Shown here: positions 1 through 64,000 of the stretch, in pieces | How positions within the stretch are numbered: position 1 is the first letter of the stretch | How the letters are laid out: the number at the start of each line of letters is the position of its first letter | Source of the DNA: Lewinella sp. IMCC34183 | Lineage (GTDB): Bacteria > Bacteroidota > Bacteroidia > Chitinophagales > Saprospiraceae | Direction: 5' to 3' | Length of the DNA: 64,000 nucleotides | NCBI RefSeq assembly: GCF_003390915.1 | Contig: NZ_QMEM01000003.1 | Coordinates: 310,001-374,000 of the forward strand | Translations under genes and position numbers: made by a program | Notes under the pieces: model-generated | Databases searched by the model: none | The model's input: the letters and a program-made list of their open reading frames with translations, nothing else | What the model was told of the DNA's origin: nothing

Positions 1-1311
1 CCTACCCGTCCCGGTACCGCGTACCTGGCGGTGACCAACTACAAATTTGACGACTTCACCCCGGAAGCCTACAAGACCACCGACTACGGCTCCAGCTGGA
101 CACGCATCGATGCGGGCTTCGGTCCCGAGGAGTTCGTGCGCGTCATCCGTGAGGACCCCGAGCGGCCCGAGCTGCTCTACGGCGGCAGCGAGCGCGGCCT
201 CTACCTATCCTTCGACGGCGGCAAAAGCTGGGAAAAGCCGAAGATGAACCTCCCCGACGCGCCGATCCTCGACCTCGTGGTACACGATAACGACCTGATC
301 GTAGCTACTTCCGGCCGCGCCTTCTGGGTGCTCGACGACCTCGGAGCACTCCAGCAACTGGGCAGCGAGATGCCGGAATCCCTCGCTATCGTAGAACCCA
401 AACCGACCTACCGCTACACCCTGAGCTCGGGAGGTGGCATGGAGCAGGGAGATGGGGAGAACGCAGCGGCCGGTCTCATCGTAGACTACTACCTGCCGGA
501 AGCCCTGGACAGCGCGGCACTTACGCTCGACATTCTCGACGGTACCGGCGAAGTGATCCGCAGCTACAGCAGCCAGCCCGCGAAAGCGAAAAGCTGGCCG
601 GGCGGCCCACCCGCGCCCGCCGCCCTGCCGGCCGAGGAAGGCCTCAACCGCTTCAACTGGGACCTGCGCCGTGCTACCCTGCCCGCCGTCGACGGCGTCT
701 TCGTCCTCGGCGACTACCGTGGGGGCCTCGTCGCGCCCGGGACCTACACCCTGCGGCTCGCTACCCCAATGGACACGGTGACTACCCAGGCCGATATTCT
801 CGCCGATCCGAACATTGATGCCACATCAGCCGAGTACACCGCCCAGGCCGATCTGATGCGGGGCGCCGAAAACGTCGCCCGCGACATCCACGAGTCCGTT
901 AACCGCATGCGCCACGTGCGCGACCAAGTGCAGGCCCTCAATACCAATCTGACCGATATGCCCGGCACCGACGACCTGGTCGCGAAGGGCAAAGACATCG
1001 TCGCCCGCATCACCGAATGGGAGAACAACCTGATCCAGCCCGATCAGAAAACCTTCCAGGACGTGGTCAACTTCCCGAACCGCCTGAGCGCGGAACTGAT
1101 GAGCCTGAAGAGCCGCGTAGACGGACCGGTACCCGTTGTCACCCGGGGAGCCCGCGAACGACTGGCGGAACTGCGGCAGGACTGGGAGAACTACCAGGGC
1201 ATCCTCGACCGCATCATTGCCGAGGACGTAGCCGGCTTCAACGCCACTCACCGCGAACTGGACCTGCCGGCGCTGATCGTGCCGGGAAGCGAGCCGCAGA
1301 GCCGGCGGTAA
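1..1311 (+). CDS. BNR/sortilin-type beta-propeller protein, C-terminal part (5' end outside window)
   Basis: The reading frame is open from base 1, so the gene starts upstream and only the last 436 residues are visible. The N-terminal portion carries BNR/Asp-box type repeats ([12 protein letters not shown] and [12 protein letters not shown]), as in the exported 'glycosyl hydrolase, BNR/VPS10-like' proteins of Bacteroidota, usually about 1000 residues long. A beta-rich segment follows, then a helical C-terminal region (visible residues about 270-430). Despite the common database name, no catalytic residues can be pointed to, so I treat it as a propeller protein of unknown substrate. It is probably exported, but the signal peptide would lie outside the window. 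It converges with the DUF885 gene only 7 bp downstream. Confidence 0.85.
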
Positions 1312-1318
1312 GGCGCCC

Positions 1319-3103
1319 TTAGCCCGCGATCCACGCATCCACCTGGTCCTCCAGGACCGCCAGCGGCAGACAGCCGCCCTGGAGGACCAGGTCGTGGAAT
1401 GCCTTGACGTCGAAATCGTCGCCCATCTCCTCCTCGGCGCGGGCGCGCAGCTCCCGGATCTTCAGTTGTCCGACCTTGTAGCTGAGGGCCTGACCGGGGA
1501 TGGCCATATACCGCTCGATTTCGGCGACGATGCTGGCCTCGCTTTCGGCTTCGTTGTCAAGGCTATACTGTATTGCTTTTTCGCGGCTCCAGCCCTTGCT
1601 GTGGATGCCGGTATCGACGACCAGGCGGATGGCCCGGTGCATCTCCGCGCTGAGCATGCCGAAGTACTGGTACGGGTCTTCGTACAGCCCCAGTTCCTTG
1701 CCCAGGCTCTCGCAGTACAGGGCCCAGCCTTCGCCGTAGGCGCTATACCACAGGTTACGGCGGAAGGCGGGCAGGTCTTCGTTCTCCTGCGTGAGACTGA
1801 TCTGGTAGTGGTGACCGGGGATGGCCTCGTGCAGGAAAAGATCCTCGTCGCTGAATGTGTTGTAGGCCGCCACGTCGGGGATCGGTACGTAGAAGATACC
1901 GGGGCGGCTGCCGTCCTGGCTACCGGGGTTGTACTCGGCCGAGGCGCTGGCTTCGCGGAAGGCCTCGGTACGCCGGACTTCGAAGGGGGTTTTCGGTACG
2001 TTGTTGAAGAGCTGCGCCAGCTGCGGCTTCATCCGGTCGTAGATGGCGTTAAAATTATCGATCACCTGGTCGGCCTCCGAGAAGGGCATCAGTTCGGGCT
2101 TCGTGCGCACGTAGTCGAAGAAGGCGTTCAGGTCGCCGTCGAAGCCTACTTCCTGCTTTACCGACTCCATCTCGCTGCGCAGGCGGGCCACCTCGCTCAG
2201 TCCGAGCTCGTGGATCTCGTCGGCCGTCATATCCGTAGTGGTGTACAGCTTGATCAGGTAGTTGTAGTACGCCTCGCCGCTGGGGATCGCGTCGATGCCG
2301 CTGCTTTCCCGCGCCTGCTGGAGGTAGGTATTGCGCACGTAGCTTTCCAGGTCGGCAAAGACCGGAATGATGCGTTGGCCGATCATCTCGCGGTAGGCCG
2401 TGCGCAACCGTTCGCGGTCGGCCTCGGGGAAGCTATCGGGCATGGTGGTCACCGGACCGTAGAACAGGTGCTCCTCCAGCGGTTCGGCGGAGAGCGTTTC
2501 CAGCTGGGGCAGCAACTTTACCGCCAGGCTGCGGGGCAGCAGGTAGCCCTGCTCCGCGCCGCGTTCCATATTGTTGCGGGCGGTGTCCATCATCACGGCG
2601 AAGTCCTCCACGCGGGCCAGCCAGTTCTCGTAGTCCTCCACGGTCTGGAAGGGCTGGGCGCCCTGCCCGCTTGCCAGCTGCCCGATCATCAGGTGGGGCC
2701 CCGTGAACTGGTTGAGGGGCAGCAGGTCGGTACGGAAATCCGCTCCCTCCAGGGCCATTCTCAGCTCCCACTCCAGTACGTCGTAGCTGACCTGCGCGGT
2801 GGGATCGAGGTCCCCGCGGTCGATGTTCATCAGGCGGCTGAGGTAGTCCTGGTAAAACCCCCGGCTTTCTTCCCGGTACTGCTCCGAGAACAGGTTCGGC
2901 AGGCGGTCGTTGTAGCGCGCGTCGCCCAGCATAGTCGCCTCTATGGGGTTGAGTTGCAGCCGCCCCTCCTGGTAGCCGGCCAGGAGGCTGTCGAAGTTGG
3001 CCGTAACGACGGAAGAGCCGGCCTGGGTCGAATTTTCCGGAGCGTCCGGCCCACAGGCCAGCACAAACAACAGACAAAAAGCGAGGAGGATACGAACGGT
3101 CAT
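1319..3103 (-). CDS. DUF885 family lipoprotein, putative zinc-dependent peptidase
   Basis: This 594-residue protein matches the DUF885 family. The start was placed at the ATG at 3103 because it begins a typical lipoprotein signal peptide (hydrophobic run, then LLFVLAC with Cys about residue 17); an upstream in-frame start would add 38 unconvincing residues. The family hallmark HEAIPGHH lies at about residues 425-432 and resembles an HExxH-type metal site, followed by the GEGWALYCE segment. Function in this family is poorly established; a metallopeptidase role at the outer membrane or periplasm is inferred. It is divergent from the ECF sigma gene at 3240 and ends just past the converging BNR protein. 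Confidence 0.87.
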   Translation of the reverse strand: MTVRILLAFCLLFVLACGPDAPENSTQAGSSVVTANFDSLLAGYQEGRLQLNPIEATMLGDARYNDRLPNLFSEQYREESRGFYQDYLSRLMNIDRGDLDPTAQVSYDVLEWELRMALEGADFRTDLLPLNQFTGPHLMIGQLASGQGAQPFQTVEDYENWLARVEDFAVMMDTARNNMERGAEQGYLLPRSLAVKLLPQLETLSAEPLEEHLFYGPVTTMPDSFPEADRERLRTAYREMIGQRIIPVFADLESYVRNTYLQQARESSGIDAIPSGEAYYNYLIKLYTTTDMTADEIHELGLSEVARLRSEMESVKQEVGFDGDLNAFFDYVRTKPELMPFSEADQVIDNFNAIYDRMKPQLAQLFNNVPKTPFEVRRTEAFREASASAEYNPGSQDGSRPGIFYVPIPDVAAYNTFSDEDLFLHEAIPGHHYQISLTQENEDLPAFRRNLWYSAYGEGWALYCESLGKELGLYEDPYQYFGMLSAEMHRAIRLVVDTGIHSKGWSREKAIQYSLDNEAESEASIVAEIERYMAIPGQALSYKVGQLKIRELRARAEEEMGDDFDVKAFHDLVLQGGCLPLAVLEDQVDAWIAG

Positions 3104-3239
3104 GTGGGGTAAGGTTGAGCGCTCAAATATAGCGCGGGGACGCAGGTGCGGCGCAACTGCCGGCCCGCCGGCGAAATCGGCAGGGAAAAAAATGCCTCCC
3201 ACCTGTAAGATTTCCACGCTTACGGCAACTTACCCACTG

Positions 3240-3716
3240 ATGAACGACGAAAACGCATTTCTCGAACTACTCGACCATCACGGGGGCATCCTCCTGAAGG
3301 TGGCCCGGCTTTACGCAGACACCACTGCCGACCGCGACGACCTCGTACAAGAGATGACCTACCAGCTCTGGAAGTCCTTCCCCACCTTCCGGGGCGATAG
3401 CCGGATAAGCAGCTGGATGTACCGGGTAGCCCTGAATACGGCCCTGGGCCGCTTTCGGCGGCGGGAACCGCGCATCGCTTTTCTGGACAGCGTCCCGGAA
3501 CCCGCGGCTCCGTCCGGTCCACCGGAGAACGAGGCGCGCCGCCGCCTCTTTGCGGCCATCCGCCAGCTCGACCGCGCCGACCGCGCCCTGGTAGCTCTCT
3601 ACCTCGAAGACCTCAGTCACGAAGAGATCGGCGGCATCCTCGGCCTCACCGCCAACCACGTCGGCGTCAAGCTGCACCGCACCAAGACCAAACTGAAAAC
3701 CCTTCTCAATCCCTAG
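3240..3716 (+). CDS. ECF-type RNA polymerase sigma factor
   Basis: A 158-residue sigma-70 family protein of the extracytoplasmic-function group. Sigma region 2 is seen around residues 10-75 (DDLVQEMTYQLWKSFPTF, then SWMYRVALNTA), and region 4 near the C-terminus (LYLEDLSHEEIGGILGLT, with a helix-turn-helix that continues to about residue 155). The ATG at 3240 was preferred because the longer frame would add 81 residues lying antisense to the DUF885 start. The next gene begins 3 bp after the stop and encodes a membrane protein, so the two are very probably one operon and may form a sigma/anti-sigma pair. Target genes are unknown. Confidence 0.9.
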   Translation: MNDENAFLELLDHHGGILLKVARLYADTTADRDDLVQEMTYQLWKSFPTFRGDSRISSWMYRVALNTALGRFRRREPRIAFLDSVPEPAAPSGPPENEARRRLFAAIRQLDRADRALVALYLEDLSHEEIGGILGLTANHVGVKLHRTKTKLKTLLNP

Positions 3717-3719
3717 ATT

Positions 3720-4271
3720 ATGGACCTCGATACCGCAAAGCAACACTGGCAGGATACCCCCGCCGACCCCACCCCCCAATGGACCCGGCAAAATTTGAAG
3801 CGGAGCTGGTCCCACCCCACGCTCACGGATCTGCGTCGGCAGCTGGTGCTCGAAGTATGCTGCTGGACCGCTTTCCTGTTTCTCTTTTACACGGGGCTGG
3901 ACGGCGACCAACGTCCCCTCTTCTGGAGCTTCGCCCTGGCCGGAGTACTCATCTTGCTCATCGCGCACGCCGCCCTGGGGTACCAGCTGTCCGCCCGGCC
4001 CATCGGTGACCGTCCGGTAGTCGTGGCCCTTCGGGACCAACTCGTCCGGCTGACCGCCTACAGCAGGTATTCGATGGGCCTGCGCGCCGCCTCTCTTCTG
4101 GTACTCTTCGGATTCCTGATGTCCAGCGTACCGGATCTTTTCGCATCCGTGCGCCTGTGGGCCATCGGTACCCTAATCGCCTGGACCGCCCTCGCCATCT
4201 ACATCCAGTACCGGATATGGGAGCATCGGCTGGGCAAACTGCGGACTACCCTGGCGGAACTTACCGCCTAG
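3720..4271 (+). CDS. four-helix membrane protein, candidate anti-sigma partner
   Basis: A 183-residue protein without a family I can name. The N-terminal 40 residues are hydrophilic and cytoplasm-like (begins MDLDTAKQHWQDTP). Two hydrophobic pairs follow at about residues 45-92 and 122-166, giving four predicted membrane segments. It starts 3 bp after the ECF sigma gene, which strongly suggests co-transcription and translational coupling. An anti-sigma role, with the soluble N-terminus holding the sigma factor, is an inference from position only; no zinc-binding anti-sigma (ZAS) motif is visible. Its stop codon shares the four bases CTAG with the stop of the converging Gre-type gene. Confidence 0.7.
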   Translation: MDLDTAKQHWQDTPADPTPQWTRQNLKRSWSHPTLTDLRRQLVLEVCCWTAFLFLFYTGLDGDQRPLFWSFALAGVLILLIAHAALGYQLSARPIGDRPVVVALRDQLVRLTAYSRYSMGLRAASLLVLFGFLMSSVPDLFASVRLWAIGTLIAWTALAIYIQYRIWEHRLGKLRTTLAELTA

Positions 4272-4768
4272 TACCGCACCTCCAGTACTTCTAGTTTACG
4301 CGTTTCCGCCCCCAGCCGGAAGTCGGCCCGCTCGCCCACCCGCAGGCCCGTGATGGCACGGGCGATGGGGGCGGTGAAGCTGATCTTCTTCTGCTTTACG
4401 TTGGCCTCGTCGACGCCCACGATCTGAAATTCCTGGGTCCGGTTGCCGGGTTGCTGCCGCAGCTTGACGTGGGCGCCGAAGCGTACCTCGTCCTGGGGCT
4501 GGTCGTCCGGCCGCAGAACGCGGGCCGAGACGATGCGCTGGTTTAGCAGGTTGAGCTTACCGTCGATGACGGTGCCCGCGCGGCGGCGCTCGTCCTCGTT
4601 GTCGCCGGGCAGGTCGTTCTTTTCGGCTTCGAGCAAGCGCTTTTCCTCCTCCAGGGCCTGCAGGCCGGCCGGGGTCACGTAGTTGGTCTCTCCCGCGGGG
4701 AGGGGGGAGCGAAGCGGAATGATGGGCAGTTCTTCCTGGTCTGATTCCTTTACGAAGCCTCTTGACAT
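4268..4768 (-). CDS. GreA/GreB-family transcription elongation factor
   Basis: 166 residues beginning MSRGFVKESDQEELP, a start typical of the Bacteroidota GreA/GreB-like proteins. An N-terminal coiled coil (about residues 30-85, Glu/Arg/Lys rich) would enter the RNA polymerase secondary channel. The C-terminal FKBP-like domain (about residues 90-166) ends with ITGLRVGERADFRL. Family members stimulate transcript cleavage by backtracked polymerase; whether this paralogue does so depends on the acidic tip residues (ERRRAGT region, near residue 60), which look partly altered from the classic DXXE pair. It stands as a single gene, with the oppositely oriented methyltransferase 62 bp upstream. Confidence 0.85.
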   Translation of the reverse strand: MSRGFVKESDQEELPIIPLRSPLPAGETNYVTPAGLQALEEEKRLLEAEKNDLPGDNEDERRRAGTVIDGKLNLLNQRIVSARVLRPDDQPQDEVRFGAHVKLRQQPGNRTQEFQIVGVDEANVKQKKISFTAPIARAITGLRVGERADFRLGAETRKLEVLEVRY

Positions 4769-4830
4769 GTCTGTTACTTTATTAGGGGTAACGGTGGCGG
4801 GCGGACGGGAGTTCCCTTATCATTGCGCCC

Positions 4831-5673
4831 ATGAGGCTTGCTCCGCGGTACTGGTGGTTTCGTGTCACCTCCGCCCTGCGGTGGTACGGCCGCGCACGGA
4901 CCCGCTACGACGTGCACTCTCCCTTCCTGAGCGACTTCGTGCGCCGGGTGCCCTACGACGACCGCGACTTCCACGCCTTTGTACGCATCAAGGAACTGCG
5001 CGCCTTCTGGCGCACGCAGCGGCAGCTTATCCCCCTGCGGGAACTGGGTGCCCCCAGCCGCACCACCTCCGCGGACCGCCGTACCGCGGCCAGCCTCGTG
5101 GCCAGCAACGCCATCGACGACCCCAGCGGCCGTCTGTTGTTTCGGCTGGTCCTCTGGCTCCGCCCCGACCGGATCCTAGAACTGGGCACCAACGCCGGCG
5201 TGTCTACCCTGTACCTTCACCTGGCGGATACCCGCATCCCCCTGCAGACCGTAGAGGGCAACCCTGACGTGGCGGCCCTGGCCCGTACCAGCTTCGAGCG
5301 GGTGGGAGTATCCGCGGCCCTGCAACCGCATACGGGTACCTTCGAGGAGTGGTTCACCGCCGCCGAGAAAGGACCGGCGGCGCCCGACCGCCTGCTAGCG
5401 TTCCTCGATGGCGACCACCGGCGCCTGCCTACTCTAGCCTACGTCGAACGCCTGCTGGAACGGGCCGACAACGAAAGCGTGATCGTAGTGGCCGATATCC
5501 ACTGGTCGCCGGAAATGGAAGATGCCTGGGCCGAGCTCAAGTCCTTGACCCGCGTTACCGCCTCCCTCGATGTATACCACTTTGGCCTGCTGTTCCTGCG
5601 GCCGGAGCTTAACGGGCCGCACCTCACCCTGATCCGCACGCGGTGGAAGCCGTGGCGGGTAGGATTCTTTTAA
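4831..5673 (+). CDS. class I SAM-dependent O-methyltransferase-like protein
   Basis: A 280-residue protein with a Rossmann-type methyltransferase core. Motif I reads ILELGTNAGVSTLYL near residues 114-128, and an acidic motif II region reads LQTVEGNP. A later FLDGDHR matches the metal/substrate loop of the catechol O-methyltransferase-like class. The N-terminal 100 residues contain the HSPFLSDFV segment seen in Bacteroidota homologues. The substrate is unknown. A TATCATTG box (one mismatch to TAnnTTTG) ends only 5 bp before the ATG, so the mRNA may have almost no leader. Downstream, the leftward cbpM gene converges with it after 12 bp. Confidence 0.82.
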   Translation: MRLAPRYWWFRVTSALRWYGRARTRYDVHSPFLSDFVRRVPYDDRDFHAFVRIKELRAFWRTQRQLIPLRELGAPSRTTSADRRTAASLVASNAIDDPSGRLLFRLVLWLRPDRILELGTNAGVSTLYLHLADTRIPLQTVEGNPDVAALARTSFERVGVSAALQPHTGTFEEWFTAAEKGPAAPDRLLAFLDGDHRRLPTLAYVERLLERADNESVIVVADIHWSPEMEDAWAELKSLTRVTASLDVYHFGLLFLRPELNGPHLTLIRTRWKPWRVGFF

Positions 5674-5685
5674 GGCGTCGAACGC

Positions 5686-5970
5686 CTACTCGAAGTCCTC
5701 GATGTCGTCCACCTCCCGCCACCGGTGGCCCTCGATGTGCTCCATCAGCCGCAGGATGATATCGATGCCCGCGGAGTTGACGCCGAGGTCGTTGCGCAGG
5801 CGCAGGGCCCGTTCGATGCGGGGTACCTGATTTTGGGGGATGAGTACGACCTCTTTTTGCCGGTGCACCTCAATGATGCCGTGGTCGAGGAACTCCTCGA
5901 TGATGACGGTCTCGCACTGGTGGAAGGTGCAGAATTGCTGGATCGTGATGTAGGATACTCCGGTATTCAT
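5686..5970 (-). CDS. cbpM: chaperone modulator CbpM-like protein
   Basis: A 94-residue MerR-like winged-helix protein of the CbpM family, which binds the J-domain of CbpA-type co-chaperones and dampens their activity. The sequence shows an N-terminal helix-turn-helix-like part (ITIQQFCTFHQ) and a C-terminal helix (RIERALRLRNDLGVN). It lies 21 bp downstream of the DnaJ-type gene on the same strand, the same order as cbpA-cbpM in Escherichia coli. That arrangement is the main support for calling it the CbpA partner rather than a DNA-binding regulator. Confidence 0.85.
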   Translation of the reverse strand: MNTGVSYITIQQFCTFHQCETVIIEEFLDHGIIEVHRQKEVVLIPQNQVPRIERALRLRNDLGVNSAGIDIILRLMEHIEGHRWREVDDIEDFE

Positions 5971-5991
5971 GATCGGTGGGATTCTTGGTGG

Positions 5992-6912
5992 CTAGCGGCC
6001 GGCCAGGCGGGTGAAGGTTTCCTTTTCTTCGGGGCTCAGCCGTTCGGGCAGGTGCACGTTGAGGTCGAGGTACAGGTCTCCGTTGCCGCCCGATTTGTAC
6101 TTCGGCAGGCCCTTGCCCTTCAGTCGTACGGTTTTACCGTTGGCCGTGTTTTCGGCGACGGGCAGGTTGACGGCCCCGGTGGGCGTATCGACGGTGAGCT
6201 TACCGCCGAGCAGCATGGTGTAGAGGTCCACGTCGACGGAGCGGTAGAGGTCGGCCCCGTCGCGGCGGTATTCGGCCGGCGTTTCTACCCGGAAGGTGAT
6301 GTACAGGTCGCCCGCCGGCCCGCCGCCGGCACCCGGACTTCCCTGGCCACGTAGCCGCAGCGTCTGCCCGTCGTCGACGCCCGCCGGGATGGTGACGCGG
6401 AGTTGCTTGCCGTTGACGGTGAGTACCTGTTTGTTGTCTTCGAGGATGTCGCGCATCTGAACGCGCAGCTCGGCCTCGATGTCCCGACCCCGGAAGGCCC
6501 GGCTCCTTCCCCCGCCAAACCCTGCACCCGCGGCCCCGCCCGCTCCCCCGAACATGTCGCGGAAGAAGTCGGAGTAATCGGCGCCCTCGCCGCCGCCGCC
6601 GGTGTACGTGTACTGTCCGCCGAAGGGGTTACCGCCGCCGAATCCGCCGCCCCGCTGTTGCTGGGCCTGCTCGAAGGCTTCGGCGTGCTCCCAGTCCTTG
6701 CCGTACTTATCGTACTTGGCGCGCTTTTCGGGGTCGGACAGCACGGCGTAGGCCTCGTTGACGGCCTTGAATTTCTGCTCGGCTTCCGGGTCGTCGGGGG
6801 CGACGTCGGGATGATACTGCCGCGCGAGTTTGCGGAAGGCCTTTTTGAGTTGCTTTTCGTCGGCGCCCTTGTCGACGCCCAGGGTTTGGTAGTAGTCGAT
6901 GAACTGTGCCAT
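5992..6912 (-). CDS. cbpA: DnaJ-type co-chaperone, CbpA-like
   Basis: 306 residues. The J-domain occupies residues 1-70, with the HPD tripeptide in ARQYHPDVAPDDPEA. A Gly/Phe-rich linker covers about 85-145 (GGGFGGGNPFGGQY and a second Gly/Ala-rich run), followed by two C-terminal beta domains (about 150-300). There is no cysteine-rich zinc domain, which places it with CbpA/DnaJ class B. It would stimulate DnaK ATPase and deliver clients. The start at 6912 (MAQFIDYYQTLG) is the classic J-domain start; the same frame is open much further upstream but that part is antisense to the PAP2 and lipoprotein genes. cbpM follows directly. Confidence 0.93.
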   Translation of the reverse strand: MAQFIDYYQTLGVDKGADEKQLKKAFRKLARQYHPDVAPDDPEAEQKFKAVNEAYAVLSDPEKRAKYDKYGKDWEHAEAFEQAQQQRGGGFGGGNPFGGQYTYTGGGGEGADYSDFFRDMFGGAGGAAGAGFGGGRSRAFRGRDIEAELRVQMRDILEDNKQVLTVNGKQLRVTIPAGVDDGQTLRLRGQGSPGAGGGPAGDLYITFRVETPAEYRRDGADLYRSVDVDLYTMLLGGKLTVDTPTGAVNLPVAENTANGKTVRLKGKGLPKYKSGGNGDLYLDLNVHLPERLSPEEKETFTRLAGR

Positions 6913-6920
6913 GGAGGAGG

Positions 6921-7664
6921 CTAGTTTTCCGCCCCGGCCCGGTGGAGGCTGGGTACTGCAATTGCGATGATCGTGCCGACGGCGGTGCCGACCAGCACGT
7001 CGGTGAGGAAGTGACGGCCCGCCCGCATGCGCCCGTAACTCACGGCGGCGGGCAACAGGGCGGCCCCCAACCATACGTAGGGCGTGGCGGCGCTGTTCGG
7101 ATACAGGTCGTTGTAAAGTTTGGCGGTCGTGATGGCGAAGTAGGCCGTCGTGGCGCTGTGGCCGCTGAAGAAAGAGTAGCGGCTCGACTTTTTCAGCTTC
7201 GTATCCAGGGGGGCGTCCGGATTGTAATTGTAGGGGCGCGGGCGGCGGACCAGCACCTTGGTCAGGTTGATGAGCCCCGAGTTGATCATGGCCCCCTCGA
7301 AAACGATGAGCGCCAGCGCGTCGAAGTTCTGCCGGCCCGGACGGTCCAGGAGCAGGAAAAAGGGGCTGGCAAAACTGGCCAGCAGCAACTTGTCCGTGAT
7401 CTCGTCGGCCCCCAGCGACAGGTGGCGGGTGGAAAACATGTCGATACCGGGGATCTTGTTGATCTCCAGTACACCGACATCGTCCTCCGTAAGCGGGATC
7501 ACCCGGCGATCCAGCATCACCGAGGTGGTCGTGAGGGTGCCCCCGAGCCCCAGCAGTACGGCGTTGGTGGCGTTGCTGGGGTCGTAGGTCAACCCCTGCC
7601 CCGGCAATACCTGGCCGACGAGCAGGGCAATAACTAAAAATAACTGGGTCAGTAACCGATACAT
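6921..7664 (-). CDS. PAP2-family membrane-associated phosphatase
   Basis: 247 residues with the three acid-phosphatase signatures of the PAP2 family: K-x-RRPRPY (residues 136-145), SFFSGHSATT (165-174) and SYGRMRAGRHFLTD (209-222). The second and third carry the catalytic histidines. A hydrophobic N-terminus (MYRLLTQLFLVIALLVGQ) is a probable signal peptide, and only a few further hydrophobic stretches follow. I therefore expect a periplasmic or membrane-associated enzyme acting on lipid phosphates or pyrophosphates. The start at 7664 was chosen for the signal peptide; the frame allows eight more residues. It ends 8 bp before cbpA on the same strand. Confidence 0.88.
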   Translation of the reverse strand: MYRLLTQLFLVIALLVGQVLPGQGLTYDPSNATNAVLLGLGGTLTTTSVMLDRRVIPLTEDDVGVLEINKIPGIDMFSTRHLSLGADEITDKLLLASFASPFFLLLDRPGRQNFDALALIVFEGAMINSGLINLTKVLVRRPRPYNYNPDAPLDTKLKKSSRYSFFSGHSATTAYFAITTAKLYNDLYPNSAATPYVWLGAALLPAAVSYGRMRAGRHFLTDVLVGTAVGTIIAIAVPSLHRAGAEN

Positions 7665-7709
7665 GTAAGGACCTTGTGAGTACGTCAACCGGATGAGCCT
7701 GATTTTGTG

Positions 7710-8627
7710 CTACCTCAACCCCAACTCCGCCCGCAACGGCAGGTCGGCGTTGGCATTTTCCGACCAATAGGGCTCGGTTTTCTGGGCGCGCAGCTTGGCG
7801 GTGGTGGTCAGGCGCTGATCGCGGCTGGGATAGGTTTCCGTCCACTCGCGGATCACGTAGGGCGGCGCCAGGTCGTAGGTGACGGTGAGCTCCCGGTCGA
7901 GGTCGGGGTAGGTAAGCGAATACACCCGCAGGCTGTCGCCGCCGGGCTCCACCGTGGCCCGGGCGGGGTAGGCCCGGTACTCCTGGTGGGTCATGAGCAG
8001 GTAGCCGGTGGCGGGGACGACGGCGAATTCGCCGGTGGGCAGCTCTCCACCGATCCGGATGCGGTTGAAGACCTCGTCCTCCAGGAAGTCGGCTTCCAGG
8101 CGTTCGTCGCGGTCGCCCTCGCGTTCGAAGTAGCTGCGCAGCTGCATCCGCCATTCCGCGCCCCCCGCCTGGTTGAGCTGGGTATAGCTCTGCCCGCACC
8201 AGTCCTGGCTGCTGGTGGTCACCTTCAGGGTGCGGGGATAGGCCTGTCCGTCGGTCGGGGTAAAGACGGAGGTCATGAGGGAGTAGTCGTAAATGCCGGT
8301 CACGAAGCGCCGGATCAGGTTGGTCTTCAGTACGGTGGTCGACGCCTCGCCCGTGCCACCGCCCTCGTCCTTTACCTGCCGCCCCACCAGAAAGGGCTCG
8401 GTCACCTGGATCAGTACGGCCTCCCCCTCCCGCAGCTCCCCGTAACGCGCCTGCTCGAGGTCGTAGACGCTCAGTTCCGCTTCCCCCCGGTACCAGTACG
8501 GTCCGAGCTCCCCGGAGAATACCGATGGGGCGGCGGGGGTAGCGGTGGCCGGAGTGGAGGAGGGGGTGGCAGGAGCGCAGGCGGCCGCCAGGAGGGAAAG
8601 GAAAGGGAGTAAACGGTACGGGTGCAT
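7710..8627 (-). CDS. conserved Bacteroidota lipoprotein of unknown function
   Basis: A 305-residue lipoprotein: the signal peptide ends in LLAAAC with Cys near residue 17, followed by a Thr/Pro/Ala-rich linker. The mature part begins FSGELGPYWYRGEAELSVYD and contains SSQDWCGQSY. I recognise this as a widespread Bacteroidota family that databases often mislabel 'septum formation inhibitor Maf'. It shows none of the Maf nucleotide-pyrophosphatase signature, so I do not use that name. It is predicted beta-rich and anchored in the outer membrane. A consensus TACTTTTG box lies 4 bp before the start codon. The PAP2 gene follows after 45 bp on the same strand. Confidence 0.82.
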   Translation of the reverse strand: MHPYRLLPFLSLLAAACAPATPSSTPATATPAAPSVFSGELGPYWYRGEAELSVYDLEQARYGELREGEAVLIQVTEPFLVGRQVKDEGGGTGEASTTVLKTNLIRRFVTGIYDYSLMTSVFTPTDGQAYPRTLKVTTSSQDWCGQSYTQLNQAGGAEWRMQLRSYFEREGDRDERLEADFLEDEVFNRIRIGGELPTGEFAVVPATGYLLMTHQEYRAYPARATVEPGGDSLRVYSLTYPDLDRELTVTYDLAPPYVIREWTETYPSRDQRLTTTAKLRAQKTEPYWSENANADLPLRAELGLR

Positions 8628-8631
8628 AGGG

Positions 8632-8639
8632 CAAAAGTA
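8632..8639 (-). promoter_or_regulatory. Bacteroidota -7 promoter box (TACTTTTG) of the lipoprotein gene
   Basis: On the minus strand the octamer TACTTTTG matches the Bacteroidota primary sigma factor consensus TAnnTTTG exactly and ends only 4 bases before the ATG at 8627. If used, the transcript would start at or within a few bases of the start codon, giving a leaderless or near-leaderless mRNA. Function is inferred from sequence and position. Confidence 0.6.
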
Positions 8640-8820
8640 GCGGTCCGGGCTCCAAAACGTAATGCCCCGGCCGTCATCGGGGCGACGGGCGGGGCAAAGT
8701 GTTAAAAAGTGCCTACATTAGCGTCGATAGTTTACTAATGCACTCATTGTACTTGCGGCTCCGTCCTCCGGGGCGGAGCCCAAGCTTTTAGTAAGCCCCC
8801 CAGTCCTTTCTCAGAATGGC

Positions 8821-10776
8821 ATGCGGAGCACCTACCTAATACTACTTTCGCTCCTCTTGTTCGTGGCCCGACCGCTTTTTGGCCAGGCTCCGGCGCGCGA
8901 CCGCGCCGTATCCGCCTTTGACCGGGGCGTACAGCAGTTGCTCGACGGCAGCCCCCGACGCGCCGTCCGCTTCTTTGAAGCCGCCGTAGACCACGACAAC
9001 GATTTTCTCCCCGCCCGCCGCCTGCTGGGGGTGGCTCGCGACCTGGCGGGAGATCCCGCCGGAGCCCTGTCCGCCTACCACGAGGTGCTGCGGCGCGACT
9101 CCAATTACTCCCGCCTGCTCTACTATCAGGTGGGCGACGTCTACCTACGCAACGGAGAGCCCCGCACGGCGCTCGAATGGTTCGAGCGGTTCCGGGCGCT
9201 GCAGGCGCGCGACCGGGGCGATTTCGGCCTGCCCGGCGAGCAGGAAGCGGGTACCGAGGCCTTCGTCCTGGAGCACGAGCTGCGGCAGCGCATCCTGTCC
9301 GCCCAGATCACCAGCGACAGCCTTAATTACGTACACGCCTCGGAACTGGAGCGGCTGGGGCCCGAGATCAACGGGCCGCTCAACGAATACTTCCCCTTCT
9401 TCACCAACGACGGGACGGGGGTCCTCTTCACGCGGCAGTCGGCCGACGGCGACGAGGACCTCATCACCGGGCGGCGGCGGCGCGCGGGTGCAACGTTCAC
9501 TACCTCCCGCTTCGGCACCTTCAATACCCAGCAGCCGGAGGGCATGTGCACCCTGGTCCGTGACGGGGAGACGATCTTTTTTACGCTCTGCCACGAGGTA
9601 GCCTCGGGCGGGAGTTGCGACCTGCACGCCGGCGTGCTCATCGACGGACGCATCGAGCGCATCGCCAAGCTGCCGGACCACCTGAACTCGGCCACCTGGG
9701 ACAGCCAGGCGGCCATCAGCTGCGACGGCCGGCAGCTGCTCTTCGCTAGCACGCGCCCCGGTGGCGTGGGCGGCAGCGACCTCTACGCCTGCCGCCGGCT
9801 ACCCGACGGGGGCTGGTCGGAACCCGTAAACCTGGGCGCGGGCGTTAACTCCCCGGGCGACGAGGAAGCCCCCTTCCTCAGCAACGACGGAGAGACCCTC
9901 TACTTTTCCAGCACGGGTCATGGGGGCCTGGGCGATCAGGATATCTACTTCAGCCGCCGCGATCCCACCTCCGGTCGCTGGACCCCGGCCGTCAACATCG
10001 GCCCGCCCATCAACGGCCCTTCGCGGGAGCTCGGCTTCCACCTTACTCCCGACGGACGCACCGGCTACTTTGCCAGCGACCGGGCCGGCGGGGCGGGCGG
10101 ACTGGATATTTATCGCTTCCGCCTCGGAGCGTCCCTGACGGGGCGGGAAGTAACGTACGTTTCGGGCTACGTCACCGACAGCCTCACCGGAGCCCCCGTG
10201 GCCGACCAGGCCGTACCGCTCGCGAGCGGTGACGTATTCCGCACCAACTACGCCGGCCGGTTCTTTATCTGCGCGCCCCCCGGCCAGGGACTGCCCCTGA
10301 CCGTCGACCGGGCGGGGTACGCCCCCTACCGGCGGACCTTCGACGTGCCCCGGTGGGACAACCGCTCACCCTACCGCATCGACCTGCGGCTCCGGCGCCC
10401 GGCCGGGCCCGCCGCTCCACCGCCACCACCACCCGCCGAAACCACCGTGCGGGAGGAGGAAGTGGTGCTGGACATGCTCTTCGGCTTCGAGCAGGCAACG
10501 CCCCTGCGGGGCGAGCTGGACGATCTGGACCGTTTTCTCGGGGGAATCGACCTAGACCGAATCGCCGCGGTGATCGTGCTAGGCTACACCGACGAAACGG
10601 GGGGAGATGCCTTCAACCGGCACCTGAGTCAACGGCGTGCGGACGCGGTAGCGGAGCTGTTGCGGGCAGCGGGGATACCCGCCGACCGCATTACGACGGA
10701 GGGCCGCGGTGAAACAAAAGCGGCCGCGGATCGTCGGCAAAACCGCAAAGTGAGCATCCACGTACGGCTTCGTTGA
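8821..10776 (+). CDS. TPR-PD40-CRD-OmpA outer-membrane protein, PorE-like
   Basis: 651 residues. A signal peptide (1-22, ending FGQ) is followed by TPR-type helices (about 30-135) and WD40-like PD40 propeller blades (about 170-435, including ISCDGRQLLFASTRPGG and PFLSNDGETLYFSS). A carboxypeptidase-regulatory-like beta domain (about 440-525) and a Pro-rich linker come next, then an OmpA C-terminal peptidoglycan-binding domain (about 550-651, with GYTDETGGDAFNRHLSQRRA). This domain order is that of PorE, a periplasmic part of the type IX secretion/gliding apparatus of Bacteroidota. Many species carry several paralogues, so a T9SS role is only likely, not shown. It probably links the outer membrane to peptidoglycan. 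Confidence 0.88.
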   Translation: MRSTYLILLSLLLFVARPLFGQAPARDRAVSAFDRGVQQLLDGSPRRAVRFFEAAVDHDNDFLPARRLLGVARDLAGDPAGALSAYHEVLRRDSNYSRLLYYQVGDVYLRNGEPRTALEWFERFRALQARDRGDFGLPGEQEAGTEAFVLEHELRQRILSAQITSDSLNYVHASELERLGPEINGPLNEYFPFFTNDGTGVLFTRQSADGDEDLITGRRRRAGATFTTSRFGTFNTQQPEGMCTLVRDGETIFFTLCHEVASGGSCDLHAGVLIDGRIERIAKLPDHLNSATWDSQAAISCDGRQLLFASTRPGGVGGSDLYACRRLPDGGWSEPVNLGAGVNSPGDEEAPFLSNDGETLYFSSTGHGGLGDQDIYFSRRDPTSGRWTPAVNIGPPINGPSRELGFHLTPDGRTGYFASDRAGGAGGLDIYRFRLGASLTGREVTYVSGYVTDSLTGAPVADQAVPLASGDVFRTNYAGRFFICAPPGQGLPLTVDRAGYAPYRRTFDVPRWDNRSPYRIDLRLRRPAGPAAPPPPPPAETTVREEEVVLDMLFGFEQATPLRGELDDLDRFLGGIDLDRIAAVIVLGYTDETGGDAFNRHLSQRRADAVAELLRAAGIPADRITTEGRGETKAAADRRQNRKVSIHVRLR

Positions 10777-10859
10777 GTATGGGCTGCGCAGACCGAACCT
10801 TTACGGGCACGCCGTCCTTATTCACATTCACGTTACTGATCCACTACCACTTTACTACC

Positions 10860-11291
10860 ATGCGTTACCCTACCCTTTTGACCCTTGCCCTGATCCTGTC
10901 CGTCGGACTTTCCGCCCAGGATACCACCGCCACGATGATCCTGCAGGACACCTCCTCCGTTGCACAGGACATTGCCGCCAGCATGCCCCCGAGCTACTGC
11001 GCCGAATCGCCCTCCACCTACGGCAGCGAGCCCGCCGCCGCCCTGCCCAAGTTTGCCACCACCCCGACCCGGGAGTACAAGGTACAAGTGGCTATCTTGC
11101 GGTATACGGACCCCTCCGAATATCCCTTCCACCCTACCCTCGTAGCCCGTTACCGGCCCTGTGAGCAGGTCTGGGTGGTGGAAAGCCGCGACAGCTTCTC
11201 CAAGCGCGAAGACGCGGTGGCCCTGCAGTCGGTACTCGAGGATGCCGGATACACCGGTAGCTACATCACCGACCTGGTAGCCTACCAATAA
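10860..11291 (+). CDS. small exported protein with SPOR-like C-terminal region
   Basis: 143 residues with a clear signal peptide (MRYPTLLTLALILSVGLSAQ). The mature part has a linker rich in Ser, Ala and Pro, then about 70 residues from REYKVQVAILRYTDP to the end. Their pattern (KVQVA start, VESRDSFSKREDAVAL helix, final beta strand) resembles a SPOR/sporulation-related peptidoglycan-binding fold. The match is weak and made by eye. The start at 10860 was chosen because of the signal peptide; upstream in-frame codons give no sensible N-terminus. It lies between the PorE-like gene (83 bp upstream) and the DUF4920 gene (10 bp downstream), suggesting co-transcription with the latter. Confidence 0.7.
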   Translation: MRYPTLLTLALILSVGLSAQDTTATMILQDTSSVAQDIAASMPPSYCAESPSTYGSEPAAALPKFATTPTREYKVQVAILRYTDPSEYPFHPTLVARYRPCEQVWVVESRDSFSKREDAVALQSVLEDAGYTGSYITDLVAYQ

Positions 11292-11301
11292 ACCACCTGC
11301 C

Positions 11302-11790
11302 ATGCGCCTGCTCGCCCTCAGTCTGTTTTCCATCGCTCTTACCGCCTGTGCGGCAGACCCACAGCCGCCGGCGGAAAAGGAACCGGAGGCGAAAACGGAG
11401 TACGGCGCAGTGCTTTCTACGGACATTACCCCCCTCCCCGCCTCCGACCTGCTGGCGACCTACTCCACGGAAGAACTCACCGACACGGTGGCCACCGCGG
11501 TAAGCGGTACCGTGGCCGAGGTCTGCCAGGCCAAAGGATGCTGGATGACCCTGCCGACCGGCGGGGGGGAGTCCATGATGGTAAAATTCAAGGATTACGG
11601 ATTCTTTGTGCCCATGGACCTCGGGGGCAAAGAGGTAATAATGGACGGCATCGCCTACTATGAGGTGGTCCCGGTCGACGAACTGCGCCATTTGGCGGAG
11701 GACGGCGGCCAGTCCGCGGAAGCCGTCGCCGCGATCACTGAACCCCGCCGGGAGCTCCGCTTTCTGGCCGATGGAGTACGCGTGAAATAA
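11302..11790 (+). CDS. DUF4920 domain lipoprotein
   Basis: 162 residues: a lipoprotein signal peptide (LFSIALTAC, Cys about residue 16), a short charged linker, then a DUF4920 domain. The family motif VCQAKGCWM is visible near residues 74-82, followed by MMVKFKDYGFFVPMD. The paired cysteines and their surroundings suggest a metal- or redox-linked role, but the function of the family is not established. It starts 10 bp after the SPOR-like gene, so it is probably in the same transcript. Confidence 0.85.
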   Translation: MRLLALSLFSIALTACAADPQPPAEKEPEAKTEYGAVLSTDITPLPASDLLATYSTEELTDTVATAVSGTVAEVCQAKGCWMTLPTGGGESMMVKFKDYGFFVPMDLGGKEVIMDGIAYYEVVPVDELRHLAEDGGQSAEAVAAITEPRRELRFLADGVRVK

Positions 11791-11980
11791 GTGAGAACAC
11801 GGACTTGGCGGAAAGATGATTGTATTTAGTCATACTCCCGCATTTAGTACGTACCGCAGTAATCGCTCCTTTTACAAGCTATTGATTTACAGTTAGCTAC
11901 GTTTTTGGCACGGCGTTTGATACCTCCTAACCGAGTAATTGTGGCACCCGCCACCACCCAAACAAACAGTAGCTATCAAC

Positions 11981-12484
11981 ATGACTAATCAAGAATTCAC
12001 CCAGGAGATTAACAAGCTTGAAAACTTGCTTTTCTCTTTCGCTCTGCGGCTTACCCGCAATCACCAGGACGCTCAGGACCTGATGCAGGAAACCAGCATG
12101 CGGGCCTACCGCCACCGGGATAAATTTACAATGGGCACCAACTTCAAAAGTTGGGTATCCACCATCATGCGCAATACGTACATCAACCGTTACCGCAAAG
12201 AAAAAAGTCGCAAGCACGTGAACCAACCTATCGAGACCTTCACCTTCGCCCTCGAAAGCACCAGCGCTATCCCTAACCAGGGTGAGCACGACATGCGACT
12301 GAAGGAACTGAACCGCATGATGAGCACCATCGGTGAAATCTATAGCGTACCCTTCCTCATGTTCTACCGGGGCTATGAGTACAAGGAGATCGCCGCCCAC
12401 CTGAATATCCCCATCGGCACCGTCAAAAGCCGAATCTTCCTGGCCCGCCAGAAGATGAAGGGCATGATCGGTAATCGTAACTGA
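11981..12484 (+). CDS. ECF-type RNA polymerase sigma factor, conserved Bacteroidota type
   Basis: 167 residues. Region 2 covers about 10-85 (NHQDAQDLMQETSMRAYRH, TNFKSWVSTIMRNTYINRYR) and region 4 about 110-165 (YEYKEIAAHLNIPIGTVKSR). The protein is unusually well conserved across the phylum as I remember its close relatives, and its codon use is noticeably less GC-rich than its neighbours. No anti-sigma gene follows. Instead there is about 350 nt of AT-rich non-coding DNA and two terminators. The ATG at 11981 is chosen over the 14-residue extension because that would start with a proline-rich run. Confidence 0.92.
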   Translation: MTNQEFTQEINKLENLLFSFALRLTRNHQDAQDLMQETSMRAYRHRDKFTMGTNFKSWVSTIMRNTYINRYRKEKSRKHVNQPIETFTFALESTSAIPNQGEHDMRLKELNRMMSTIGEIYSVPFLMFYRGYEYKEIAAHLNIPIGTVKSRIFLARQKMKGMIGNRN

Positions 12485-12832
12485 TCAATACCCACGACGC
12501 AGCGTCACTTTGAACAGCATTTTACGAGAGAGACATTGTACCATTTGACTTTGAACAACCAAGAAGACTGAACAACCAAGCTTAGCGAACACATTGAAAT
12601 TAGGTTTTGAGAGACGATTTATTGTGTAAGTAGAGTAAGCACCAAACACTGTGAACCAGATTTTTTCCTAAACACATTGAACACACAGGTATTTTTATTC
12701 ACTATGGACGAATTATTATTCGAACATTAGACAACACAAACAGAGTCGGCCGGAGCGAAAGTAACACTTGACAAATCGCGCTTTCCAGATTGACCGGTCG
12801 CTTCTAACACAGTAGTTTTACATTATCCAACC
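12485..12832 (+). other. AT-rich non-coding stretch downstream of the sigma gene (long 3' UTR or candidate small RNA)
   Basis: About 350 bases without a plausible reading frame, clearly richer in A+T than the surrounding genes. It contains short direct repeats: TGAACAACCAAG occurs twice near 12550-12580, and AACACATTGAA occurs twice near 12590 and 12670. The stretch runs straight into a perfect hairpin with a T tail. I see no tmRNA, RNase P RNA or riboswitch signature. It may be a long untranslated tail of the sigma mRNA or a separate RNA. Confidence 0.4.
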
Positions 12833-12858
12833 CGGTGAAATAACCTTTCACCGTTTTT
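12833..12858 (+). terminator. intrinsic terminator, first of two
   Basis: A perfect 8-bp stem CGGTGAAA/TTTCACCG with a 5-base loop (TAACC) is followed immediately by five T. It would end transcripts coming from the sigma gene or from the AT-rich stretch after it. Confidence 0.75.
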
Positions 12859-12868
12859 GACCTCTAGG

Positions 12869-12897
12869 GGGCCGGCCACGTGCCGGCCCTTTTTTTT
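12869..12897 (+). terminator. intrinsic terminator, second of two
   Basis: A perfect 8-bp GC-only stem GGGCCGGC/GCCGGCCC with loop CACGT is followed by eight T. It lies 10 bp after the first terminator and 20 bp before the promoter box of the serine acetyltransferase gene, insulating that gene from upstream transcription. Confidence 0.88.
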
Positions 12898-12916
12898 GGC
12901 CCGCGGCCCGCTGTCT

Positions 12917-12924
12917 TATCTTTG
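12917..12924 (+). promoter_or_regulatory. Bacteroidota -7 promoter box (TATCTTTG) of the serine acetyltransferase gene
   Basis: An exact TAnnTTTG match ends 5 bases before the ATG at 12930 and follows a strong terminator, so it must be close to the true promoter. It predicts a leaderless or near-leaderless transcript. Confidence 0.65.
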
Positions 12925-12929
12925 TCCGT

Positions 12930-13721
12930 ATGGACGAAGCCTTTTTCCAGGAACTCTACCGGGCCCATAACCGCGTCAGGAGACTCCCCTCCCCCCTCCT
13001 TATTGAGGAATGGCTGGACGGCTTGCTCCAGTTTCTCTTTCCCGAACTGAGCCCCCTGCGCTTCGACTCCGAACGCACCTTCCGTCTGCACTACCAGACC
13101 AACGACCTCAAACTGTACACCATCCTCGATGCCCTGAGCGAAGGGCTACCGGACAGTCCCGACCGCATCCGGGCGGCTTTCGAGGCGGCCCTGCCCGATA
13201 TTCGCGAGCGGCTCATGGAAGACGCCCACGCGATCCTGGCGGGCGATCCGGCGGCGATCAGCGTCACGGAAGTGATTACCACCTATCCGGGCTTCTTCAC
13301 CCTGGCGGTGTACCGGCTGGCCCACGCCGTTCACCAGCTGGGTGCCTTTCTCCTCGGCCGCATGCTCTCCGAGATCGCCCATGGCCGCACGGGCATCGAA
13401 ATACACCCGGGCGCGCGCATCGGGCGCCGCTTCTGCATCGATCACGGCACCGGCATCGTGATCGGCGAAACGGTGATCATCGGAGACGACGTGAAGATGT
13501 ACCAGAGCGTTACCCTCGGCGCCCTGAGCGTGAAGAAGGAGATGGCCCGCACCAAGCGCCACCCCACCATCGAGGACCGGGTGGTGATCTACGCCGGTGC
13601 CACCATTCTCGGCGGCGACACCGTCATCGGCGAAGGCAGCATCATCGGCGGCAACACCTGGATCGTCAAAAGCGTACCTCCCGGCAGCCGGATCTACTAC
13701 CGGGAGCCGGAGATCACCTGA
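12930..13721 (+). CDS. serine O-acetyltransferase
   Basis: 263 residues. An alpha-helical N-terminal domain (1-140) is followed by a left-handed beta-helix of hexapeptide repeats (about 155-245, e.g. IGRRFCIDHGTGIVIGETVI). The catalytic residues of CysE-type enzymes appear as H159 and the D171-H172 pair. The enzyme transfers acetyl from acetyl-CoA to L-serine, the first step of cysteine synthesis, in the cytoplasm. The shape is that of the EpsC/CysE type found in Bacteroidota. No O-acetylserine sulfhydrylase gene is nearby. The gene appears to be monocistronic behind its own promoter. Confidence 0.92.
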   Translation: MDEAFFQELYRAHNRVRRLPSPLLIEEWLDGLLQFLFPELSPLRFDSERTFRLHYQTNDLKLYTILDALSEGLPDSPDRIRAAFEAALPDIRERLMEDAHAILAGDPAAISVTEVITTYPGFFTLAVYRLAHAVHQLGAFLLGRMLSEIAHGRTGIEIHPGARIGRRFCIDHGTGIVIGETVIIGDDVKMYQSVTLGALSVKKEMARTKRHPTIEDRVVIYAGATILGGDTVIGEGSIIGGNTWIVKSVPPGSRIYYREPEIT

Positions 13722-13812
13722 GCCGGCGACTAAACCGTTATTAATCATTACCTTCGCGACCTCAATAATCGCGTAGGCCGGAGACCGTTGGCTTGCGCCC
13801 AGACAAGTCATA

Positions 13813-15237
13813 ATGGATACTACCCCCGTTCCCGCCTCTGAAGAAGAAGTGGTATACTTTGACGAGCTCGATCTCGTCGACGAATTGCTCGACGCCCTGG
13901 ACGACATGGGCTTCGATAAGTGCACTCCCATCCAGGCCAAGGCGATACCCCCCTCCCTCGAGGGCCGGGACGTTCTCGCCGTCGCCCAGACCGGCACCGG
14001 CAAGACCGCTGCCTTCCTCCTCCCCATCCTCGACAAGCTCACCCGCGAACCGGTCACCAAGGTCAATACCATCATCCTGGAGCCCACCCGCGAACTGGCC
14101 CAGCAGGTGGATCGGCAGCTGGAAGGGTTCAGCTTCTACACCCCCGCTTCCTCCATCGCTATCTACGGCGGCCGCGATGGCCACAGCATGGAGCGGGAGA
14201 AGAACGCCCTGAAGACCGGTGCGCCCCTCGTGGTAGCCACCCCCGGTCGCCTTATCGCCCACCTCGACCTCGGATACGCCGACCTGAGCGGCGTGCGCCA
14301 CCTCGTGCTCGACGAGGCCGACCGGATGCTCGACATGGGCTTCGTGAACGACATGATCAAGATCATCGACCTGTTGCCCAAGGACAAGCTGCAGATCCTG
14401 TTCTACTCGGCGACCATGCCGGGCAAGATCCGCAAGTTCTCCAAGGAGATCCTCAAGAACCCGGTCGAGATCAGTATCGCCATTTCGAAACCCGCCGAAA
14501 AGATCGATCAGAAAGCCTTCGACGTGGCCGACTGGGCCAAGATCAGCCTGATCGAGCACATCCTCAAGGACAAGAAAGACCTGGAGCGCATCCTCATCTT
14601 CTGCGGTCGCAAAAAGACGGTCCGTGACCTGACGCGTCGCCTGCAGCGCAAGGGACATAAGGCGGAGAGCGTGTCGTCCGACTTGGAGCAGCAGGAGCGG
14701 GAAGACCGGCTGTCGGACTTCCGCTCCGGCAAATTGCCCATCGTTATCGCCACCGACGTCCTGAGCCGCGGCATTCACATCGACGGTATCGACTTGGTTA
14801 TCAATTTCGACGTACCCGGTGATGCCGAGGACTACGTACACCGCATCGGACGTACGGCCCGTGCCTCCGCCGAGGGGGAAGCCATCACCCTGGTCAGCAA
14901 AGAAGACCGGCAACGCTTCAAGCGCATCGAGGAACTGGTGGAAATGAAGGTCCGTCGCATTCCGCTGCCCGACGAACTGGCTGACGCCCTGCCCGGACAG
15001 GGAGGGGGCGACGACGATCGCGGCGGACGCGGACGCGGACGTGGCGGTAAAAAAGGTGGCGGCGGCGGCCGGGGCCGTGGACGCAGTGGTGGCGGCGGCG
15101 GACGCCGCAACAGCAATCGCGACCGCAAGGGGGGAACGGGCGATGGCAACACCCCTTCCGCCGACGGCGGCGAGAGCAAGTCTGGCGGCACCTCCAAGCG
15201 CAAGTTCGGGCGGCGGCGGCCGCCGCGCAAGGACTAG
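13813..15237 (+). CDS. DEAD-box RNA helicase with RGG-type tail
   Basis: 474 residues with the full DEAD-box set: Q motif (GFDKCTPIQAKAI), Walker A AQTGTGKT (58-65), PTRELA, DEAD (167-170), SAT (FYSATMPG) and HRIGRTARA. The last 80 residues are Gly/Arg/Ser-rich with many RG/GGR repeats, a low-complexity tail expected to bind RNA and typical of RhlE/DeaD-like helicases. It probably unwinds structured RNA in ribosome assembly or decay. A TACCTTCG element at 13749-13756 is a plausible promoter box. No partner gene is evident. Confidence 0.92.
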   Translation: MDTTPVPASEEEVVYFDELDLVDELLDALDDMGFDKCTPIQAKAIPPSLEGRDVLAVAQTGTGKTAAFLLPILDKLTREPVTKVNTIILEPTRELAQQVDRQLEGFSFYTPASSIAIYGGRDGHSMEREKNALKTGAPLVVATPGRLIAHLDLGYADLSGVRHLVLDEADRMLDMGFVNDMIKIIDLLPKDKLQILFYSATMPGKIRKFSKEILKNPVEISIAISKPAEKIDQKAFDVADWAKISLIEHILKDKKDLERILIFCGRKKTVRDLTRRLQRKGHKAESVSSDLEQQEREDRLSDFRSGKLPIVIATDVLSRGIHIDGIDLVINFDVPGDAEDYVHRIGRTARASAEGEAITLVSKEDRQRFKRIEELVEMKVRRIPLPDELADALPGQGGGDDDRGGRGRGRGGKKGGGGGRGRGRSGGGGGRRNSNRDRKGGTGDGNTPSADGGESKSGGTSKRKFGRRRPPRKD

Positions 15238-15249
15238 CGCCTACAGCGT

Positions 15250-16188
15250 TCAGACCACCTTACGGTACCCGGCGCTAGCCATGGGGCCACCGATACTCAT
15301 TCCACCGTCCACGTCGTAGCTTACGCCGTTGATGAAGGCCGTATCGTCCCCGGCGAGATACCGGATCATACTGGCGATCTCGGCGGGGTGCCCGGGACGC
15401 TTGGAGGGAATGTGGGGGCGGTCCATGTCCAGGGCATCCTCGGGGTGCGCATCGTTCATCGGCGTAGTGATCTCGCCCGGGCGTACACCATTGACCGTTA
15501 CATTGGTGCCGGCCAGCGCGAAGGCGGCGCACTTGATGAATCCGCCCAGGGCATGCTTCGTCATGGTGTAGACCGTATCGACCGGACTGGCGATGTGCTC
15601 GTGTACGCTCGTGACCACGATCAGCCGGCCCGGCGTGCTGCGGGGGGAGGTTACCTTTCCGGTCAGCACCTTGCGCGCCATCGCGGCGATCTCCTCGAAC
15701 TTGCTTTCCTCGTTCTCGGCGTCAAGTCCCAGCATATAGCGGACACCCCGCTGCATGGCGAGCACCGCGCCGAAGGTGTTGATGCGGAACAGCTTTTCCA
15801 GGTCACCGAGCTCGAGCTCAGGAAAAACCTTCATATCCATCTCGCCGGCATTGCTGACGAAAATATCCAGGCTGCCTAGCTCCCGTACCATTGCATCGAC
15901 CGCCGGGGCGGCGGTGGCGGGGTTTTCGAGGTCCATGTGCTGGATAAAGGCGCGTCGCCCGAGCCGGCGGATGGCCTCCGCGGTAAGTTCAGCATCCTCG
16001 CGATGGTGTGCGTAGGTCAGGGCGATATCGCAGCCGTCCTTGGCCAGCAGCAGGGCCGTATAGCGACCGATACCGGTATCTCCGCCGGTGATGATCACGT
16101 TGCGGATGCGTCCGGCGGGTACGTCCCGCGCGCCCGGCGGGGTAAGGGTTTCGAGTAGTTCGTCTACGGTGGTTACTTCGCTCTTCAT
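15250..16188 (-). CDS. SDR-family oxidoreductase
   Basis: 312 residues, a short-chain dehydrogenase/reductase with the NAD(P)-binding TGGDTGIG (34-41), NAG (113-115), catalytic S194 and the YTMTK motif (Y207, K211). The C-terminus ends with the FINGVSYDVDGGMS signature of classical SDRs. A 26-residue N-terminal extension precedes the Rossmann fold, and an insertion near residues 155-185 lengthens it beyond the usual 250. The substrate cannot be told from sequence. It converges with the helicase (12 bp) and lies downstream of the SGNH esterase on the same strand. Confidence 0.88.
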   Translation of the reverse strand: MKSEVTTVDELLETLTPPGARDVPAGRIRNVIITGGDTGIGRYTALLLAKDGCDIALTYAHHREDAELTAEAIRRLGRRAFIQHMDLENPATAAPAVDAMVRELGSLDIFVSNAGEMDMKVFPELELGDLEKLFRINTFGAVLAMQRGVRYMLGLDAENEESKFEEIAAMARKVLTGKVTSPRSTPGRLIVVTSVHEHIASPVDTVYTMTKHALGGFIKCAAFALAGTNVTVNGVRPGEITTPMNDAHPEDALDMDRPHIPSKRPGHPAEIASMIRYLAGDDTAFINGVSYDVDGGMSIGGPMASAGYRKVV

Positions 16189-16240
16189 GGGTAGGGTTTC
16201 CCCTAGATGTGGCGCACCGCTGCGCTTGTTCGTAGGCGGA

Positions 16241-17086
16241 CTACCGGACCTCCACCCTTTGCAGGGCTTCGAACACCAGCCTGGCCACCACGCGCGCTCC
16301 TTCCGGCTGGAAGTGGGTATTGTCGCTCTGCCCGTCCGGGTAGGCCGGATACTTGCCGGCCGGCAGGTTCATGAAGTAATTAGCGGTGACGTACTCCCGC
16401 CCCCTTTTGCTGAAGGCATCCATCGTCAGTTGATTCAGGTCGATGAGGGCGGTCCCGGTTTCCTCCGCTACGGCCATGGCGGCGGCGGGGTATTCGCCGT
16501 GGACGTTCTCCAGGCGGCCGGCCTTCCAGGGATAGTTGCGGGCCACCGGCGTCAGGATAACCGGCGTAGCTCCCTTTTCCCGGGACTGGCTGACGTACAG
16601 CCGCAGAAACTCCTGGTAGCCCTCGATGTCCACGTAGCGCTCGGGCTTGCTCTCCGCGGCATCGTTGTGCCCGAACGACATGAGCACCACGTCACCGGGC
16701 TGAAGGGTCTCGTACACTGCGCGCCAGCGGCCCTCCTGGAAGAAAGTACGCGTGCTCCGCCCACCCCGGGCGCGGTCGTCGACGTAGACGCTGTCCGCCT
16801 GAAACACGCCGTCGAAGGCCGAAAGATCGGCACCCGCGAACTGCTCCTGAAATACCTGTCCCCAACCGGTGACCGGATACCGGGTTTCCATATAATCCTC
16901 GCCCGGATCGTAGTTGTCGGCGTAGTCGGCCATGATCGAGTCGCCGATCAGGTACAGCGTAACCACCTTCGGCGGCGGCGCGGCCGGTGCAACGGAGAGC
17001 AGCAAGAGCAAGGCCGGCAGGCAGCTAGCGCGGCGGAAGTACGGCACCCCCGGCAACGTACGGAAGGAGAAAAGATCAGGGAGCAT
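16241..17086 (-). CDS. rhamnogalacturonan acetylesterase-like SGNH hydrolase
   Basis: 281 residues. A hydrophobic signal segment (about 20-36) suggests export. SGNH block I is GDS (48-50, nucleophile S50), block III is GHND (139-142), and the block V dyad is D255-N-T-H258. The spacing and the VTGWGQVFQ stretch match the rhamnogalacturonan acetylesterase subgroup, which removes acetyl groups from pectin or other sugars. No other pectin genes are present, so the real substrate may be different. The N-terminus before the signal is long; a later start cannot be excluded. Confidence 0.82.
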   Translation of the reverse strand: MLPDLFSFRTLPGVPYFRRASCLPALLLLLSVAPAAPPPKVVTLYLIGDSIMADYADNYDPGEDYMETRYPVTGWGQVFQEQFAGADLSAFDGVFQADSVYVDDRARGGRSTRTFFQEGRWRAVYETLQPGDVVLMSFGHNDAAESKPERYVDIEGYQEFLRLYVSQSREKGATPVILTPVARNYPWKAGRLENVHGEYPAAAMAVAEETGTALIDLNQLTMDAFSKRGREYVTANYFMNLPAGKYPAYPDGQSDNTHFQPEGARVVARLVFEALQRVEVR

Positions 17087-17209
17087 GATGACGACGGCTT
17101 ATGGGGCCGGCTACCGGCCGCTGTCCCTAAAGGTAGGAGCGGGTCTGCGCCCGGCAAACGCCGGGTGATCCTTCGCTACGCTAAAGTGAAAAATTGCTCC
17201 CCCCGGGAC

Positions 17210-17656
17210 TCAGCGGCGCACGAATACGCTGCCTACCCCGTCGTAATTATTGTCGTCGATGGTCAATTCACCGGATGCATTGACGCCGATGATTCCGTTC
17301 CCGGCACCGTAGATCGGCCCGACGCCGCTTTCCCCTTCGTCGTCCGCGGGGGAAAAGGTGATGAAGGTGTGGTCCTCGTGATCGTAGATCGATCGCTTAA
17401 GCGAAAGGGCGTAGGTACCCGTTTGCGCGCTGGTATCGTTCCGGAATATTTCGTAGCGGCTGTCGTCGCGCAGCTCCAGGAAAATATTCGCTCCGGTGCT
17501 GGCGGGGGTGACGGCCAGATTCCCGGTGATTCCGCCGTAGGTGCCGGTCCACCGCCACGCTCCAACGATGCCCGACGGGGCGAGCGCGGGATCGGTGTCC
17601 GGCGCGCAGGAGGCAAGGATGAGGAGCAGCAGTAGGGAAGTGTAAAACCTAACCAT
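17210..17656 (-). CDS. small lipoprotein, possibly lipocalin-like
   Basis: 147 residues starting at the ATG at 17656, which opens a strong lipoprotein signal (LLLLLILASC). The mature part is beta-rich. It begins with VGAWRWTGTYGG and later has the pattern RYEIFRNDTSAQTGTYAL, reminiscent of small lipocalin-like domains in Bacteroidota. The family match is tentative. It is 123 bp upstream of the esterase on the same strand and divergent from gcvP. Confidence 0.72.
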   Translation of the reverse strand: MVRFYTSLLLLLILASCAPDTDPALAPSGIVGAWRWTGTYGGITGNLAVTPASTGANIFLELRDDSRYEIFRNDTSAQTGTYALSLKRSIYDHEDHTFITFSPADDEGESGVGPIYGAGNGIIGVNASGELTIDDNNYDGVGSVFVRR

Positions 17657-17808
17657 GATGAAGTGATTTTCGGGTATTGTGATAACAAAGGAGTCACCGG
17701 AAATCCTTCGGGGCTGACGGTAAGACGTGCGAAACACGGTCGGCCGTTGGCGTACCGCAGAATATTATTGTCGGGGTCCGTGTGCAACCAAAGCGGCCGG
17801 CCGATCCT

Positions 17809-17816
17809 TACCTTTG
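17809..17816 (+). promoter_or_regulatory. Bacteroidota -7 promoter box (TACCTTTG) of gcvP
   Basis: An exact TAnnTTTG match 25 bases before the gcvP ATG predicts a 5' leader of roughly 18-20 nt. That is too short for a glycine riboswitch, and none is visible. Confidence 0.6.
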
Positions 17817-17841
17817 CCACCCCCCAACCAAGCCCCCGCCC

Positions 17842-20733
17842 ATGCAGGCCCTGACCCCCCGCTTTGACCAATTTCGTGACCGCCATATCGGCCCCTCGTC
17901 CGAGGAGACCGCATCCATGCTCGCCACCATCGGCGTGGACTCCCTGGAGGAGCTCATCGACCAGACGGTCCCCGAGAAAATCCGCAGCCGTGAGCCGCTG
18001 GCCGTGGACTCCGCCGTCAGCGAGTACTACTACCTGCAGCACCTGAAGGGTATCGCCAGCCGCAATAAGGTGTACCGCAGCTTTATCGGCATGGGCTACT
18101 ACGGGACCATCACGCCCAGCGTCGTTCTCCGCAACGTTTTCTGCAACCCCGGCTGGTACACCCAGTACACCCCCTACCAGGCCGAGATTGCCCAGGGCCG
18201 CCTGGAGTCGCTCCTCAATTTCCAGACGATGGTCAGCGACCTGGCCGGTCTGCCCATCGCCAACGCCAGCCTGCTGGACGAGGGTACCGCCGCGGCGGAG
18301 GCCATGACCATGTTCTACGGCCACCGCAACAAGCGCGCGAAGCAGGACCCCGCCAATGTGTTCCTCGTCTCCGATCAGGTCCTCCCCCAGACCATCGCCG
18401 TGCTCGAGACGCGCGCCGCCCCCCTCGACATAGAAGTGCGGGTAGCCGACGCCCATAGCTTCGACCTCGACAAGGAACGCGTATTCGGCATCCTGCTGCA
18501 GTACCCCGGTGCCGACGGCCGCGTGGAGGACTACCGCGACCTGACCGCCCGTGCCCGGGAGAACGACATCACCGTCACCGTAGCCGCCGACCTCCTGGCC
18601 CTGACGCTGCTCGTCCCCCCCGGCGAGTGGGGCGCCGACGCCGTCGTGGGCAACACCCAGCGCTTCGGCGTACCCATGGGCTTCGGCGGGCCGCACGCCG
18701 CCTACTTCGCTACCCAGGACGCCTTCAAGCGGCAGATCCCGGGCCGCATCATCGGCGTCAGCCAGGACCGCCACGGCAACTTCGCCCTGCGCATGGCCCT
18801 ACAGACCCGCGAGCAGCACATCCGCCGCGAAAAGGCGACCTCCAACATCTGCACCGCCCAGGCCCTGCTGGCCAATATGGCCGCTATGTACGCCTGCTAC
18901 CACGGTGCCGAAGGGCTGACGGCCATCGCGAAGCGCACCCACCACTTCGCCGTTATCCTGGCCGACACGCTCCGGGAAGCCGGCTATTCGCTTTCCTCTC
19001 CGGACTTCTTCGATACCCTCCAGATCGAGGTGGCCCCCGAGAAGGCCGCCCAGATCCGGCAGCGGGCCGAGACGGAAGGCTACAACTTCTTCTACCCCGC
19101 CACGGGCGGCATCCGCATCAGCTTCGACGAGACGGTAGCCACCACCGACCTGCAGGCCGTTTGCCGCATCTTCGAGGCACCGCTCTCCTACCGGGGCGCC
19201 GACCTGGAAGCCGACGGCGGGGTCAGCGGTATCGAGACCCGCATTGCACCCGCGCTCCGCCGCGAAAGTGCGTTTCTTACCCACCCCAACTTTCGTACCT
19301 ACCGCACGGAAACGGAAATGATGCGCTACCTGAAGCGCCTCGAAAACAAGGACCTGAGCCTCATGCACAGTATGATCCCCCTCGGCTCCTGCACCATGAA
19401 GCTCAACGCCGCCACCGAGCTGATCCCCGTCAGCTGGGCCGAATTCGCCGAACTACACCCCTTCGTGCCGATCGAGCAGGCCCAGGGCTACACCGAGCTC
19501 TTCCGGGAGCTGGAGCACGACCTGGCCGAAATTACCGGCTTCAGTGCCTGCAGTTTACAGCCCAACAGCGGCGCGAGCGGAGAGTACGCCGGCCTGATGG
19601 TCATCCGTGCCTACCACCAGCACCGGGGCGACACCACGCGCGACGTAGCCCTCATCCCCGAGAGCGCCCACGGTACCAACCCGGCCAGTGCCGTGATGGC
19701 GGGCATGCGGGTCGTGGTCGTGAAGAGCGACGCTGCGGGTAACGTGGACATGGACGACCTGCGCGCCAAGGCGGAGCAGCACAGCGATGCCCTCGCCGCC
19801 CTCATGATCACCTATCCCAGCACCTACGGCGTTTTCGAAACCGGCGTGGTCGATATGTGCGACCTCGTACACGAGCACGGCGGACTGGTCTACATGGACG
19901 GTGCCAACATGAACGCCCAGGTAGGCCTGACCAGCCCCGGACGTATCGGGGCCGACGTCTGCCACCTTAACCTGCACAAGACCTTCGCGATCCCCCACGG
20001 CGGCGGCGGACCCGGCATGGGACCGATCTGCTGCAACGAGAAGCTGGCCCCCTTCCTGCCCGGTCACCCGCTGCAGAAGACCGGCGGCCAGAAGGCTACC
20101 TCGGCCGTCGCTTCCGCGCCCTGGGGCAGCGCCAGCATCCTGCTGATCAGCTACGCCTACATCAAGATGCTCGGCAAGGACGGGCTGCGGCAGGCGAGCG
20201 AGTTTGCCATCCTCAACGCCAACTACATCAAGGCACGCCTGCAGGATAGCTATGACGTGCTCTACACCGGTGAGAACGGCCGCGCCGCCCACGAGCTCAT
20301 CCTCGACCTGCGCCCCTTCAAGTCGGTGATGAGCGCCGGTGACCTGGCCAAGCGCCTGATCGACTACGGCTTCCACGCTCCCACTCTGAGCTGGCCCGTG
20401 GCCGGTACCGTTATGATCGAGCCCACCGAAAGCGAGAGCCAGGACGAGCTCGACCGCTTCTGCGACGCCCTGCTCGCCATCCGCGAGGAAGCCGACGCCA
20501 TCGCCCGCGGCGATGCGGACCCCCAGGACAACGTACTCGCCAACGCGCCCCACACCGTGGCCGAGCTCACCGCCGACGAGTGGGTACACGCCTACTCCCG
20601 CGCCCAGGCCGCCTACCCCCTCCCCTACCTGCAAAAGGGCTTCAAGTTCTGGCCCAGCGTAGCCCGCGTGGACGATGGCTACGGCGACCGGAATTTCGTG
20701 TGTACCTGCCCGCCGATTGAGGAGTACGTTTAA
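17842..20733 (+). CDS. gcvP: aminomethyl-transferring glycine dehydrogenase (P protein)
   Basis: 963 residues, the full-length single-chain P protein of the glycine cleavage system (both halves fused, as in E. coli). It decarboxylates glycine and passes the aminomethyl group to the H protein lipoyl arm. The PLP lysine is K713 in [18 protein letters not shown]. The N-terminal half carries the characteristic [10 protein letters not shown]-like segment ([10 protein letters not shown]). The start at 17842 ([20 protein letters not shown]) matches the family; an earlier in-frame ATG would add 20 unlikely residues. gcvT and gcvH are not in the window. Confidence 0.96.
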
Positions 20734-20755
20734 GTTGGTGGTTTGGTGGGTTTTT

Positions 20756-20897
20756 GCGTTGGTGAATTGCTGCGTTACTGGCTTACCACAGCCCCTCGCT
20801 GCGCTCGGGTTTGTGCGGCCTGATATGCACCCACCCGAGCGCAGCGAGGGGCAAGTGCATGCCGGCAACGCACCAACGCAGTGACGCACCAACGCAG
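20756..20897. repeat. nested inverted/direct repeat with a 20-bp perfect inverted core
   Basis: Between gcvP and the WD40 gene, positions 20791-20810 and 20833-20852 are perfect 20-bp inverted copies separated by 22 bp. Outside this core, GCGTTGGTG at 20756-20764 pairs with CACCAACGC at 20871-20879 and again at 20887-20895. The two right-hand copies are part of a 14-bp direct repeat with a period of 16 (20868-20881 and 20884-20897). The whole can fold into a cruciform or RNA hairpin between two convergent genes. Confidence 0.85.
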
Positions 20898-20912
20898 CAA
20901 TACGCCAACTCC

Positions 20913-21803
20913 CTACCCTTTCCAGCTCCACTCCAGGATCCGCCGATCGTCTCCGGCCGTTATCAGGGTGGTGTCGTCCAGCCAAAGAAGGGTGTTGACG
21001 GAGTTGACGTGGCCCTTGTCGCGCACTACCTCTATCACTTTAAGTAATTCGAGGGTATCGGCGCGCCAGAGCTTAACAGTTTTGTCGCGGCTCGCGGAGG
21101 CGAGGTACTTTCCGGAGGGGTGGACGGCCAGGTCGTTGACCGTCATCAAATGGGCGGTCACTTCCTGCTCCAGCTGTAACTTACCGTCCGCTACGTTCCA
21201 GCGTTTGATGCCCGCATCCCGGCCGCCGGTGTACAGTTGTTGCCCGTCGGGACCAAACGCAACGGCAAAGGCCGAGGGCGGGTGCGCGGGTGCGGTGTCG
21301 AGCAGGGAAAGCCCGGAGCGGTTCAGAAGGTGAACGTAGCCGGCACTGTCCCCGACCGCCAATCGATCGAAGGTGGGATCTTGGGCCACGCGCCGGAGCG
21401 AATGGGCGGATAGCGGAAGGCTCTCACGGGTCCGGGCCGTCGGGATATCCCAGCGGGTGAGTACGCCATCACCCCCGGCGCTAAAGACGCTGTCGCCTAC
21501 GGTAAGCAGCGAGAAGGTACCCCGCCCGTGGTGGGCGACGTGCCGGTTGCGGTCGGGCGCATCGGGGTACAGCCAGTGTACGCCCCCGTCGAGCGCACCG
21601 GCGACTAGCCCGGCGGGTATGGTCGTCAGGGAAAGGAATTTACCCCCGTCGACGCTGGCGACCACCCGCCCGAAGTCGACGTCGTCGCGGTGCCAGTGCA
21701 CCAGGTATCCGTCCGCGGCGGCGGAAAAGAAGCCGTCCGGGGCGGCGGCCAGGTCGTAAATGGATGCCCGGTGACCGGAGCGCTGACTTTTGCGGGTTAA
21801 CAT
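20913..21803 (-). CDS. WD40-repeat protein
   Basis: 296 residues consisting almost entirely of seven WD40-like blades, with recognisable repeat ends such as LASASRDKTVKLWRAD and LITAGDDRRILEWS. There is no signal peptide, so it is probably a cytoplasmic seven-bladed propeller acting as a protein-interaction platform. Its partner is unknown. The start is placed at the ATG at 21803; a TTG five codons upstream is possible but less likely. Confidence 0.82.
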   Translation of the reverse strand: MLTRKSQRSGHRASIYDLAAAPDGFFSAAADGYLVHWHRDDVDFGRVVASVDGGKFLSLTTIPAGLVAGALDGGVHWLYPDAPDRNRHVAHHGRGTFSLLTVGDSVFSAGGDGVLTRWDIPTARTRESLPLSAHSLRRVAQDPTFDRLAVGDSAGYVHLLNRSGLSLLDTAPAHPPSAFAVAFGPDGQQLYTGGRDAGIKRWNVADGKLQLEQEVTAHLMTVNDLAVHPSGKYLASASRDKTVKLWRADTLELLKVIEVVRDKGHVNSVNTLLWLDDTTLITAGDDRRILEWSWKG

Positions 21804-21847
21804 GGGTGACGCGAACAAATTGTTATGGGTCAGGGTTTTAGGATTGT

Positions 21848-22009
21848 ATGAAGTATATATTCCTCATAATACTTTGCTGGACGATTGGCTTCGTGTTGCC
21901 CCAATTGGCGACCACACTTCAATATATTGTGGCATTCACTTTTGCGGCGGCCACCGTAATTTGCGTAATGTATTACATCGACACGCGAATCAACGCGGTT
22001 CGTCTATAG
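21848..22009 (+). CDS. small two-helix membrane protein (53 aa)
   Basis: A short reading frame begins MKYIFLIILCWTIGFVLP and continues with a second hydrophobic stretch (QYIVAFTFAAATVICVMYY) and a basic end (DTRINAVRL). It codes for two near-contiguous membrane helices and keeps a plausible hydrophobic pattern throughout, which random frames in this GC-rich genome seldom do. It ends 9 bp before the TTG start of the phosphopantetheinyl transferase gene on the same strand and could be co-transcribed with it. No known family is recognised. The region is more AT-rich than its surroundings. Confidence 0.5.
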   Translation: MKYIFLIILCWTIGFVLPQLATTLQYIVAFTFAAATVICVMYYIDTRINAVRL

Positions 22010-22018
22010 CCATCCCGC

Positions 22019-22666
22019 TTGCCCCTACTTTTCCAAGAATCCTTTGCCCCGCCCGGTGAGTGGGGCCTGTGGCGTATTGACGAGACAGAGTCCGGTCTGT
22101 CCTCCCACTTACACCTCTACCCCAGCGAGCAAGAACAGTTGGCGGCCATCCGCGGCGAAGAGCGCCGGCGCGAATACCTGGCCGCGCGTCTGCTCCTCCA
22201 CCGAATGAGCGGGCGCCGCCAGCGGGGCGAGCTGATCAAGGACGCCGACGGCAAGCCCCACCTGGCCGATTCCCATTTTTTTGTTTCCATCAGTCATACG
22301 GTCGGCTATTCCGCCGCCCTTGCCCATCCGCGGAGCTGCGGGATTGACGTGCAGCGCATAGTGCCCCGCATTACCCGTATCGCACCGCGATTTCTGGGTA
22401 CGGAAGAAAGTCGGCAGCTCAGTCCCGAGCACCAGCTCGTGCAGCTGCACCTCATCTGGTCGGCCAAGGAAGCGTTGTACAAGGCCTACGGCCGGCGGCA
22501 GCTTGACTTCCGGGAGCACCTCCGCATAGACCTGGGAGAACCTTTCTCGCCTACCTCCACGTCCGGACGGGCGACCCTCGAAACGGCGGACTGCCGCCTC
22601 GATTTTTCGCTGGTCTACCGGATCTATGAGACTTTCGTACTGGTCGGCGCGGTCGTCGATGCGTAA
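22019..22666 (+). CDS. 4'-phosphopantetheinyl transferase superfamily protein
   Basis: 215 residues. The signature blocks are present: FVSISHT (residues 88-94), the Mg-binding GIDVQ (108-112) and WSAKEALYKAYG (147-158). Such Sfp/AcpT-like enzymes transfer phosphopantetheine from CoA onto a serine of acyl or peptidyl carrier proteins. The only usable start is the TTG at 22019, because an in-frame TAG lies at 22007-22009 and the next ATG (residue 63) would remove conserved sequence; the resulting MPLLFQESF matches the usual N-terminus. The carrier protein is not encoded nearby. Confidence 0.88.
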   Translation: MPLLFQESFAPPGEWGLWRIDETESGLSSHLHLYPSEQEQLAAIRGEERRREYLAARLLLHRMSGRRQRGELIKDADGKPHLADSHFFVSISHTVGYSAALAHPRSCGIDVQRIVPRITRIAPRFLGTEESRQLSPEHQLVQLHLIWSAKEALYKAYGRRQLDFREHLRIDLGEPFSPTSTSGRATLETADCRLDFSLVYRIYETFVLVGAVVDA

Positions 22667-22684
22667 GGCTACCGGCGCCGGGGA

Positions 22685-23197
22685 CTACTCGAACCAGCCG
22701 GCGTAGGTGAGGTAGGCGGACGCTATGCGCTCTATGGTATCCCGGCGCTGGTCGGGGTCCAGGTCCTTGATCTTGCGGGCCGGAATACCGGCGTAGACCG
22801 AGTTGGCCAGGCAACGCATGCCGGCCGGCACGACGGCCCCGGCGCCGATGATTACGTTGCTTTCTACCACCGCGTCGTCCATGACGATAGCCCCCATACC
22901 GATGAGCACGCTGTCGTGGACCGTGCAGCCGTGTACGATGGCCCGGTGGCCGATGCTTACGTCGTTACCGATGGTGGTGGCGGCACGCTGGTAGGTACAG
23001 TGAATGCAGGCCCCGTCCTGTACGTTGACGCGGTCGCCCAGGGTGATCCGGTTCACGTCGCCGCGCACCACGGCGGTAAACCAGATGCTGCAGTCGCTGC
23101 CCGTGGTCACCTCCCCCACCACGGTGGCGTTTTCGGCGAGAAAGCAGTTGTCGCCGAAGGAAGGCGTATGGCCGCGGACGGAAAGGATGAGCGCCAT
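22685..23197 (-). CDS. gamma-class carbonic anhydrase family protein
   Basis: 170 residues of left-handed beta-helix hexapeptide repeats, with the family's GDVNRITLGDRVNVQDG-type block and the metal-ligand histidines in DGACIHC, SIGHRAIVHG and nearby. Family members (YrdA/PaaY/CaiE type) are trimers with a metal site between subunits; some are carbonic anhydrases or thioesterases, many are uncharacterised. The length is typical. It follows the DksA-like gene by 4 bp on the same strand, so the two are probably one transcript. Confidence 0.88.
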   Translation of the reverse strand: MALILSVRGHTPSFGDNCFLAENATVVGEVTTGSDCSIWFTAVVRGDVNRITLGDRVNVQDGACIHCTYQRAATTIGNDVSIGHRAIVHGCTVHDSVLIGMGAIVMDDAVVESNVIIGAGAVVPAGMRCLANSVYAGIPARKIKDLDPDQRRDTIERIASAYLTYAGWFE

Positions 23198-23201
23198 GAT
23201 G

Positions 23202-23741
23202 TCAGATCAAGTCGTCCTCGTCCTCCTCCTGTGCCTTGCGGCGGCGGCTTCGTTTCTTGGTGACCGGTTTGGCCTTGGGCGGTGGCGGCTTTTTGATTTT
23301 GGAGATAATCTTGTTGGGTCCCTCCTTGCGCTCGTTGGCCATGCGTGCCAGGTCCTGGGCGGTGACGTCCATCGCGCCGCTGGCCTGGAGCTTCATGCCC
23401 TCCAGGCTCTTGGTGGTCGTGGGTACGGCCTCCAGGCGCTTGCGGTCGATGAGCTTGCCGGTAACGGAGCAAACTCCGTAGACCTTGTTCTTGATGCGGA
23501 GCATGGCGTTTTGCAGGTCCTGGACCTGGTCGCGCTTCCGCAACACCTGTTCGTTGAGCATTTCCAGCTGGCTGACGGAGCTGCTGTCTTGGGTATAGTC
23601 CGCACCGAAGCCTTCGGAAATATTTTCCGAGAATTCGCTGACCTGTTCGCGGAGCATTTGCAGCTCCTTCTTTGCTTGCTGGTAGGTATCCTTTATGATC
23701 ACTTTGAACTCCTCGAGTTCCTGATCGCTGTATCGTTCCAT
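23202..23741 (-). CDS. TraR/DksA-family protein lacking the zinc-finger cysteines
   Basis: 179 residues. An N-terminal coiled coil (about 8-85) precedes the segment VYGVCSVTGKLIDRKRLEAVP, which corresponds to the C4 zinc finger of DksA but keeps only one cysteine (C91). The tail (about 140-179) is strongly basic then acidic (KPVTKKRSRRRK, then EEDEDDLI). This cysteine-poor form is usual in Bacteroidota. Proteins of this fold bind in the RNA polymerase secondary channel. The ATG at 23741 was chosen because the family begins there; the frame is open for 38 more residues. Confidence 0.85.
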   Translation of the reverse strand: MERYSDQELEEFKVIIKDTYQQAKKELQMLREQVSEFSENISEGFGADYTQDSSSVSQLEMLNEQVLRKRDQVQDLQNAMLRIKNKVYGVCSVTGKLIDRKRLEAVPTTTKSLEGMKLQASGAMDVTAQDLARMANERKEGPNKIISKIKKPPPPKAKPVTKKRSRRRKAQEEDEDDLI

Positions 23742-23904
23742 TCTAAGGGTGGATGTAAGGTATAGGTAGTCGGGCTGGCGGTCTTGGTCCGCGCAGCCGC
23801 TGGCATAATACGTACGCGAGACGTTCAATGTTATAATTTTTGCCGGGTAATGCAAATTTGCCGGTCCGGACCCGGCACCCGCCCCGCCCGCCGGACAATT
23901 CGGG

Positions 23905-23927
23905 AGCGGGCCAACCCCCGGCCCGCT
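23905..23927. repeat. GC-rich hairpin upstream of the ferredoxin gene
   Basis: AGCGGGCC and GGCCCGCT form a perfect 8-bp stem around a 7-base loop. It has no T tail and lies between the divergent DksA-like and ferredoxin genes, 40 bp before the ferredoxin promoter box. It could be an operator or only a structural element. Confidence 0.5.
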
Positions 23928-23966
23928 GATCGGTTAACTAAGCGGAGACCGCACCACCTTTCTTCC

Positions 23967-23974
23967 TATTTTTG
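23967..23974 (+). promoter_or_regulatory. Bacteroidota -7 promoter box (TATTTTTG) of the ferredoxin gene
   Basis: An exact TAnnTTTG match 19 bases before the ATG at 23994 implies a short leader of about 13-15 nt. Confidence 0.6.
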
Positions 23975-23993
23975 CCCCCCAAAACCTGTTCCC

Positions 23994-24341
23994 ATGGCCA
24001 TAATGATTACCGACGACTGCATCAACTGCGGAGCCTGCGAGCCGGAATGCCCCAACAACGCTATCTACGAAGGTGGCGTCGAATGGACCATTTCCGACGG
24101 GACCAACATCAGCGAGCCCTACACGATCGAAACCGGTGCCACCGTAGAGCCGGACGAAGATCAGGAGCCCGTGAGCGACGAGTTTTACTACATCGTACCC
24201 GACAAATGCACCGAGTGCGTCGGCTTCCACGAGGAGCCCCAGTGCGCGGCCGTATGTCCGGTCGACTGCTGCGTACCCGACCCCGAGCGGGAGGAAAGCG
24301 AGGCGGTCCTTTCCGCCCGTCAGCAAACCTTGCACGCCTAA
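23994..24341 (+). CDS. 2x[4Fe-4S] ferredoxin
   Basis: 115 residues. The first cluster motif is CINCGACEPECP at the N-terminus. The second is split (CTECVGFHEEPQCAAVCPVDC), with the extra residues typical of the Allochromatium-type bacterial ferredoxins. Between them is an acidic insertion of about 50 residues (residues 25-62, beginning NAIYEGGVEW). It is a soluble one-electron carrier; its partners are not in the neighbourhood. The ATG at 23994 is supported by the usual MAIMITDDC start and by the promoter box just upstream. Confidence 0.92.
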   Translation: MAIMITDDCINCGACEPECPNNAIYEGGVEWTISDGTNISEPYTIETGATVEPDEDQEPVSDEFYYIVPDKCTECVGFHEEPQCAAVCPVDCCVPDPEREESEAVLSARQQTLHA

Positions 24342-24366
24342 ACCCGGATTGCTACCTTGAGCCTCC

Positions 24367-26151
24367 GTGCTTAGATCCATCCTGTTTTTTCCCCTCCTGT
24401 TTGTGGGTGCCTACCTCTGCGCCCAGGGTGCTCCCCTTCCGCTCAACGAGCCGGGGTACGACCTGATCCAGCGGTTGTACACCCGCTATGGCTATGAGGG
24501 CTTCACCGCCCCGGCCTCCGAATTCAGCCAGCGCCCCGCCAGCCGGGGCGACCTCGTGCGGCTTGTCAAGACCTACGAGGCGCTGCACGGGGACGAGTTC
24601 TCCGCGGTCGACCGGTATCGCGTACAGCAGTTCTACAACGACAACAACGAGTGGTTGTCGCTGCCCACCTTCGAGCTAACCGAGGACGCCGACCGGGCGC
24701 CCTACTTCATCGGTGAGGACTTCGCCGTAGAGGCCGAGCAGTTGCCGGCGTACCAGGAATCGAAGCGCCCCGTTTTCAACACCTTCTACGAAACGCCGGC
24801 CTTCCTGTTGCAGGAGAACCGCAAGGACTTCTACCTGCGGGTGAATCCCCTGCTCGATATCCGCTACGGGAAACTGCAGGACAATACCCAAGACTACTTC
24901 TACAACAAGCGCGGCGTGAAGCTTCGGGCCGGGATTGACGACCGTTTCTTCCTGTATCTGGAGATCATGGACACCCAGCTGGGACTACCCAACTACCTCA
25001 GCAACTACGCCAGGAGGGTCAACTCCCTGCCCGGGGCGGGACTGATCAAGGACGAATACACCTTCAGCACCCTGGGCATCGAGCGGGGATTCGACTTCCT
25101 GAACGGAGCCGGCTACCTCTCGGCCGACATCACGCCCCACGTGGGGGTACGGCTCGGCTACGGCCAGCACTTTCTGGGATATGGCGAGCGCTCGTTGTTC
25201 CTCAGTGACTTCAGCAATAACTACCCCTTCCTGGAACTCAACTGGCGCATCTGGAAATTCCACTACCGGAACCTGTTCGCCGAGCTGACCGCCGGCCCCG
25301 GCAACCCGCCCGGCGGCAACCAACTCTTTCCCAAGAAATGGATGGCGGCCCACGAGTTGTCCATCAACCTGGGCAAACGGCTCTCGGTGGGCCTGTTTGA
25401 AACGGTGATCTTCAGTCGCGAGCAGGGCTTCGAGCTCAGCTACCTGAACCCGGTCATCCTCTACCGTACCGTAGAGGGCAGCGTAGGGAGCCCCGACAAC
25501 GTGCTTATCGGCGTTTCGGCGGCCTACAAACTGCCCTACCGGACGCAGGTGTACGGTCAGTTTATCCTCGACGAGTTTGTCTTCAACGAGCTATTCATCG
25601 AACGGCGGGGCTGGTGGGCCAACAAATGGGCCTACCAGATCGGTCTGCGCCACGTGGACGCCTTCGGCCTGGATCAGCTTGACCTGGTCGCGGAGCGGAA
25701 CGTCGCACGCCCCTATATGTATTCCCACGACGGCACGGCCAGCTACACCCACTTCGCCATGCCGCTGGCGCACCCGCTCGGGGCCAACTTTACCGAGAAC
25801 CTGCTCGGCTTCGACTACCGCCCCCTCCCGCGTCTGCACCTCGACGGACGGCTGTACCTGATCGAGCAGGGAGAAGGTAATCCCGCCCTCGGGCGAGCAA
25901 ACGGCGAAGACCCCACCGAGTCGAGCGACCTGCGGAACGCCGACTACGGCAACGAGATCGGCCAGGGAGTCCGCTATTCCAATACGATTCTACAGCTGCG
26001 GGCAGGCTACGAAGTACGCCCCAACCTGTGGATCGAAGGAGAATACTTCACCCGGAGCAAGGACAGCGACGCCGCCAACCTCGACCTGGAAACAACCCTG
26101 ATCAACCTGGGCATCCGCTGGAACGTGACGCGGCGACGGGAGGCTTTCTAG
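24367..26151 (+). CDS. outer-membrane protein of the Wzi/RemB-like type
   Basis: 594 residues with a GTG start, a signal peptide (SILFFPLLFVGAYLCAQG) and a long beta-strand-rich body typical of an outer-membrane barrel. Features such as GQHFLGYGERSLFLSDFS and the repeated aromatic strand ends resemble the capsule-assembly Wzi family and the related gliding protein RemB of Flavobacteria. It may hold surface polysaccharide or assist motility; neither can be decided here. A TACCTTGA element ends 6 bases before the GTG, supporting this start. The decarboxylase gene follows after 20 bp. Confidence 0.75.
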   Translation: MLRSILFFPLLFVGAYLCAQGAPLPLNEPGYDLIQRLYTRYGYEGFTAPASEFSQRPASRGDLVRLVKTYEALHGDEFSAVDRYRVQQFYNDNNEWLSLPTFELTEDADRAPYFIGEDFAVEAEQLPAYQESKRPVFNTFYETPAFLLQENRKDFYLRVNPLLDIRYGKLQDNTQDYFYNKRGVKLRAGIDDRFFLYLEIMDTQLGLPNYLSNYARRVNSLPGAGLIKDEYTFSTLGIERGFDFLNGAGYLSADITPHVGVRLGYGQHFLGYGERSLFLSDFSNNYPFLELNWRIWKFHYRNLFAELTAGPGNPPGGNQLFPKKWMAAHELSINLGKRLSVGLFETVIFSREQGFELSYLNPVILYRTVEGSVGSPDNVLIGVSAAYKLPYRTQVYGQFILDEFVFNELFIERRGWWANKWAYQIGLRHVDAFGLDQLDLVAERNVARPYMYSHDGTASYTHFAMPLAHPLGANFTENLLGFDYRPLPRLHLDGRLYLIEQGEGNPALGRANGEDPTESSDLRNADYGNEIGQGVRYSNTILQLRAGYEVRPNLWIEGEYFTRSKDSDAANLDLETTLINLGIRWNVTRRREAF

Positions 26152-26171
26152 GCAGCCCGTACCTTCGCGAC

Positions 26172-27299
26172 ATGGCACCACCCTCCCCCGCATTCGTCAT
26201 CGAAGAAGACAAGCTCCGCCGCAACCTGGAAACGATCGCCGATGTGGCCTCCGCTTCCGGCGTAAAGATCATCCTGGCGCTGAAGGCTTTCGCCTACTGG
26301 CCGGCCTTCCCGCTGATCGCGGAGTACCTGCCCGGCGCCACCGCCAGCAGCATGAACGAGTCGAAGCTCATCCAGGAGCACTTTGGCCGCAAGCCCTACG
26401 TCTACGCTCCCGTCTACCGCCCCGGCGAGTTCACCGAGCTGGCCGACATGGCCGAGCACCTCACCTTCAATACCCTGACCGAGCTGGAACGCTACCGCAA
26501 GGAGTGGGAAGCGCTGGGGACCAGCGTGGGCCTGCGCGTCAACCCGGAATACAGTCCGGTGGAAACCGACCTCTATAACCCCTCCAATCCCCACGGCCGC
26601 CTCGGAGAAACGCTGCCTAACCTCCCTACCAGACCACCCAAGGGGCTTGCGGGTCTGCACGTGCATACGCTCTGCGAAAGCGACGCGGCGGCCACCTCCA
26701 CGCTGATCGAGCGCACGAAGGTCCAGTTCGGGCACTATCTGGAACAGGTGAAGTGGCTTAACCTGGGCGGCGGCCACCTGATGACCCGGGAAGGCTACGA
26801 TACGGATCTGCTGATCGAAAGCCTGCGCAAGCTGCGGGAGCGCTACCCCCACCTCGAGGTCATCCTGGAGCCCGGCAGCGCGCACGTCTGGCAGACCGGC
26901 TACCTCACCTGCACCGTACTCGACATCGTCAACAACTACGGCTCGGCCACGCTAATGCTCGACGTCAGCTTCACCTGCCACATGCCCGACACCCTGGAGA
27001 TGCCGTACCGGCCCGTGGTCCGCGGGGCCAGCGCGGAGGAGCAAGACGGCTACCCCTACGCCTACCGCCTGGGGGGCATGAGTTGTCTGGCGGGCGACTA
27101 CCTGGCCGAATACTACTTCACCCAGCCGGCGCGGGTGGGCGACACGCTGGTGTTCGAGGACATGGCGCACTACACCACCGTGAAATCAACGATGTTCAAC
27201 GGGGTGCCCCATCCGGATATCGTGGTGGTGGACGGGGACGGGGAGATCGTCAGCCAACGCAGCTTTGAGTACGCGGATTACGCGTCGCGGATGGGGTAA
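26172..27299 (+). CDS. nspC: carboxynorspermidine decarboxylase
   Basis: 375 residues of the alanine-racemase-fold PLP decarboxylases. The PLP lysine is K38 in ILALKAFAYWP, the phosphate-binding loop is LNLGGGH, and the second catalytic region is HMPDTLEMPYRPVV-like (F-T-C-H around C in VSFTCHMPD). NspC decarboxylates carboxy(nor)spermidine in the aspartate-semialdehyde route to spermidine or norspermidine. The partner carboxynorspermidine dehydrogenase is not in the window. The ATG at 26172 fits the family start and follows a TACCTTCG box by 4 bases. Confidence 0.92.
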   Translation: MAPPSPAFVIEEDKLRRNLETIADVASASGVKIILALKAFAYWPAFPLIAEYLPGATASSMNESKLIQEHFGRKPYVYAPVYRPGEFTELADMAEHLTFNTLTELERYRKEWEALGTSVGLRVNPEYSPVETDLYNPSNPHGRLGETLPNLPTRPPKGLAGLHVHTLCESDAAATSTLIERTKVQFGHYLEQVKWLNLGGGHLMTREGYDTDLLIESLRKLRERYPHLEVILEPGSAHVWQTGYLTCTVLDIVNNYGSATLMLDVSFTCHMPDTLEMPYRPVVRGASAEEQDGYPYAYRLGGMSCLAGDYLAEYYFTQPARVGDTLVFEDMAHYTTVKSTMFNGVPHPDIVVVDGDGEIVSQRSFEYADYASRMG

Positions 27300-27457
27300 G
27301 GCGGCTCACCGCAGCCAGTCCTGAGCAAAATGCTTTTCCGGGAATTGTACGCTAGTGAAATCGTCTCGCTGCCCGAGGAACTAGGTGATCCGGGGTAAAA
27401 ACTCGAGGGCGCAATGTTAACTGTAGGTTAAATCCTGCCAACTGGTACGTACGGTTA

Positions 27458-27515
27458 TTCGCCGGTCGGCTAGTGGCCGGTCGACTAGTCGACCGGCCAC
27501 TAGCCGACCGGCGAA
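27458..27515. repeat. 58-bp perfect palindrome
   Basis: Every base from 27458 to 27515 pairs with its mirror, with no spacer; the centre is TCGACTAGTCGA. Each arm contains the motif CCGGTCGRCTAG twice with a period of 17, so the element is built from smaller palindromic pieces and holds three CTAG sites. Beyond a small asymmetric gap the arms continue for four more pairs (27451-27454 with 27517-27520). It lies between the convergent nspC and EamA genes, 23 bp past the latter's stop. Confidence 0.95.
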
Positions 27516-27538
27516 CCCGTGACTGACTTACCCGTGGA

Positions 27539-28519
27539 TTACCCATCAGCCGGTTTTATCCCCTCCGGTGGGGTAGCAGCCTCCCCGATGTCTCCGACCG
27601 AGTGCACCGGCGTCTCCTCCGTCACGGCGGGCGGTGCCTCCGCCGAATTGATGAAGTAGACGCCCGCCAGCAGGACGCTACCGGCGAGCAGCGACTGCCC
27701 GGTAATCGTCTCGCCGTTGAGCAGTCCGCCCAGCAGTACGGCGACCACCGGATTGACGTAATTGGTGGTGGCCACCTTGTCGGCGGTAACCTCGCCGAGC
27801 AGGTAATTGAAGGCAGAGAAGGCGATAATCGACCCGAATACCACGAGGAATACCCAGGCGTAGGCCGAGCGGGTGGTCACCTCCTCCAGTGTCCAGCCGG
27901 CCCACTCGTTGAGGGAGAAGCTGAACAGCAGCAGGGCGGTACCGGCGGCCAGCATCTGCATGGCGGTGGCCCGCACACGGTTCGGTCCGAGGTCCAGTCG
28001 TTGCCGCAGCAGCATACCCGCCCCCCAGCACACCATGCCGAAGGTGATCCCGATGAGCCCCTTGTAGGCGTCCGGACCGCCAATGGCGAGCGGCTGGGTG
28101 ATCAGCAGTCCCATGCCGCAAATACTGACGAAGGCGCCGAAAAAGGCCTTGTTGGACGGCCGGCTGTCCAGGGCGCCCCACATCATCAGCATGACCACTA
28201 GGGGCTCGAAGGCGATGATGAGGGAGGTGGTGCTGGTGGGCACGAACTGCTGGGACCACACCACGGCGCCGGTCCCCACGCCGAGCAGCAGCAGTCCGAC
28301 CAGGGCCGAGTTGGCCGCATACTTGAGGCGGGGTACGGTACGGTCGCCGCGGAGCAGGGTATAGATGTACATGAGCCCGCCGGCGCACAGAAAGCGGGTG
28401 CCCCCCATCCCGAAAACGGGGATGGAGTCGATCGCCCAGTAGTTGGCCAGGTAGGTCGCGCCCCACACGAAGTAGGTGATGGAAAACGCCACGATAATTA
28501 GGAGTCGATCTTTTCCCAT
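27539..28519 (-). CDS. EamA/DMT-superfamily transporter
   Basis: 326 residues with about ten hydrophobic segments arranged as two EamA repeats (first half begins LLIIVAFSITYFVWGATYLAN, second includes FGMVCWGAGMLLRQR). The drug/metabolite superfamily exports amino acids or other small metabolites across the inner membrane; no substrate can be assigned. The start at 28519 (MGKDRLLIIVAF) was preferred over one 14 codons upstream because it gives a normal short cytoplasmic N-terminus. It diverges from the OmpH-like gene. Confidence 0.85.
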   Translation of the reverse strand: MGKDRLLIIVAFSITYFVWGATYLANYWAIDSIPVFGMGGTRFLCAGGLMYIYTLLRGDRTVPRLKYAANSALVGLLLLGVGTGAVVWSQQFVPTSTTSLIIAFEPLVVMLMMWGALDSRPSNKAFFGAFVSICGMGLLITQPLAIGGPDAYKGLIGITFGMVCWGAGMLLRQRLDLGPNRVRATAMQMLAAGTALLLFSFSLNEWAGWTLEEVTTRSAYAWVFLVVFGSIIAFSAFNYLLGEVTADKVATTNYVNPVVAVLLGGLLNGETITGQSLLAGSVLLAGVYFINSAEAPPAVTEETPVHSVGDIGEAATPPEGIKPADG

Positions 28520-28530
28520 TCCAATTAGCG

Positions 28531-28538
28531 TACTTTTG
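28531..28538 (+). promoter_or_regulatory. Bacteroidota -7 promoter box (TACTTTTG) for the OmpH-like/cdaA pair
   Basis: An exact TAnnTTTG match on the plus strand, 65 bases before the ATG at 28604, in the region divergent from the EamA gene. It would give a leader of about 60 nt and drive both the lipoprotein and cdaA genes. Confidence 0.55.
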
Positions 28539-28603
28539 CGGGACAAAACAACCTGAGGCAATGCGCGCTACCGTGCACCACCTCCCCAACCAATCCTTGA
28601 TCG

Positions 28604-29221
28604 ATGATCGACGCCGCTAAAATACTTCTGTACGCTGCTTTAGTTTCGTGCGCCCTCACCTTTTTCGGCTGCGACCAGCCGGCAACTGCCTCCGAAACCA
28701 ACACCGCCACCCCCGCGGGGGCCACTTCCGCCCCGGCGCGCGAAGGTTCGGGATTGAGCATCGTCTTCATCAAAGTGGACAGCCTGCAGGCCGGCTATAC
28801 GGTGGTCGCGGACGAGCTCAGCCGGCTGGAGGACAACTTCCTGAAGGCCCAGGACAACCACGCCGCCCGCGTAAAAGCGCTAGAAACCGAGGTGGGTAAA
28901 TTGCAAAACCAGATGCAGCAGGGACTCTTGGCCCCGAACAAGGTACAGTCGGAGCAGCAACGCATCGCCCGCAAGGAGCAGGAGATCATGCAGCAGCGCG
29001 ATATGGCGCTGAACAGCATCCAGCAGGACCAGCTCGAGATCCAGCAACGCTTCTCGGAGCGGGTAAAGTCGGTCCTGGAAGAATTGCAGGCCGAAAACGG
29101 ATACGACTTCATCCTGAACCAGGGGCAGAACTCGGCCGTGCTCATTACCAACGACGCGTACGACATCACCCCGCTCGTACTGCAGCGGCTTAACGAGACG
29201 GCCCCCGACAGCTTGCAGTAA
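28604..29221 (+). CDS. OmpH/Skp-like coiled-coil lipoprotein
   Basis: 205 residues. A hydrophobic signal ends in LTFFGC (Cys about residue 23), consistent with a lipoprotein, then a Thr/Ala linker. The OmpH-type domain follows: a beta strand (GLSIVFIKVDSLQAGY), a long Gln/Glu-rich coiled coil (about 75-160) and closing strands (YDFILNQGQNSAVLITNDAYDIT). Skp-type proteins hold unfolded outer-membrane proteins in the periplasm; this one would be tethered. It is followed after 8 bp by cdaA on the same strand, an unusual pairing discussed in the findings. Confidence 0.85.
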   Translation: MIDAAKILLYAALVSCALTFFGCDQPATASETNTATPAGATSAPAREGSGLSIVFIKVDSLQAGYTVVADELSRLEDNFLKAQDNHAARVKALETEVGKLQNQMQQGLLAPNKVQSEQQRIARKEQEIMQQRDMALNSIQQDQLEIQQRFSERVKSVLEELQAENGYDFILNQGQNSAVLITNDAYDITPLVLQRLNETAPDSLQ

Positions 29222-29229
29222 CTTACGGC

Positions 29230-30027
29230 ATGCTCCTGCCCCTGGCCTTTAATATCGGATTCCTGGAGGTCGACATCTGGGATGTATTCGACGTATTGAT
29301 CGTCGGGTACCTGATCTATTGGCTGTACCGGCTGCTGCGGGGCAGCATCGCCCTCAATATCTTCGTAGGCATCGTAGCGCTGTTCTTCAGCTACCAGGCC
29401 TTCACCGCGCTGGGCATGGACCTGCTCAGCAACATCCTCAACCAGTTTATCCAGGTCGGCTTCATCAGCCTCATCATCATTTTCCAGCCCGAGGTACGCC
29501 GCTTCCTGCTGCTGCTCGGCAGCGGGACGATCAAGCAGCGGGACAGCTTCTGGAACCGTCTGCTCGGCCGGGAGGAGTTCGACCGGGAGCACGCTCCCCA
29601 AACGGCCGCCGTACGGCGCGCCTTCCTGCGCATGGCCCGGCAACGTACCGGCGCGCTCATCGTATGCACCCAGGAGGCCGACCCCAGTACCGTGATCACG
29701 GGCGGTACGGAACTCCACGCCGACATCAGCTACGGCCTGCTGGTCAGTATCTTCCACAAGGAGAGCCCCCTGCACGACGGCGCGGTACTCGTCTCTGAGC
29801 GGCGGATCGTGAAGGCCAGTGCCATCCTGCCGGTGTCGGAGAGCAGCGAGCTGCCGGCCGCCGTCGGCCTGCGCCACCGGGCGGCGGTGGGCGTGACGGA
29901 AAAAATCGACGTGGCCTGCTTCATCATTTCCGAGGAGACGGGGAAGATCTCCTTCGCTTACGGGGGCGTGCTGGAACGGGGTATCTCGGAGGAGCGGCTT
30001 ACCGAGCTCCTCGACATGTACCTGTAA
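29230..30027 (+). CDS. cdaA: diadenylate cyclase CdaA
   Basis: 265 residues. Three membrane helices (about 20-90) precede a DAC (DisA_N) domain holding the two catalytic motifs, DGA (183-185) and RHR (215-217 in GLRHRAAVG). The enzyme condenses two ATP into cyclic di-AMP, a second messenger for osmolyte and cell-wall control, at the inner membrane. In Firmicutes CdaA is regulated by the extracytoplasmic protein CdaR; no YbbR-domain gene is seen here, but an OmpH-like lipoprotein gene lies 8 bp upstream. Confidence 0.95.
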   Translation: MLLPLAFNIGFLEVDIWDVFDVLIVGYLIYWLYRLLRGSIALNIFVGIVALFFSYQAFTALGMDLLSNILNQFIQVGFISLIIIFQPEVRRFLLLLGSGTIKQRDSFWNRLLGREEFDREHAPQTAAVRRAFLRMARQRTGALIVCTQEADPSTVITGGTELHADISYGLLVSIFHKESPLHDGAVLVSERRIVKASAILPVSESSELPAAVGLRHRAAVGVTEKIDVACFIISEETGKISFAYGGVLERGISEERLTELLDMYL

Positions 30028-30030
30028 GGG

Positions 30031-30321
30031 CTAGACGACCGACTGCTTGTTGCGCCCGAGGACGAAGTAGAGAACGGCACCCAGGAAGGGGATCACGAGG
30101 ATCACGATGCCCCAGATGATCTTCTTCTCCATCGGATAGGGTTTCTTCAGCAGGTCGACCACCGCCCACACGACCAGGAGGAAGGCCAGGATACTACCGA
30201 TAACGTAGATGCCGATGCCGCCGGCGATCACCTCGCCGCCGCTGACGTCTTCGCCACAGGCGGTGAGCAGGATGGACAGGCCGAGGAGCAGGGTGAGGGG
30301 CAGAAACTTGCGGATATTCAT
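30031..30321 (-). CDS. PLDc_N-domain small membrane lipoprotein
   Basis: 96 residues: a lipoprotein-like signal (LLLGLSILLTAC), a Gly-rich segment, then two membrane helices around WAVVDLLKKPYPMEKKIIWGIVI. This is the signature of the small PLDc_N (cardiolipin-synthase N-terminal-like) domain. No phospholipase domain follows, so it is a stand-alone membrane protein of unknown role. It converges with cdaA (3 bp apart) and diverges from the M20 dipeptidase gene across a C11 tract. Confidence 0.82.
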   Translation of the reverse strand: MNIRKFLPLTLLLGLSILLTACGEDVSGGEVIAGGIGIYVIGSILAFLLVVWAVVDLLKKPYPMEKKIIWGIVILVIPFLGAVLYFVLGRNKQSVV

Positions 30322-30384
30322 AGTGAAACGGGTTTCTAGCTAAAGCATCGGGTACGCTGAGGATGTTCGCCCCGAAACCCACGG

Positions 30385-30395
30385 CCCCCCCCCCC
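30385..30395. repeat. homopolymeric C11 tract between divergent genes
   Basis: Eleven consecutive C lie in the 154-bp gap between the start codons of the PLDc_N gene (30321, minus) and the M20 dipeptidase gene (30476, plus). A TATCATTG box-like element follows at 30404-30411 on the plus strand. Such tracts are prone to slipped-strand length changes and could alter promoter spacing. Confidence 0.7.
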
Positions 30396-30475
30396 GGCGT
30401 ACCGTATCATTGCACCCGCGCCCCGCTGCCCTAACCTCCCCGCCGCTGCCGCGTTAGGGAACTAAAGAATCAACC

Positions 30476-31858
30476 ATGACGACCCGACAGTACATCGACG
30501 AGAACCGCGACCGCTTCCTGGAAGAGCTCAAGCGCCTGATCCGTATCCCTAGCATCAGCACCGCCACGGAACACGACCAGGATACCCACCGCTGCGCCGT
30601 GCAGGTGCAGGAGTACCTGGTACGCGCCGGCCTCGACAAGGCGGAACTCTACCCCACCGACGGCCACCCCATCGTGTACGCGGAGAAGATCCTGGACGAA
30701 AGCCTTCCGACCGTACTGATCTACGGCCACTACGACGTGCAACCCGCCGACCCGCTCGACGAGTGGGACACGCCCCCCTTCGAGCCGACCGTCAAGAAGA
30801 CCGCCCACCACCCGGAGGGGGCCATCTTCGCCCGCGGCGCCACCGACGACAAGGGGCAGATGTTCATCCACGTCAAGGCCGTGGAGACGATGATCCAGAC
30901 CGACAGCCTGCCGTGTAACGTCAAGTTCATGATCGAGGGCGAGGAAGAGATCGGCAGCCCCAACCTGGTGCCCTTCATCTCGGAGTACAAGGAGATGCTT
31001 TCCTCGGACGTCATCCTCATCTCGGATACCAGCATGCTGAGCAAGGATGCCCCCAGCATCACGGTGGGCCTGCGGGGACTGACTTACCTCGACGTGAAGG
31101 TGCGCAGCGCGCGGGCCGATATGCACTCCGGCCTCTTCGGTGGCGCGGTGGCCAACCCCATCAACGTGCTCTGCGAGATGATCGCGAGCCTGAAGGACGA
31201 CGATAAGCACATCACCATCCCCGGCTTCTACGACGACGTGGAGTTCCCGAGCGAGCGGGACCGGCAGCTGATGCGCGACGCTCCCTTCGACGCGCAGGAG
31301 TACATGGACAGCCCGGGCGTCTTCGGATTGGAAGGAGAAAAGGGATATACCACCTACGAGCGCACCGGCATCCTGCCTACTCTGGACGTGAACGGCATCT
31401 GGGGCGGCTTTACGGGCGAGGGCTCCAAGACCGTGATTCCGGCCGTAGCCAACGCCAAGATCAGCATGCGGCTGGTCTCCAATCAGGATTATAAAAAGAT
31501 CACGAAGCTCTTCACCGACCACTTCACATCCATCGCGCCGGACAGCGTGAAGGTAGAAGTGAAGCCTCACCACGGCGGGCAGCCCTACGTCACCCCCACC
31601 GATACGCCCGAATACCGTGCCGCGGCCGATGCCGTGAAGGAGGCCTTCGGCAAGGAGCCGGTGCCGATGTACGAGGGGGGCTCGATCCCCATCGTGCGGC
31701 AGTTCAAGGACGTGCTGGGCGTGGATACCATTCTGATGGGCTTCGGCTTTGATACGGATGGGCTGCATTCACCGAATGAGCACTTCGGGCTGTGGAATTT
31801 CTATAAGGGAATCGAGACGGTACCGGAGTTTTTTAAGGCCTATGCTGGTCGGAAGTAG
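30476..31858 (+). CDS. M20-family dipeptidase
   Basis: 460 residues of the M20 metallopeptidase family (dipeptidase/CNDP-like). Visible metal-site blocks are YGHYDVQP (His and Asp ligands), ARGATDDKGQ (bridging Asp), IEGEEEIGS (catalytic Glu-Glu), SDTS and the late HSPNEHF (His ligand). A dimerisation domain occupies roughly 190-350. It hydrolyses small peptides with two zinc ions, probably in the cytoplasm because no signal peptide is seen. Its 3' end borders directly on the tandem-repeat block beginning at 31868. Confidence 0.93.
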   Translation: MTTRQYIDENRDRFLEELKRLIRIPSISTATEHDQDTHRCAVQVQEYLVRAGLDKAELYPTDGHPIVYAEKILDESLPTVLIYGHYDVQPADPLDEWDTPPFEPTVKKTAHHPEGAIFARGATDDKGQMFIHVKAVETMIQTDSLPCNVKFMIEGEEEIGSPNLVPFISEYKEMLSSDVILISDTSMLSKDAPSITVGLRGLTYLDVKVRSARADMHSGLFGGAVANPINVLCEMIASLKDDDKHITIPGFYDDVEFPSERDRQLMRDAPFDAQEYMDSPGVFGLEGEKGYTTYERTGILPTLDVNGIWGGFTGEGSKTVIPAVANAKISMRLVSNQDYKKITKLFTDHFTSIAPDSVKVEVKPHHGGQPYVTPTDTPEYRAAADAVKEAFGKEPVPMYEGGSIPIVRQFKDVLGVDTILMGFGFDTDGLHSPNEHFGLWNFYKGIETVPEFFKAYAGRK

Positions 31859-31867
31859 GGAGGGTTT

Positions 31868-32238
31868 GTCGCGCTGCGCGCTCCGGGGTTTCATACAGAT
31901 TCGCACGGATAGTCTACAGATTACCGCAGATTGGGAATATGTGCGTGACGCGGGAGTGCAGAGATGCTTTATCCGGTAATTGGATAGGAGGTGTCGGCGT
32001 GTCGGACGGGAAAGGTTTTTGTCGCGCTGCGCGCTCCGGGGTTTCACACAGATTCGCACGGATAGTCCACAGATTACCGCAGATTGGGAATATGTGCGTG
32101 ACGCGGGAGTGCAGAGATGCTTTATCCGGTAATTGGATGGGAGGTGTCGGCGTGTCGGATGGGAAAGGCTTTTGTCGCGCTGCGCGCTCCGGGGTTTCAC
32201 ACAGATTCGCACGGATAGTCCACAGAATACCGCAGATT
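31868..32238. repeat. 153-bp tandem repeats upstream of the GxxExxY gene (two full copies plus a partial third)
   Basis: Copies start at 31868, 32021 and 32174, exactly 153 bp apart. The first two differ at about five positions; the third stops matching near 32238. Each unit carries a GC-rich element (GTCGCGCTGCGCGCTCCGGG), a CACAGATT...CACAGATT segment and an AT-richer remainder. Because 153 is a multiple of three, the repeats keep several frames open on both strands, but these look non-coding. The CACAGATT segment matches, in inverted orientation, the units downstream of the gene. Immediately after the array, 32260-32276 forms a 7-bp hairpin. Confidence 0.95.
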
Positions 32239-32332
32239 TTCTTTGGGTTGTCCGGATTCGGATCGCTGCGCGATCCGGGAGGGTGCCGGTTAAAAGACCG
32301 ATCATTTAACGCCAGTCCACGTATGGTAGACT

Positions 32333-32353
32333 GCGGCAAAGGAATTTTGCCGC
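32333..32353 (+). promoter_or_regulatory. hairpin abutting the start codon of the GxxExxY gene
   Basis: GCGGCAAA (32333-32340) and TTTGCCGC (32346-32353) form a perfect 8-bp stem with loop GGAAT; the stem ends at the base before the ATG, and T32332 can pair with its A. In RNA this would bury the initiation region, including the only purine-rich tract (AAAGGAA). A second, overlapping stem (CAGTC at 32313-32317 with GACTG at 32329-32333) could compete with it. A translational switch is an inference. Confidence 0.6.
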
Positions 32354-32725
32354 ATGGAATTGAACGACATCACCTACGCCATTATCGGAGCCTCCTACAA
32401 GGTACACGCCGCGTTGGGTCCCGGCCTTCTGGAAAGTGTTTACGAGACGTGCTTACTGCATGAATGCCGTGAGGAAGGGTTGAAGGCCAAAACCCAGGTG
32501 GAGGTACCGGTCGTCTACAACGGCCTGATCATGCCGGTCGCTTACCGGATGGATTTGCTGGTAGAGGAGAAGGTGGTCGTGGAAATAAAGTCGGTCGAGT
32601 CACTCCGGCCGCTGCACCAGGCGCAGGTACTGACCTACCTACGCACGGCCCAGCTGCCGGTGGGCCTGCTCATCAACTTCAACACCACTAACCTAAGGGA
32701 GGGCATCAAGCGCTTCCGCAGATAA
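32354..32725 (+). CDS. GxxExxY-family protein (PD-(D/E)XK superfamily)
   Basis: 123 residues. The family motif is G24-x-x-E27-x-x-Y30 (in ALGPGLLESVYE). A PD-(D/E)XK nuclease-like core follows: D67 in YRMDLLV, then E77-x-K79 in VVVEIKS, then Q91 in a helix (HQAQVLTYL). The family is widespread, often in many copies per genome, and its function is not established; a nuclease activity is inferred from the conserved D...ExK. The gene is tightly framed: a hairpin touches its start codon, and a repeat unit begins at its stop codon (TAAATCCGTG). Repeat families surround it on both sides. Confidence 0.9.
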   Translation: MELNDITYAIIGASYKVHAALGPGLLESVYETCLLHECREEGLKAKTQVEVPVVYNGLIMPVAYRMDLLVEEKVVVEIKSVESLRPLHQAQVLTYLRTAQLPVGLLINFNTTNLREGIKRFRR

Positions 32726-33152
32726 ATCCGTGAAAATCTGTGGACTATCCGCGTAAATCTGTGAGAAACTTCCAGTTTGCGAAGCAAACTCCTATGTCTC
32801 CAGGTGTCTCGGGTAAGGCCAAGAAACATCCTTCCAAATCGGTGAGAACCATCCGGTTTGCGAAGCAAACGCCTATACTCCCCACACATCAGGTAATCCC
32901 AAGGATAGTCTGTGAAAATCTGTGGACTATCCACGCAAATCTGTGAGAAACATCCGGTTTGCGAAGCAAACGCCTATACTCCACACACATCAGGTAATTC
33001 CAAGGATAGTCTGTGAAAATCTGTGGACTATCCGCGTAAATCTGTGAGAAACTTTCAGTTTGCGAAGCAAACGCCTATGCTCCACACACATCAGGTAATC
33101 CCAAGAAACATCCTTCCGAATCGGTGAGAACCATCCAGTTTGCGAAGCAAAC
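32724..33152. repeat. 80/101-bp interspersed repeats with GTTTGCGAAGCAAAC hairpins
   Basis: The 15-bp palindrome GTTTGCGAAGCAAAC occurs five times, starting at 32775, 32856, 32957, 33058 and 33138 (spacings 81, 101, 101 and 80 bp). The long units contain AATCTGTGGACTATCCGCG-type sequence, the inverse complement of the CACAGATT segment upstream of the gene. The short units replace it with AAGAAACATCCTTCC followed by a RATCGGTGAGAACC stretch. After the palindrome comes a common tail (GCCTATRCTCCAC, then CACATCAGGTAAT). The intervals are near copies of one another, so this is not a CRISPR array. No gene lies between 32726 and 33211. Confidence 0.95.
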
Positions 33153-33211
33153 GCCCAATCAAGGGAACGGAAGCTTCCTCACCCTACCACTCAACCCGGA
33201 GGGATTAGACC

Positions 33212-33721
33212 TTACCGGCGCACCCCACCCTCATCGATATACTGCTTACGCACCAGCTCATCCACCGTAGGCTCCCGCACGTTCAGCACGGCGCCGGAGA
33301 AGAAGAGCGTCTTGCCCGCCAGCGCATGATTCGCGTCCAGCGAGACTAACTCGTCGTTCCAGTCTAGGACCTTGGCATTTACGTCCTTGCCGCTGGAGTC
33401 GGTCAGGGTAATGTACTGCCCCTTTTCCAGCAATCCCGGCTCGATCTGCTCCCGCTCGTTCTTAAAAATGTGGATCGGGGCCTGCAGGATATGCGCCTCG
33501 TCGCGGTGGCCGTAGGCATCGTCAGGACCGAGCTGAAAGCTGAAGCCCATCCCGCTCTTCAGCCCGAACAGCCGCCGTTCCCAGGCGGGCAGCATACGGC
33601 CGGTGCCGAACATGAAGATGAAGGGGTAGTTGACGTCCATGCGCTCGAGCAGGGTGCCCGACGGACCGCCGTCGCGGACCTCGTAGGTGAGGGTTACTAT
33701 GCTGTTGTCGTCAATGGTCAT
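33212..33721 (-). CDS. FKBP-type peptidyl-prolyl isomerase, SlyD-like
   Basis: 169 residues. An FKBP core begins at residue 1 (SIVTLTYEVRDG) and contains FGTGRMLPAWERRLFGLKSGM. It is interrupted, as in SlyD, by an insert-in-flap domain (about 70-135, DAYGHRDEA to LDANHALAGKTLFF). Such enzymes catalyse prolyl isomerisation and act as folding helpers. No signal peptide and no His-rich metal-binding tail are seen, so it is probably cytoplasmic. It diverges from the S41 peptidase gene and its 3' end faces the repeat block. Confidence 0.9.
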   Translation of the reverse strand: MTIDDNSIVTLTYEVRDGGPSGTLLERMDVNYPFIFMFGTGRMLPAWERRLFGLKSGMGFSFQLGPDDAYGHRDEAHILQAPIHIFKNEREQIEPGLLEKGQYITLTDSSGKDVNAKVLDWNDELVSLDANHALAGKTLFFSGAVLNVREPTVDELVRKQYIDEGGVRR

Positions 33722-33867
33722 ACGGCGGCGGTTGGTGAGGCTTTCCTACCAAAACACCAAACCATCCAAGAGTTCAACGCGGCGGCGAAGCGCGGGTGCC
33801 GGGTAAACCCGTAACCGGGAAAGTGTGTGGGTAAGTCCTTACATTGTTGTTCCAGCAAATATCTACT

Positions 33868-36800
33868 ATGTCCTTCTTGAAATATGTTCTCGGTCTGCTC
33901 GCCCTGGCCATCTCCTGTTGCCTTACCGCCCAGACGCGGCTTCTTTCGGACCCCGCGATCAGCCGCGATCACCTGGCCTTCGCCTACGCCGGCGACCTGT
34001 GGATAGCGGACCGCGACGGCAGCAACGTGCGCCGTCTCACCATCGGGGAAGGCGACGAGTACCACCCGGTGTTCAGTCCGGACGGACGGACCATCGCCTT
34101 CAACGGTACCTACGACGGTAACCTGGATGTCTATACCGTCCCGGTAACCGGCGGCGTACCCCAGCGGCTCACCTGGCACCCCTACGACGATGAAGTACAG
34201 GCCTTCACGCCCGACGGTGATCGCGTGCTCTTCACCTCCCGCCGCAACACCTTCACCAACCGGTACAGCCAGCTGTTCACGATCGGTCTGGAAGGCGGAC
34301 AGGTAGATCCGCTCGGCATACCTACTGCTTTCGAAGCCGACTACAATGCCGACGGCAGCCGCATCGCCTACGTCCCCCTTTACGACGCCTCCACCATGTG
34401 GAAGGGCTACCGCGGGGGCACCGCTACCCGGATCTGGATCTTCAACCCCGACGACAATTCGGTCGTGGAGATCCCCAAGCCCACCGGCGGCAGCAACGAC
34501 GGCCACCCGCAGTGGCACGACGGCAAGGTCTACTTCCGCAGCGACCGCGACGGGGAGTACAACCTATACGTGTATGACCCGGCAGACGAGTCGGTCACGG
34601 CGCTCACCGAATTCGCCGACTTCCCGGTACTGGGCTTGCAGGCCGGTGACGGCGGCATCGTTTTCGAGCAGGCCGGCTACCTGCACGTGTTCGACCCCGG
34701 TAGCGGTGGAGTAAGCCGCCTGAATGTGACGGTCAACGCCGACGTACTGGACGTGCGCCCCCGCTACGTATCCGGGGCCGAGCACATCCGGTCGGTGGCC
34801 CCCTCCCCCTCCGGCACCCGCATGGTCTTCGACTACCGGGGCGACATCCTGACGGCCCCCTACGAGAAAGGCGACGTGGACAACCTGACCCAAACGCCCG
34901 GCGTCCACGAAAGCTACCCGGCCTGGTCGCCGGACGGTCGGACGGTAGCCTACTTCAGCGACGCCTCCGGGGAGTACGCCCTGCACCTGCGCTCCGTCGC
35001 CGAAAACGAAGTGCGTGAGATAAAGCTAAACGGTACCGGTTTCTACGCCTACCCCCACTGGTCGCCGGACAGCGACAAGCTGGCCTTCGTGGACAATGGC
35101 CGCAACCTATACGTGCTGAACGTGGCCTCGGGTACCGTCACCCGGGTCGACCAGGACACGAACTACGCGCCGGGGGCCTACCGGGACCTCTTCGGCGACT
35201 GGTCGCCCGCCGGCCGCTACCTGGCCTACACCAAGACCACGGGTACCAACTTCGACCGCGCCTACGTCTACGACGTGGAAAGCGGAGAATCCCGCCCCGT
35301 CACCGACGGACTGGCCAACGTCACCGATCCCACCTTCGACCCGTCGGGCAAGTACCTCTACCTGGTGGTGTCGACCGATGCGGGCCCGGTCGTCAACTGG
35401 TTCCAGCAGTCGAGCAACGACATGCGCGCCACCACCGACCTCTACCTGATGACGCTGCAGCGCGACGTGGTCGATCCCCTCAAGCGGCGCAACGACCAGG
35501 AAGAGATCGCGGCCGCGGAGGAAGAAAGCGATGAGGACGAGGAAGATGACGACACGGAAGAAGCCGCCGCCATCACCATCGACTTCGAGGGCCTGGCCGA
35601 CCGCGTGGTACACCTGCCCATCCCGAACGGCAACTATCGCTACCTCGCCAGCCCGGCGGAGGGCGTGCTGCTCTACCTCAGCGCCACCGACCAGGGCACG
35701 AGCCTGCACCGCTTTTCCCTGGAAGACCGCGAGAGCAAGAAACTGATGGACGCCAGCGGCTACGAGGTGACCGCGAAGGGGGATAAGCTGCTGGTCATGC
35801 AGGGCAACCGCTACGGCATCACCAGCCTGCAGGACCCCAAGGCGGAAGACCTGAAACCCGCGGGTAGCTACAACCTGAGCGTGCGTATCGATCCGCAGGA
35901 GGAGTGGAAGAATATCTTTGACGAGATGTGGCGCGTGAACCGCGACTACTTCTACGACCCGAATATGCACGGAGTAGACTGGGCCGCCATGAAGGCCAAG
36001 TACGAACCCTTTCTAGCCGACGTAAAGACCAGCGATCAGCTCTACCGCGTCATGACCTGGATGGGCAGTGAGCTCGGCGTGGGCCACCACCGCTTCGGCA
36101 GTACCGGCACGCCCCTGACCGACCGGGAATCCATACCCGGCGGCCTGCTCGGAGCCGACTACGAAACGGCCAACGGTCGGTACCGTTTCGCCAAGATCTA
36201 CGGCGGCCTCAACTGGAACCAGGACCTCTCCGCCCCGCTCATGGAACCGGGCGTGAACGTCGAGGAAGGCGACTACCTGCTCGCCGTCGACGGGCAGGAG
36301 CTCACCGCTGAGGACAACCTCTACCGCCTCTTCGAGCGCACGGCCGGCCGCAACGTCGACCTCACCGTTGGCCCGAACGCCGACGGCAGCAACTCGCGGA
36401 CCGTGACGGTCACCCCGATCCAGCAGGAGTACTCCCTCCGCAACCGCGACTGGGTAGAGGGCAACCTGCAGAAGGTGAACGAAGCGACCAACGGCCGCGT
36501 GGCCTACGTCTACGTACCCAATACCGGCGGCGGCGGCTTCACTTACTTCAAGCGCTACTTCTTCCCGCAGGTAGACAAGGAGGCGATCATCGTAGACGAG
36601 CGCTTCAACGGCGGCGGGCAGATCGCCGACTATTACATCGAGCTGCTCATGCGCCCCTACCAGAACAGCTGGACGTACCGCTACGGCGAGATCCAGCACG
36701 CCCCCGTCGCTTCCATTCAGGGACCGAAGGTGCTCCTCATCGACGAGACCGCCGGCTCCGGCGGAGACCTCTTCCCCTACCTGTGGCGGCAGAACGATCT

Positions 36801-37104
36801 CGGCCCCATCATCGGCCGGCGGACCTGGGGCGGCCTGGTCGGCGTACTCGGCTACCCGGAGTTCATCGACGGCGGATCCGTCACGGCGCCCAACGTGGCC
36901 TTCTGGGATGAGGACGGCTACCGCGTCGAGAACGAGGGCGTCGCCCCCGATATCGAAGTGGAGCAGGCCCCCGCCAAGGTAATGGCCGGTCAGGACCCCC
37001 AGCTGGAGCGCGCTATCGAGGAGGTGATGCGGTTGCTGAAGGAGAATCCGGTGCCGCAGCGGGAACAGCCTGCGTTTGAGAAGCGGGGAAGTGCCCGGTT
37101 TTAG
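33868..37104 (+). CDS. tricorn-like S41 family peptidase
   Basis: 1078 residues. The signal peptide (MSFLKYVLGLLALAISCCLTAQ) supports the ATG at 33868. Two WD40/PD40-type propellers follow (about 25-530), then an acidic low-complexity linker (EEESDEDEEDDDTEE) and the catalytic region with a PDZ domain (about 780-850). The S41 active site includes S964 in DETAGSGGDLF. The architecture is that of tricorn protease homologues, large peptidases that degrade oligopeptides; here it is exported. It is a single gene with no obvious partner. Its end is followed by four tandem hairpins. Confidence 0.92.
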   Translation: MSFLKYVLGLLALAISCCLTAQTRLLSDPAISRDHLAFAYAGDLWIADRDGSNVRRLTIGEGDEYHPVFSPDGRTIAFNGTYDGNLDVYTVPVTGGVPQRLTWHPYDDEVQAFTPDGDRVLFTSRRNTFTNRYSQLFTIGLEGGQVDPLGIPTAFEADYNADGSRIAYVPLYDASTMWKGYRGGTATRIWIFNPDDNSVVEIPKPTGGSNDGHPQWHDGKVYFRSDRDGEYNLYVYDPADESVTALTEFADFPVLGLQAGDGGIVFEQAGYLHVFDPGSGGVSRLNVTVNADVLDVRPRYVSGAEHIRSVAPSPSGTRMVFDYRGDILTAPYEKGDVDNLTQTPGVHESYPAWSPDGRTVAYFSDASGEYALHLRSVAENEVREIKLNGTGFYAYPHWSPDSDKLAFVDNGRNLYVLNVASGTVTRVDQDTNYAPGAYRDLFGDWSPAGRYLAYTKTTGTNFDRAYVYDVESGESRPVTDGLANVTDPTFDPSGKYLYLVVSTDAGPVVNWFQQSSNDMRATTDLYLMTLQRDVVDPLKRRNDQEEIAAAEEESDEDEEDDDTEEAAAITIDFEGLADRVVHLPIPNGNYRYLASPAEGVLLYLSATDQGTSLHRFSLEDRESKKLMDASGYEVTAKGDKLLVMQGNRYGITSLQDPKAEDLKPAGSYNLSVRIDPQEEWKNIFDEMWRVNRDYFYDPNMHGVDWAAMKAKYEPFLADVKTSDQLYRVMTWMGSELGVGHHRFGSTGTPLTDRESIPGGLLGADYETANGRYRFAKIYGGLNWNQDLSAPLMEPGVNVEEGDYLLAVDGQELTAEDNLYRLFERTAGRNVDLTVGPNADGSNSRTVTVTPIQQEYSLRNRDWVEGNLQKVNEATNGRVAYVYVPNTGGGGFTYFKRYFFPQVDKEAIIVDERFNGGGQIADYYIELLMRPYQNSWTYRYGEIQHAPVASIQGPKVLLIDETAGSGGDLFPYLWRQNDLGPIIGRRTWGGLVGVLGYPEFIDGGSVTAPNVAFWDEDGYRVENEGVAPDIEVEQAPAKVMAGQDPQLERAIEEVMRLLKENPVPQREQPAFEKRGSARF

Positions 37105-37161
37105 GGAAGTTTGAAAAGCCTGCGATGCCGGGGAGGCGTTGCGCTTCGGCATTTGGGCCCG

Positions 37162-37254
37162 CGCGCTCGGAGAGCGCGTCGGACCGCGCTGCCGGAGGCA
37201 GCATTGTACTATCGCTGCCGGAGGCAGCATTTTACTGTCGCTGCCGGAGGCAGC
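37162..37254. repeat. four consecutive hairpins with GGA loops
   Basis: CGCGCTC-GGA-GAGCGCG (37162-37178) is followed by three copies of GCTGCC-GGA-GGCAGC at 37188-37202, 37214-37228 and 37240-37254, with a period of 26 bp. All four have the form C(GGA)G at the loop. They fill the gap between the convergent S41 peptidase and TonB-type receptor genes, ending 14 bp before the latter's stop. They may work as bidirectional transcript ends, although no T tract follows. Confidence 0.9.
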
Positions 37255-37267
37255 GTTGTACTGCGTC

Positions 37268-39739
37268 CTAGTACTGCTGATTCCCCTCCCCTTCCTTCTG
37301 GTCGTCGTTGGTGACGCGGGTACGGCGGTTCTGGCCGCGGAAATCGACCTGGCCGAACTTGTGGTTGAAGCTGATGCCGAAGCTGCGGAAGGGAATAGTG
37401 AAGCTGCTTTCCTGCACGAAATCCTGGCCGCGGAGGTTGGTGGCGAACACCTGGTTCTCGCTGAAGGGGGAGACGATCCGTACGCCCAGGGCGGTACGTT
37501 CGCTGATGTCGTAGTTCAGGCCCACCCCGTAGATGCTGAAGCCGGGGTTCGAGCCCTGCAGGGTTTGCTGCTGGCCGCGGGCGAAGGCAAAGAAGTCGGC
37601 CCGTAGTTTATTGTTGAAGGTGAAGCTGCCGCCGCCGTTGCCGCTGATCACGTCGGCCGAGCGCTCGAGCTGCTCGCCGTTGACGAAGCCGATGCCGTTG
37701 TAGCGGCCGTAGTTGACGCTGGCGCGCAGTTCCAGCTTTTCCCAGAGCGTGAAGGAGGTAAAGAGGTTGGCGCCGTAGGTGTCGCTGCTGCCGATGTTCA
37801 GGAAGGTGGTGGTACTGGCGATCCCTTCCTCGTCCACGTTGAGGAAGCTCTCGATGAGTCCTTCGGTATTGCGGTAGTAGGTCGACACGTTGAGGACCAC
37901 GCCCTTGATGTAGGTGTTGTAGGCCAGTTCGTACTGCTCGACGATCTCGGGCTCCAAGTCCGGATTGCCGATCTGGAGGGAGTTGGGGTCGGAGATGGCT
38001 ACGAAGGGGTTGATGTAAAACAAGCTGGGCCGCTGGATGCGCTGGTTGTAACTGGCCTTCAGGTTGCTGAAGTCGCTCAGCTTCCGGCTGACGATCACGC
38101 TGGGCAGGAAGTTCTGGTAGCTGTTCTCGAAGCTGGGGTTTTCGCTGCGGAAATCGCCGCCGATCTCCGTGGTTTCGTAGCGGGCGCCGGCTACCAGTCC
38201 CCAGTTGTCGGAGATATTCCAGTTGGCGCTCAGGTAGGCGGCGTAGACGTCCTGGTCGTAGAGAAACAGGTCCGTCAGTTTCGGATCGGCGGTAAAGGTG
38301 CCGCCGTCGTTGGGCTTGATCTCGGTGCGGTAGTCGCTGTCGATACGGCGCAGGACGGCCTTCAGGCCGGTTTCCAGCTTGACGCGTTCGCCGAGGGGAT
38401 GCACGTAATCGAGCTGTCCGGTGTACTCCAGGTTGACGCCGTTGTTGGTATTGATGAGGTCGCGCTGGTAGATGGGCAGGTCGCCGGACTGGTCGACGAT
38501 GTTGTCGGTGCGGCTGTCCTGACCGCTGAGCTGAAAGGCAACGATCATCTCGCGGCCTTCCTGCTCGGCGAAGGTTTTGCGGTAGTCCAGGGTGGCGTCG
38601 AAGCCGGAGTTCGTGTTGTCGCTATCGTTATAGCGGGAGAAGTCGACGTTCTCCTGGCCGCCGCCGAGGTAGTCGATCAGACCGGTCGTAGTACCCTCCT
38701 GCGAGCGGCCGAAGCGGTTGTACCGTCCGCTCAGGTTAAGGCTGTTGTAGGCGTTGAAATCGTAGAAGGCCCCCACGTTGGCGTTCCCGCCGAAGAAGCC
38801 GGATTTCGTCACGCCGCCCTGCGTCAGTTGGCGGATGGGCGCGCCGTTGTCCAGGTCCGTACGTACGAATTCGTTGCGCGCCTCCCGGTTCCAGCTCCAG
38901 AAGCCGTTGGCCCCGCCGTTGATGCCGAAGCGGCCCACCAGGGCGTTGACGTTGAGTCCCGCGTTATTCTGGCGGGTACCCAGCGAGGCGTTGGCCGTGC
39001 CGGTGAAGCCCTGGGCCTCCTTTTTCTTGGTGATGATGTTGATGATACCGCCGCTGCCCTCGCCGTCGTAGCGGGCGCTGGGGGTGGTGATCACCTCCAC
39101 GCTTTTGATCTGGTCGCTGGGGATGCTCTTGAGCGCGTCGGCCACGCTGTTGGCGAAGATGGTGGACGGCCGGCCGTTCACCAGAATACGGAGGTTCGAG
39201 GAGCCGCGCAGGCTGACGTTGCCTTCAAGGTCGACGCTCAGCAGGGGCACTTTCCGAAGGACGTCGCTGGCGTCACCGCCGCTGTTGGTCGCGTCCTGCT
39301 CGGCGTTGTAGACCATCTTGTCGATGCGGTTCTCCACCAGGGCGGCCTTGGCGGTTACCTCCACGCCCTCCAGGGTCACCGCGTCGTTGGCCAGGGAGAT
39401 TGGGTCCAGGGTAAGGTCGGGACTCTTTTTCGTCGTGGTCACGCCTTCCACCGTCTGTTCCAGGTAGCCGAGAAAGCTGACTTTGACCCGGTAGTCGCCG
39501 GGTACCACGCCTACCATCTTATAGGTCCCGTCGGCCTCGGACAGCGTACCGTTGACCTGCTGGCTCCCGTCGGAGGAAAGCAGCACGATGGTCGCAAACT
39601 CCACGGGGTCGCCCGTTCCGGCGTCGGTCACGGAGCCGCGGATGGTGCCCTTGATGGCCGGAGCGCCACCGCCGCCGGGAAACGTTTGGGCCAGCAGGCT
39701 CAGGGGAAGGAGGCAAAGGAGCAGATAATAGTTTTTCAT
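37268..39739 (-). CDS. TonB-dependent receptor-like outer-membrane barrel protein
   Basis: 823 residues: signal peptide (MKNYYLLLCLLPLSLLAQ), a carboxypeptidase-regulatory-like beta domain (about 30-115, GTIRGSVTDAGTGDPVEFA), a plug domain (about 140-235, with RILVNGRPSTIFANSVADAL and IEVITTPSARYDGEGSGGIINI-like sequence) and a C-terminal outer-membrane barrel (about 240-800). This is the 'outer membrane beta-barrel family' form of TonB-dependent receptors in Bacteroidota. No SusD-like lipoprotein gene is adjacent, so it is probably not a classic SusCD glycan importer. The ligand is unknown. Confidence 0.9.
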   Translation of the reverse strand: MKNYYLLLCLLPLSLLAQTFPGGGGAPAIKGTIRGSVTDAGTGDPVEFATIVLLSSDGSQQVNGTLSEADGTYKMVGVVPGDYRVKVSFLGYLEQTVEGVTTTKKSPDLTLDPISLANDAVTLEGVEVTAKAALVENRIDKMVYNAEQDATNSGGDASDVLRKVPLLSVDLEGNVSLRGSSNLRILVNGRPSTIFANSVADALKSIPSDQIKSVEVITTPSARYDGEGSGGIINIITKKKEAQGFTGTANASLGTRQNNAGLNVNALVGRFGINGGANGFWSWNREARNEFVRTDLDNGAPIRQLTQGGVTKSGFFGGNANVGAFYDFNAYNSLNLSGRYNRFGRSQEGTTTGLIDYLGGGQENVDFSRYNDSDNTNSGFDATLDYRKTFAEQEGREMIVAFQLSGQDSRTDNIVDQSGDLPIYQRDLINTNNGVNLEYTGQLDYVHPLGERVKLETGLKAVLRRIDSDYRTEIKPNDGGTFTADPKLTDLFLYDQDVYAAYLSANWNISDNWGLVAGARYETTEIGGDFRSENPSFENSYQNFLPSVIVSRKLSDFSNLKASYNQRIQRPSLFYINPFVAISDPNSLQIGNPDLEPEIVEQYELAYNTYIKGVVLNVSTYYRNTEGLIESFLNVDEEGIASTTTFLNIGSSDTYGANLFTSFTLWEKLELRASVNYGRYNGIGFVNGEQLERSADVISGNGGGSFTFNNKLRADFFAFARGQQQTLQGSNPGFSIYGVGLNYDISERTALGVRIVSPFSENQVFATNLRGQDFVQESSFTIPFRSFGISFNHKFGQVDFRGQNRRTRVTNDDQKEGEGNQQY

Positions 39740-39989
39740 AGCTGGGGTTATTACCGGACTTCAACGCGCCAGCCACTACTTCGATGCGCCGGAGGGTCGG
39801 CGGGGGGGCGGTGATCGACGAACGACGTCAATTACTCTACGATTCCCGGCGCCCGCGGATAAGGACGCGCGCCCGACAAGCCACGTAATCCGGAAGCCCC
39901 GGGTACTTTTACAGGCCCTTTTGCAGTTGTACTGTCGTTGCTTTTCGCATTACCCGCCCGGCCTCAACCAACCGTTCAGTTCTCTCATC

Positions 39990-40202
39990 ATGAAGGGCCC
40001 ATCCTCACCCACCCGCGCCGCGCTGGATACCGCCGGCGGCATTCTCCTTTCCGCCTCCGTCGTTTACTTCGCCCTCCACGGTGGCGAGATCCTCCGCGGG
40101 GCCCACACCGTCGACTGGTCATTGCTGCGCGCGCTCTGCCTCATCGGCCTGCTTACGCTTGGTTACAGCTTTTACGAGAACCAGGATACGCATCGGGTGT
40201 AG
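39990..40202 (+). CDS. small two-helix membrane protein (70 aa)
   Basis: 70 residues with two hydrophobic helices (about 12-31, GGILLSASVVYFALHGG, and 44-62, LLRALCLIGLLTLGYSFY), separated by a short polar turn. The ATG at 39990 was chosen because the upstream part of the frame is not hydrophobic and would be unusual. It ends 16 bp before the nitroreductase-like gene on the same strand and may be co-transcribed. No family is recognised. Confidence 0.6.
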   Translation: MKGPSSPTRAALDTAGGILLSASVVYFALHGGEILRGAHTVDWSLLRALCLIGLLTLGYSFYENQDTHRV

Positions 40203-40218
40203 CTGCTATCTTGGGGGG

Positions 40219-40878
40219 ATGCCCGAGTACTTACCCCTAGCCCACGTTTCGCGGACGGCGGAGGAAATGCGCCAGCGCGCCGATCAGCTGTACCACGAAC
40301 TCGCGCGCCGCCGCACGGTACGTGATTTCTCGGACGCGCCGGTGCCCCGCAGCGTCATCGAGAACATCGTCCGCACCGCCGCTACCGCCCCCTCCGGCGC
40401 CCACAAGCAGCCGTGGACCTTCTGTGTGGTCGCCGATCCGGTCATCAAGCAGCAAATTCGCGCGGCCGCCGAGCAGGAGGAGTACGAAAATTATCACGGG
40501 CGCATGTCGGAGGATTGGCTCGACGACCTGGCCAAATTTGGTACCGACTGGCACAAGCCCTTCCTCACCACTGCCCCCTACCTCATCGTGGTCTTCAAAA
40601 AAGCGTACGACCTCGGCCCCGACGGCGAGCGACAAAAAAACTACTACGTCAACGAGAGCGTCGGTATCGCCTGCGGCTTTCTCATCGCGGCCATCCACCA
40701 CGCCGGACTGGTGACCGTGACCCATACGCCCAGCCCGATGAACTTCCTCCAGCGGGTGCTCGACCGCCCGGAGAACGAGCGGCCGTACCTTTTGCTGCCG
40801 GTAGGACTGCCGGCGGAGGAAGCTACGGTGCCGGCCATCGAACGGAAGGGACTGGGGGAGGTGATGCGGTGGTACTAA
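40219..40878 (+). CDS. nitroreductase-fold flavoprotein, iodotyrosine deiodinase-like
   Basis: 219 residues of the FMN nitroreductase fold. The N-terminal RRRTVRDFSDAPVP and TAPSGAHKQPWTF (57-68) bind FMN, and VTVTHTPSP lies in the C-terminal half. Alignment from memory with human iodotyrosine deiodinase shows the three residues that clamp the halotyrosine zwitterion at the right spacing: E88, Y92 and K113. Reductive dehalogenation of halotyrosines is therefore a good prediction; the family is known in the related bacterium Haliscomenobacter. A TATCTTGG box stands 4 bases before the ATG at 40219. The enzyme would be a cytoplasmic homodimer. Confidence 0.88.
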   Translation: MPEYLPLAHVSRTAEEMRQRADQLYHELARRRTVRDFSDAPVPRSVIENIVRTAATAPSGAHKQPWTFCVVADPVIKQQIRAAAEQEEYENYHGRMSEDWLDDLAKFGTDWHKPFLTTAPYLIVVFKKAYDLGPDGERQKNYYVNESVGIACGFLIAAIHHAGLVTVTHTPSPMNFLQRVLDRPENERPYLLLPVGLPAEEATVPAIERKGLGEVMRWY

Positions 40879-40910
40879 ACCTGCCTCCCCGGCGCGCCGT
40901 TTCTCCGGGT

Positions 40911-41324
40911 ATGTGGACCTGCCCCAAATGCGGCCGTCCCTTCCGCCGCGAAGGACAGCATCACTACTGCAGCGAGAAGACCATCGACGAGATCTTTGCC
41001 GGCAAGCCCGACGAGGTGGTGATGGCCTTCGACGACGTGCTCATCGCGACCGCCGAGTGGGAGCCCAACCTCATCACGCCTGCCCGCAAGGCCATCATGT
41101 TCACCAACAAACGGGCGTGGATGGTCGTGCGCCCCATGACCAAGGTGCTGGAACTGGCCTTCTTTACCGACAAGATCATCCACAGTCCGCTCCTCCACCG
41201 GTCGGTCCTCGATCACATGGGCAAGCAGAAGTACCGCAACACGATCCGCCTGTCCGGCCCGGGGGAGCTGACCCCGGAGATGACCGCACTCCTACGCAAG
41301 GGCTACGACTGGGGGAACCGCTGA
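40911..41324 (+). CDS. DUF5655 domain protein with N-terminal zinc-ribbon-like motif
   Basis: 137 residues. The N-terminus has CPKCGRPFRREGQHHYC, a possible Cys/His zinc site. The remaining 110 residues match DUF5655 (FDDVLIATAEWEPNLITP; the family's 'protein of unknown function' domain with ITPARKAIMFTNKRAW). The domain has no firm function and is often seen alone or fused to restriction-associated or transport proteins. It starts 32 bp after the deiodinase-like gene and ends 32 bp before argH, so all may be one transcript. Confidence 0.8.
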   Translation: MWTCPKCGRPFRREGQHHYCSEKTIDEIFAGKPDEVVMAFDDVLIATAEWEPNLITPARKAIMFTNKRAWMVVRPMTKVLELAFFTDKIIHSPLLHRSVLDHMGKQKYRNTIRLSGPGELTPEMTALLRKGYDWGNR

Positions 41325-41356
41325 TGCATTCCCCGGCTTTGCCCCATCTTCGCGGT

Positions 41357-42700
41357 ATGGCTGACAAACTCTGGCAAAAAGACTACCCCCTCGACCAGCG
41401 CATCGCCGACTTCACGGTCGGCCGCGACCGCGAACTCGACCTGGAACTCGCCCCCTTCGACATCCTCGGCTCCCTCGCCCACGTGACCATGCTGGAGGAA
41501 GTCGGGCTGATCGATGCGCCGGCGGCGCGCAGGTGCAAGGAAAAGCTCCGCGAGCTGTACCGCCTGGCCAACAACGGGAAGTTCCTCATCGAGGACGGCG
41601 TAGAGGATGTCCACAGTCAGGTCGAACTGCTGCTCACCCGCTCCCTGGGCGACGACGGCAAGAAGATCCACTCCGGCCGCAGCCGCAACGATCAGGTGCT
41701 GGTGGACCTGCGCCTCTACTTTCGCCACCGTATCCGGGGCATCGTGGAGCAGACGGCCGAGCTGAGCCGGACGCTCACCGAGCTGAGCGAGGAGCACAAG
41801 AACAAGCTCATCCCCGGCTACACCCACCTGCAGGTGGCTATGGTGAGCAGCTTCGGCCTGTGGTTTGGTGCCTACGGTGAGGCCCTCATCGACGACCTGC
41901 GGCTGTGGAAGGCCGCCTACGAAGTCGTGGACCAGAATCCGCTCGGATCGGCGGCCGGCTACGGTTCCAGCTTCCCGCTGGACCGCGACCGCACCACCGA
42001 ACTCCTCGGCTTCAGCGCGCCGGTAGTGAACGTGGTCGCCGCCCAGATGGGCCGCGGCAAGACCGAGCTCACGGTAGCCTTCGCCATTGCCGGGCTGGCC
42101 CAGACCATCGGCAAGATGGCCATGGATGTTTGCCTGTACAGCAGCCAGAACTTCGGCTTCCTGCAATTGCCGGACGACCTCACCACCGGGTCGAGCATCA
42201 TGCCCCACAAGAAGAATCCCGACGTTTTCGAGCTGTTGCGCGGCCGCTGCAACCTGCTGCAGTCGCTGCCGGCCCAGATGGCCCAGCTCACCACCAACCT
42301 CCCGAGCGGCTACCACCGCGACTTCCAGTTGCTGAAGGAGGCCATCTTCCCCGCCCTCGACCAGCTGGAAACCGGACTGGCCATCGCCTTGTACGCGTTG
42401 CCCCGCACCCGCGTCCGCGCCCAGGAGCTGCCTACCGACCCACGCTACACCTACCTGTATAGCGTAGAGGCGGTGAATAACCTGGTGCTGGAGGGCGTGC
42501 CCTTCCGCGATGCCTACCAGCGGGTCGGCAAGGACATCGAGGGGGGCACCTTCGTACCGCCGACGGAGCTCAAGCATACTCACCTGGGCAGCCTGGGGAA
42601 TCTGGGGAACGAGCGGATCGATCGTAAGCGGGAGGAAGTACTCGGCCAGTTTGATTTTGCCCGTAGTGCGCGGGCGCTGGGGGACCTGGTCGAGAACTAA
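41357..42700 (+). CDS. argH: argininosuccinate lyase
   Basis: 447 residues of the fumarase/aspartase superfamily. Conserved blocks are HSGRSRND (105-112), the TxH region (PGYTHLQ) and the signature GSSIMPHKKNP (278-288), whose first serines are catalytic. The enzyme splits argininosuccinate into arginine and fumarate, the last step of arginine synthesis. No other arg gene is near. A start 11 codons upstream (41324, overlapping the preceding stop) is possible; MADKLWQKDYPL at 41357 is closer to the family's N-terminus. Confidence 0.94.
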   Translation: MADKLWQKDYPLDQRIADFTVGRDRELDLELAPFDILGSLAHVTMLEEVGLIDAPAARRCKEKLRELYRLANNGKFLIEDGVEDVHSQVELLLTRSLGDDGKKIHSGRSRNDQVLVDLRLYFRHRIRGIVEQTAELSRTLTELSEEHKNKLIPGYTHLQVAMVSSFGLWFGAYGEALIDDLRLWKAAYEVVDQNPLGSAAGYGSSFPLDRDRTTELLGFSAPVVNVVAAQMGRGKTELTVAFAIAGLAQTIGKMAMDVCLYSSQNFGFLQLPDDLTTGSSIMPHKKNPDVFELLRGRCNLLQSLPAQMAQLTTNLPSGYHRDFQLLKEAIFPALDQLETGLAIALYALPRTRVRAQELPTDPRYTYLYSVEAVNNLVLEGVPFRDAYQRVGKDIEGGTFVPPTELKHTHLGSLGNLGNERIDRKREEVLGQFDFARSARALGDLVEN

Positions 42701-43203
42701 CCCAGTACGGGGAGCGGGCGACGCGAATCTCCCGGAGCGGAGTCAAAAGCTATTGGGGGGTACAAGAGACGTCGTGCCTATCGATACGCATATGGCACAC
42801 CCAACCTAACTGGTCGCTTCCTGGCGGCCGTATCTACCGACCGTTGAACTACGTGCGGTAACCGAGGCTACCATGAAGCACCCCCGACACGTGATGATCC
42901 GTGCCAACCTCTGGCCGGGTAACGGTCAGCTACGGCCGAACCCAAGGTCATAAATCAGGAGAAGCGGATTACCCTCTGCTACACACCAAAGTACGACCAT
43001 CGGTGTACTAGCGCGGCTTGGGAGCTGAGTACTTTGATCGATTCGTGAATGTCAGGTAGACGGGAACGCGGTAAGCGCATAAGTCGCTCAGCGGGCCGGT
43101 TGCAGAAGTAAGTAAATAACCCGGCTTGGCCTGGTAGCTGCGGCTTACCGGAACCCGAGTGAAACCTAGGCGCGTCTGCCCATGAATACCACTCGACAGT
43201 CTG
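42701..43203. other. 500-bp stretch without a recognisable gene
   Basis: I find no reading frame with protein-like composition, no tRNA and no strong hairpin here. It lies between argH and the broken lipoprotein gene, and its composition is less GC-rich than the genes around it. It could be decayed sequence or a long regulatory region. Confidence 0.4.
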
Positions 43204-43608
43204 CTAGTCACGCGTCGCCGTAATCTTACAATTCGTACCGAGACCGTTGCTTTCAACAATCTCCTCCAACGTCAGGTCGTCACCATCCAATTCGATCCCC
43301 AGGGAATAGTATTCATCTTGCTCCGTCAGTACCACGCTTACGGTGCATCCCACGGGCGTCTGGGGGTTAGTGAAACTTACGATTGTGGAACTGGTTTCGT
43401 ATCCTACCAGAATATCCTCATCCCCACTAGCCGTGATTGTGACCGTGACATCTTCCACATCACCATCGCAGTTGATAGTACCCGATTATTCTCTTACAAA
43501 GCTACTCTGGTTACAGACCGGCATCACGTCGTCATCATCCTTCTCACACGCCGAGAAAGTCAGTACCGCAGCCAGGAAGAAAAGAAAGTTTAGTTGCGAA
43601 AGCTTCAT
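43204..43608 (-). pseudogene. lipoprotein gene interrupted by an in-frame TAA
   Basis: Reading on the minus strand from 43608, the frame encodes a lipoprotein signal (FFLAAVLTFSAC), then EKDDDDVMPVCNQSSFVRE. A TAA stop follows at 43488-43486, and the frame then continues open to a TAG at 43204 with a beta-rich, acidic sequence (VEDVTVTITASGDED, SLGIELDGDDLTLEE). The two halves read as one exported protein of about 134 residues with one nonsense codon between them. It may be a true pseudogene, a sequencing error, or a 40-residue truncated lipoprotein. No family is recognised; the base composition is more AT-rich than its neighbours. Confidence 0.7.
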
Positions 43609-43886
43609 ATAATAATATTTTGAAGTGAGGAAAACTGAATACAGTATTTTCAATCGTAGTAGTTGACGTGCCGAAGACACCCAGAATTGAAGCTTGGCAT
43701 GATACGCGTGGGCTGTATGTTACGAACCGTAACCTTTATGTTCTGAACGGAATTTTGTCGGCACTGGGCGAGCCCGGCCCGTGGTCCGGCGATCGATCTC
43801 ATTACCCACCGGGCGGCAGACAACAACTTGCCTTACACATATTTTGCAGATTAGATGCCTGGTTTCTCCCGGTCACCCTGCTTCGG

Positions 43887-45719
43887 TTACACCTCCTGCA
43901 ACTCCACCAGCTTGCGGTACGCGCCACCCCGCTCCAGCAACTCCCGGTGGGTACCGCGCTCGACGATGCGGCCCCGGTTGAGGACGACGATCTGGTCGGC
44001 GTTCTGGATGGTACTCAGGCGGTGGGCGATCACCAGAGCCGTGCGGTTCTGCATCAGCCGCTGCAGGGCCTCCTGCACGAGGCGTTCCGACTCACTGTCG
44101 AGGGCGGAGGTGGCCTCGTCGAGGATGAGGATATCCGGATTACGGAGTACGGCCCGGGCAATGGTGATGCGCTGTCGCTGTCCGCCGCTGAGCTTGGTAC
44201 CACGGTCGCCGATGTTGGACTGGTAGCCGCCCGGCATGGCGGCAATAAAGTCGTGGGCGTTGGCTACGCGGGCCGCTTCCTCCACCTGCTGCGGCGTGAC
44301 GTCGCGCATGCCGAAGACGATGTTGTTGTAGATCGTATCGTTGAAGAGGATCGCCTCCTGGCTCACGATGCCGAAGTGGGAGCGGAGCTCTTCCAGGGAA
44401 AAAGTACGTAGGTCGCGCCCGTCCAAAGTGATGTGTCCGGTAGTAGGGTCGTAAAAGCGCGGCAGGAGGTCCGCGATGGTACTCTTGCCGCCGCCGCTTG
44501 CCCCGGCCAGGGCCACGACCTGCCCGCGGGGAATGCTGAGGTCGATCCCGTGTAGTACCTCCGGCCCGTCTGCCCGGTAGCGGAAACCGACGTCGTGAAA
44601 GCGGATACCCGACCGGTCGTCCGTTAGGGATGGCCCCGGCACCTGCGCCGCGGCGCCCGCCAGCGTGAGGGGGTTCTGCACGTCCAGCACCGACTCCACC
44701 CGCTCCAGCGCGCCGAGGCCCTTTTGGACGTTGTACCACGCCTTGCTGAAGTTCTTGGCGGGGTCGATGACCATGTAGAAGGCAAAGATGAAGGCGATGA
44801 AGGTGCCCGCCTCCATCGTGCCCGCGAATACCTCCCGGGAACCGTAGAGCAGCAGCAGGGCAACGGTAGCGATGCCCAGAAACTCGGTGAGCGGGCTCGA
44901 CAGGTCACGGCGCCACAGCAGCCGGATCAGCTTGTGGCGGTAGGTATTGTTTAGCTTGGCGAAGCGCTGCGACTGGTAGTCCTCCGCCCCGAACGACTTG
45001 ATGATGCGCAGTCCGCCCAGGCTCTCCTCGGTGCGGCTGACGATGTCGCCCAGCGTTTCCTGTACCTCGCCGCTGCTGCGCTTAAGCCGCTTGCCGATGC
45101 CGCCGATCACCACGCCGGTGAAGATCATCAGCCCGAAGACAAACAGCGTCAGGGAGGGGCTCACAAAAATCATGAAGGTCAGCGACCCGATGATGATGAA
45201 GGGCTCGCGGAATATGGCCTCCAGCACGTTAAGGATGCTGCTTTCCACCTCCTGCACGTCGCCGGTGATGCGGCTCAGCAGGTTGCCCTTGCGCTCCTCG
45301 GTGAAGTAGCCGAGCGGCAGGTGCAGCAGGTGAGTATAGAGCTCGTTGCGCAGATCGCGGATGATGCCGTTGCGTACCGGCGACATGAAGAAGAGCGCCA
45401 GGTAGCGGAACAGGTTCTTCAGCAGGAAGGACAGCAGGATCAGTCCGCAGACGTACAGCAGCGCGTTCTCCCGCCCCTGCTCGGTGATCCACTGCGTCAC
45501 GACGTACCCGCCGTACTGCTCCAGCTCGTCCAGCGAACGCAGGTGCTCGGGGGCTACGGTCACCGGTTCGGTCTGCTCGAACAACAGGTTGAAGAAGGGC
45601 GTAAAGATCGGGATCGACACCACCGTAAAGACCGCCGTAAGGACATTGCATACGATGGCCAGGGCGACGAGCCCGCGGTAGTTACCCATATAGCCCAGTA
45701 GGCGGCGGAAGGAGGACAT
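43887..45719 (-). CDS. MsbA-like ABC exporter, fused permease-ATPase
   Basis: 610 residues with an N-terminal transmembrane domain of six helices (about 1-330) and a C-terminal ATPase. The ATPase holds Walker A GASGGGKST, the signature LSGGQRQR, Walker B ILILDEAT and the H-loop IAHRLS. The arrangement is that of MsbA/multidrug half-transporters that act as homodimers; lipid or drug export is possible. An in-frame start nine codons upstream was not used because MSSFRRLLGYM is the natural beginning. The broken lipoprotein gene lies 278 bp downstream on the same strand; the gap between them shows nothing recognisable. Confidence 0.92.
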   Translation of the reverse strand: MSSFRRLLGYMGNYRGLVALAIVCNVLTAVFTVVSIPIFTPFFNLLFEQTEPVTVAPEHLRSLDELEQYGGYVVTQWITEQGRENALLYVCGLILLSFLLKNLFRYLALFFMSPVRNGIIRDLRNELYTHLLHLPLGYFTEERKGNLLSRITGDVQEVESSILNVLEAIFREPFIIIGSLTFMIFVSPSLTLFVFGLMIFTGVVIGGIGKRLKRSSGEVQETLGDIVSRTEESLGGLRIIKSFGAEDYQSQRFAKLNNTYRHKLIRLLWRRDLSSPLTEFLGIATVALLLLYGSREVFAGTMEAGTFIAFIFAFYMVIDPAKNFSKAWYNVQKGLGALERVESVLDVQNPLTLAGAAAQVPGPSLTDDRSGIRFHDVGFRYRADGPEVLHGIDLSIPRGQVVALAGASGGGKSTIADLLPRFYDPTTGHITLDGRDLRTFSLEELRSHFGIVSQEAILFNDTIYNNIVFGMRDVTPQQVEEAARVANAHDFIAAMPGGYQSNIGDRGTKLSGGQRQRITIARAVLRNPDILILDEATSALDSESERLVQEALQRLMQNRTALVIAHRLSTIQNADQIVVLNRGRIVERGTHRELLERGGAYRKLVELQEV

Positions 45720-45817
45720 GGGGTAAAGGTAGGTAGCGGTCAGCACGTAGCTTGTAGCGGGCAGGCAGTAGCTTGTGGTCTCCTACTGGCAACAAACTAC
45801 CCGCTACTCCCTGGCTT

Positions 45818-46501
45818 ATGGCAAGAATAGAGCCCCACACCTACGCCTTCCTCCGCGACCTGGCCGCCCACAACGACCGCGACTGGTTTAATGATAACAA
45901 AGACCGGTACACGGCCGCCCGCGCAAACGTGGCCGACTTTGCCGATGAGTTACTTACCAGGCTCCGCCGGACCGACGTCATCAGCACCGAGGACGGGAAG
46001 AGGGCACTGTTTCGCATCTACCGCGACGTTCGCTTCAGCAAAAACAAGCTACCATACAAGACCAACATCGCCGGCAGTTTTACCCGCGACGGGCTGGCGC
46101 GCCGCGGCGGCTACTACTTCACGCTGTCGCCGGAGCGCAACTCCGTCGGCGGTGGTTTCTACGGCATCGAGCGCGACGACCTGAAACGCATCCGCGAGGA
46201 ACTGGGCGCGGACGCAGGTGCCATGCGGGAGATCCTGGGCGCCAAGGAATTTGGCAGGTTGTACGGCAACCTCCGCGGGGAACAGCTGAAAACCGCCCCG
46301 CAGGGGTACCCCCGCGATCACCCGGACATCGACCTGCTGCGGTACAAGCAGTTCTACGCCACCCGCGAGTTCACGGAGGCGGAGGTGCTGGACCCCTCCT
46401 TCATCGATCGGGCGGAAGAGACGCTGCTCGGGTTGCGGCCCTTCTTCGACTACTTCAGTGAGGTACTGACCACCGACGCCAACGGGGAAAGCCTGCTCTG
46501 A
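45818..46501 (+). CDS. DUF2461 domain protein
   Basis: 227 residues that match DUF2461 along their full length: the N-terminal FLRDLAAHNDRDWFNDNKDRY, then RIYRDVRFSKNKLPYKTN, and GGYYFTLSPERNSVGGGFYG in the middle. The family is common and its function is unknown. There is no signal peptide. The gene is divergent from the ABC exporter and about 80 bp upstream of the glycosyltransferase gene. Confidence 0.88.
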   Translation: MARIEPHTYAFLRDLAAHNDRDWFNDNKDRYTAARANVADFADELLTRLRRTDVISTEDGKRALFRIYRDVRFSKNKLPYKTNIAGSFTRDGLARRGGYYFTLSPERNSVGGGFYGIERDDLKRIREELGADAGAMREILGAKEFGRLYGNLRGEQLKTAPQGYPRDHPDIDLLRYKQFYATREFTEAEVLDPSFIDRAEETLLGLRPFFDYFSEVLTTDANGESLL

Positions 46502-46583
46502 GCAACTGCTACGACGACAAGGCCTATACTTACGCCCCGGAACGGAGCCCCGCCCCCGTGAATAACCGTAAACCACCACCCGC

Positions 46584-47717
46584 ATGAGCGACCGTCCCCC
46601 CTCGCTGCTGGTCGTATCCGACTACCGCGACAGCCTCAACGCCGTACGCCCCGAGGGGCGGTGGTGGATCGAGCTGCGCGAGCATTTCGGCTACCGCATC
46701 ACCCTGATGACGCGCCGGCAGGGCGCCCACTACCTGGAGGAAGTAGAGCGCGCCGGCGTGACCATCATCGACTGGCACCCGGAAAGCAAATTCGGCGGCT
46801 CCGACCGCGATCGCATTCGCGAAGAGTTGGAGCGCGGCGACTACGACCTGCTCCACCTGTTCAACAACAAGGCCATCGTGGCCGGCCTGCGCGCGGCGCG
46901 CAACTGGCCGGGCAAGGTGGTTACCTACCGCGGCTTTACCGGGAATATGCACTGGTGGGATCCTACGGCCTACTTCAAGCACTTGCATCCGCGGGTGGAC
47001 CTGATCACCTGCGTAAGTCAGGCGGTGAAGGACGACCTGGATCGGCAGCTCTTCCTCGATTCCGCCAAGACCGTCGTCGTGGGCAAGGGACACGATCCCG
47101 CCTGGTACGCCGACGTGGCCCCGCGCGACCTGCACGCGGAGTTCGACATCCCCGCCGGCCACCTGGTACTAATCGTCGTGGCCAACGCCCGCCGCATGAA
47201 GGGCATGGAATACCTCGCCACCGCCATACGCTGGCTGCCCGCCGAGCTGCCCCTGCATTTCCTGTTCGTCGGCCGCGGCCTGGGGGACGACAACGACCTT
47301 CGTGCCGGACTGGCGGATAGCCCCTACCACGACGACGAGGACTACACCTTTACCGGCTGGCGGGGCGACGTACTGGAACTGCTGGCCGCGGCGGACATCA
47401 GCCTGCTGCCCAGCGTCAAGGGGGAGGGACTGAGCAAGGTCCTGCTGGAAAGTATGTTCCTCGGCCGGCCGACCATCATGACCGACATCGGCGGCAACCG
47501 CGGGTTAGGCGTGGACGGGGAAACGGCCCTCATCATCCCCCCGCGCGACGAACAGGCGCTGAAGGATGCCATCGTGCGTCTCGTGGAGGACGACGAACTG
47601 CGCGACCGGATCGGGCGGGCGGGAGCCGGCTACGTACGCGAGCACTACCGTAGCGACCACACGGCCCGGCAACTGGACGCCGCGTACCGGCGCGTGCTGG
47701 CCAGGCCGAGGGGATAA
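46584..47717 (+). CDS. GT4-type glycosyltransferase
   Basis: 377 residues with the two Rossmann domains of GT-B enzymes. The C-terminal half has the GT4 features: ADISLLPSVKGEGLSKVLLESM (nucleotide-sugar binding, with the E-x7-E-like pair), FVGRGLGDDNDL and a final REHYRSDHTARQLDAAY. It is predicted to add a sugar to a lipid or polysaccharide acceptor in the cytoplasm or at the inner membrane. There is no other glycan gene beside it, so the pathway is unknown. Confidence 0.87.
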   Translation: MSDRPPSLLVVSDYRDSLNAVRPEGRWWIELREHFGYRITLMTRRQGAHYLEEVERAGVTIIDWHPESKFGGSDRDRIREELERGDYDLLHLFNNKAIVAGLRAARNWPGKVVTYRGFTGNMHWWDPTAYFKHLHPRVDLITCVSQAVKDDLDRQLFLDSAKTVVVGKGHDPAWYADVAPRDLHAEFDIPAGHLVLIVVANARRMKGMEYLATAIRWLPAELPLHFLFVGRGLGDDNDLRAGLADSPYHDDEDYTFTGWRGDVLELLAAADISLLPSVKGEGLSKVLLESMFLGRPTIMTDIGGNRGLGVDGETALIIPPRDEQALKDAIVRLVEDDELRDRIGRAGAGYVREHYRSDHTARQLDAAYRRVLARPRG

Positions 47718-47774
47718 GGGGGCATTTTTTTAATTTCCGGTGTGCTGCTTACCTTACCACATCAAAGTCTATCC

Positions 47775-48548
47775 ATGCTCAGCAAATACTCCCTGTTCCT
47801 TTTTCCTCTCTTCCTGACTGCCTGCGGCCCTGCCGCGGTGTCCGCCGACGCCGATTCGCAGCCCCAAACCGGGGACATGGCCACCGAGGAATCCGCGTCC
47901 ACCAGGAACGGCGAATGGACCGAGCTCATGCCCGATGGCAATCTCGACGCCTGGCACTCCTACGGACAGGACGAAGTCGGCGATGCCTGGAAGGTGGACG
48001 AAGACGGGGCCATCTACCTCGACACCAGCAACAAGGGCGAGCACGGGGTCGTGGGTGGCGGTGACCTGACCACCGACGAAACCTACAGCAACTACGAACT
48101 CGAACTCGAGTGGAAGATCGGAGACTGCGGCAACAGCGGTATCATCTACAACGTCAACGAGGAAGGAGAGCAGGGCGCATCCTACATGACCGGTCCGGAA
48201 ATGCAGATCGTGGATAACGCCTGCCACCCCGACGCCAAGATCGTGAAGCACCGGGCGGGTGACCTGTACGACCTGCAGACCGGAGAACCGGAGAACGTCA
48301 AGCCCGCGGGCGAATGGAACTCCGTGCGCCTGGTCGTCACGGACGGCCGCGTCGAGCAGTGGCAAAACGGCGAACGGGTCGTCTCCTACGCGAACAACGG
48401 CCCCGAGTGGGACGCGATGATCGCCGATTCCAAATTCAAGGACTGGGGCAGCTTCGGCAGCTACACCTCCGGCAAGATTGCGCTGCAGGATCACGGTGAC
48501 CCGGTCTGGTTCCGCAATGTCCGCATCCGGGAACTGAGCGGCAAATAA
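47775..48548 (+). CDS. DUF1080 (3-keto-disaccharide hydrolase-like) lipoprotein
   Basis: 257 residues: lipoprotein signal (LFLFPLFLTAC, Cys about residue 17), a linker, then a concanavalin-like DUF1080 domain (about 45-257). Typical features are LMPDGNLDAWHSYG, YELELEWKIGDCGNSGIIYNV and GKIALQDHGDPVWFRNVRI. Members act on 3-keto-glycosides in the periplasm or at the surface. An MFS transporter gene follows after 27 bp, suggesting sugar hydrolysis outside and uptake by the partner. The ATG at 47775 was chosen for the signal peptide. Confidence 0.9.
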   Translation: MLSKYSLFLFPLFLTACGPAAVSADADSQPQTGDMATEESASTRNGEWTELMPDGNLDAWHSYGQDEVGDAWKVDEDGAIYLDTSNKGEHGVVGGGDLTTDETYSNYELELEWKIGDCGNSGIIYNVNEEGEQGASYMTGPEMQIVDNACHPDAKIVKHRAGDLYDLQTGEPENVKPAGEWNSVRLVVTDGRVEQWQNGERVVSYANNGPEWDAMIADSKFKDWGSFGSYTSGKIALQDHGDPVWFRNVRIRELSGK

Positions 48549-48575
48549 CCATTAACAAGTAAAAACAGATCGATT

Positions 48576-49871
48576 ATGTACGTTGAAAACACCCAGGCGG
48601 GCGCCGCCGCCGGCATCCCGGCCAACCGCGACCGGTTATTCCTGGCGGCCTGTGTATCCCTGGTAGTTACGTCGATGACGTTCGCCATCCGGGCCGGTAT
48701 TCTCACCGAACTTGGCACCACCTTCCAACTCACCGGTCCCGAGCTGGGCTGGGTAAACTCCATGGCCTTTCTCGGCTTCCCGATCGCCATGGTGATCGGT
48801 GGCCTCCTGTACAATAACATCGGCCCCCGCAATATGCTCTGGACGGCCTTTGTGTGTCACCTGCTCGGCCTGGTACTGACGATTACAGCCGGTGGTTTTT
48901 GGGGGCTGATCATCTCTACCTTCTTCATCGGTTTTGCCAACGGCTCGGTCGAGGCGGCCTGTAACCCGATGGTGGCGGACATGTACCCCGAGAAGAAGAC
49001 CCAGATGCTCAACCGCTTCCACGTGTGGTTCCCCGGCGGTATCGTGATCGGCTCCCTGATCGCCCGTTTCTTCGGTGACACGCTGGGCTGGCAGGGGCTG
49101 ATCGCTACGATGTTCGTCCCCACGATCATCTACGCGATCCTGATCTTCGGTCAGGAGTTTCCCAAGGCCAACGCCATTAGCAACGATACCCGGGAGAACA
49201 TCCGCAGCCTGGTCAATCCGCTCTTTCTCTTCATCGTACTGTGTATGACCCTGACGGCTACCACGGAATTCAGTACCACGCAGTGGGTAGAGAAGATCCT
49301 CGGGGCCAGTGGGGCCAGCCCGATGATCGTACTGGCGCTCGTAACGGGCCTGATGGCCGTCGGACGCTTCTTTGCCGGCCCGATCGTCCACAACTTCAAC
49401 CCTACCGGGGTACTGCTCATCAGCGCCGTGGTATCCACCCTCGGTATTTACCTGCTGAGTACGCTCGAGGGCGGCATGGTGTACGCCGCGGCGATCGTCT
49501 TTGCCCTCGGTATCTGCTACTTCTGGCCCACCATGATCGGCTTCGTTGGCGAGTATATTCCGCAGACGGGCGCTCTGGGCATGTCGCTGGTCGGCGGTGC
49601 CGGCATGCTGGCCCAGGTCATGTGGAACCCCATCATCGGCGGCTGGCTCGACGAAGCCAAGGCTTCGGCCGAGATCGCCGGGGCTACGGGTGCCGAGGCG
49701 GACATCATCGCCGGACAGGCTACGTTGTCTACCATGATGTGGTTCCCGATCATCCTGATCGTACTCTTTTCGGGACTGTACTTCTACATGCGGAACCGGA
49801 CCAACAAGGTGCCCGCCGACGAGGCGATCCTGAATCCGGACGCCATGTCGACCCCGGGTTCCGCGCGGTAA
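48576..49871 (+). CDS. MFS transporter, sugar/nucleoside type
   Basis: 431 residues with about twelve membrane segments. It shows MFS features such as the loop YNNIGPRNMLWTAF between helices 2 and 3, a conserved N-terminal half beginning LFLAACVSLVVTSMTFAIR, and a WFPGGIVIGSLIARF segment. This type accompanies DUF1080 and other sugar genes in Bacteroidota and probably imports a mono- or disaccharide. It is 27 bp after the DUF1080 gene and ends 25 bp before a strong terminator, so the two form a likely two-gene operon. Confidence 0.87.
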   Translation: MYVENTQAGAAAGIPANRDRLFLAACVSLVVTSMTFAIRAGILTELGTTFQLTGPELGWVNSMAFLGFPIAMVIGGLLYNNIGPRNMLWTAFVCHLLGLVLTITAGGFWGLIISTFFIGFANGSVEAACNPMVADMYPEKKTQMLNRFHVWFPGGIVIGSLIARFFGDTLGWQGLIATMFVPTIIYAILIFGQEFPKANAISNDTRENIRSLVNPLFLFIVLCMTLTATTEFSTTQWVEKILGASGASPMIVLALVTGLMAVGRFFAGPIVHNFNPTGVLLISAVVSTLGIYLLSTLEGGMVYAAAIVFALGICYFWPTMIGFVGEYIPQTGALGMSLVGGAGMLAQVMWNPIIGGWLDEAKASAEIAGATGAEADIIAGQATLSTMMWFPIILIVLFSGLYFYMRNRTNKVPADEAILNPDAMSTPGSAR

Positions 49872-49896
49872 ATCCACGCTACCGTCCTACGGAATC

Positions 49897-49937
49897 AAAA
49901 ACGCCCGCTCCGAACGCTGTTCGGGGCGGGCGTTTTT
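49897..49937 (+). terminator. bidirectional intrinsic terminator after the MFS gene
   Basis: AAAAACGCCCGC and GCGGGCGTTTTT (12 bp) continue through a T-G pair into CCGAAC/GTTCGG closed by a GCT loop, giving about 19 stacked pairs. The A run on one side and the T run on the other let it act in both directions. Confidence 0.92.
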
Positions 49938-50433
49938 GGTTGCTGTACACCGGATGGCCTTCGGGGAAGGTCAGTCGGACGTGGTAATGTCCCCCTGCGC
50001 GCGCTGTACGGTCTTCCGGGCCAGTAAGGCCGGGCGGTACCGCGACAGCTTCGTAACCGACGGCGCCGGTTGCTGCCCCCCCTTCGCTTTACTACAGCGG
50101 TTAGTCCCTTCGTGCGCAGGTTAACTACGGCGTAAGTGGGGCGCAGAGAGGAACGCGCAGCCTCCCTACGCAGTTAGGGTGGAGAGCCGGGTTTGCGGAT
50201 ACCCTGAGGCTGCGGTGGGTAACGACGGCGGGCGAATGGGATGGCTATTAGCTGTTCTTTCCGTCTGCGTGCTCGTGGAGGGCATCGTAGGGCGCTACCG
50301 GGCGTGGCCTTTACGACCTACCCTACCCCGACGATAACACCACGCGGCGTAGCATAGGATCCTGGTGCGCTTTCCAAAAGGCCGAGGCTGTATTGAGTCT
50401 TCTAATCAGGGGCTATCTGCTGATGGCTAAACA
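49938..50433. other. 500-bp stretch without a recognisable gene
   Basis: Lying between two strong terminator hairpins, this stretch shows no protein-like frame, tRNA or repeat that I can support. It may contain decayed sequence. Confidence 0.4.
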
Positions 50434-50473
50434 CACGAAAGCCGCTCTTCCGGTAAGAAGAGCGGCTTTCGTG
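50434..50473 (-). terminator. 16-bp perfect hairpin downstream of the ExbD operon
   Basis: CACGAAAGCCGCTCTT (50434-50449) and its exact inverse complement (50458-50473) enclose an 8-base loop. It lies 32 bp after the stop of the last ExbD gene, read on the minus strand. No long T tract follows, so termination efficiency is uncertain. Confidence 0.75.
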
Positions 50474-50505
50474 GTAGCAGCGTGGCACGGTGCTGAGAAC
50501 CGGGC

Positions 50506-50982
50506 TTAGTCGAGTTCCGTGGCGCGGGTGCCGGCGCTGTAGTTGATCTTGAGCTGGTTGCTCTTGCGAAGCTTGGTCTTGACATCCTGAACGATGCCCA
50601 TGGTGACTTCGCCGTCGACCCGGAGGGAAGAGGTGATGCGCGAGCGCTTGGCTTCGGGGAGTTTTACTTTGTGCTGCTCGAGGAACAGGGGGATGTCGTC
50701 AACGCCGGAGATCTTGTCGCCGAGCTGGATGCGGGGCGAGGTACCGTAAACGGCTTGGTACTGCTGAGTGGGACGTCCCACGTAGATGTAGTTGACGAGT
50801 GACTTCTCGTCGAGCTTCGTGAGCTGGGTAGCTTCGGGGGTGTTGACCTGCAGTTTGAGGTCGGAGTCCCGGAGTACCGTAACCATCATGAAGAAGAAGA
50901 GGAGCATGAAGATGATATCGGGCAGGGAAGCCGTCGAGATAGCGGGGGATGACTTACCGCGCTTTTTGCTGAACTTAGCCAT
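50506..50982 (-). CDS. ExbD/TolR-family biopolymer transport protein (second copy)
   Basis: 158 residues: a short basic N-terminus (AKFSKKRGKSSPAIS), one membrane helix (about 24-42, PDIIFMLLFFFMMVTVL) with the Asp of the proton path (D in SLPDIIFM), and a periplasmic domain. It is the last gene of a leftward operon with ExbB-type, membrane-protein and ExbD-type genes, and pairs with the preceding ExbD paralogue (121 bp upstream). It should couple the proton gradient to TonB- or gliding-type outer-membrane work. Confidence 0.9.
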   Translation of the reverse strand: MAKFSKKRGKSSPAISTASLPDIIFMLLFFFMMVTVLRDSDLKLQVNTPEATQLTKLDEKSLVNYIYVGRPTQQYQAVYGTSPRIQLGDKISGVDDIPLFLEQHKVKLPEAKRSRITSSLRVDGEVTMGIVQDVKTKLRKSNQLKINYSAGTRATELD

Positions 50983-51103
50983 AATAGAGGTTTAACGGAG
51001 GGGTAACGGAGTACTGAGGGGTAGATGCGGCGGCGCACCGGTTTGGTGGGTAGTCAGGTAAAAAAGCGGGTCGGCCAGCGACTGACCGACCCGCCGGTTA
51101 AAC

Positions 51104-51661
51104 CTAATTTTCTTCACCGAAATTGGTGGGCTCGGCTTCGGACAGTACCATCGGGATGTCGTCCCGGATGGCCTTACGCTGCGCGAAGGGCATTTCCTCG
51201 GAGTAGGGTTCGCCGTAGCGACGCTGAGACAGCTCGTCCCACAATTCGTCGTAAGCGCCTTTCAGCTCGTTGTAAACGGCCAGGTAGGTATCATAGTCGG
51301 TACCGCGGTCGTTCTTGAGCGAGATGATGGCGTTACGCGGTCCTTCGGCGAGGTCGGGGCGGTTGGCGGGGTTCATGATGAACTCCTTGGCACGCTCCCG
51401 AAGTTCGCCGATGCGGGCCGGCTCGTCGCGGACGAGAAGCTGGTTCTGCGCGTTCACCAGTACGGAGAACACGTTCCGTTCCTTCAGCTTCGTGATATCG
51501 GGCTCTTCATCCGACCAGGGCGGCAACTTTACGAGGATACCCTTGTCTTCGGCGATGGTAGTGGTGACCAGGAAGAAGATCAGCAGCAGGAAGGCGATGT
51601 CCGCCATCGAGCCTGCGTTGATCTCGTTATTCATCCGGTCTCTCGTTTTGGTCTTAGCCAT
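51104..51661 (-). CDS. ExbD/TolR-family biopolymer transport protein (first copy)
   Basis: 185 residues with the same plan as its neighbour: a basic N-terminus, a single helix (about 17-37, SMADIAFLLLIFFLVTTTI) carrying the conserved Asp (MADIAF), and a longer periplasmic part with a Glu/Arg-rich C-terminal segment. Two different ExbD genes next to one ExbB suggest a hetero-oligomeric ExbD in the energising complex, as is common in Bacteroidota. Confidence 0.9.
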   Translation of the reverse strand: MAKTKTRDRMNNEINAGSMADIAFLLLIFFLVTTTIAEDKGILVKLPPWSDEEPDITKLKERNVFSVLVNAQNQLLVRDEPARIGELRERAKEFIMNPANRPDLAEGPRNAIISLKNDRGTDYDTYLAVYNELKGAYDELWDELSQRRYGEPYSEEMPFAQRKAIRDDIPMVLSEAEPTNFGEEN

Positions 51662-51683
51662 GGTCGTGGTCTGTGTTAGAGGG

Positions 51684-52190
51684 TTACTTGAAGATACTGC
51701 GGACGCCGAAAACGATCAGGGTCAGGATCGCCAGACCGATCATCACCAGGGCCGTTATGATGGAGCCACTGATGAATTTCAAATTACCTGGCGTAATCGT
51801 CGCTTCCTGGGAAGTTTCGAACTTGTCAATCGCGTTGGCGATCTCCGGGTCGTTCACTTCGCCGCTGGCCATCGAGTAGCCAACGAAGAGGATGATCAGG
51901 AGGAGCGCAAGCCCGGCGATGCCCTTGAGAGAGCCTTTCGGGTTGCTGGCCATTTGTACGACACCGAAGATTACAGCTACAACAAACGCCAGGGCGGTAA
52001 GGATTACCGAAATGGAGATGCCAAAGTTGAAAATGTCGGTTTCGTACGTTTCTGCCGTTTTATCGTTGGCCTGGAGCAATTCCAGGGTGGCGTCGTCGGC
52101 GGAGAAGATCGAAGCAAGGAAGATAATCGTAATCAGCACTCCAATCCCGAAGGCCAATGCTTGGCCGTACTTGTTCAAAAATGAATACAT
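51684..52190 (-). CDS. four-helix membrane protein of the ExbB/ExbD operon
   Basis: 168 residues with hydrophobic segments at about 10-28, 57-79, 91-108 and 142-166. Between helices 1 and 2 there is a polar loop, and between 3 and 4 an acidic one (ASGEVNDPEIANAIDKFE). I do not recognise a named family, but such a gene between ExbB and ExbD genes recurs in Bacteroidota clusters. It lies 27 bp after the ExbB-type gene and 22 bp before ExbD, so it is co-transcribed and probably part of, or an accessory to, the motor complex. Confidence 0.82.
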   Translation of the reverse strand: MYSFLNKYGQALAFGIGVLITIIFLASIFSADDATLELLQANDKTAETYETDIFNFGISISVILTALAFVVAVIFGVVQMASNPKGSLKGIAGLALLLIILFVGYSMASGEVNDPEIANAIDKFETSQEATITPGNLKFISGSIITALVMIGLAILTLIVFGVRSIFK

Positions 52191-52217
52191 AATTGATTGG
52201 ATTTTGCGGGCGACTGA

Positions 52218-52946
52218 TTAGACGCGGGGACGAGTAGTAGTAAAGGTGTTGTTGGTGGCCATGATGTCCACCAGCGCGATGGAAGCGTCTTCCATCCGGT
52301 TTACGATACCGTCGATCTTGTTGACGATATAGTTGTAGAGGATTTGGAGGATAATGGCAACAACCAGACCGAATACCGTGGTCAAGAGGGCTACCTTAAT
52401 ACCACCGGCTACAACCGCGGGGCTAAGGTCACCTACCGTTTCGATACGGTTGAAGGCCTGGATCATACCGATTACCGTACCCATGAATCCGAGCATGGGT
52501 GCAATGGCGATGAACAGGGAGATCCAAACGAGACCGCGCTCCAGCAGGCCCATCTGTACCGAACCGTAGCTCACGATGGCCTTCTCGACGGCGTCGGGGC
52601 CTTCGGCGCTGTGGCGCAGTCCTTCGTAAAGTACGCTGGCGGTGGGGCCGGGGGTCGACTTGGCGACTTCCTTGGCTCCTTCGACGTCACCGGCTTCCAG
52701 GCGCTCACCGATACGGGAAAGCAGCTTGTCCGTGTTGGTGGATGCGAGGTTGAGGGTGATGATGCGCTCGATACAGAACGCGAGGCCGAGGATCAGACAG
52801 ATCAGTACGATCGCCATGAACCGCCAGTCACCGTCGATGAATTGCTTCTTAAGAACCTGGAATCCTGCGGAGTCCTGGGCTGCCAGATCCGCTGCAGAAA
52901 AGGCTACCAGCGAAAGAACCGCCAGTGATTTGAATAGATGTCGCAT
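52218..52946 (-). CDS. MotA/TolQ/ExbB-family proton channel protein
   Basis: 242 residues. A signal-like hydrophobic N-terminus (LAVLSLVAFSAADLAAQ) is followed by three membrane helices (about 38-58, 135-160 and 172-197). The conserved MotA_ExbB segment GLVWISLFIAIAPMLGFMGTVIGMIQAF is divided between helices 2 and 3. It forms the pentameric ring of the ExbB/ExbD motor. It is the first gene of the leftward operon. Confidence 0.92.
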   Translation of the reverse strand: MRHLFKSLAVLSLVAFSAADLAAQDSAGFQVLKKQFIDGDWRFMAIVLICLILGLAFCIERIITLNLASTNTDKLLSRIGERLEAGDVEGAKEVAKSTPGPTASVLYEGLRHSAEGPDAVEKAIVSYGSVQMGLLERGLVWISLFIAIAPMLGFMGTVIGMIQAFNRIETVGDLSPAVVAGGIKVALLTTVFGLVVAIILQILYNYIVNKIDGIVNRMEDASIALVDIMATNNTFTTTRPRV

Positions 52947-53022
52947 AGCCGTATTTAAGGTTTAACGAATGGATTGCGTGATAGTAAGATGATGACACTG
53001 CGCCAGCCGGCGCAGTATGCTG

Positions 53023-53110
53023 CGGAGAAGAAGGGATTCGAACCCTCGATACGGGGTTACCGTATATACGCTTTCCAGGCGTACCTCTTCAACCACTCGA
53101 GCACTTCTCC
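53023..53110 (-). tRNA. tRNA-Ser (anticodon GGA)
   Basis: Read on the minus strand from 53110, GGAGAAG pairs with CTTCTCC at the 3' end to form a 7-bp acceptor stem. The anticodon arm CGCCTGGAAAGCG shows GGA, a long variable arm (TATACGGTAACCCCGTAT) identifies a class II tRNA, and the T arm has GGTTCGAATCC. The discriminator base is G, as for serine. The CCA end is not encoded (the next bases are CA). It reads UCC/UCU serine codons. Confidence 0.96.
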
Positions 53111-53385
53111 GTAATAATTCTTGTCAAGTTTGGCGGCCATCCGTTGATGGTCACCGGGGCGAATAATTGCTGAAGGTACGGGGCAGGGGTGCCGCTTTCA
53201 TTCCTGGAGCAATTCTTCAAAATTCTTCGTCAAGGAAGCAAATCTCCGTTGAGATAAGCATATCCGGGAAGGGTCCCGGAAACCGTTGGCGTAGACGCAA
53301 AAATTGTAAAAACGTTCAACAAAACAAAATTTTTATAGCCCGCCAGCAAAATAAGCCCGCCCAATTGATCGTATTCACCCCTTCG

Positions 53386-54177
53386 TCAATCTGGCATCGT
53401 TTCCGCAAAGCGGTCTAGTTCAAACAGTTGCCGGGCGTTAGCCGTCGTTATCCGGGCCACTTCCTCCAGCGGAAGTTCCCAGCATGCGGCCAGTTTCTCC
53501 GCCACCCGCGGCAAGTAGGCCGTTTCGTTCCGCTTGCCCCGGTGCGGAGTGGGGGCAAGATAGGGCGAATCCGTCTCTAGTAGCACACGGTCGCGTCGTA
53601 CGTTTTTTACAACCGGCTCCAATCCTCCGTTTTTGAAGGTTAATACCCCTCCCATTCCAAGGTAGAACCCCAGATCAATCACCCGCCGGGCCTGGTCCAC
53701 GGTGCCCGTAAAGCAGTGGAAGACCCCGCGCAGCCGCTTATCGTCGAAGCCCGCGATGAGGTCCAGCAGTTCGTCGATGGCCTCACGGGCGTGGATACTG
53801 ATGGGCAGGTCGAACTCCACCGCCCACCGGCACTGCCGCAGGAAGGCGTCGGCCTGCTGCTCCCGGTAGGTTTTGTCCCAATAGAGGTCCATTCCGATCT
53901 CTCCGATGGCTACCCACCGCCGCTCCTCCAGCCGTCGGCGCACCTCGGCCAGCTCGGCTTCGTAGTCCCCCCCCACGCTCACGGGGTGCAGGCCGATCAT
54001 GGCCAGGCAGCGCTCGGGATGGGCGGCCTCCAGCGCTACCATCTGCTCGTGGGTACTCCGGTCGATGGCGGGCAAGAGAGCCAGCCCTACCCCACTGTCC
54101 CAGGCCCGCTGCAGTACGGCTTCCCGGTCTGCGGAGAATTTGTCGCTATAGAGGTGGGTGTGGGTATCGATCAACAT
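53386..54177 (-). CDS. TatD-family metal-dependent hydrolase
   Basis: 263 residues with the TIM-barrel metal site of TatD DNases: DTHTH (residues 4-8), GEIGMDLYWD, the HAREA and HCFTG histidines and a final LETDSPYLAP. The family includes 3'-5' exodeoxyribonucleases and general metal-dependent phosphohydrolases. The ATG at 54177 (MLIDTHTHLY) is the standard start; 30 further in-frame codons upstream overlap the RNase H gene region and are unlikely. It diverges from the RNase H gene. Confidence 0.93.
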   Translation of the reverse strand: MLIDTHTHLYSDKFSADREAVLQRAWDSGVGLALLPAIDRSTHEQMVALEAAHPERCLAMIGLHPVSVGGDYEAELAEVRRRLEERRWVAIGEIGMDLYWDKTYREQQADAFLRQCRWAVEFDLPISIHAREAIDELLDLIAGFDDKRLRGVFHCFTGTVDQARRVIDLGFYLGMGGVLTFKNGGLEPVVKNVRRDRVLLETDSPYLAPTPHRGKRNETAYLPRVAEKLAACWELPLEEVARITTANARQLFELDRFAETMPD

Positions 54178-54228
54178 TTGGTGGGGTAGATGCCGGGGGG
54201 CTTGGTTCTGGTGCATACCTTCGCCGCC

Positions 54229-54885
54229 ATGGCGAAACGAAAATTCTACGTGGTCTGGATGGGGCACGCGCCCGGGGTCTATACCGAGTGGGACAAGGCC
54301 AAACAGCAGATCCAGGGCTACAAAGGTGCAAAGTATAAATCATTCCCCGATCGCGCGCAGGCCGAGGCCGCCTTTACCAAAGGAGCCGCCAGCTACCTGA
54401 ACCAGGCCCTGTCCTCCGCTTCCCGGTCCGCTTCGCACCCGCGTTCCCGCACGAAAAACACGGTGCCCACGACCTCCAGTATCCTGAGCCAGAGCATCAG
54501 CGTTGACGCCGCCTGCTCCGGTAATCCCGGCCGGATGGAGTACCAGGGCGTTACCACCGCGGGCAAGAAGCGCCTGTTTCACCGCGCCTTCCCCCTCGGC
54601 ACCAATAACATCGGGGAATTTCTGGCTCTGGTGCACGCCCTCGCCTTCCTGCAAAAACAGGAGCAACCCGACCTCCCCATCTACACCGACTCCAAGATCG
54701 CCATGGGCTGGATCCGCAAGGGCAAGTGCAAGACCACCCTGCCCCGTAGCAAGAAAACGGAAGAGCTGTACGACTTCATCGACCGGGCGGAAGCGTGGCT
54801 GAAGGAGAATACCATCACCAATCCGGTGTACAAGTGGAAAACGGAGGCCTGGGGGGAGATTCCGGCAGACTTTGGTAGGAAGTAG
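54229..54885 (+). CDS. viroplasmin-RNase H fusion protein
   Basis: 218 residues. An N-terminal viroplasmin (caulimovirus VI-like) domain (1-57, KFYVVWMGHAPGVYTEWDKA) is joined by a Ser/Arg-rich linker (about 60-85) to an RNase H1 domain. Its acidic residues include D93 (SVDAACSGNP), E130 (NNIGEFLALVHAL) and D154 (IYTDSKIAMGW). It degrades the RNA of RNA-DNA hybrids. The two-domain form is shared with eukaryotic RNase H1 and many bacterial members. A TACCTTCG box ends 5 bases before the ATG. Confidence 0.92.
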   Translation: MAKRKFYVVWMGHAPGVYTEWDKAKQQIQGYKGAKYKSFPDRAQAEAAFTKGAASYLNQALSSASRSASHPRSRTKNTVPTTSSILSQSISVDAACSGNPGRMEYQGVTTAGKKRLFHRAFPLGTNNIGEFLALVHALAFLQKQEQPDLPIYTDSKIAMGWIRKGKCKTTLPRSKKTEELYDFIDRAEAWLKENTITNPVYKWKTEAWGEIPADFGRK

Positions 54886-54996
54886 AGAGGGGCTCCCTGC
54901 GGTCGCGGGTTAGAGTTTCGCTGTCGCTCAACGGTAGAGGCTCCCTGCGATCGCTTAGAGCTCGCCATTGCTCACGGTAGAGGCGAAGCCGAGTCT
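54886..54996. repeat. degenerate tandem repeats between convergent genes
   Basis: Two related units (54886-54936 and 54937-54980) share AGAGG, CTCCCTGCGRTCGC, TTAGAG and a final CTCA-CGGT. A third fragment (AGAGGCGAAGCCGAGTCTCT) with a GGC-GAA-GGC-type mini-hairpin follows. The block fills the gap between RNase H and peptide deformylase, which converge. Confidence 0.7.
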
Positions 54997-55554
54997 CTAA
55001 ACCCGAACAAACTTCATCCGGTACTTCTGCTCGATGTCCCCGTTGCGGATCTTGGTGAGCTTGCGCTTGAGTAACCGCTTCTTCAGGGGACTGAGCATTT
55101 CGGTGAAGAGGATGCCCTCGATGTGGTCGTACTCGTGCTGGATCACGCGGGCGTTCATACCCGTGAAGGTGGTAGTATACTCGTTGAACTCCTCGTCCTG
55201 GTAGGTGATGGTGATCTCTTCGGGGCGGTCCACGTCGCCGGTGATATCGGGGATGCTGAGGCAGCCTTCCGAATAGCTGCAATCGGCACCGGCTTCCTCG
55301 ATGATCTCGGCGTTGATGAATACCTGCTTGATGCCCTTACCTTCCTCTCCCTCGGGATACATGGGCCCGCTGTTGATGATAAAGAGGCGGATGCTCTTGC
55401 CGATCTGTGGCGCGGCCAGCCCCACTCCGTTGGCTTCTTCCATCGTTTCCCACATGTCGCTGATGAGCTGCTGCAGTTCCGGATAATCCTTGTCGATCGG
55501 CCGGGCAATCTTTTTCAGAACCGGTTGTCCGTAGGCGTAAATCGGTAATATCAT
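54997..55554 (-). CDS. def: peptide deformylase
   Basis: 185 residues with all three PDF motifs: GVGLAAPQIG (43-52), EGCLSIP (96-102) and HEYDH (140-144). The Cys and two His bind the metal and the Glu/Asp region assists catalysis. It removes the formyl group from new proteins' N-terminal methionine. It is 51 bp after ruvX on the same strand and may be read from the same transcript as the efflux operon upstream. Confidence 0.96.
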   Translation of the reverse strand: MILPIYAYGQPVLKKIARPIDKDYPELQQLISDMWETMEEANGVGLAAPQIGKSIRLFIINSGPMYPEGEEGKGIKQVFINAEIIEEAGADCSYSEGCLSIPDITGDVDRPEEITITYQDEEFNEYTTTFTGMNARVIQHEYDHIEGILFTEMLSPLKKRLLKRKLTKIRNGDIEQKYRMKFVRV

Positions 55555-55605
55555 GACGTAATTTCTGGGGCGTAAAGGGCAAAGGGGATCAAAGATAAAG
55601 CGCCG

Positions 55606-56016
55606 CTAGCGGCCTTCCAGGAAATCCTGGAGGATAAGTGCCGCCGCGACCCGGTCCACGCGGGTCTTGTCGCGGCGGTCCTTTTTCTTCGTGCCCATCG
55701 CCAGCAAACTGCGGCGGGCACGGTGACTACTGTCGAATTCATCCTGGCGATGCAGCCGGATGTCCGGGTACTGCCGCGCGAACTTGCGCTCGAAGCCGAG
55801 GATCTCGGCCTGAATGGGGTTGGCCCTGCCTTCGTGGTCGGTGGATTCACCCATCACCAGGTCGGTCACCTCCTCCCGCGCCAGGTAGCTGGCCAGCCAG
55901 TCGAATAGTTGGTGGGTGGGTACGGTTTCCAGGGCCTGCGCGATCAGCTGCATTGGGTCAGTGACGGCAAGGCCGCACTTCTTACGTCCGTAATCGATGG
56001 CCAGTATCCGCCCCAC
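55606..56016 (-). CDS. ruvX: Holliday junction resolvase-like protein RuvX/YqgF
   Basis: 136 residues of the YqgF family: GRILAIDYGRKKCGLAVTD at the N-terminus (catalytic D8), VMGESTDHEG in the middle, and DEFDSSHRA then DRVAAALILQDFLE at the end. Members resolve Holliday junctions or process pre-16S rRNA. The GTG at 56016 begins 2 bp after the RND gene's TGA and fits the family's beginning, while longer frames overlap the RND gene by over 100 bp; the start implies translational coupling with the efflux gene. Confidence 0.92.
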   Translation of the reverse strand: MGRILAIDYGRKKCGLAVTDPMQLIAQALETVPTHQLFDWLASYLAREEVTDLVMGESTDHEGRANPIQAEILGFERKFARQYPDIRLHRQDEFDSSHRARRSLLAMGTKKKDRRDKTRVDRVAAALILQDFLEGR

Positions 56017-56018
56017 GA

Positions 56019-59000
56019 TCAAGTAGTTTCGACTTCGAGCTGTTCGTTTGCGACGGTTTCGTCTTCGTGACTGAACCGGGCCACCGTCCGCTTGAAGCCG
56101 CGCCGCGAACGGTACAGCAACCACAGCATCACCGGCACCACCACCAGCGTAAGGAAGGTAGCGAAGACCAGGCCGTAGATAACGGTCCAGGCCATCGGCC
56201 CCCAGATCGCGGTGTTGTCGCCGCCGATGAAGTACTGCCCGTCCCAGGTAGCGATGAAGCTGAAGAAATCGAAGTTGAATCCGATCGCCAGCGGAATCAG
56301 GCCGAGTACCGTCGTAATGGCGGTAAGCAGTACCGGCCGCAGACGGGTGGCCCCGCCCTCCACGATGGCGTCGCGGATGTCCGTCATCTCCAGATCGGAG
56401 ATCTTGTCCAGCCCCTGCTCCTCCACCTTCTCCCGCATCAGCAGGGTCGTGTAGTCGATGAGGACGATGGCGTTATTCACGACTACCCCTGCGAGCGAGA
56501 TGATACCTACCCCGGTGAAGACCACCGAGAAAGTACCCCCGAAGAAGAAGTAGCCCAGCAGTACGCCGATCGTCGACAGGATGACCGAAGTCAGGATGAT
56601 AAAGGGCGAGCTGATGCTGTTAAACTGCGCCACGATGATGATGAAGATCAGAAACAGGGCAAAGACGAATGCCCCCAGCAGGAAGCCCACGTCTTCCTGC
56701 TGCTGTTGCTGTTCGCCGGTGAACTCGTAGTTGAATCCCTGAGGCAGGTCGTAGTTCTGCAGCGCGGCGTCGATCTCGGGGATGATGTCGTTGGCCACGT
56801 AGCCGTCCAGCAGGTTGGAGCTGATGGTGATCACGCGATCCAGGTCCTTGCGCTTGATGGCGCTGTAGGTGGTGCTGTACTGCACGCTGGCGACCGTGCT
56901 GATGGGCACCTGGGTGATGCGCCCGCTGGCCGGGTCGCGGAAGGTGATCCGCTGGTCGAGCAGGTTTTCCACGCGGTTGCGGTCGGTCTCGTCGAGGCGC
57001 AGAAAGATGGGGTACTCGTCCTCGCCCAGCTTGTAGGTGCTGATCTCCTTGCCGTACACCGAGGTGCGTAGGGCGGAGGCGATCTGTCCGGTGGATAAGC
57101 CGTAGCGGCGGGCGGCCTCGCGGTTGATCTGCACCAGCAGCTCGGGCTTGCCGAGCTTGACGTCGGCGGTGAGCTCCTCGATGCCGGGGATGCCTTGGCG
57201 GTTGATGTAGTTGATGACGTCGTCGCCGAGGGTAACCAGCTTATTGACGTCGTTGCCGGAGATCTCCAGGTTGATGGGCTTGCCGGTGGCCGGCCCGCTG
57301 GCGTTCTGGTCCACGCTTACCTTCACCCCGGGCAGGCCCCGGACGGTCTTGCGGATCTCCTCCATGATGGCGGTGGTACTCACGCCGTTCCGCTCGCGGA
57401 AGGGGACGAAGCTCACGGTGATCCGCGCCTTGTTGGGCGTCACGCCGGGCTCGGGCGGCCGGTTGGGGTCGGAGGTGTTTTCACCGACCTGCGTCAGTAC
57501 GGCCTCTACTACGTCGTCGTAGGGCTCCAGCATGGTAAGGATGCGCTGCTCCAGGGTCTTGGCCACCTCGTCGGTGGCGGCGATGTCGGAGCCGATCGGC
57601 AGTTCCACGAAGGCGTTTACGTAGAGCGGCTCGGCGGTCGGAAAGAATTCGAGCTGCGGCGGCTTGATGGCGGTGAGGACCAGCGCGAGCACCAGCAATC
57701 CGAAGGTGCCGGCCAGCATCGCCACGCTGTGGCGCAGGGAATACCCGATGAAGCGGTTGTACTTATGCTCCAGCCAGGGTAGGAAGCGGTCCTGGAAGAC
57801 AAAGGACGCCGGCCGCAGCAGGAAGAAGTACACCAGGGTAACGATGGTGGCGATCACCATCAGGTTGAAGAGCCAGGTGGCTCCGAGCAGCAGGCCGATG
57901 ACTCCGACGACCATCAGTCCGCCCGCGGTGAACAGCGTATTCCGGGTGCGACGGCGGCGGCCCCGCTGCGTCTCCGCCCGCTTGTCCACCTTCATCAGGC
58001 GGCTGGCGAGTACGGGGTTGATGACCAGGGCGACGATGAGCGAACTGGTCAGGACCAGGATCAGCGTGATGGGAAAGAACTTCATGAACTCGCCCACGAT
58101 GCCCGGCCACACGGCCAGCGGCAGGAAGGCCGCCAGGGTGGTCGCCGTGGAGGCGATAATGGGCCAGGCCACCTCGCCGGCGCCGAACTTGGCGGCGCGG
58201 TCCGATACCTCCCCGAGCTGCATGTACCGGTAGATGTTCTCGACGATCACGATACCGTTGTCGACCAGCAGGCCCAGGGCCAGAATGAGGGCGAACAGTA
58301 CCACAATGTTGAGGGTCACGCCGGTCAGCCAGATCCACAGGATACCCATCAGCATCGAGAGCGGGATGGCGATGCCGACGAAGAGGGCGTTGCGTAGCCC
58401 CAGGAAGAAGAGCAACACCACGACGACCAGGATCACCCCGGAGATGATGCTGTTCTCCAGGTTGTCGACCTCGGCGCGCGTCCGGGTCGACGTGTTGTTG
58501 AAGTAGGTGATGTCGATGTCGGCGGGCAGCCGCGTCTTCAGGTCCGCTACCTGCTCATCGACGAGTTCGGAGGTGGAAAGCAGGTTTTCCCCGGACTTCT
58601 TGATCACGTCTAGGCTGATAACCGGCAGGCCATTGGCCCGGGCGATACTGGTGGGGTCCTCGTAGCCGAAGCTTACGTCGGCCACGTCGCGCAGGTACAC
58701 CAGCCGCTGGTTGTCGCGCTTGATGATGGTGTTGGACAGCTCCTCGGCGTCCTCGAACTCCCCGACGACGCGGATGGCCCGGCGCACGCCGTTGTTGACG
58801 ATCTCGCCGCCCGACAGGGTCAGGTTCTCGGCGGAGATGGCGTTCTCGATATCCTGGAAGCTGATCTGGAGGCTCTCCATCCGGCGGGCGTTCACGGCGA
58901 TCTCGATCTCCCGCTCCTGTACGCCCTTTAGGTTCACGGCGCTTACGCCGTCGACCTCCTCGATCTCGTCCTGCATCAGCTCCGCGTAGCGGCGCAGCTC

Positions 59001-59477
59001 CTCCGGGGGAAAATTACCGCTGACGTTGATGGTCACGATCGGCAGCTTGGAGAGGTTGATCTCCTGCACCACGGGGTCGGTGTCCAGGTCGGTCGGCAGT
59101 TCCGTTTTGGCGATGTCGATAGCGTCCTTGACGCGGCGGGTGGCATCGTCGACGTCTTCGTCCGAGTTGAACTCCACGGTGATCACCGAGAAATCCTGGA
59201 TGCTGGTCGAGAGGATGGTCTTTACCCCGTCCACGCCCTGCAGCTCCTTCTCCAGGGGGCGGGTGATCAGCGATTCGATATCGGCCGCCGAGTTACCGAA
59301 GTAGGGGGTGTTGACGAAGACCTGCGGCAGGTCCACCTCGGGGAACTGTTCCTTCGGCACCTGCTCGTAGGCGAACAGTCCGAAGATCAGGATCATAATG
59401 GCCAGCAGGAATACGCTGGTGCTGTTGTCGACGGCCAGGTTGGTCAGGCCGAAGGTTCTTTTCTGCTGCTTAGCCAT
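56019..59477 (-). CDS. RND efflux transporter, AcrB-like inner-membrane pump
   Basis: 1152 residues, about 100 longer than AcrB, with twelve membrane segments and two large periplasmic loops. Helix 4 carries LLVDNGIVIVENIYRY: the first Asp of the usual Asp-Asp proton relay is kept while the second is Asn, a form common in Bacteroidota RND pumps of this group. An insertion of about 60 residues with extra hydrophobic character (near 495-560, with RAETQRGRRRRTRN) makes up the additional length. It overlaps the adaptor gene by 8 bp and, with TolC and adaptor, forms a tripartite drug or metabolite pump. Confidence 0.93.
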   Translation of the reverse strand: MAKQQKRTFGLTNLAVDNSTSVFLLAIMILIFGLFAYEQVPKEQFPEVDLPQVFVNTPYFGNSAADIESLITRPLEKELQGVDGVKTILSTSIQDFSVITVEFNSDEDVDDATRRVKDAIDIAKTELPTDLDTDPVVQEINLSKLPIVTINVSGNFPPEELRRYAELMQDEIEEVDGVSAVNLKGVQEREIEIAVNARRMESLQISFQDIENAISAENLTLSGGEIVNNGVRRAIRVVGEFEDAEELSNTIIKRDNQRLVYLRDVADVSFGYEDPTSIARANGLPVISLDVIKKSGENLLSTSELVDEQVADLKTRLPADIDITYFNNTSTRTRAEVDNLENSIISGVILVVVVLLFFLGLRNALFVGIAIPLSMLMGILWIWLTGVTLNIVVLFALILALGLLVDNGIVIVENIYRYMQLGEVSDRAAKFGAGEVAWPIIASTATTLAAFLPLAVWPGIVGEFMKFFPITLILVLTSSLIVALVINPVLASRLMKVDKRAETQRGRRRRTRNTLFTAGGLMVVGVIGLLLGATWLFNLMVIATIVTLVYFFLLRPASFVFQDRFLPWLEHKYNRFIGYSLRHSVAMLAGTFGLLVLALVLTAIKPPQLEFFPTAEPLYVNAFVELPIGSDIAATDEVAKTLEQRILTMLEPYDDVVEAVLTQVGENTSDPNRPPEPGVTPNKARITVSFVPFRERNGVSTTAIMEEIRKTVRGLPGVKVSVDQNASGPATGKPINLEISGNDVNKLVTLGDDVINYINRQGIPGIEELTADVKLGKPELLVQINREAARRYGLSTGQIASALRTSVYGKEISTYKLGEDEYPIFLRLDETDRNRVENLLDQRITFRDPASGRITQVPISTVASVQYSTTYSAIKRKDLDRVITISSNLLDGYVANDIIPEIDAALQNYDLPQGFNYEFTGEQQQQQEDVGFLLGAFVFALFLIFIIIVAQFNSISSPFIILTSVILSTIGVLLGYFFFGGTFSVVFTGVGIISLAGVVVNNAIVLIDYTTLLMREKVEEQGLDKISDLEMTDIRDAIVEGGATRLRPVLLTAITTVLGLIPLAIGFNFDFFSFIATWDGQYFIGGDNTAIWGPMAWTVIYGLVFATFLTLVVVPVMLWLLYRSRRGFKRTVARFSHEDETVANEQLEVETT

Positions 59478-60687
59478 TGGTGCTCAGTTTAGCGTCGGTG
59501 GGCTGGATGGGCGACTGGGTAAGCGCGATGGGCTGTCCGTCGGTCAGGCCCCGGGTGCCGTTGGTGATCACCCGCGCACCGATGTTGAGTCCCCCCGTGA
59601 TCACGGCCCGGTTGTTAAAGCTCTTCCCGGTCTGGACGTAGGTCTTGCGGGCGATCAGCTCCCCCTCCTCTTCCGTGGCAACGAAGACGTAGCGCTGCCC
59701 GTCGACGTCCTGCTGGATGTAGTCCTGGCTCACCACGATCAGGTCCTCGGCCTGGAAGTCCTGCACCTCCACCTGCGCCAGCAGGTTGGCCTTGAGGTCG
59801 TTGATGTACTGCCGCGGCACCTTGACCTCCACCTCGAAGGTGCGGTTGGCGGGGTCGACGGTCCGGCCGATGCGGGTAACGGGGGCGCGGAACTCCACGT
59901 TGGCGGCCGGTACGCGCACCAGCACGTTCTGACCGTTGCTGACCTTGCTCAGCAGGGCCTCGGGGGCGTCGGCCACTACCTGCAGGTCGTTGGTACTGAT
60001 GATCGACAGGATGGGCGCGCCGGGGGAGGCGCTCTCGCCGGTGCGCAGCATCACCTGGTCGACGGTGCCCGTCAGCGGCGCGTACACGTTGGCCTTGTTG
60101 GCCTGGATGTCGATGGCCTTCAGTTGCTGCTGGATGCGCTCGTAGTTGTTCTTGGCCTCGAGGTACTGGATCTCGGAGCCGATGTTCTGGTCCCAGAGTT
60201 TCTTCTGCCGCTGGTAGACGGTTTCGGCGAGGCCGGCGGCGGTCTCCAGCTCGGCGCGCTGGGTTTCGGTGCCCTCCACGTCGAGCACGGCGACCAGCTG
60301 CCCCCGGCGGATGGGCTCTCCCTCCTCGAAGTTCATGCGCAGGATGCGGCCGGGGATCTCCGGGGTGGCCATGGCGGTTTCGGCGGCGCGCACCGTAGCC
60401 TGCACCTCGGCGAAGTTGGTGAAGCTGGTGGTGTCGATCGTCTCGTAGGAGACCAGCGTACTGTTGGGGGCGAAATCGGGATCAACCTCGGCGAGGCGGG
60501 CCTCGAGTTCCTCGACATCCTGGGTGAGCTCACGCAGCTCGGCGCGGCGTTCGCGGAGCACGTCCTGGATCTCCTGGGAGGTCTGCGGGGTGTCGTCTTC
60601 CTGGGCGCCGCCGCAGGTGCAAAGAATTACCGCTAGGCAAAGGAGCGTGGTTACGCGCATCATGGGGGTGGGGAGTTGAGTTTTCAT
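59470..60687 (-). CDS. RND periplasmic adaptor protein (membrane fusion protein)
   Basis: 405 residues. A lipoprotein-like signal (CLAVILCTC, around residues 17-25) anchors it to a membrane. A coiled-coil hairpin (about 36-60 and 145-185), a lipoyl-like domain (split around it) and beta-barrel domains follow. Its start ATG overlaps the TolC stop as ATGA, and its end overlaps the RND start, so the three genes are translationally coupled. A start at one of the two Met codons at 60663/60660 would give a shorter signal. Confidence 0.92.
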   Translation of the reverse strand: MKTQLPTPMMRVTTLLCLAVILCTCGGAQEDDTPQTSQEIQDVLRERRAELRELTQDVEELEARLAEVDPDFAPNSTLVSYETIDTTSFTNFAEVQATVRAAETAMATPEIPGRILRMNFEEGEPIRRGQLVAVLDVEGTETQRAELETAAGLAETVYQRQKKLWDQNIGSEIQYLEAKNNYERIQQQLKAIDIQANKANVYAPLTGTVDQVMLRTGESASPGAPILSIISTNDLQVVADAPEALLSKVSNGQNVLVRVPAANVEFRAPVTRIGRTVDPANRTFEVEVKVPRQYINDLKANLLAQVEVQDFQAEDLIVVSQDYIQQDVDGQRYVFVATEEEGELIARKTYVQTGKSFNNRAVITGGLNIGARVITNGTRGLTDGQPIALTQSPIQPTDAKLSTNG

Positions 60688-62018
60688 CGGCCGAGTGCTA
60701 TATAAAGGTCTTCTTTGGCGACCAGGGTGTCGTACAGGGCATTGAGGTAGTTGGCCTGGGCTTCGTAAAGCTGTTGCTCGGCCTGGACGACCTCGATGCT
60801 GCTGCCTACCCCTTCGCGGTACTTGATCTGGGTGGTTTCGTAAATGCGCTGCGCCAGCTCGCGGTTGTCGCGGGTGGTCTGCAGGCGCTCGCGGGCGGTG
60901 TTGAAGGTACCCCGGGCGTTACGCACTTCCAGGGCGATACCGCGCACGAGGTCGTCGCGCTGGTTGACTACCTTTTCCTTATCCAGGCGGGCCCGCTGCA
61001 GGCGGGAGCTGCGTCCACCACCGTCGTAGATGGGGATGAAGGCCGATACGCCGACCAGTACGGTCGGGGCCCAGAAGCCATCCGAGAAGTTGTCGCCCTG
61101 GTACTGGTACTGGGCCGCGGCGCTGGCGTCGAGGGTGGGCAGGTAAGCCGCCTTCTGCAGTTCAATGTTCAGGTCCTGCAGGACGAGCGACTCGTCGAGC
61201 AGCCGGACTTCGGACCGCTGCTGGTAGGGTATGTCGCCGGTGAGGGCCGCGGCTTCCACTTCCAGCTCAAGTTCCTCCAGGTCCTGGGCCACCAGCAGTT
61301 CTTGGTCGTCGGGGAAGTTGAGGGTATACTTGAGCGCACGCAGGGCGTTGTCGCGCTGCTGCACGAGGTCGGCCCGGTTGCTCTGCAGGTTATTCAGGCT
61401 GAGGCGCAGGCGGTCGACATCGAGCTGCTCGACGAAGCCGGCCTCGTACTGGGCGGTGGTTTCCCGCAGCAGCTTCTGGACGTTAAGGATGTTGCTGTCC
61501 AGGATCTCCAGGTTGGTGGAGAGCAGCAGCACGGGAAAGTAGCTCTGGGTAACCTGGTTGCGTACCTGCCGCTCGGCGTCCTCTAGCTGGAGGTTGAAGT
61601 AGTCGCGGCTGGCGCGGGCAGCGCGCAGGCCCACGAAGAAGGAGCCGTCGAAGATCATGCTACCCAGGCTGATACCCCCGACGAAGTTATTCTTCCGCTG
61701 AAACGCGATGCCGTCGGGCGCGGGGGCGTTGGGATCGGGGTTCAGGGCGGCAAAGGCCTCGGGCAGGGGAAGCACCGGCACCTTGAGGTAGCGGGTGTAG
61801 TCTACCGTGGCGTTGATCTGCGGCAGGCCGGTGCTCAGGCGCTCGCGCACGTTCTGCTCGGCGTCGAGGATATCGACGCGGGCGTTGCGGATCGTGTTGC
61901 TGTTGAGCAGCGCGTAGTTGACGGCGTCGCTGAGCGAATACGCGGAGCCGCCCGCGCCCTCCTGCGCGTGCAGGCTGCCGGCCAGCAGCAGGGTGATAAG
62001 GACGAATAACTGTTTCAT
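60684..62018 (-). CDS. TolC-family outer-membrane efflux protein
   Basis: 444 residues with signal peptide (MKQLFVLITLLLAGSLHAQ), two repeats of long helices and short beta strands (e.g. YSLSDAVNYALLNSNTI at the start of repeat 1). The internal duplication typical of TolC trimer subunits is visible. It begins 13 bp after the TetR gene and ends overlapping the adaptor gene. The start at 62018 was chosen for the signal peptide. Confidence 0.93.
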   Translation of the reverse strand: MKQLFVLITLLLAGSLHAQEGAGGSAYSLSDAVNYALLNSNTIRNARVDILDAEQNVRERLSTGLPQINATVDYTRYLKVPVLPLPEAFAALNPDPNAPAPDGIAFQRKNNFVGGISLGSMIFDGSFFVGLRAARASRDYFNLQLEDAERQVRNQVTQSYFPVLLLSTNLEILDSNILNVQKLLRETTAQYEAGFVEQLDVDRLRLSLNNLQSNRADLVQQRDNALRALKYTLNFPDDQELLVAQDLEELELEVEAAALTGDIPYQQRSEVRLLDESLVLQDLNIELQKAAYLPTLDASAAAQYQYQGDNFSDGFWAPTVLVGVSAFIPIYDGGGRSSRLQRARLDKEKVVNQRDDLVRGIALEVRNARGTFNTARERLQTTRDNRELAQRIYETTQIKYREGVGSSIEVVQAEQQLYEAQANYLNALYDTLVAKEDLYIALGR

Positions 62019-62031
62019 AGGTAACGTGAGG

Positions 62032-62661
62032 TTAGCATAGCTCGAATCTGTCGAGGTGGGCGCGGAGCCGGTCCCGGCCGGCCTGGTTGGCAATTCCGTT
62101 GAAGTGGTAAGTGTTGTGCTGCATGAGAATCTCCGAGAGGGGCCGTTCCCGGGCGGGGAAGATGCCGCGGTCCACCACCAGCATGGTCATGCCCACGTAT
62201 AGGTTGGCCACGACGACGGGGTCGATCTCCGGCCGGTACACCCCCTCCCGGATGCCGCGCTCGAGGTTGCGCTGAAGACTCGCCATGAATTCCTGCTGGT
62301 GGGCCGCTACCCGGCCACGGAACAGCTCGGGATAGTACTTGCGCAAGTCGTGCAGGGTGGTCGGCGATACCTGCCGCATCTGGTGGATGAAGTGACGGCT
62401 GTTGAGCAGCATCTCCTCGATGGCGTCCGAAGCCTGCCGCTGGTGCTCCTGGAGAATCAGCCGGTCCTCGTCCACGATCAACTGCAGCACCAGGTCGATC
62501 AGTTCCTCCTTGTTCTGCACCGTCTGGTAGAGCGTCTTTTTGGAGATGCCCAGCTCCCGGGCGATGTCGTCCATACTGACGCTGCGCAGGCCGATCCGCA
62601 TAAACAGGTCGCGGGCCGCCAGGATCAACTCCTTATTATTATGGATGAGGGTCGTATTCAC
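62032..62661 (-). CDS. TetR-family transcriptional regulator
   Basis: 209 residues with a GTG start. The N-terminal helix-turn-helix (about 10-55) reads ILAARDLFMRIGLRSVSMDD, then IARELGISKKTLYQTVQNKEE. The C-terminal ligand-binding domain is divergent, as usual. It is the first gene of the leftward efflux cluster and is expected to repress it, releasing DNA when a pump substrate binds. A clear operator could not be identified in the 160 bp upstream of it. Confidence 0.92.
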   Translation of the reverse strand: MNTTLIHNNKELILAARDLFMRIGLRSVSMDDIARELGISKKTLYQTVQNKEELIDLVLQLIVDEDRLILQEHQRQASDAIEEMLLNSRHFIHQMRQVSPTTLHDLRKYYPELFRGRVAAHQQEFMASLQRNLERGIREGVYRPEIDPVVVANLYVGMTMLVVDRGIFPARERPLSEILMQHNTYHFNGIANQAGRDRLRAHLDRFELC

Positions 62662-62821
62662 GGTGCAAAGAACGGGGGAAACTTTGACTACCGCTAAAGT
62701 TTCTTCCGTTTCACTCGCTCGTCAACGGCTGCCATTTTGGTGCTCACGGGAGGTCTTGAAAGGACATTGCACCCCGCGCCCCGCCGCCCGAAGAAAGAAG
62801 GGGGCCCGTATCTTGTGGCGG

Positions 62822-63868
62822 ATGAAGATTTCGCAGTCGAACGAAAAGATTTTTGGCGCCGCCCCCGGCCTGAACCACGATATGGGCCTGGGCGACAAGG
62901 TGGCCCGACAGCCGGGGACCCGCCTGATCAGGACCGACGGAACGTTCAACGTCCTGCGCCGCGGACTGTCCCAGTTTGCCCCCTACCAAAATATGGTGGA
63001 GACGACGTGGTTGCGGTTCGTTGCCACGACGGTCGGCCTGTACCTCGCGTGCAACATGATCTTTGCGCTGGGTTTCTACCTGCTCGGACCGCGGGCGCTA
63101 GCCGGGGTACCGGAGACCGTAACGGCGCTGGACCGCTACCTTCAGTGCCTGTACTTCAGCATGCAGACCTTCACCACGGTCGGCTACGGCACGCTGGCGC
63201 CTGCCAGTATGCAGGCCAATGCCCTGGCGGCCGTACTGGCGCTCTTCGGCTGGATGGCGCTGGCGCTGGTCACGGGCCTGTTCTTCGCCCGCTTCTCCCG
63301 CCCCGCCCAGCTGATCCTGTTTTCGGAACGGGCTATCATCGCCCCGTACCGGGACGGCATGAGTCTCCAATTCCGGATTGCCAACCGGCGCGACAGCAAC
63401 CTGATCAATCTGCGCGCCAACCTGAACCTGACCTGGCTGGACGACCGGGACGGCGAGTTACGGCGGCGTTTCTCCACCCTCGACCTGGAGCGGAGTTCCG
63501 TTTCCCTGTTCCCCCTCAACTGGACGGTAGTGCATCCGCTCTCTACGGAAAGCCCGCTGAAGGAATGGGGGCCCTCCGACCTGCGGGAAAAGAGCGTCGA
63601 GCTGCTGGTGACCATCGAGGGCTACGACCGCACGTACGCCCAGCAGATCTTCGTCAATAAAAGCTACACCGCCGAGGAGCTCGAATGGAACGTCCGCTTC
63701 CTGCCGATGTACCTCGAGCAGGAGGCCACCACCGAGCTGTTCCTAGACCGCATCAGCGCCACCTCACCCGCCGGTGAGGAGGGAAAGGCCGTAGTCGATC
63801 ATCCGGTCGACGGTAGCGGCGGGCGTGGTACTAAAGGTACCGAGGGCGCGGTTGGCGAGCAGGGCTGA
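62822..63868 (+). CDS. KirBac-type inward-rectifier potassium channel
   Basis: 348 residues. Two membrane helices (about 62-88 and 131-157) flank a pore loop with the K+ selectivity filter TTVGYG (118-123). An N-terminal slide helix region precedes them, and a C-terminal immunoglobulin-like cytoplasmic domain follows (about 165-310). The protein ends with a Gly/Glu-rich tail of about 37 residues whose DNA is antisense to the end of the phosphorylase gene. The ATG at 62822 gives the normal KirBac N-terminus; the frame upstream is open but lies antisense to the TetR gene. Confidence 0.92.
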   Translation: MKISQSNEKIFGAAPGLNHDMGLGDKVARQPGTRLIRTDGTFNVLRRGLSQFAPYQNMVETTWLRFVATTVGLYLACNMIFALGFYLLGPRALAGVPETVTALDRYLQCLYFSMQTFTTVGYGTLAPASMQANALAAVLALFGWMALALVTGLFFARFSRPAQLILFSERAIIAPYRDGMSLQFRIANRRDSNLINLRANLNLTWLDDRDGELRRRFSTLDLERSSVSLFPLNWTVVHPLSTESPLKEWGPSDLREKSVELLVTIEGYDRTYAQQIFVNKSYTAEELEWNVRFLPMYLEQEATTELFLDRISATSPAGEEGKAVVDHPVDGSGGRGTKGTEGAVGEQG

Positions 63869-64000
63869 AATCGAAGCGGAACGGTGTCCGAGCGCGCCGG
63901 CCAGGGCGTACAGGCCGGCGGTCTCCATCTCTACATTGGTGATACAGAGATTGCCGCTCCGAAAACCCCGCAGCGCCCCCAGCACTTCCGACGTCAGCGC
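63764..64000 (-). CDS. nucleoside phosphorylase, C-terminal part (start outside window)
   Basis: The frame is open at the window's right edge (it begins ALTSEVLGAL). The visible 78 residues include the purine/uridine phosphorylase signature NVEMETAGLYALAGALGH. The family splits nucleosides with phosphate to give the base and a sugar phosphate. It converges with and overlaps the potassium channel gene by 105 bp. Confidence 0.85.
   Translation of the reverse strand, partial: ALTSEVLGALRGFRSGNLCITNVEMETAGLYALAGALGHRSASISALLANRALGTFSTTPAATVDRMIDYGLSLLTGG

Follow-up and report, generated by a model that had tools for sequence, protein, structure and literature searches.

Dispersed palindromes linked to a gene are, to our knowledge, so far known only from RAYT proteins of the HuH/Y1 type. 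Within the PD-(D/E)XK nucleases, I-Ssp6803I is a homing endonuclease, and Cas4 carries a four-cysteine Fe-S cluster as a criterion of membership. For comparison, we used the RAYT (TnpA_REP) proteins with their REP, REPIN and BIME palindromes, the REPtrons, as presented in PMC8266576. In this study, a 64,000-nucleotide stretch of DNA from Lewinella sp. IMCC34183 (the window) was analysed, in which a gene of the GxxExxY family lies between inverted arrays of short words. Judged from sequence comparison, the gene and its arrays probably constitute one compact chromosomal mobile unit, similar to the RAYT/REP systems and built on a PD-(D/E)XK nuclease. A mobile or self-spreading unit of the RAYT/REP kind had been proposed in the original prediction, and it is supported here by linkage, by framing, and by the empty, gene-less and filled states of sites in related genomes.

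The product of the window gene matches TIGR04256 (GxxExxY) with 147 bits (cut-off 35) in the profile search and PF13366 (PDDEXK_3) with 147.3 bits (E 3e-43, cut-off 22) in the Pfam search, which yielded besides only a sub-threshold match to Cas4. No match to PF05635 (S23) was obtained at E up to 1. Across 53 aligned GxxExxY sequences, E27 is invariant, and D67, E77, K79 and Q91 are conserved to at least 90%. The motif set E27, D67, E77-x-K79 and Q91xxxY95 corresponds to a PD-(D/E)XK core of the Cas4/RecB type, and the nuclease-like D67...E77-x-K79 core that had been predicted for the 123-residue protein is confirmed by these matches and this conservation. Cas4, Hjc and LHK-Exo were among the top structure matches of the model (pLDDT 96.1). 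With its conserved E, D and ExK residues on a predicted alpha-beta core, the protein is, as modelled, a member of the PD-(D/E)XK superfamily. In PADLOC its best match reached E 0.003; among its 53 relatives, 32 match Cas4 (best 1e-5) and six match the defence candidate PDC-M36A (best 2.5e-6).

The features around the gene are listed in Table 1. The left array holds three inward-pointing arms (GTTTCAYACAGATTCGCACGGATAGTCYACAGATT, in the CACRGATT orientation), the third slightly diverged. In the right array a full word arm is present in three units, the other two being just 64-69% identical to the first; each unit contains the hairpin GTTTGCGAAGCAAAC, and a 101-bp tandem array spans 32835-33105 within these downstream repeats. 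In the octamer scan, which tolerated T or C at position 7 of AATCYGTG, this octamer was confined to the 3' side of the window gene and its complement to the 5' side, the first downstream octamer overlapping the final base of the stop codon. Tandem copies upstream, 80/101-bp units downstream, a gene between inverted repeats, a repeat starting at the stop codon and a hairpin ending at the start codon had all been read from the letters beforehand, and each was recovered by the searches. The hairpin at the start codon suggests a possible role in translational control. The upstream CGCGCTGCGCG hairpin folded no better than shuffled sequences (z +1.3), and nothing in the window beyond one tRNA reached the gathering score of a known RNA. 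Elsewhere in the window, a 26-bp unit with a short internal palindrome occurs in three tandem copies (37187-37263) just past the end of a 1086-aa ORF.

Table 1. Coordinates of the GxxExxY gene, its arrays and its neighbours within the window.
Feature	Position	Strand	Evidence
M20 peptidase, left neighbour; flanks the empty/filled site, outside the element	30476..31858	+	profile and site comparison
Left array, 153-bp tandem unit, 2.4 copies	31865..32238	+	repeat search
Left arm (second copy), 45 nt pairing with 32725-32769 at 82% complementarity	32041..32085	+	inverted-repeat search
Hairpin extending to the first start-codon base	32332..32354	+	-13.6 kcal/mol, z -4.0 against shuffles
GxxExxY / PDDEXK_3 gene, 123 aa	32354..32725	+	ORF, profile matches, alignment, predicted structure
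First right arm, AATCYGTG orientation	32725..32769	+	inverted-repeat search and octamer scan
Right array, five 70-nt units, spacing 81/101/101/80 bp	32727..33159	+	repeat search
First of five downstream hairpins around GTTTGCGAAGCAAAC	32774..32790	+	z -2.7
FKBP-type PPIase, right neighbour, convergent; flanks the empty/filled site, outside the element	33212..33721	-	profile and site comparison

Three GxxExxY genes, one of them broken, were found in the genome of the window (G000). The pattern AATCYGTGN{0,14}AATCYGTG matched 49 times in about 16 clusters, against 0 matches of the reversed pattern. Parts of the window arms, 35-49 nt long and 87-93% identical, were found again at further array sites in this genome. 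The octamer adjoins only the window gene; read by eye, the other two genes are flanked on either side by CGCAGAG-like and CACAGAGG-like arrays, and their inverted-repeat scores are weak (11 for the broken copy and 15 for the other, in which the best-scoring pair differs from the word array). A check for further repeat copies and their linkage to GxxExxY genes was thus answered in part: the kind of repeat is linked to these genes across genomes, whereas in the own genome the copies are scattered and the octamer is found at one of three genes. Several contigs of this assembly (L043, L044, L048, L051) end within word arrays, which suggests that the assembly is interrupted by arrays and that their number may be underestimated. 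Two loci, L042 (G000:C5) and L053 (G000:C52), share a non-coding repeat of about 490 bp in tandem copies with word arrays inside (77% identity over 760 bp).

Framing was quantified with an inverted-repeat score of our own (7-mer seed, +1/-2, ungapped), the threshold of 14 being chosen after the data had been seen. From 129 distinct full-length GxxExxY copies, four were dropped for short flanks and 125 had at least 200 bp on both sides. An inverted repeat joining the flanks reached the threshold in 88 of these 125, a proportion inflated by 22 framed orthologues of one Flavobacterium site (the hem locus) among the 80 named loci. Without the 22 orthologues, 66 of 103 copies were framed, and without any locus labelled Flavobacterium or Flavobacteriaceae 53 of 84. 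In comparison, of the 482 other ORFs in the 80 named loci 25 reached the threshold, as did 105 of 1240 pairings across loci. Where at least 60 bp of non-coding DNA lay on both sides, 30 of 40 GxxExxY copies were framed (again inflated by the hem locus) versus 22 of 224 controls; without the hem orthologues the figures were 9 of 19 and 8 of 133. Several of the passing control ORFs look IS200-like/RAYT-type or neighbour such genes, three of them confirmed by profile (PF01797), so the test recovers a known system of such kind. A further 34 copies from 16 genomes, reached via records of other groups, included 17 framed ones, after two of 36 had been dropped for short flanks. By record title, framed copies occur in Bacteroidota groups, Verrucomicrobia, Planctomycetota, Proteobacteria, Desulfobacteria, Thermoflexales and Myxococcota, where single placements may reflect contamination because many records are metagenome bins.

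The original prediction had named two findings that would speak against it. Repeats devoid of a link to GxxExxY genes were one, and here the comparison of 66/103 with 25/482 came out in its favour. Relatives lacking flanking repeats were the other, and here relatives often keep repeats, with other words; 37 of 125 and 17 of 34 copies, together 54 of 159, have no inverted arms at threshold 14. The frame is therefore either not obligatory or decaying.

The octamer itself is distributed in a similar manner. At 32 loci of relatives, including the own genome, no octamer lay on the 'wrong' side within 1.5 kb of the gene, and ten loci had octamers on both sides. Over the 80 named-genome loci the density was 0.57 per kb within 1 kb of the gene versus 0.16 farther out. 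Within this 1 kb, the expected sides held 31 and 41 octamers and the opposite sides 8 and 8. The orientation rule thus has exceptions, and a few frames (L262, L146) run the other way round. Among 40 genomes including the own one, 33 have a GxxExxY gene and 16 have the strict octamer pattern, with a single match of the reversed pattern. Just one or two strict matches are present in six genomes. Among the matches listed, those of G022 and G031 are 206 and 25 bp away from a GxxExxY gene, those of G003 and G011 lie outside the gene loci read, and that of G008 is absent. Linkage is imperfect when whole genomes are compared: many AATCYGTG arrays occur in G010 (18 matches) and G012 (24), where the GxxExxY copies examined are almost devoid of the octamer, and G017 and G034 have three and two strict matches and no GxxExxY match.

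The arms have a common anatomy: a word of 7-9 nt is repeated with variable spacers, mostly of 1-3 nt. Besides CACAGATT or CACGGATT in the window, the words CACAGAG, CGCAAAG, CACCAAG, CATTAAG, CCATATAAG and others were seen. In 54 framed loci, the two arms differed at 53 of 1039 word positions and at 103 of 302 spacer positions, figures that are descriptive, the left arm having served to identify the words through regular expressions. In one Verrucomicrobiaceae genome, at least five different words are distributed over nine copies, and within each copy the two arms agree. Word classes were assigned by hand-made regular expressions, and 45 of 165 copies remained unclassed and were left out of the tree and cross-phylum tests. 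On a protein tree built from few columns and with many open forks, the word class changed 23 times versus a shuffled mean of 67.6 (120 rows). With the hem locus entered once (99 rows) the 23 changes compare with a shuffled mean of 59.8, and without Flavobacterium (81 rows) with one of 45.2 and a minimum of 39 in 200 shuffles. Across phyla, protein identity was 44.6% for pairs with the same word (n=385) versus 40.6% for the remaining comparison (n=2461), a difference reached in none of 500 within-phylum permutations. These sequence comparisons indicate that each gene lineage has a 7-9 nt word of its own and that the word goes with position in the protein tree and, across phyla, with similarity of the protein.

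Arrays also occur apart from the gene, and those of Flavobacterium frequently form long palindromes. The CATTAAG pattern was detected in all 11 searched genomes whose GxxExxY gene has CATTAAG and in none of 12 others, a contrast in which word and genus are confounded, as Flavobacterium supplies all of the 11 and none of the 12, and in which part of the matches are the own arms of the gene. The reversed CATTAAG control gave 0 matches in the searched genomes. Opposite-strand neighbours within 200 bp were arranged plus-then-minus in 16 of 16 cases, that is, as palindromes. At 20 fetched gene-less Flavobacterium places, mostly between genes, the palindromes keep long arms and the ORF listing contained no GxxExxY-like ORF. 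Long hairpins were predicted for two palindromes (z -9.6, and -8.1 for the solo copy of G009). In the genus of the window the gene-less arrays are often one-sided tandem arms, with just 7 R-F and 3 F-R junctions within 150 bp at 34 loci. At an intergenic site between rhodanese and sulphur-transport genes (L325-L340), a CATTAAG palindrome is present in nine of the 16 readable Flavobacterium genomes and inverted arrays of other words in seven, four of 20 genomes being unreadable there; the words vary by species (CATTAAG, GTTCTAAG, GTTCAAAG/ACAGAG, CACAGATT, CCATATAAG).

The hem locus represents a long-term residence. One GxxExxY copy stays between hemA and hemC in 22 Flavobacteriaceae genomes, which argues for little movement there, and in Flavobacterium the flanks of the gene are often complete palindromes, one on either side. 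Its dN/dS was 0.034 over 120 pairs (hemC 0.027, hemD 0.098), and by this measure strong purifying selection acts on the GxxExxY gene where it has resided for long. In some Flavobacterium species the two kinds of system are neighbours: about 3 kb from this unit, an IS200-like (RAYT-type) gene with palindromes of its own was observed (L103:11314-11862, also L105, L109, L113 and L119; the profile was checked for L103 alone).

Related genomes were then compared at the same chromosomal sites. Site A, between the M20 peptidase and the PPIase, had both flanks readable in 10 of 15 same-genus PPIase loci, the own one included. The aligned coding ends are separated by a gap of only 7 bp in G012 and 44 bp in G004. 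A gene-less palindrome of about 90 bp, of the word family of the window, is found in G009, where G000, G001 and G007 carry gene-bearing arms; in G007 and G001 the GxxExxY gene is oriented opposite to that of the window. G013 has an S23 gene (PF05635, E 4e-11) with other arms, and the more distant G002, G005 and G015 have a different ORF. A comparison of empty and filled sites had been suggested beforehand, and filled, gene-less and empty states were all encountered. No target-site duplication was recognised by eye between the empty G012 and the solo G009, genomes whose divergence blurs the comparison. Vertical inheritance combined with inversion at site A was considered and rejected, because the window protein is no closer to the G001/G007 copies (55% identical) than to others, with flanks 86-87% identical. 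At site B, ten genomes have GxxExxY genes (one broken) that are 50-71% identical. Between G010 and G002, the flanking proteins are 96 and 98% identical versus 64% for the GxxExxY gene, and the word switches from CACAGAG to the CACAGATT type. The orientation of the gene relative to the flank differs in G009 at site B and in G018 at site C, and does not differ at site D. Sites thus persist while occupants change. By comparison of these sequences, units are gained, lost or exchanged at fixed sites, because related genomes carry nothing, a gene-less palindrome, or a GxxExxY gene of another lineage, word or orientation.

S23 genes deserve separate mention. Among S23/PF05635 loci of relatives (L164-L193, e.g., L184, L189, L178), 15 of 30 were framed at a score of at least 14, and the frames consist of telomere-like words of 7-8 nt (GGTCTTT, TAGGTTT, GATTGGA, CGATGGT) that differ between genomes. 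No S23 genes with such arrays were found by title in the open-access literature.

Potentially, the nuclease recognises its own word, probably in a folded hairpin or in DNA broken nearby, and would then cut or trim the word array. Repair or strand transfer might copy the palindrome, with or without the gene, into a new site or exchange a resident unit. An address that is itself palindromic would account for the gene pointing either way at a given site. Both a RAYT-like mobiliser and a homing nuclease with the palindrome as its address fit the sequences, and the orientation changes at sites A, B and C slightly favour the homing nuclease. It is tempting to speculate further, as a tentative idea to which we give well under even chances, that the unit is a selfish element: a minimal Cas4/RecB-type nuclease homing to palindromes of its own word, which would serve as ends, non-coding offspring and addresses, and inserting at the dyad centre irrespective of orientation. 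If word and protein change jointly, new lineages blind to each other would arise and replace one another at given chromosomal sites, and S23 genes would be a second, independent occupant of such a lifestyle. Other ideas were rejected. Phages are not the usual vehicle (0 of 50,697 phage records at E up to 1e-5, and one confirmed locus in viral contigs), nor are plasmids (7 of 72,556 plasmid records at E up to 1e-8). A preference for convergent gene pairs, suggested by sites A and B, was not supported, as 52 loci (hem locus once) comprised 7 convergent, 41 co-directional and 4 divergent pairs, against 45 convergent of 368 in the background (p = 0.82).

Alternatively, host machinery (foldback synthesis, slippage or recombination) might spread the arrays as REP- or terminator-like intergenic elements, with GxxExxY genes as passengers in places that tolerate insertion. 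We regard this as unlikely, at roughly one chance in a handful, although it accounts for the many arrays without a gene, for arrays without a matching gene in G010, G012, G017 and G034, and for different-word palindromes at one intergenic site in 16 Flavobacterium genomes (nine CATTAAG, seven others). The unrelated S23 genes, framed in half of their loci by inverted arrays of another kind, point the same way, because array formation may then not need the GxxExxY enzyme. However, word and protein lineage are coupled across phyla, and the words are conserved between arms while the spacers drift, a contrast that passive foldback would not predict. Among the matches listed, two of the six low-count genomes (G022 and G031) have the pattern beside a GxxExxY gene, an argument weakened by G034, G003, G011 and G008. 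That short words simply repeat easily in AT- or GC-rich spacers, making the frame a matter of chance or intergenic low complexity, is barely credible: 8 of 133 non-coding-flanked control ORFs pass as well, but control rates stay far below that of GxxExxY (e.g., 25/482), matched control genes are not framed equally, and the reversed patterns gave 0 (own genome), 1 (40 genomes) and 0 (CATTAAG search) matches.

A role of the arrays in the regulation of the gene, as operators or RNA structures with solo arrays as relics of decayed genes, would agree with arms lying just outside the gene, with the strong hairpin over the start codon in the window and with the existence of broken and partial GxxExxY copies. 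It appears improbable, since the 20 solo palindromes have retained long arms and their ORF listing contains nothing GxxExxY-like, complete palindromes stand on both sides of the gene at the hem locus, and autoregulation leaves exchange and inversion at fixed sites unexplained. A slightly smaller probability still is given to a Cas4/RecB-like enzyme of nucleic-acid defence or repair for which the arrays are decoys or recognition sites that it does not spread. The Cas4-like fold and motifs, the strong purifying selection and the PADLOC matches of relatives (Cas4 in 32/53, PDC-M36A in 6/53) are in line with such an enzyme; however, the best PADLOC match of the window protein is at E 0.003, and empty, solo and filled sites and their replacement would be left without explanation.

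In the open-access literature, with subscription journals outside the scope, no account of GxxExxY, PDDEXK_3, word arrays or Flavobacterium palindromes with such framing was found. Three papers mention GxxExxY or its accessions (PMC8934634; PMC12085832; PMC9756366), and in the parts consulted repeats are not their concern. The GxxExxY units therefore look like an undescribed kind of self-spreading element, a provisional novelty as judged from the open-access literature only. TIGR04256, a widespread family known here by its motif name alone, gains a testable role, and intergenic palindromes gain a candidate maker. The co-variation of protein and DNA word across phyla may represent a natural specificity code for a nuclease of about 120 residues. 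If the mobile-unit reading is true, a second enzyme superfamily joins the gene-linked dispersed palindromes.

In comparison with known systems, the S23 intervening-sequence proteins of 23S rRNA (S23/IVP, PF05635) share a small gene framed by inverted arrays of short words, one of them at site A in G013; however, their family is unrelated to GxxExxY and their words, as read from alignments, are largely spacerless. The window protein differs from the Cas4, RecB and lambda-exonuclease group as a single minimal domain whose gene has an M20 peptidase and a PPIase as immediate neighbours, and with two cysteines only (C33, C38) it has no four-cysteine cluster of the Cas4 type. Homing endonucleases resemble it in that a small nuclease-type gene occupies a site which in relatives is empty or has no gene, with apparent replacement at fixed addresses. 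In contrast to these, the window-type gene was not seen in an intron or intein, the unit has palindromic arms of its own that are also dispersed, and cleavage of a target is putative. The RAYT/REP systems share a chromosomal enzyme gene that has non-coding palindromes on its flanks and is linked to their dispersed copies, with enzyme and repeat varying together; dispersed cognate palindromes exist for GxxExxY too, as octamer arrays in the own genome and as CATTAAG (11/11 versus 0/12, with genus confounded). The GxxExxY enzyme is, however, of the PD-(D/E)XK and not the HuH/Y1 type, PF01797 being matched by the three RAYT-like control ORFs. The arms of the unit repeat a 7-9 nt word between variable spacers, a single genome can harbour several words, and whole units appear to be swapped at fixed sites.
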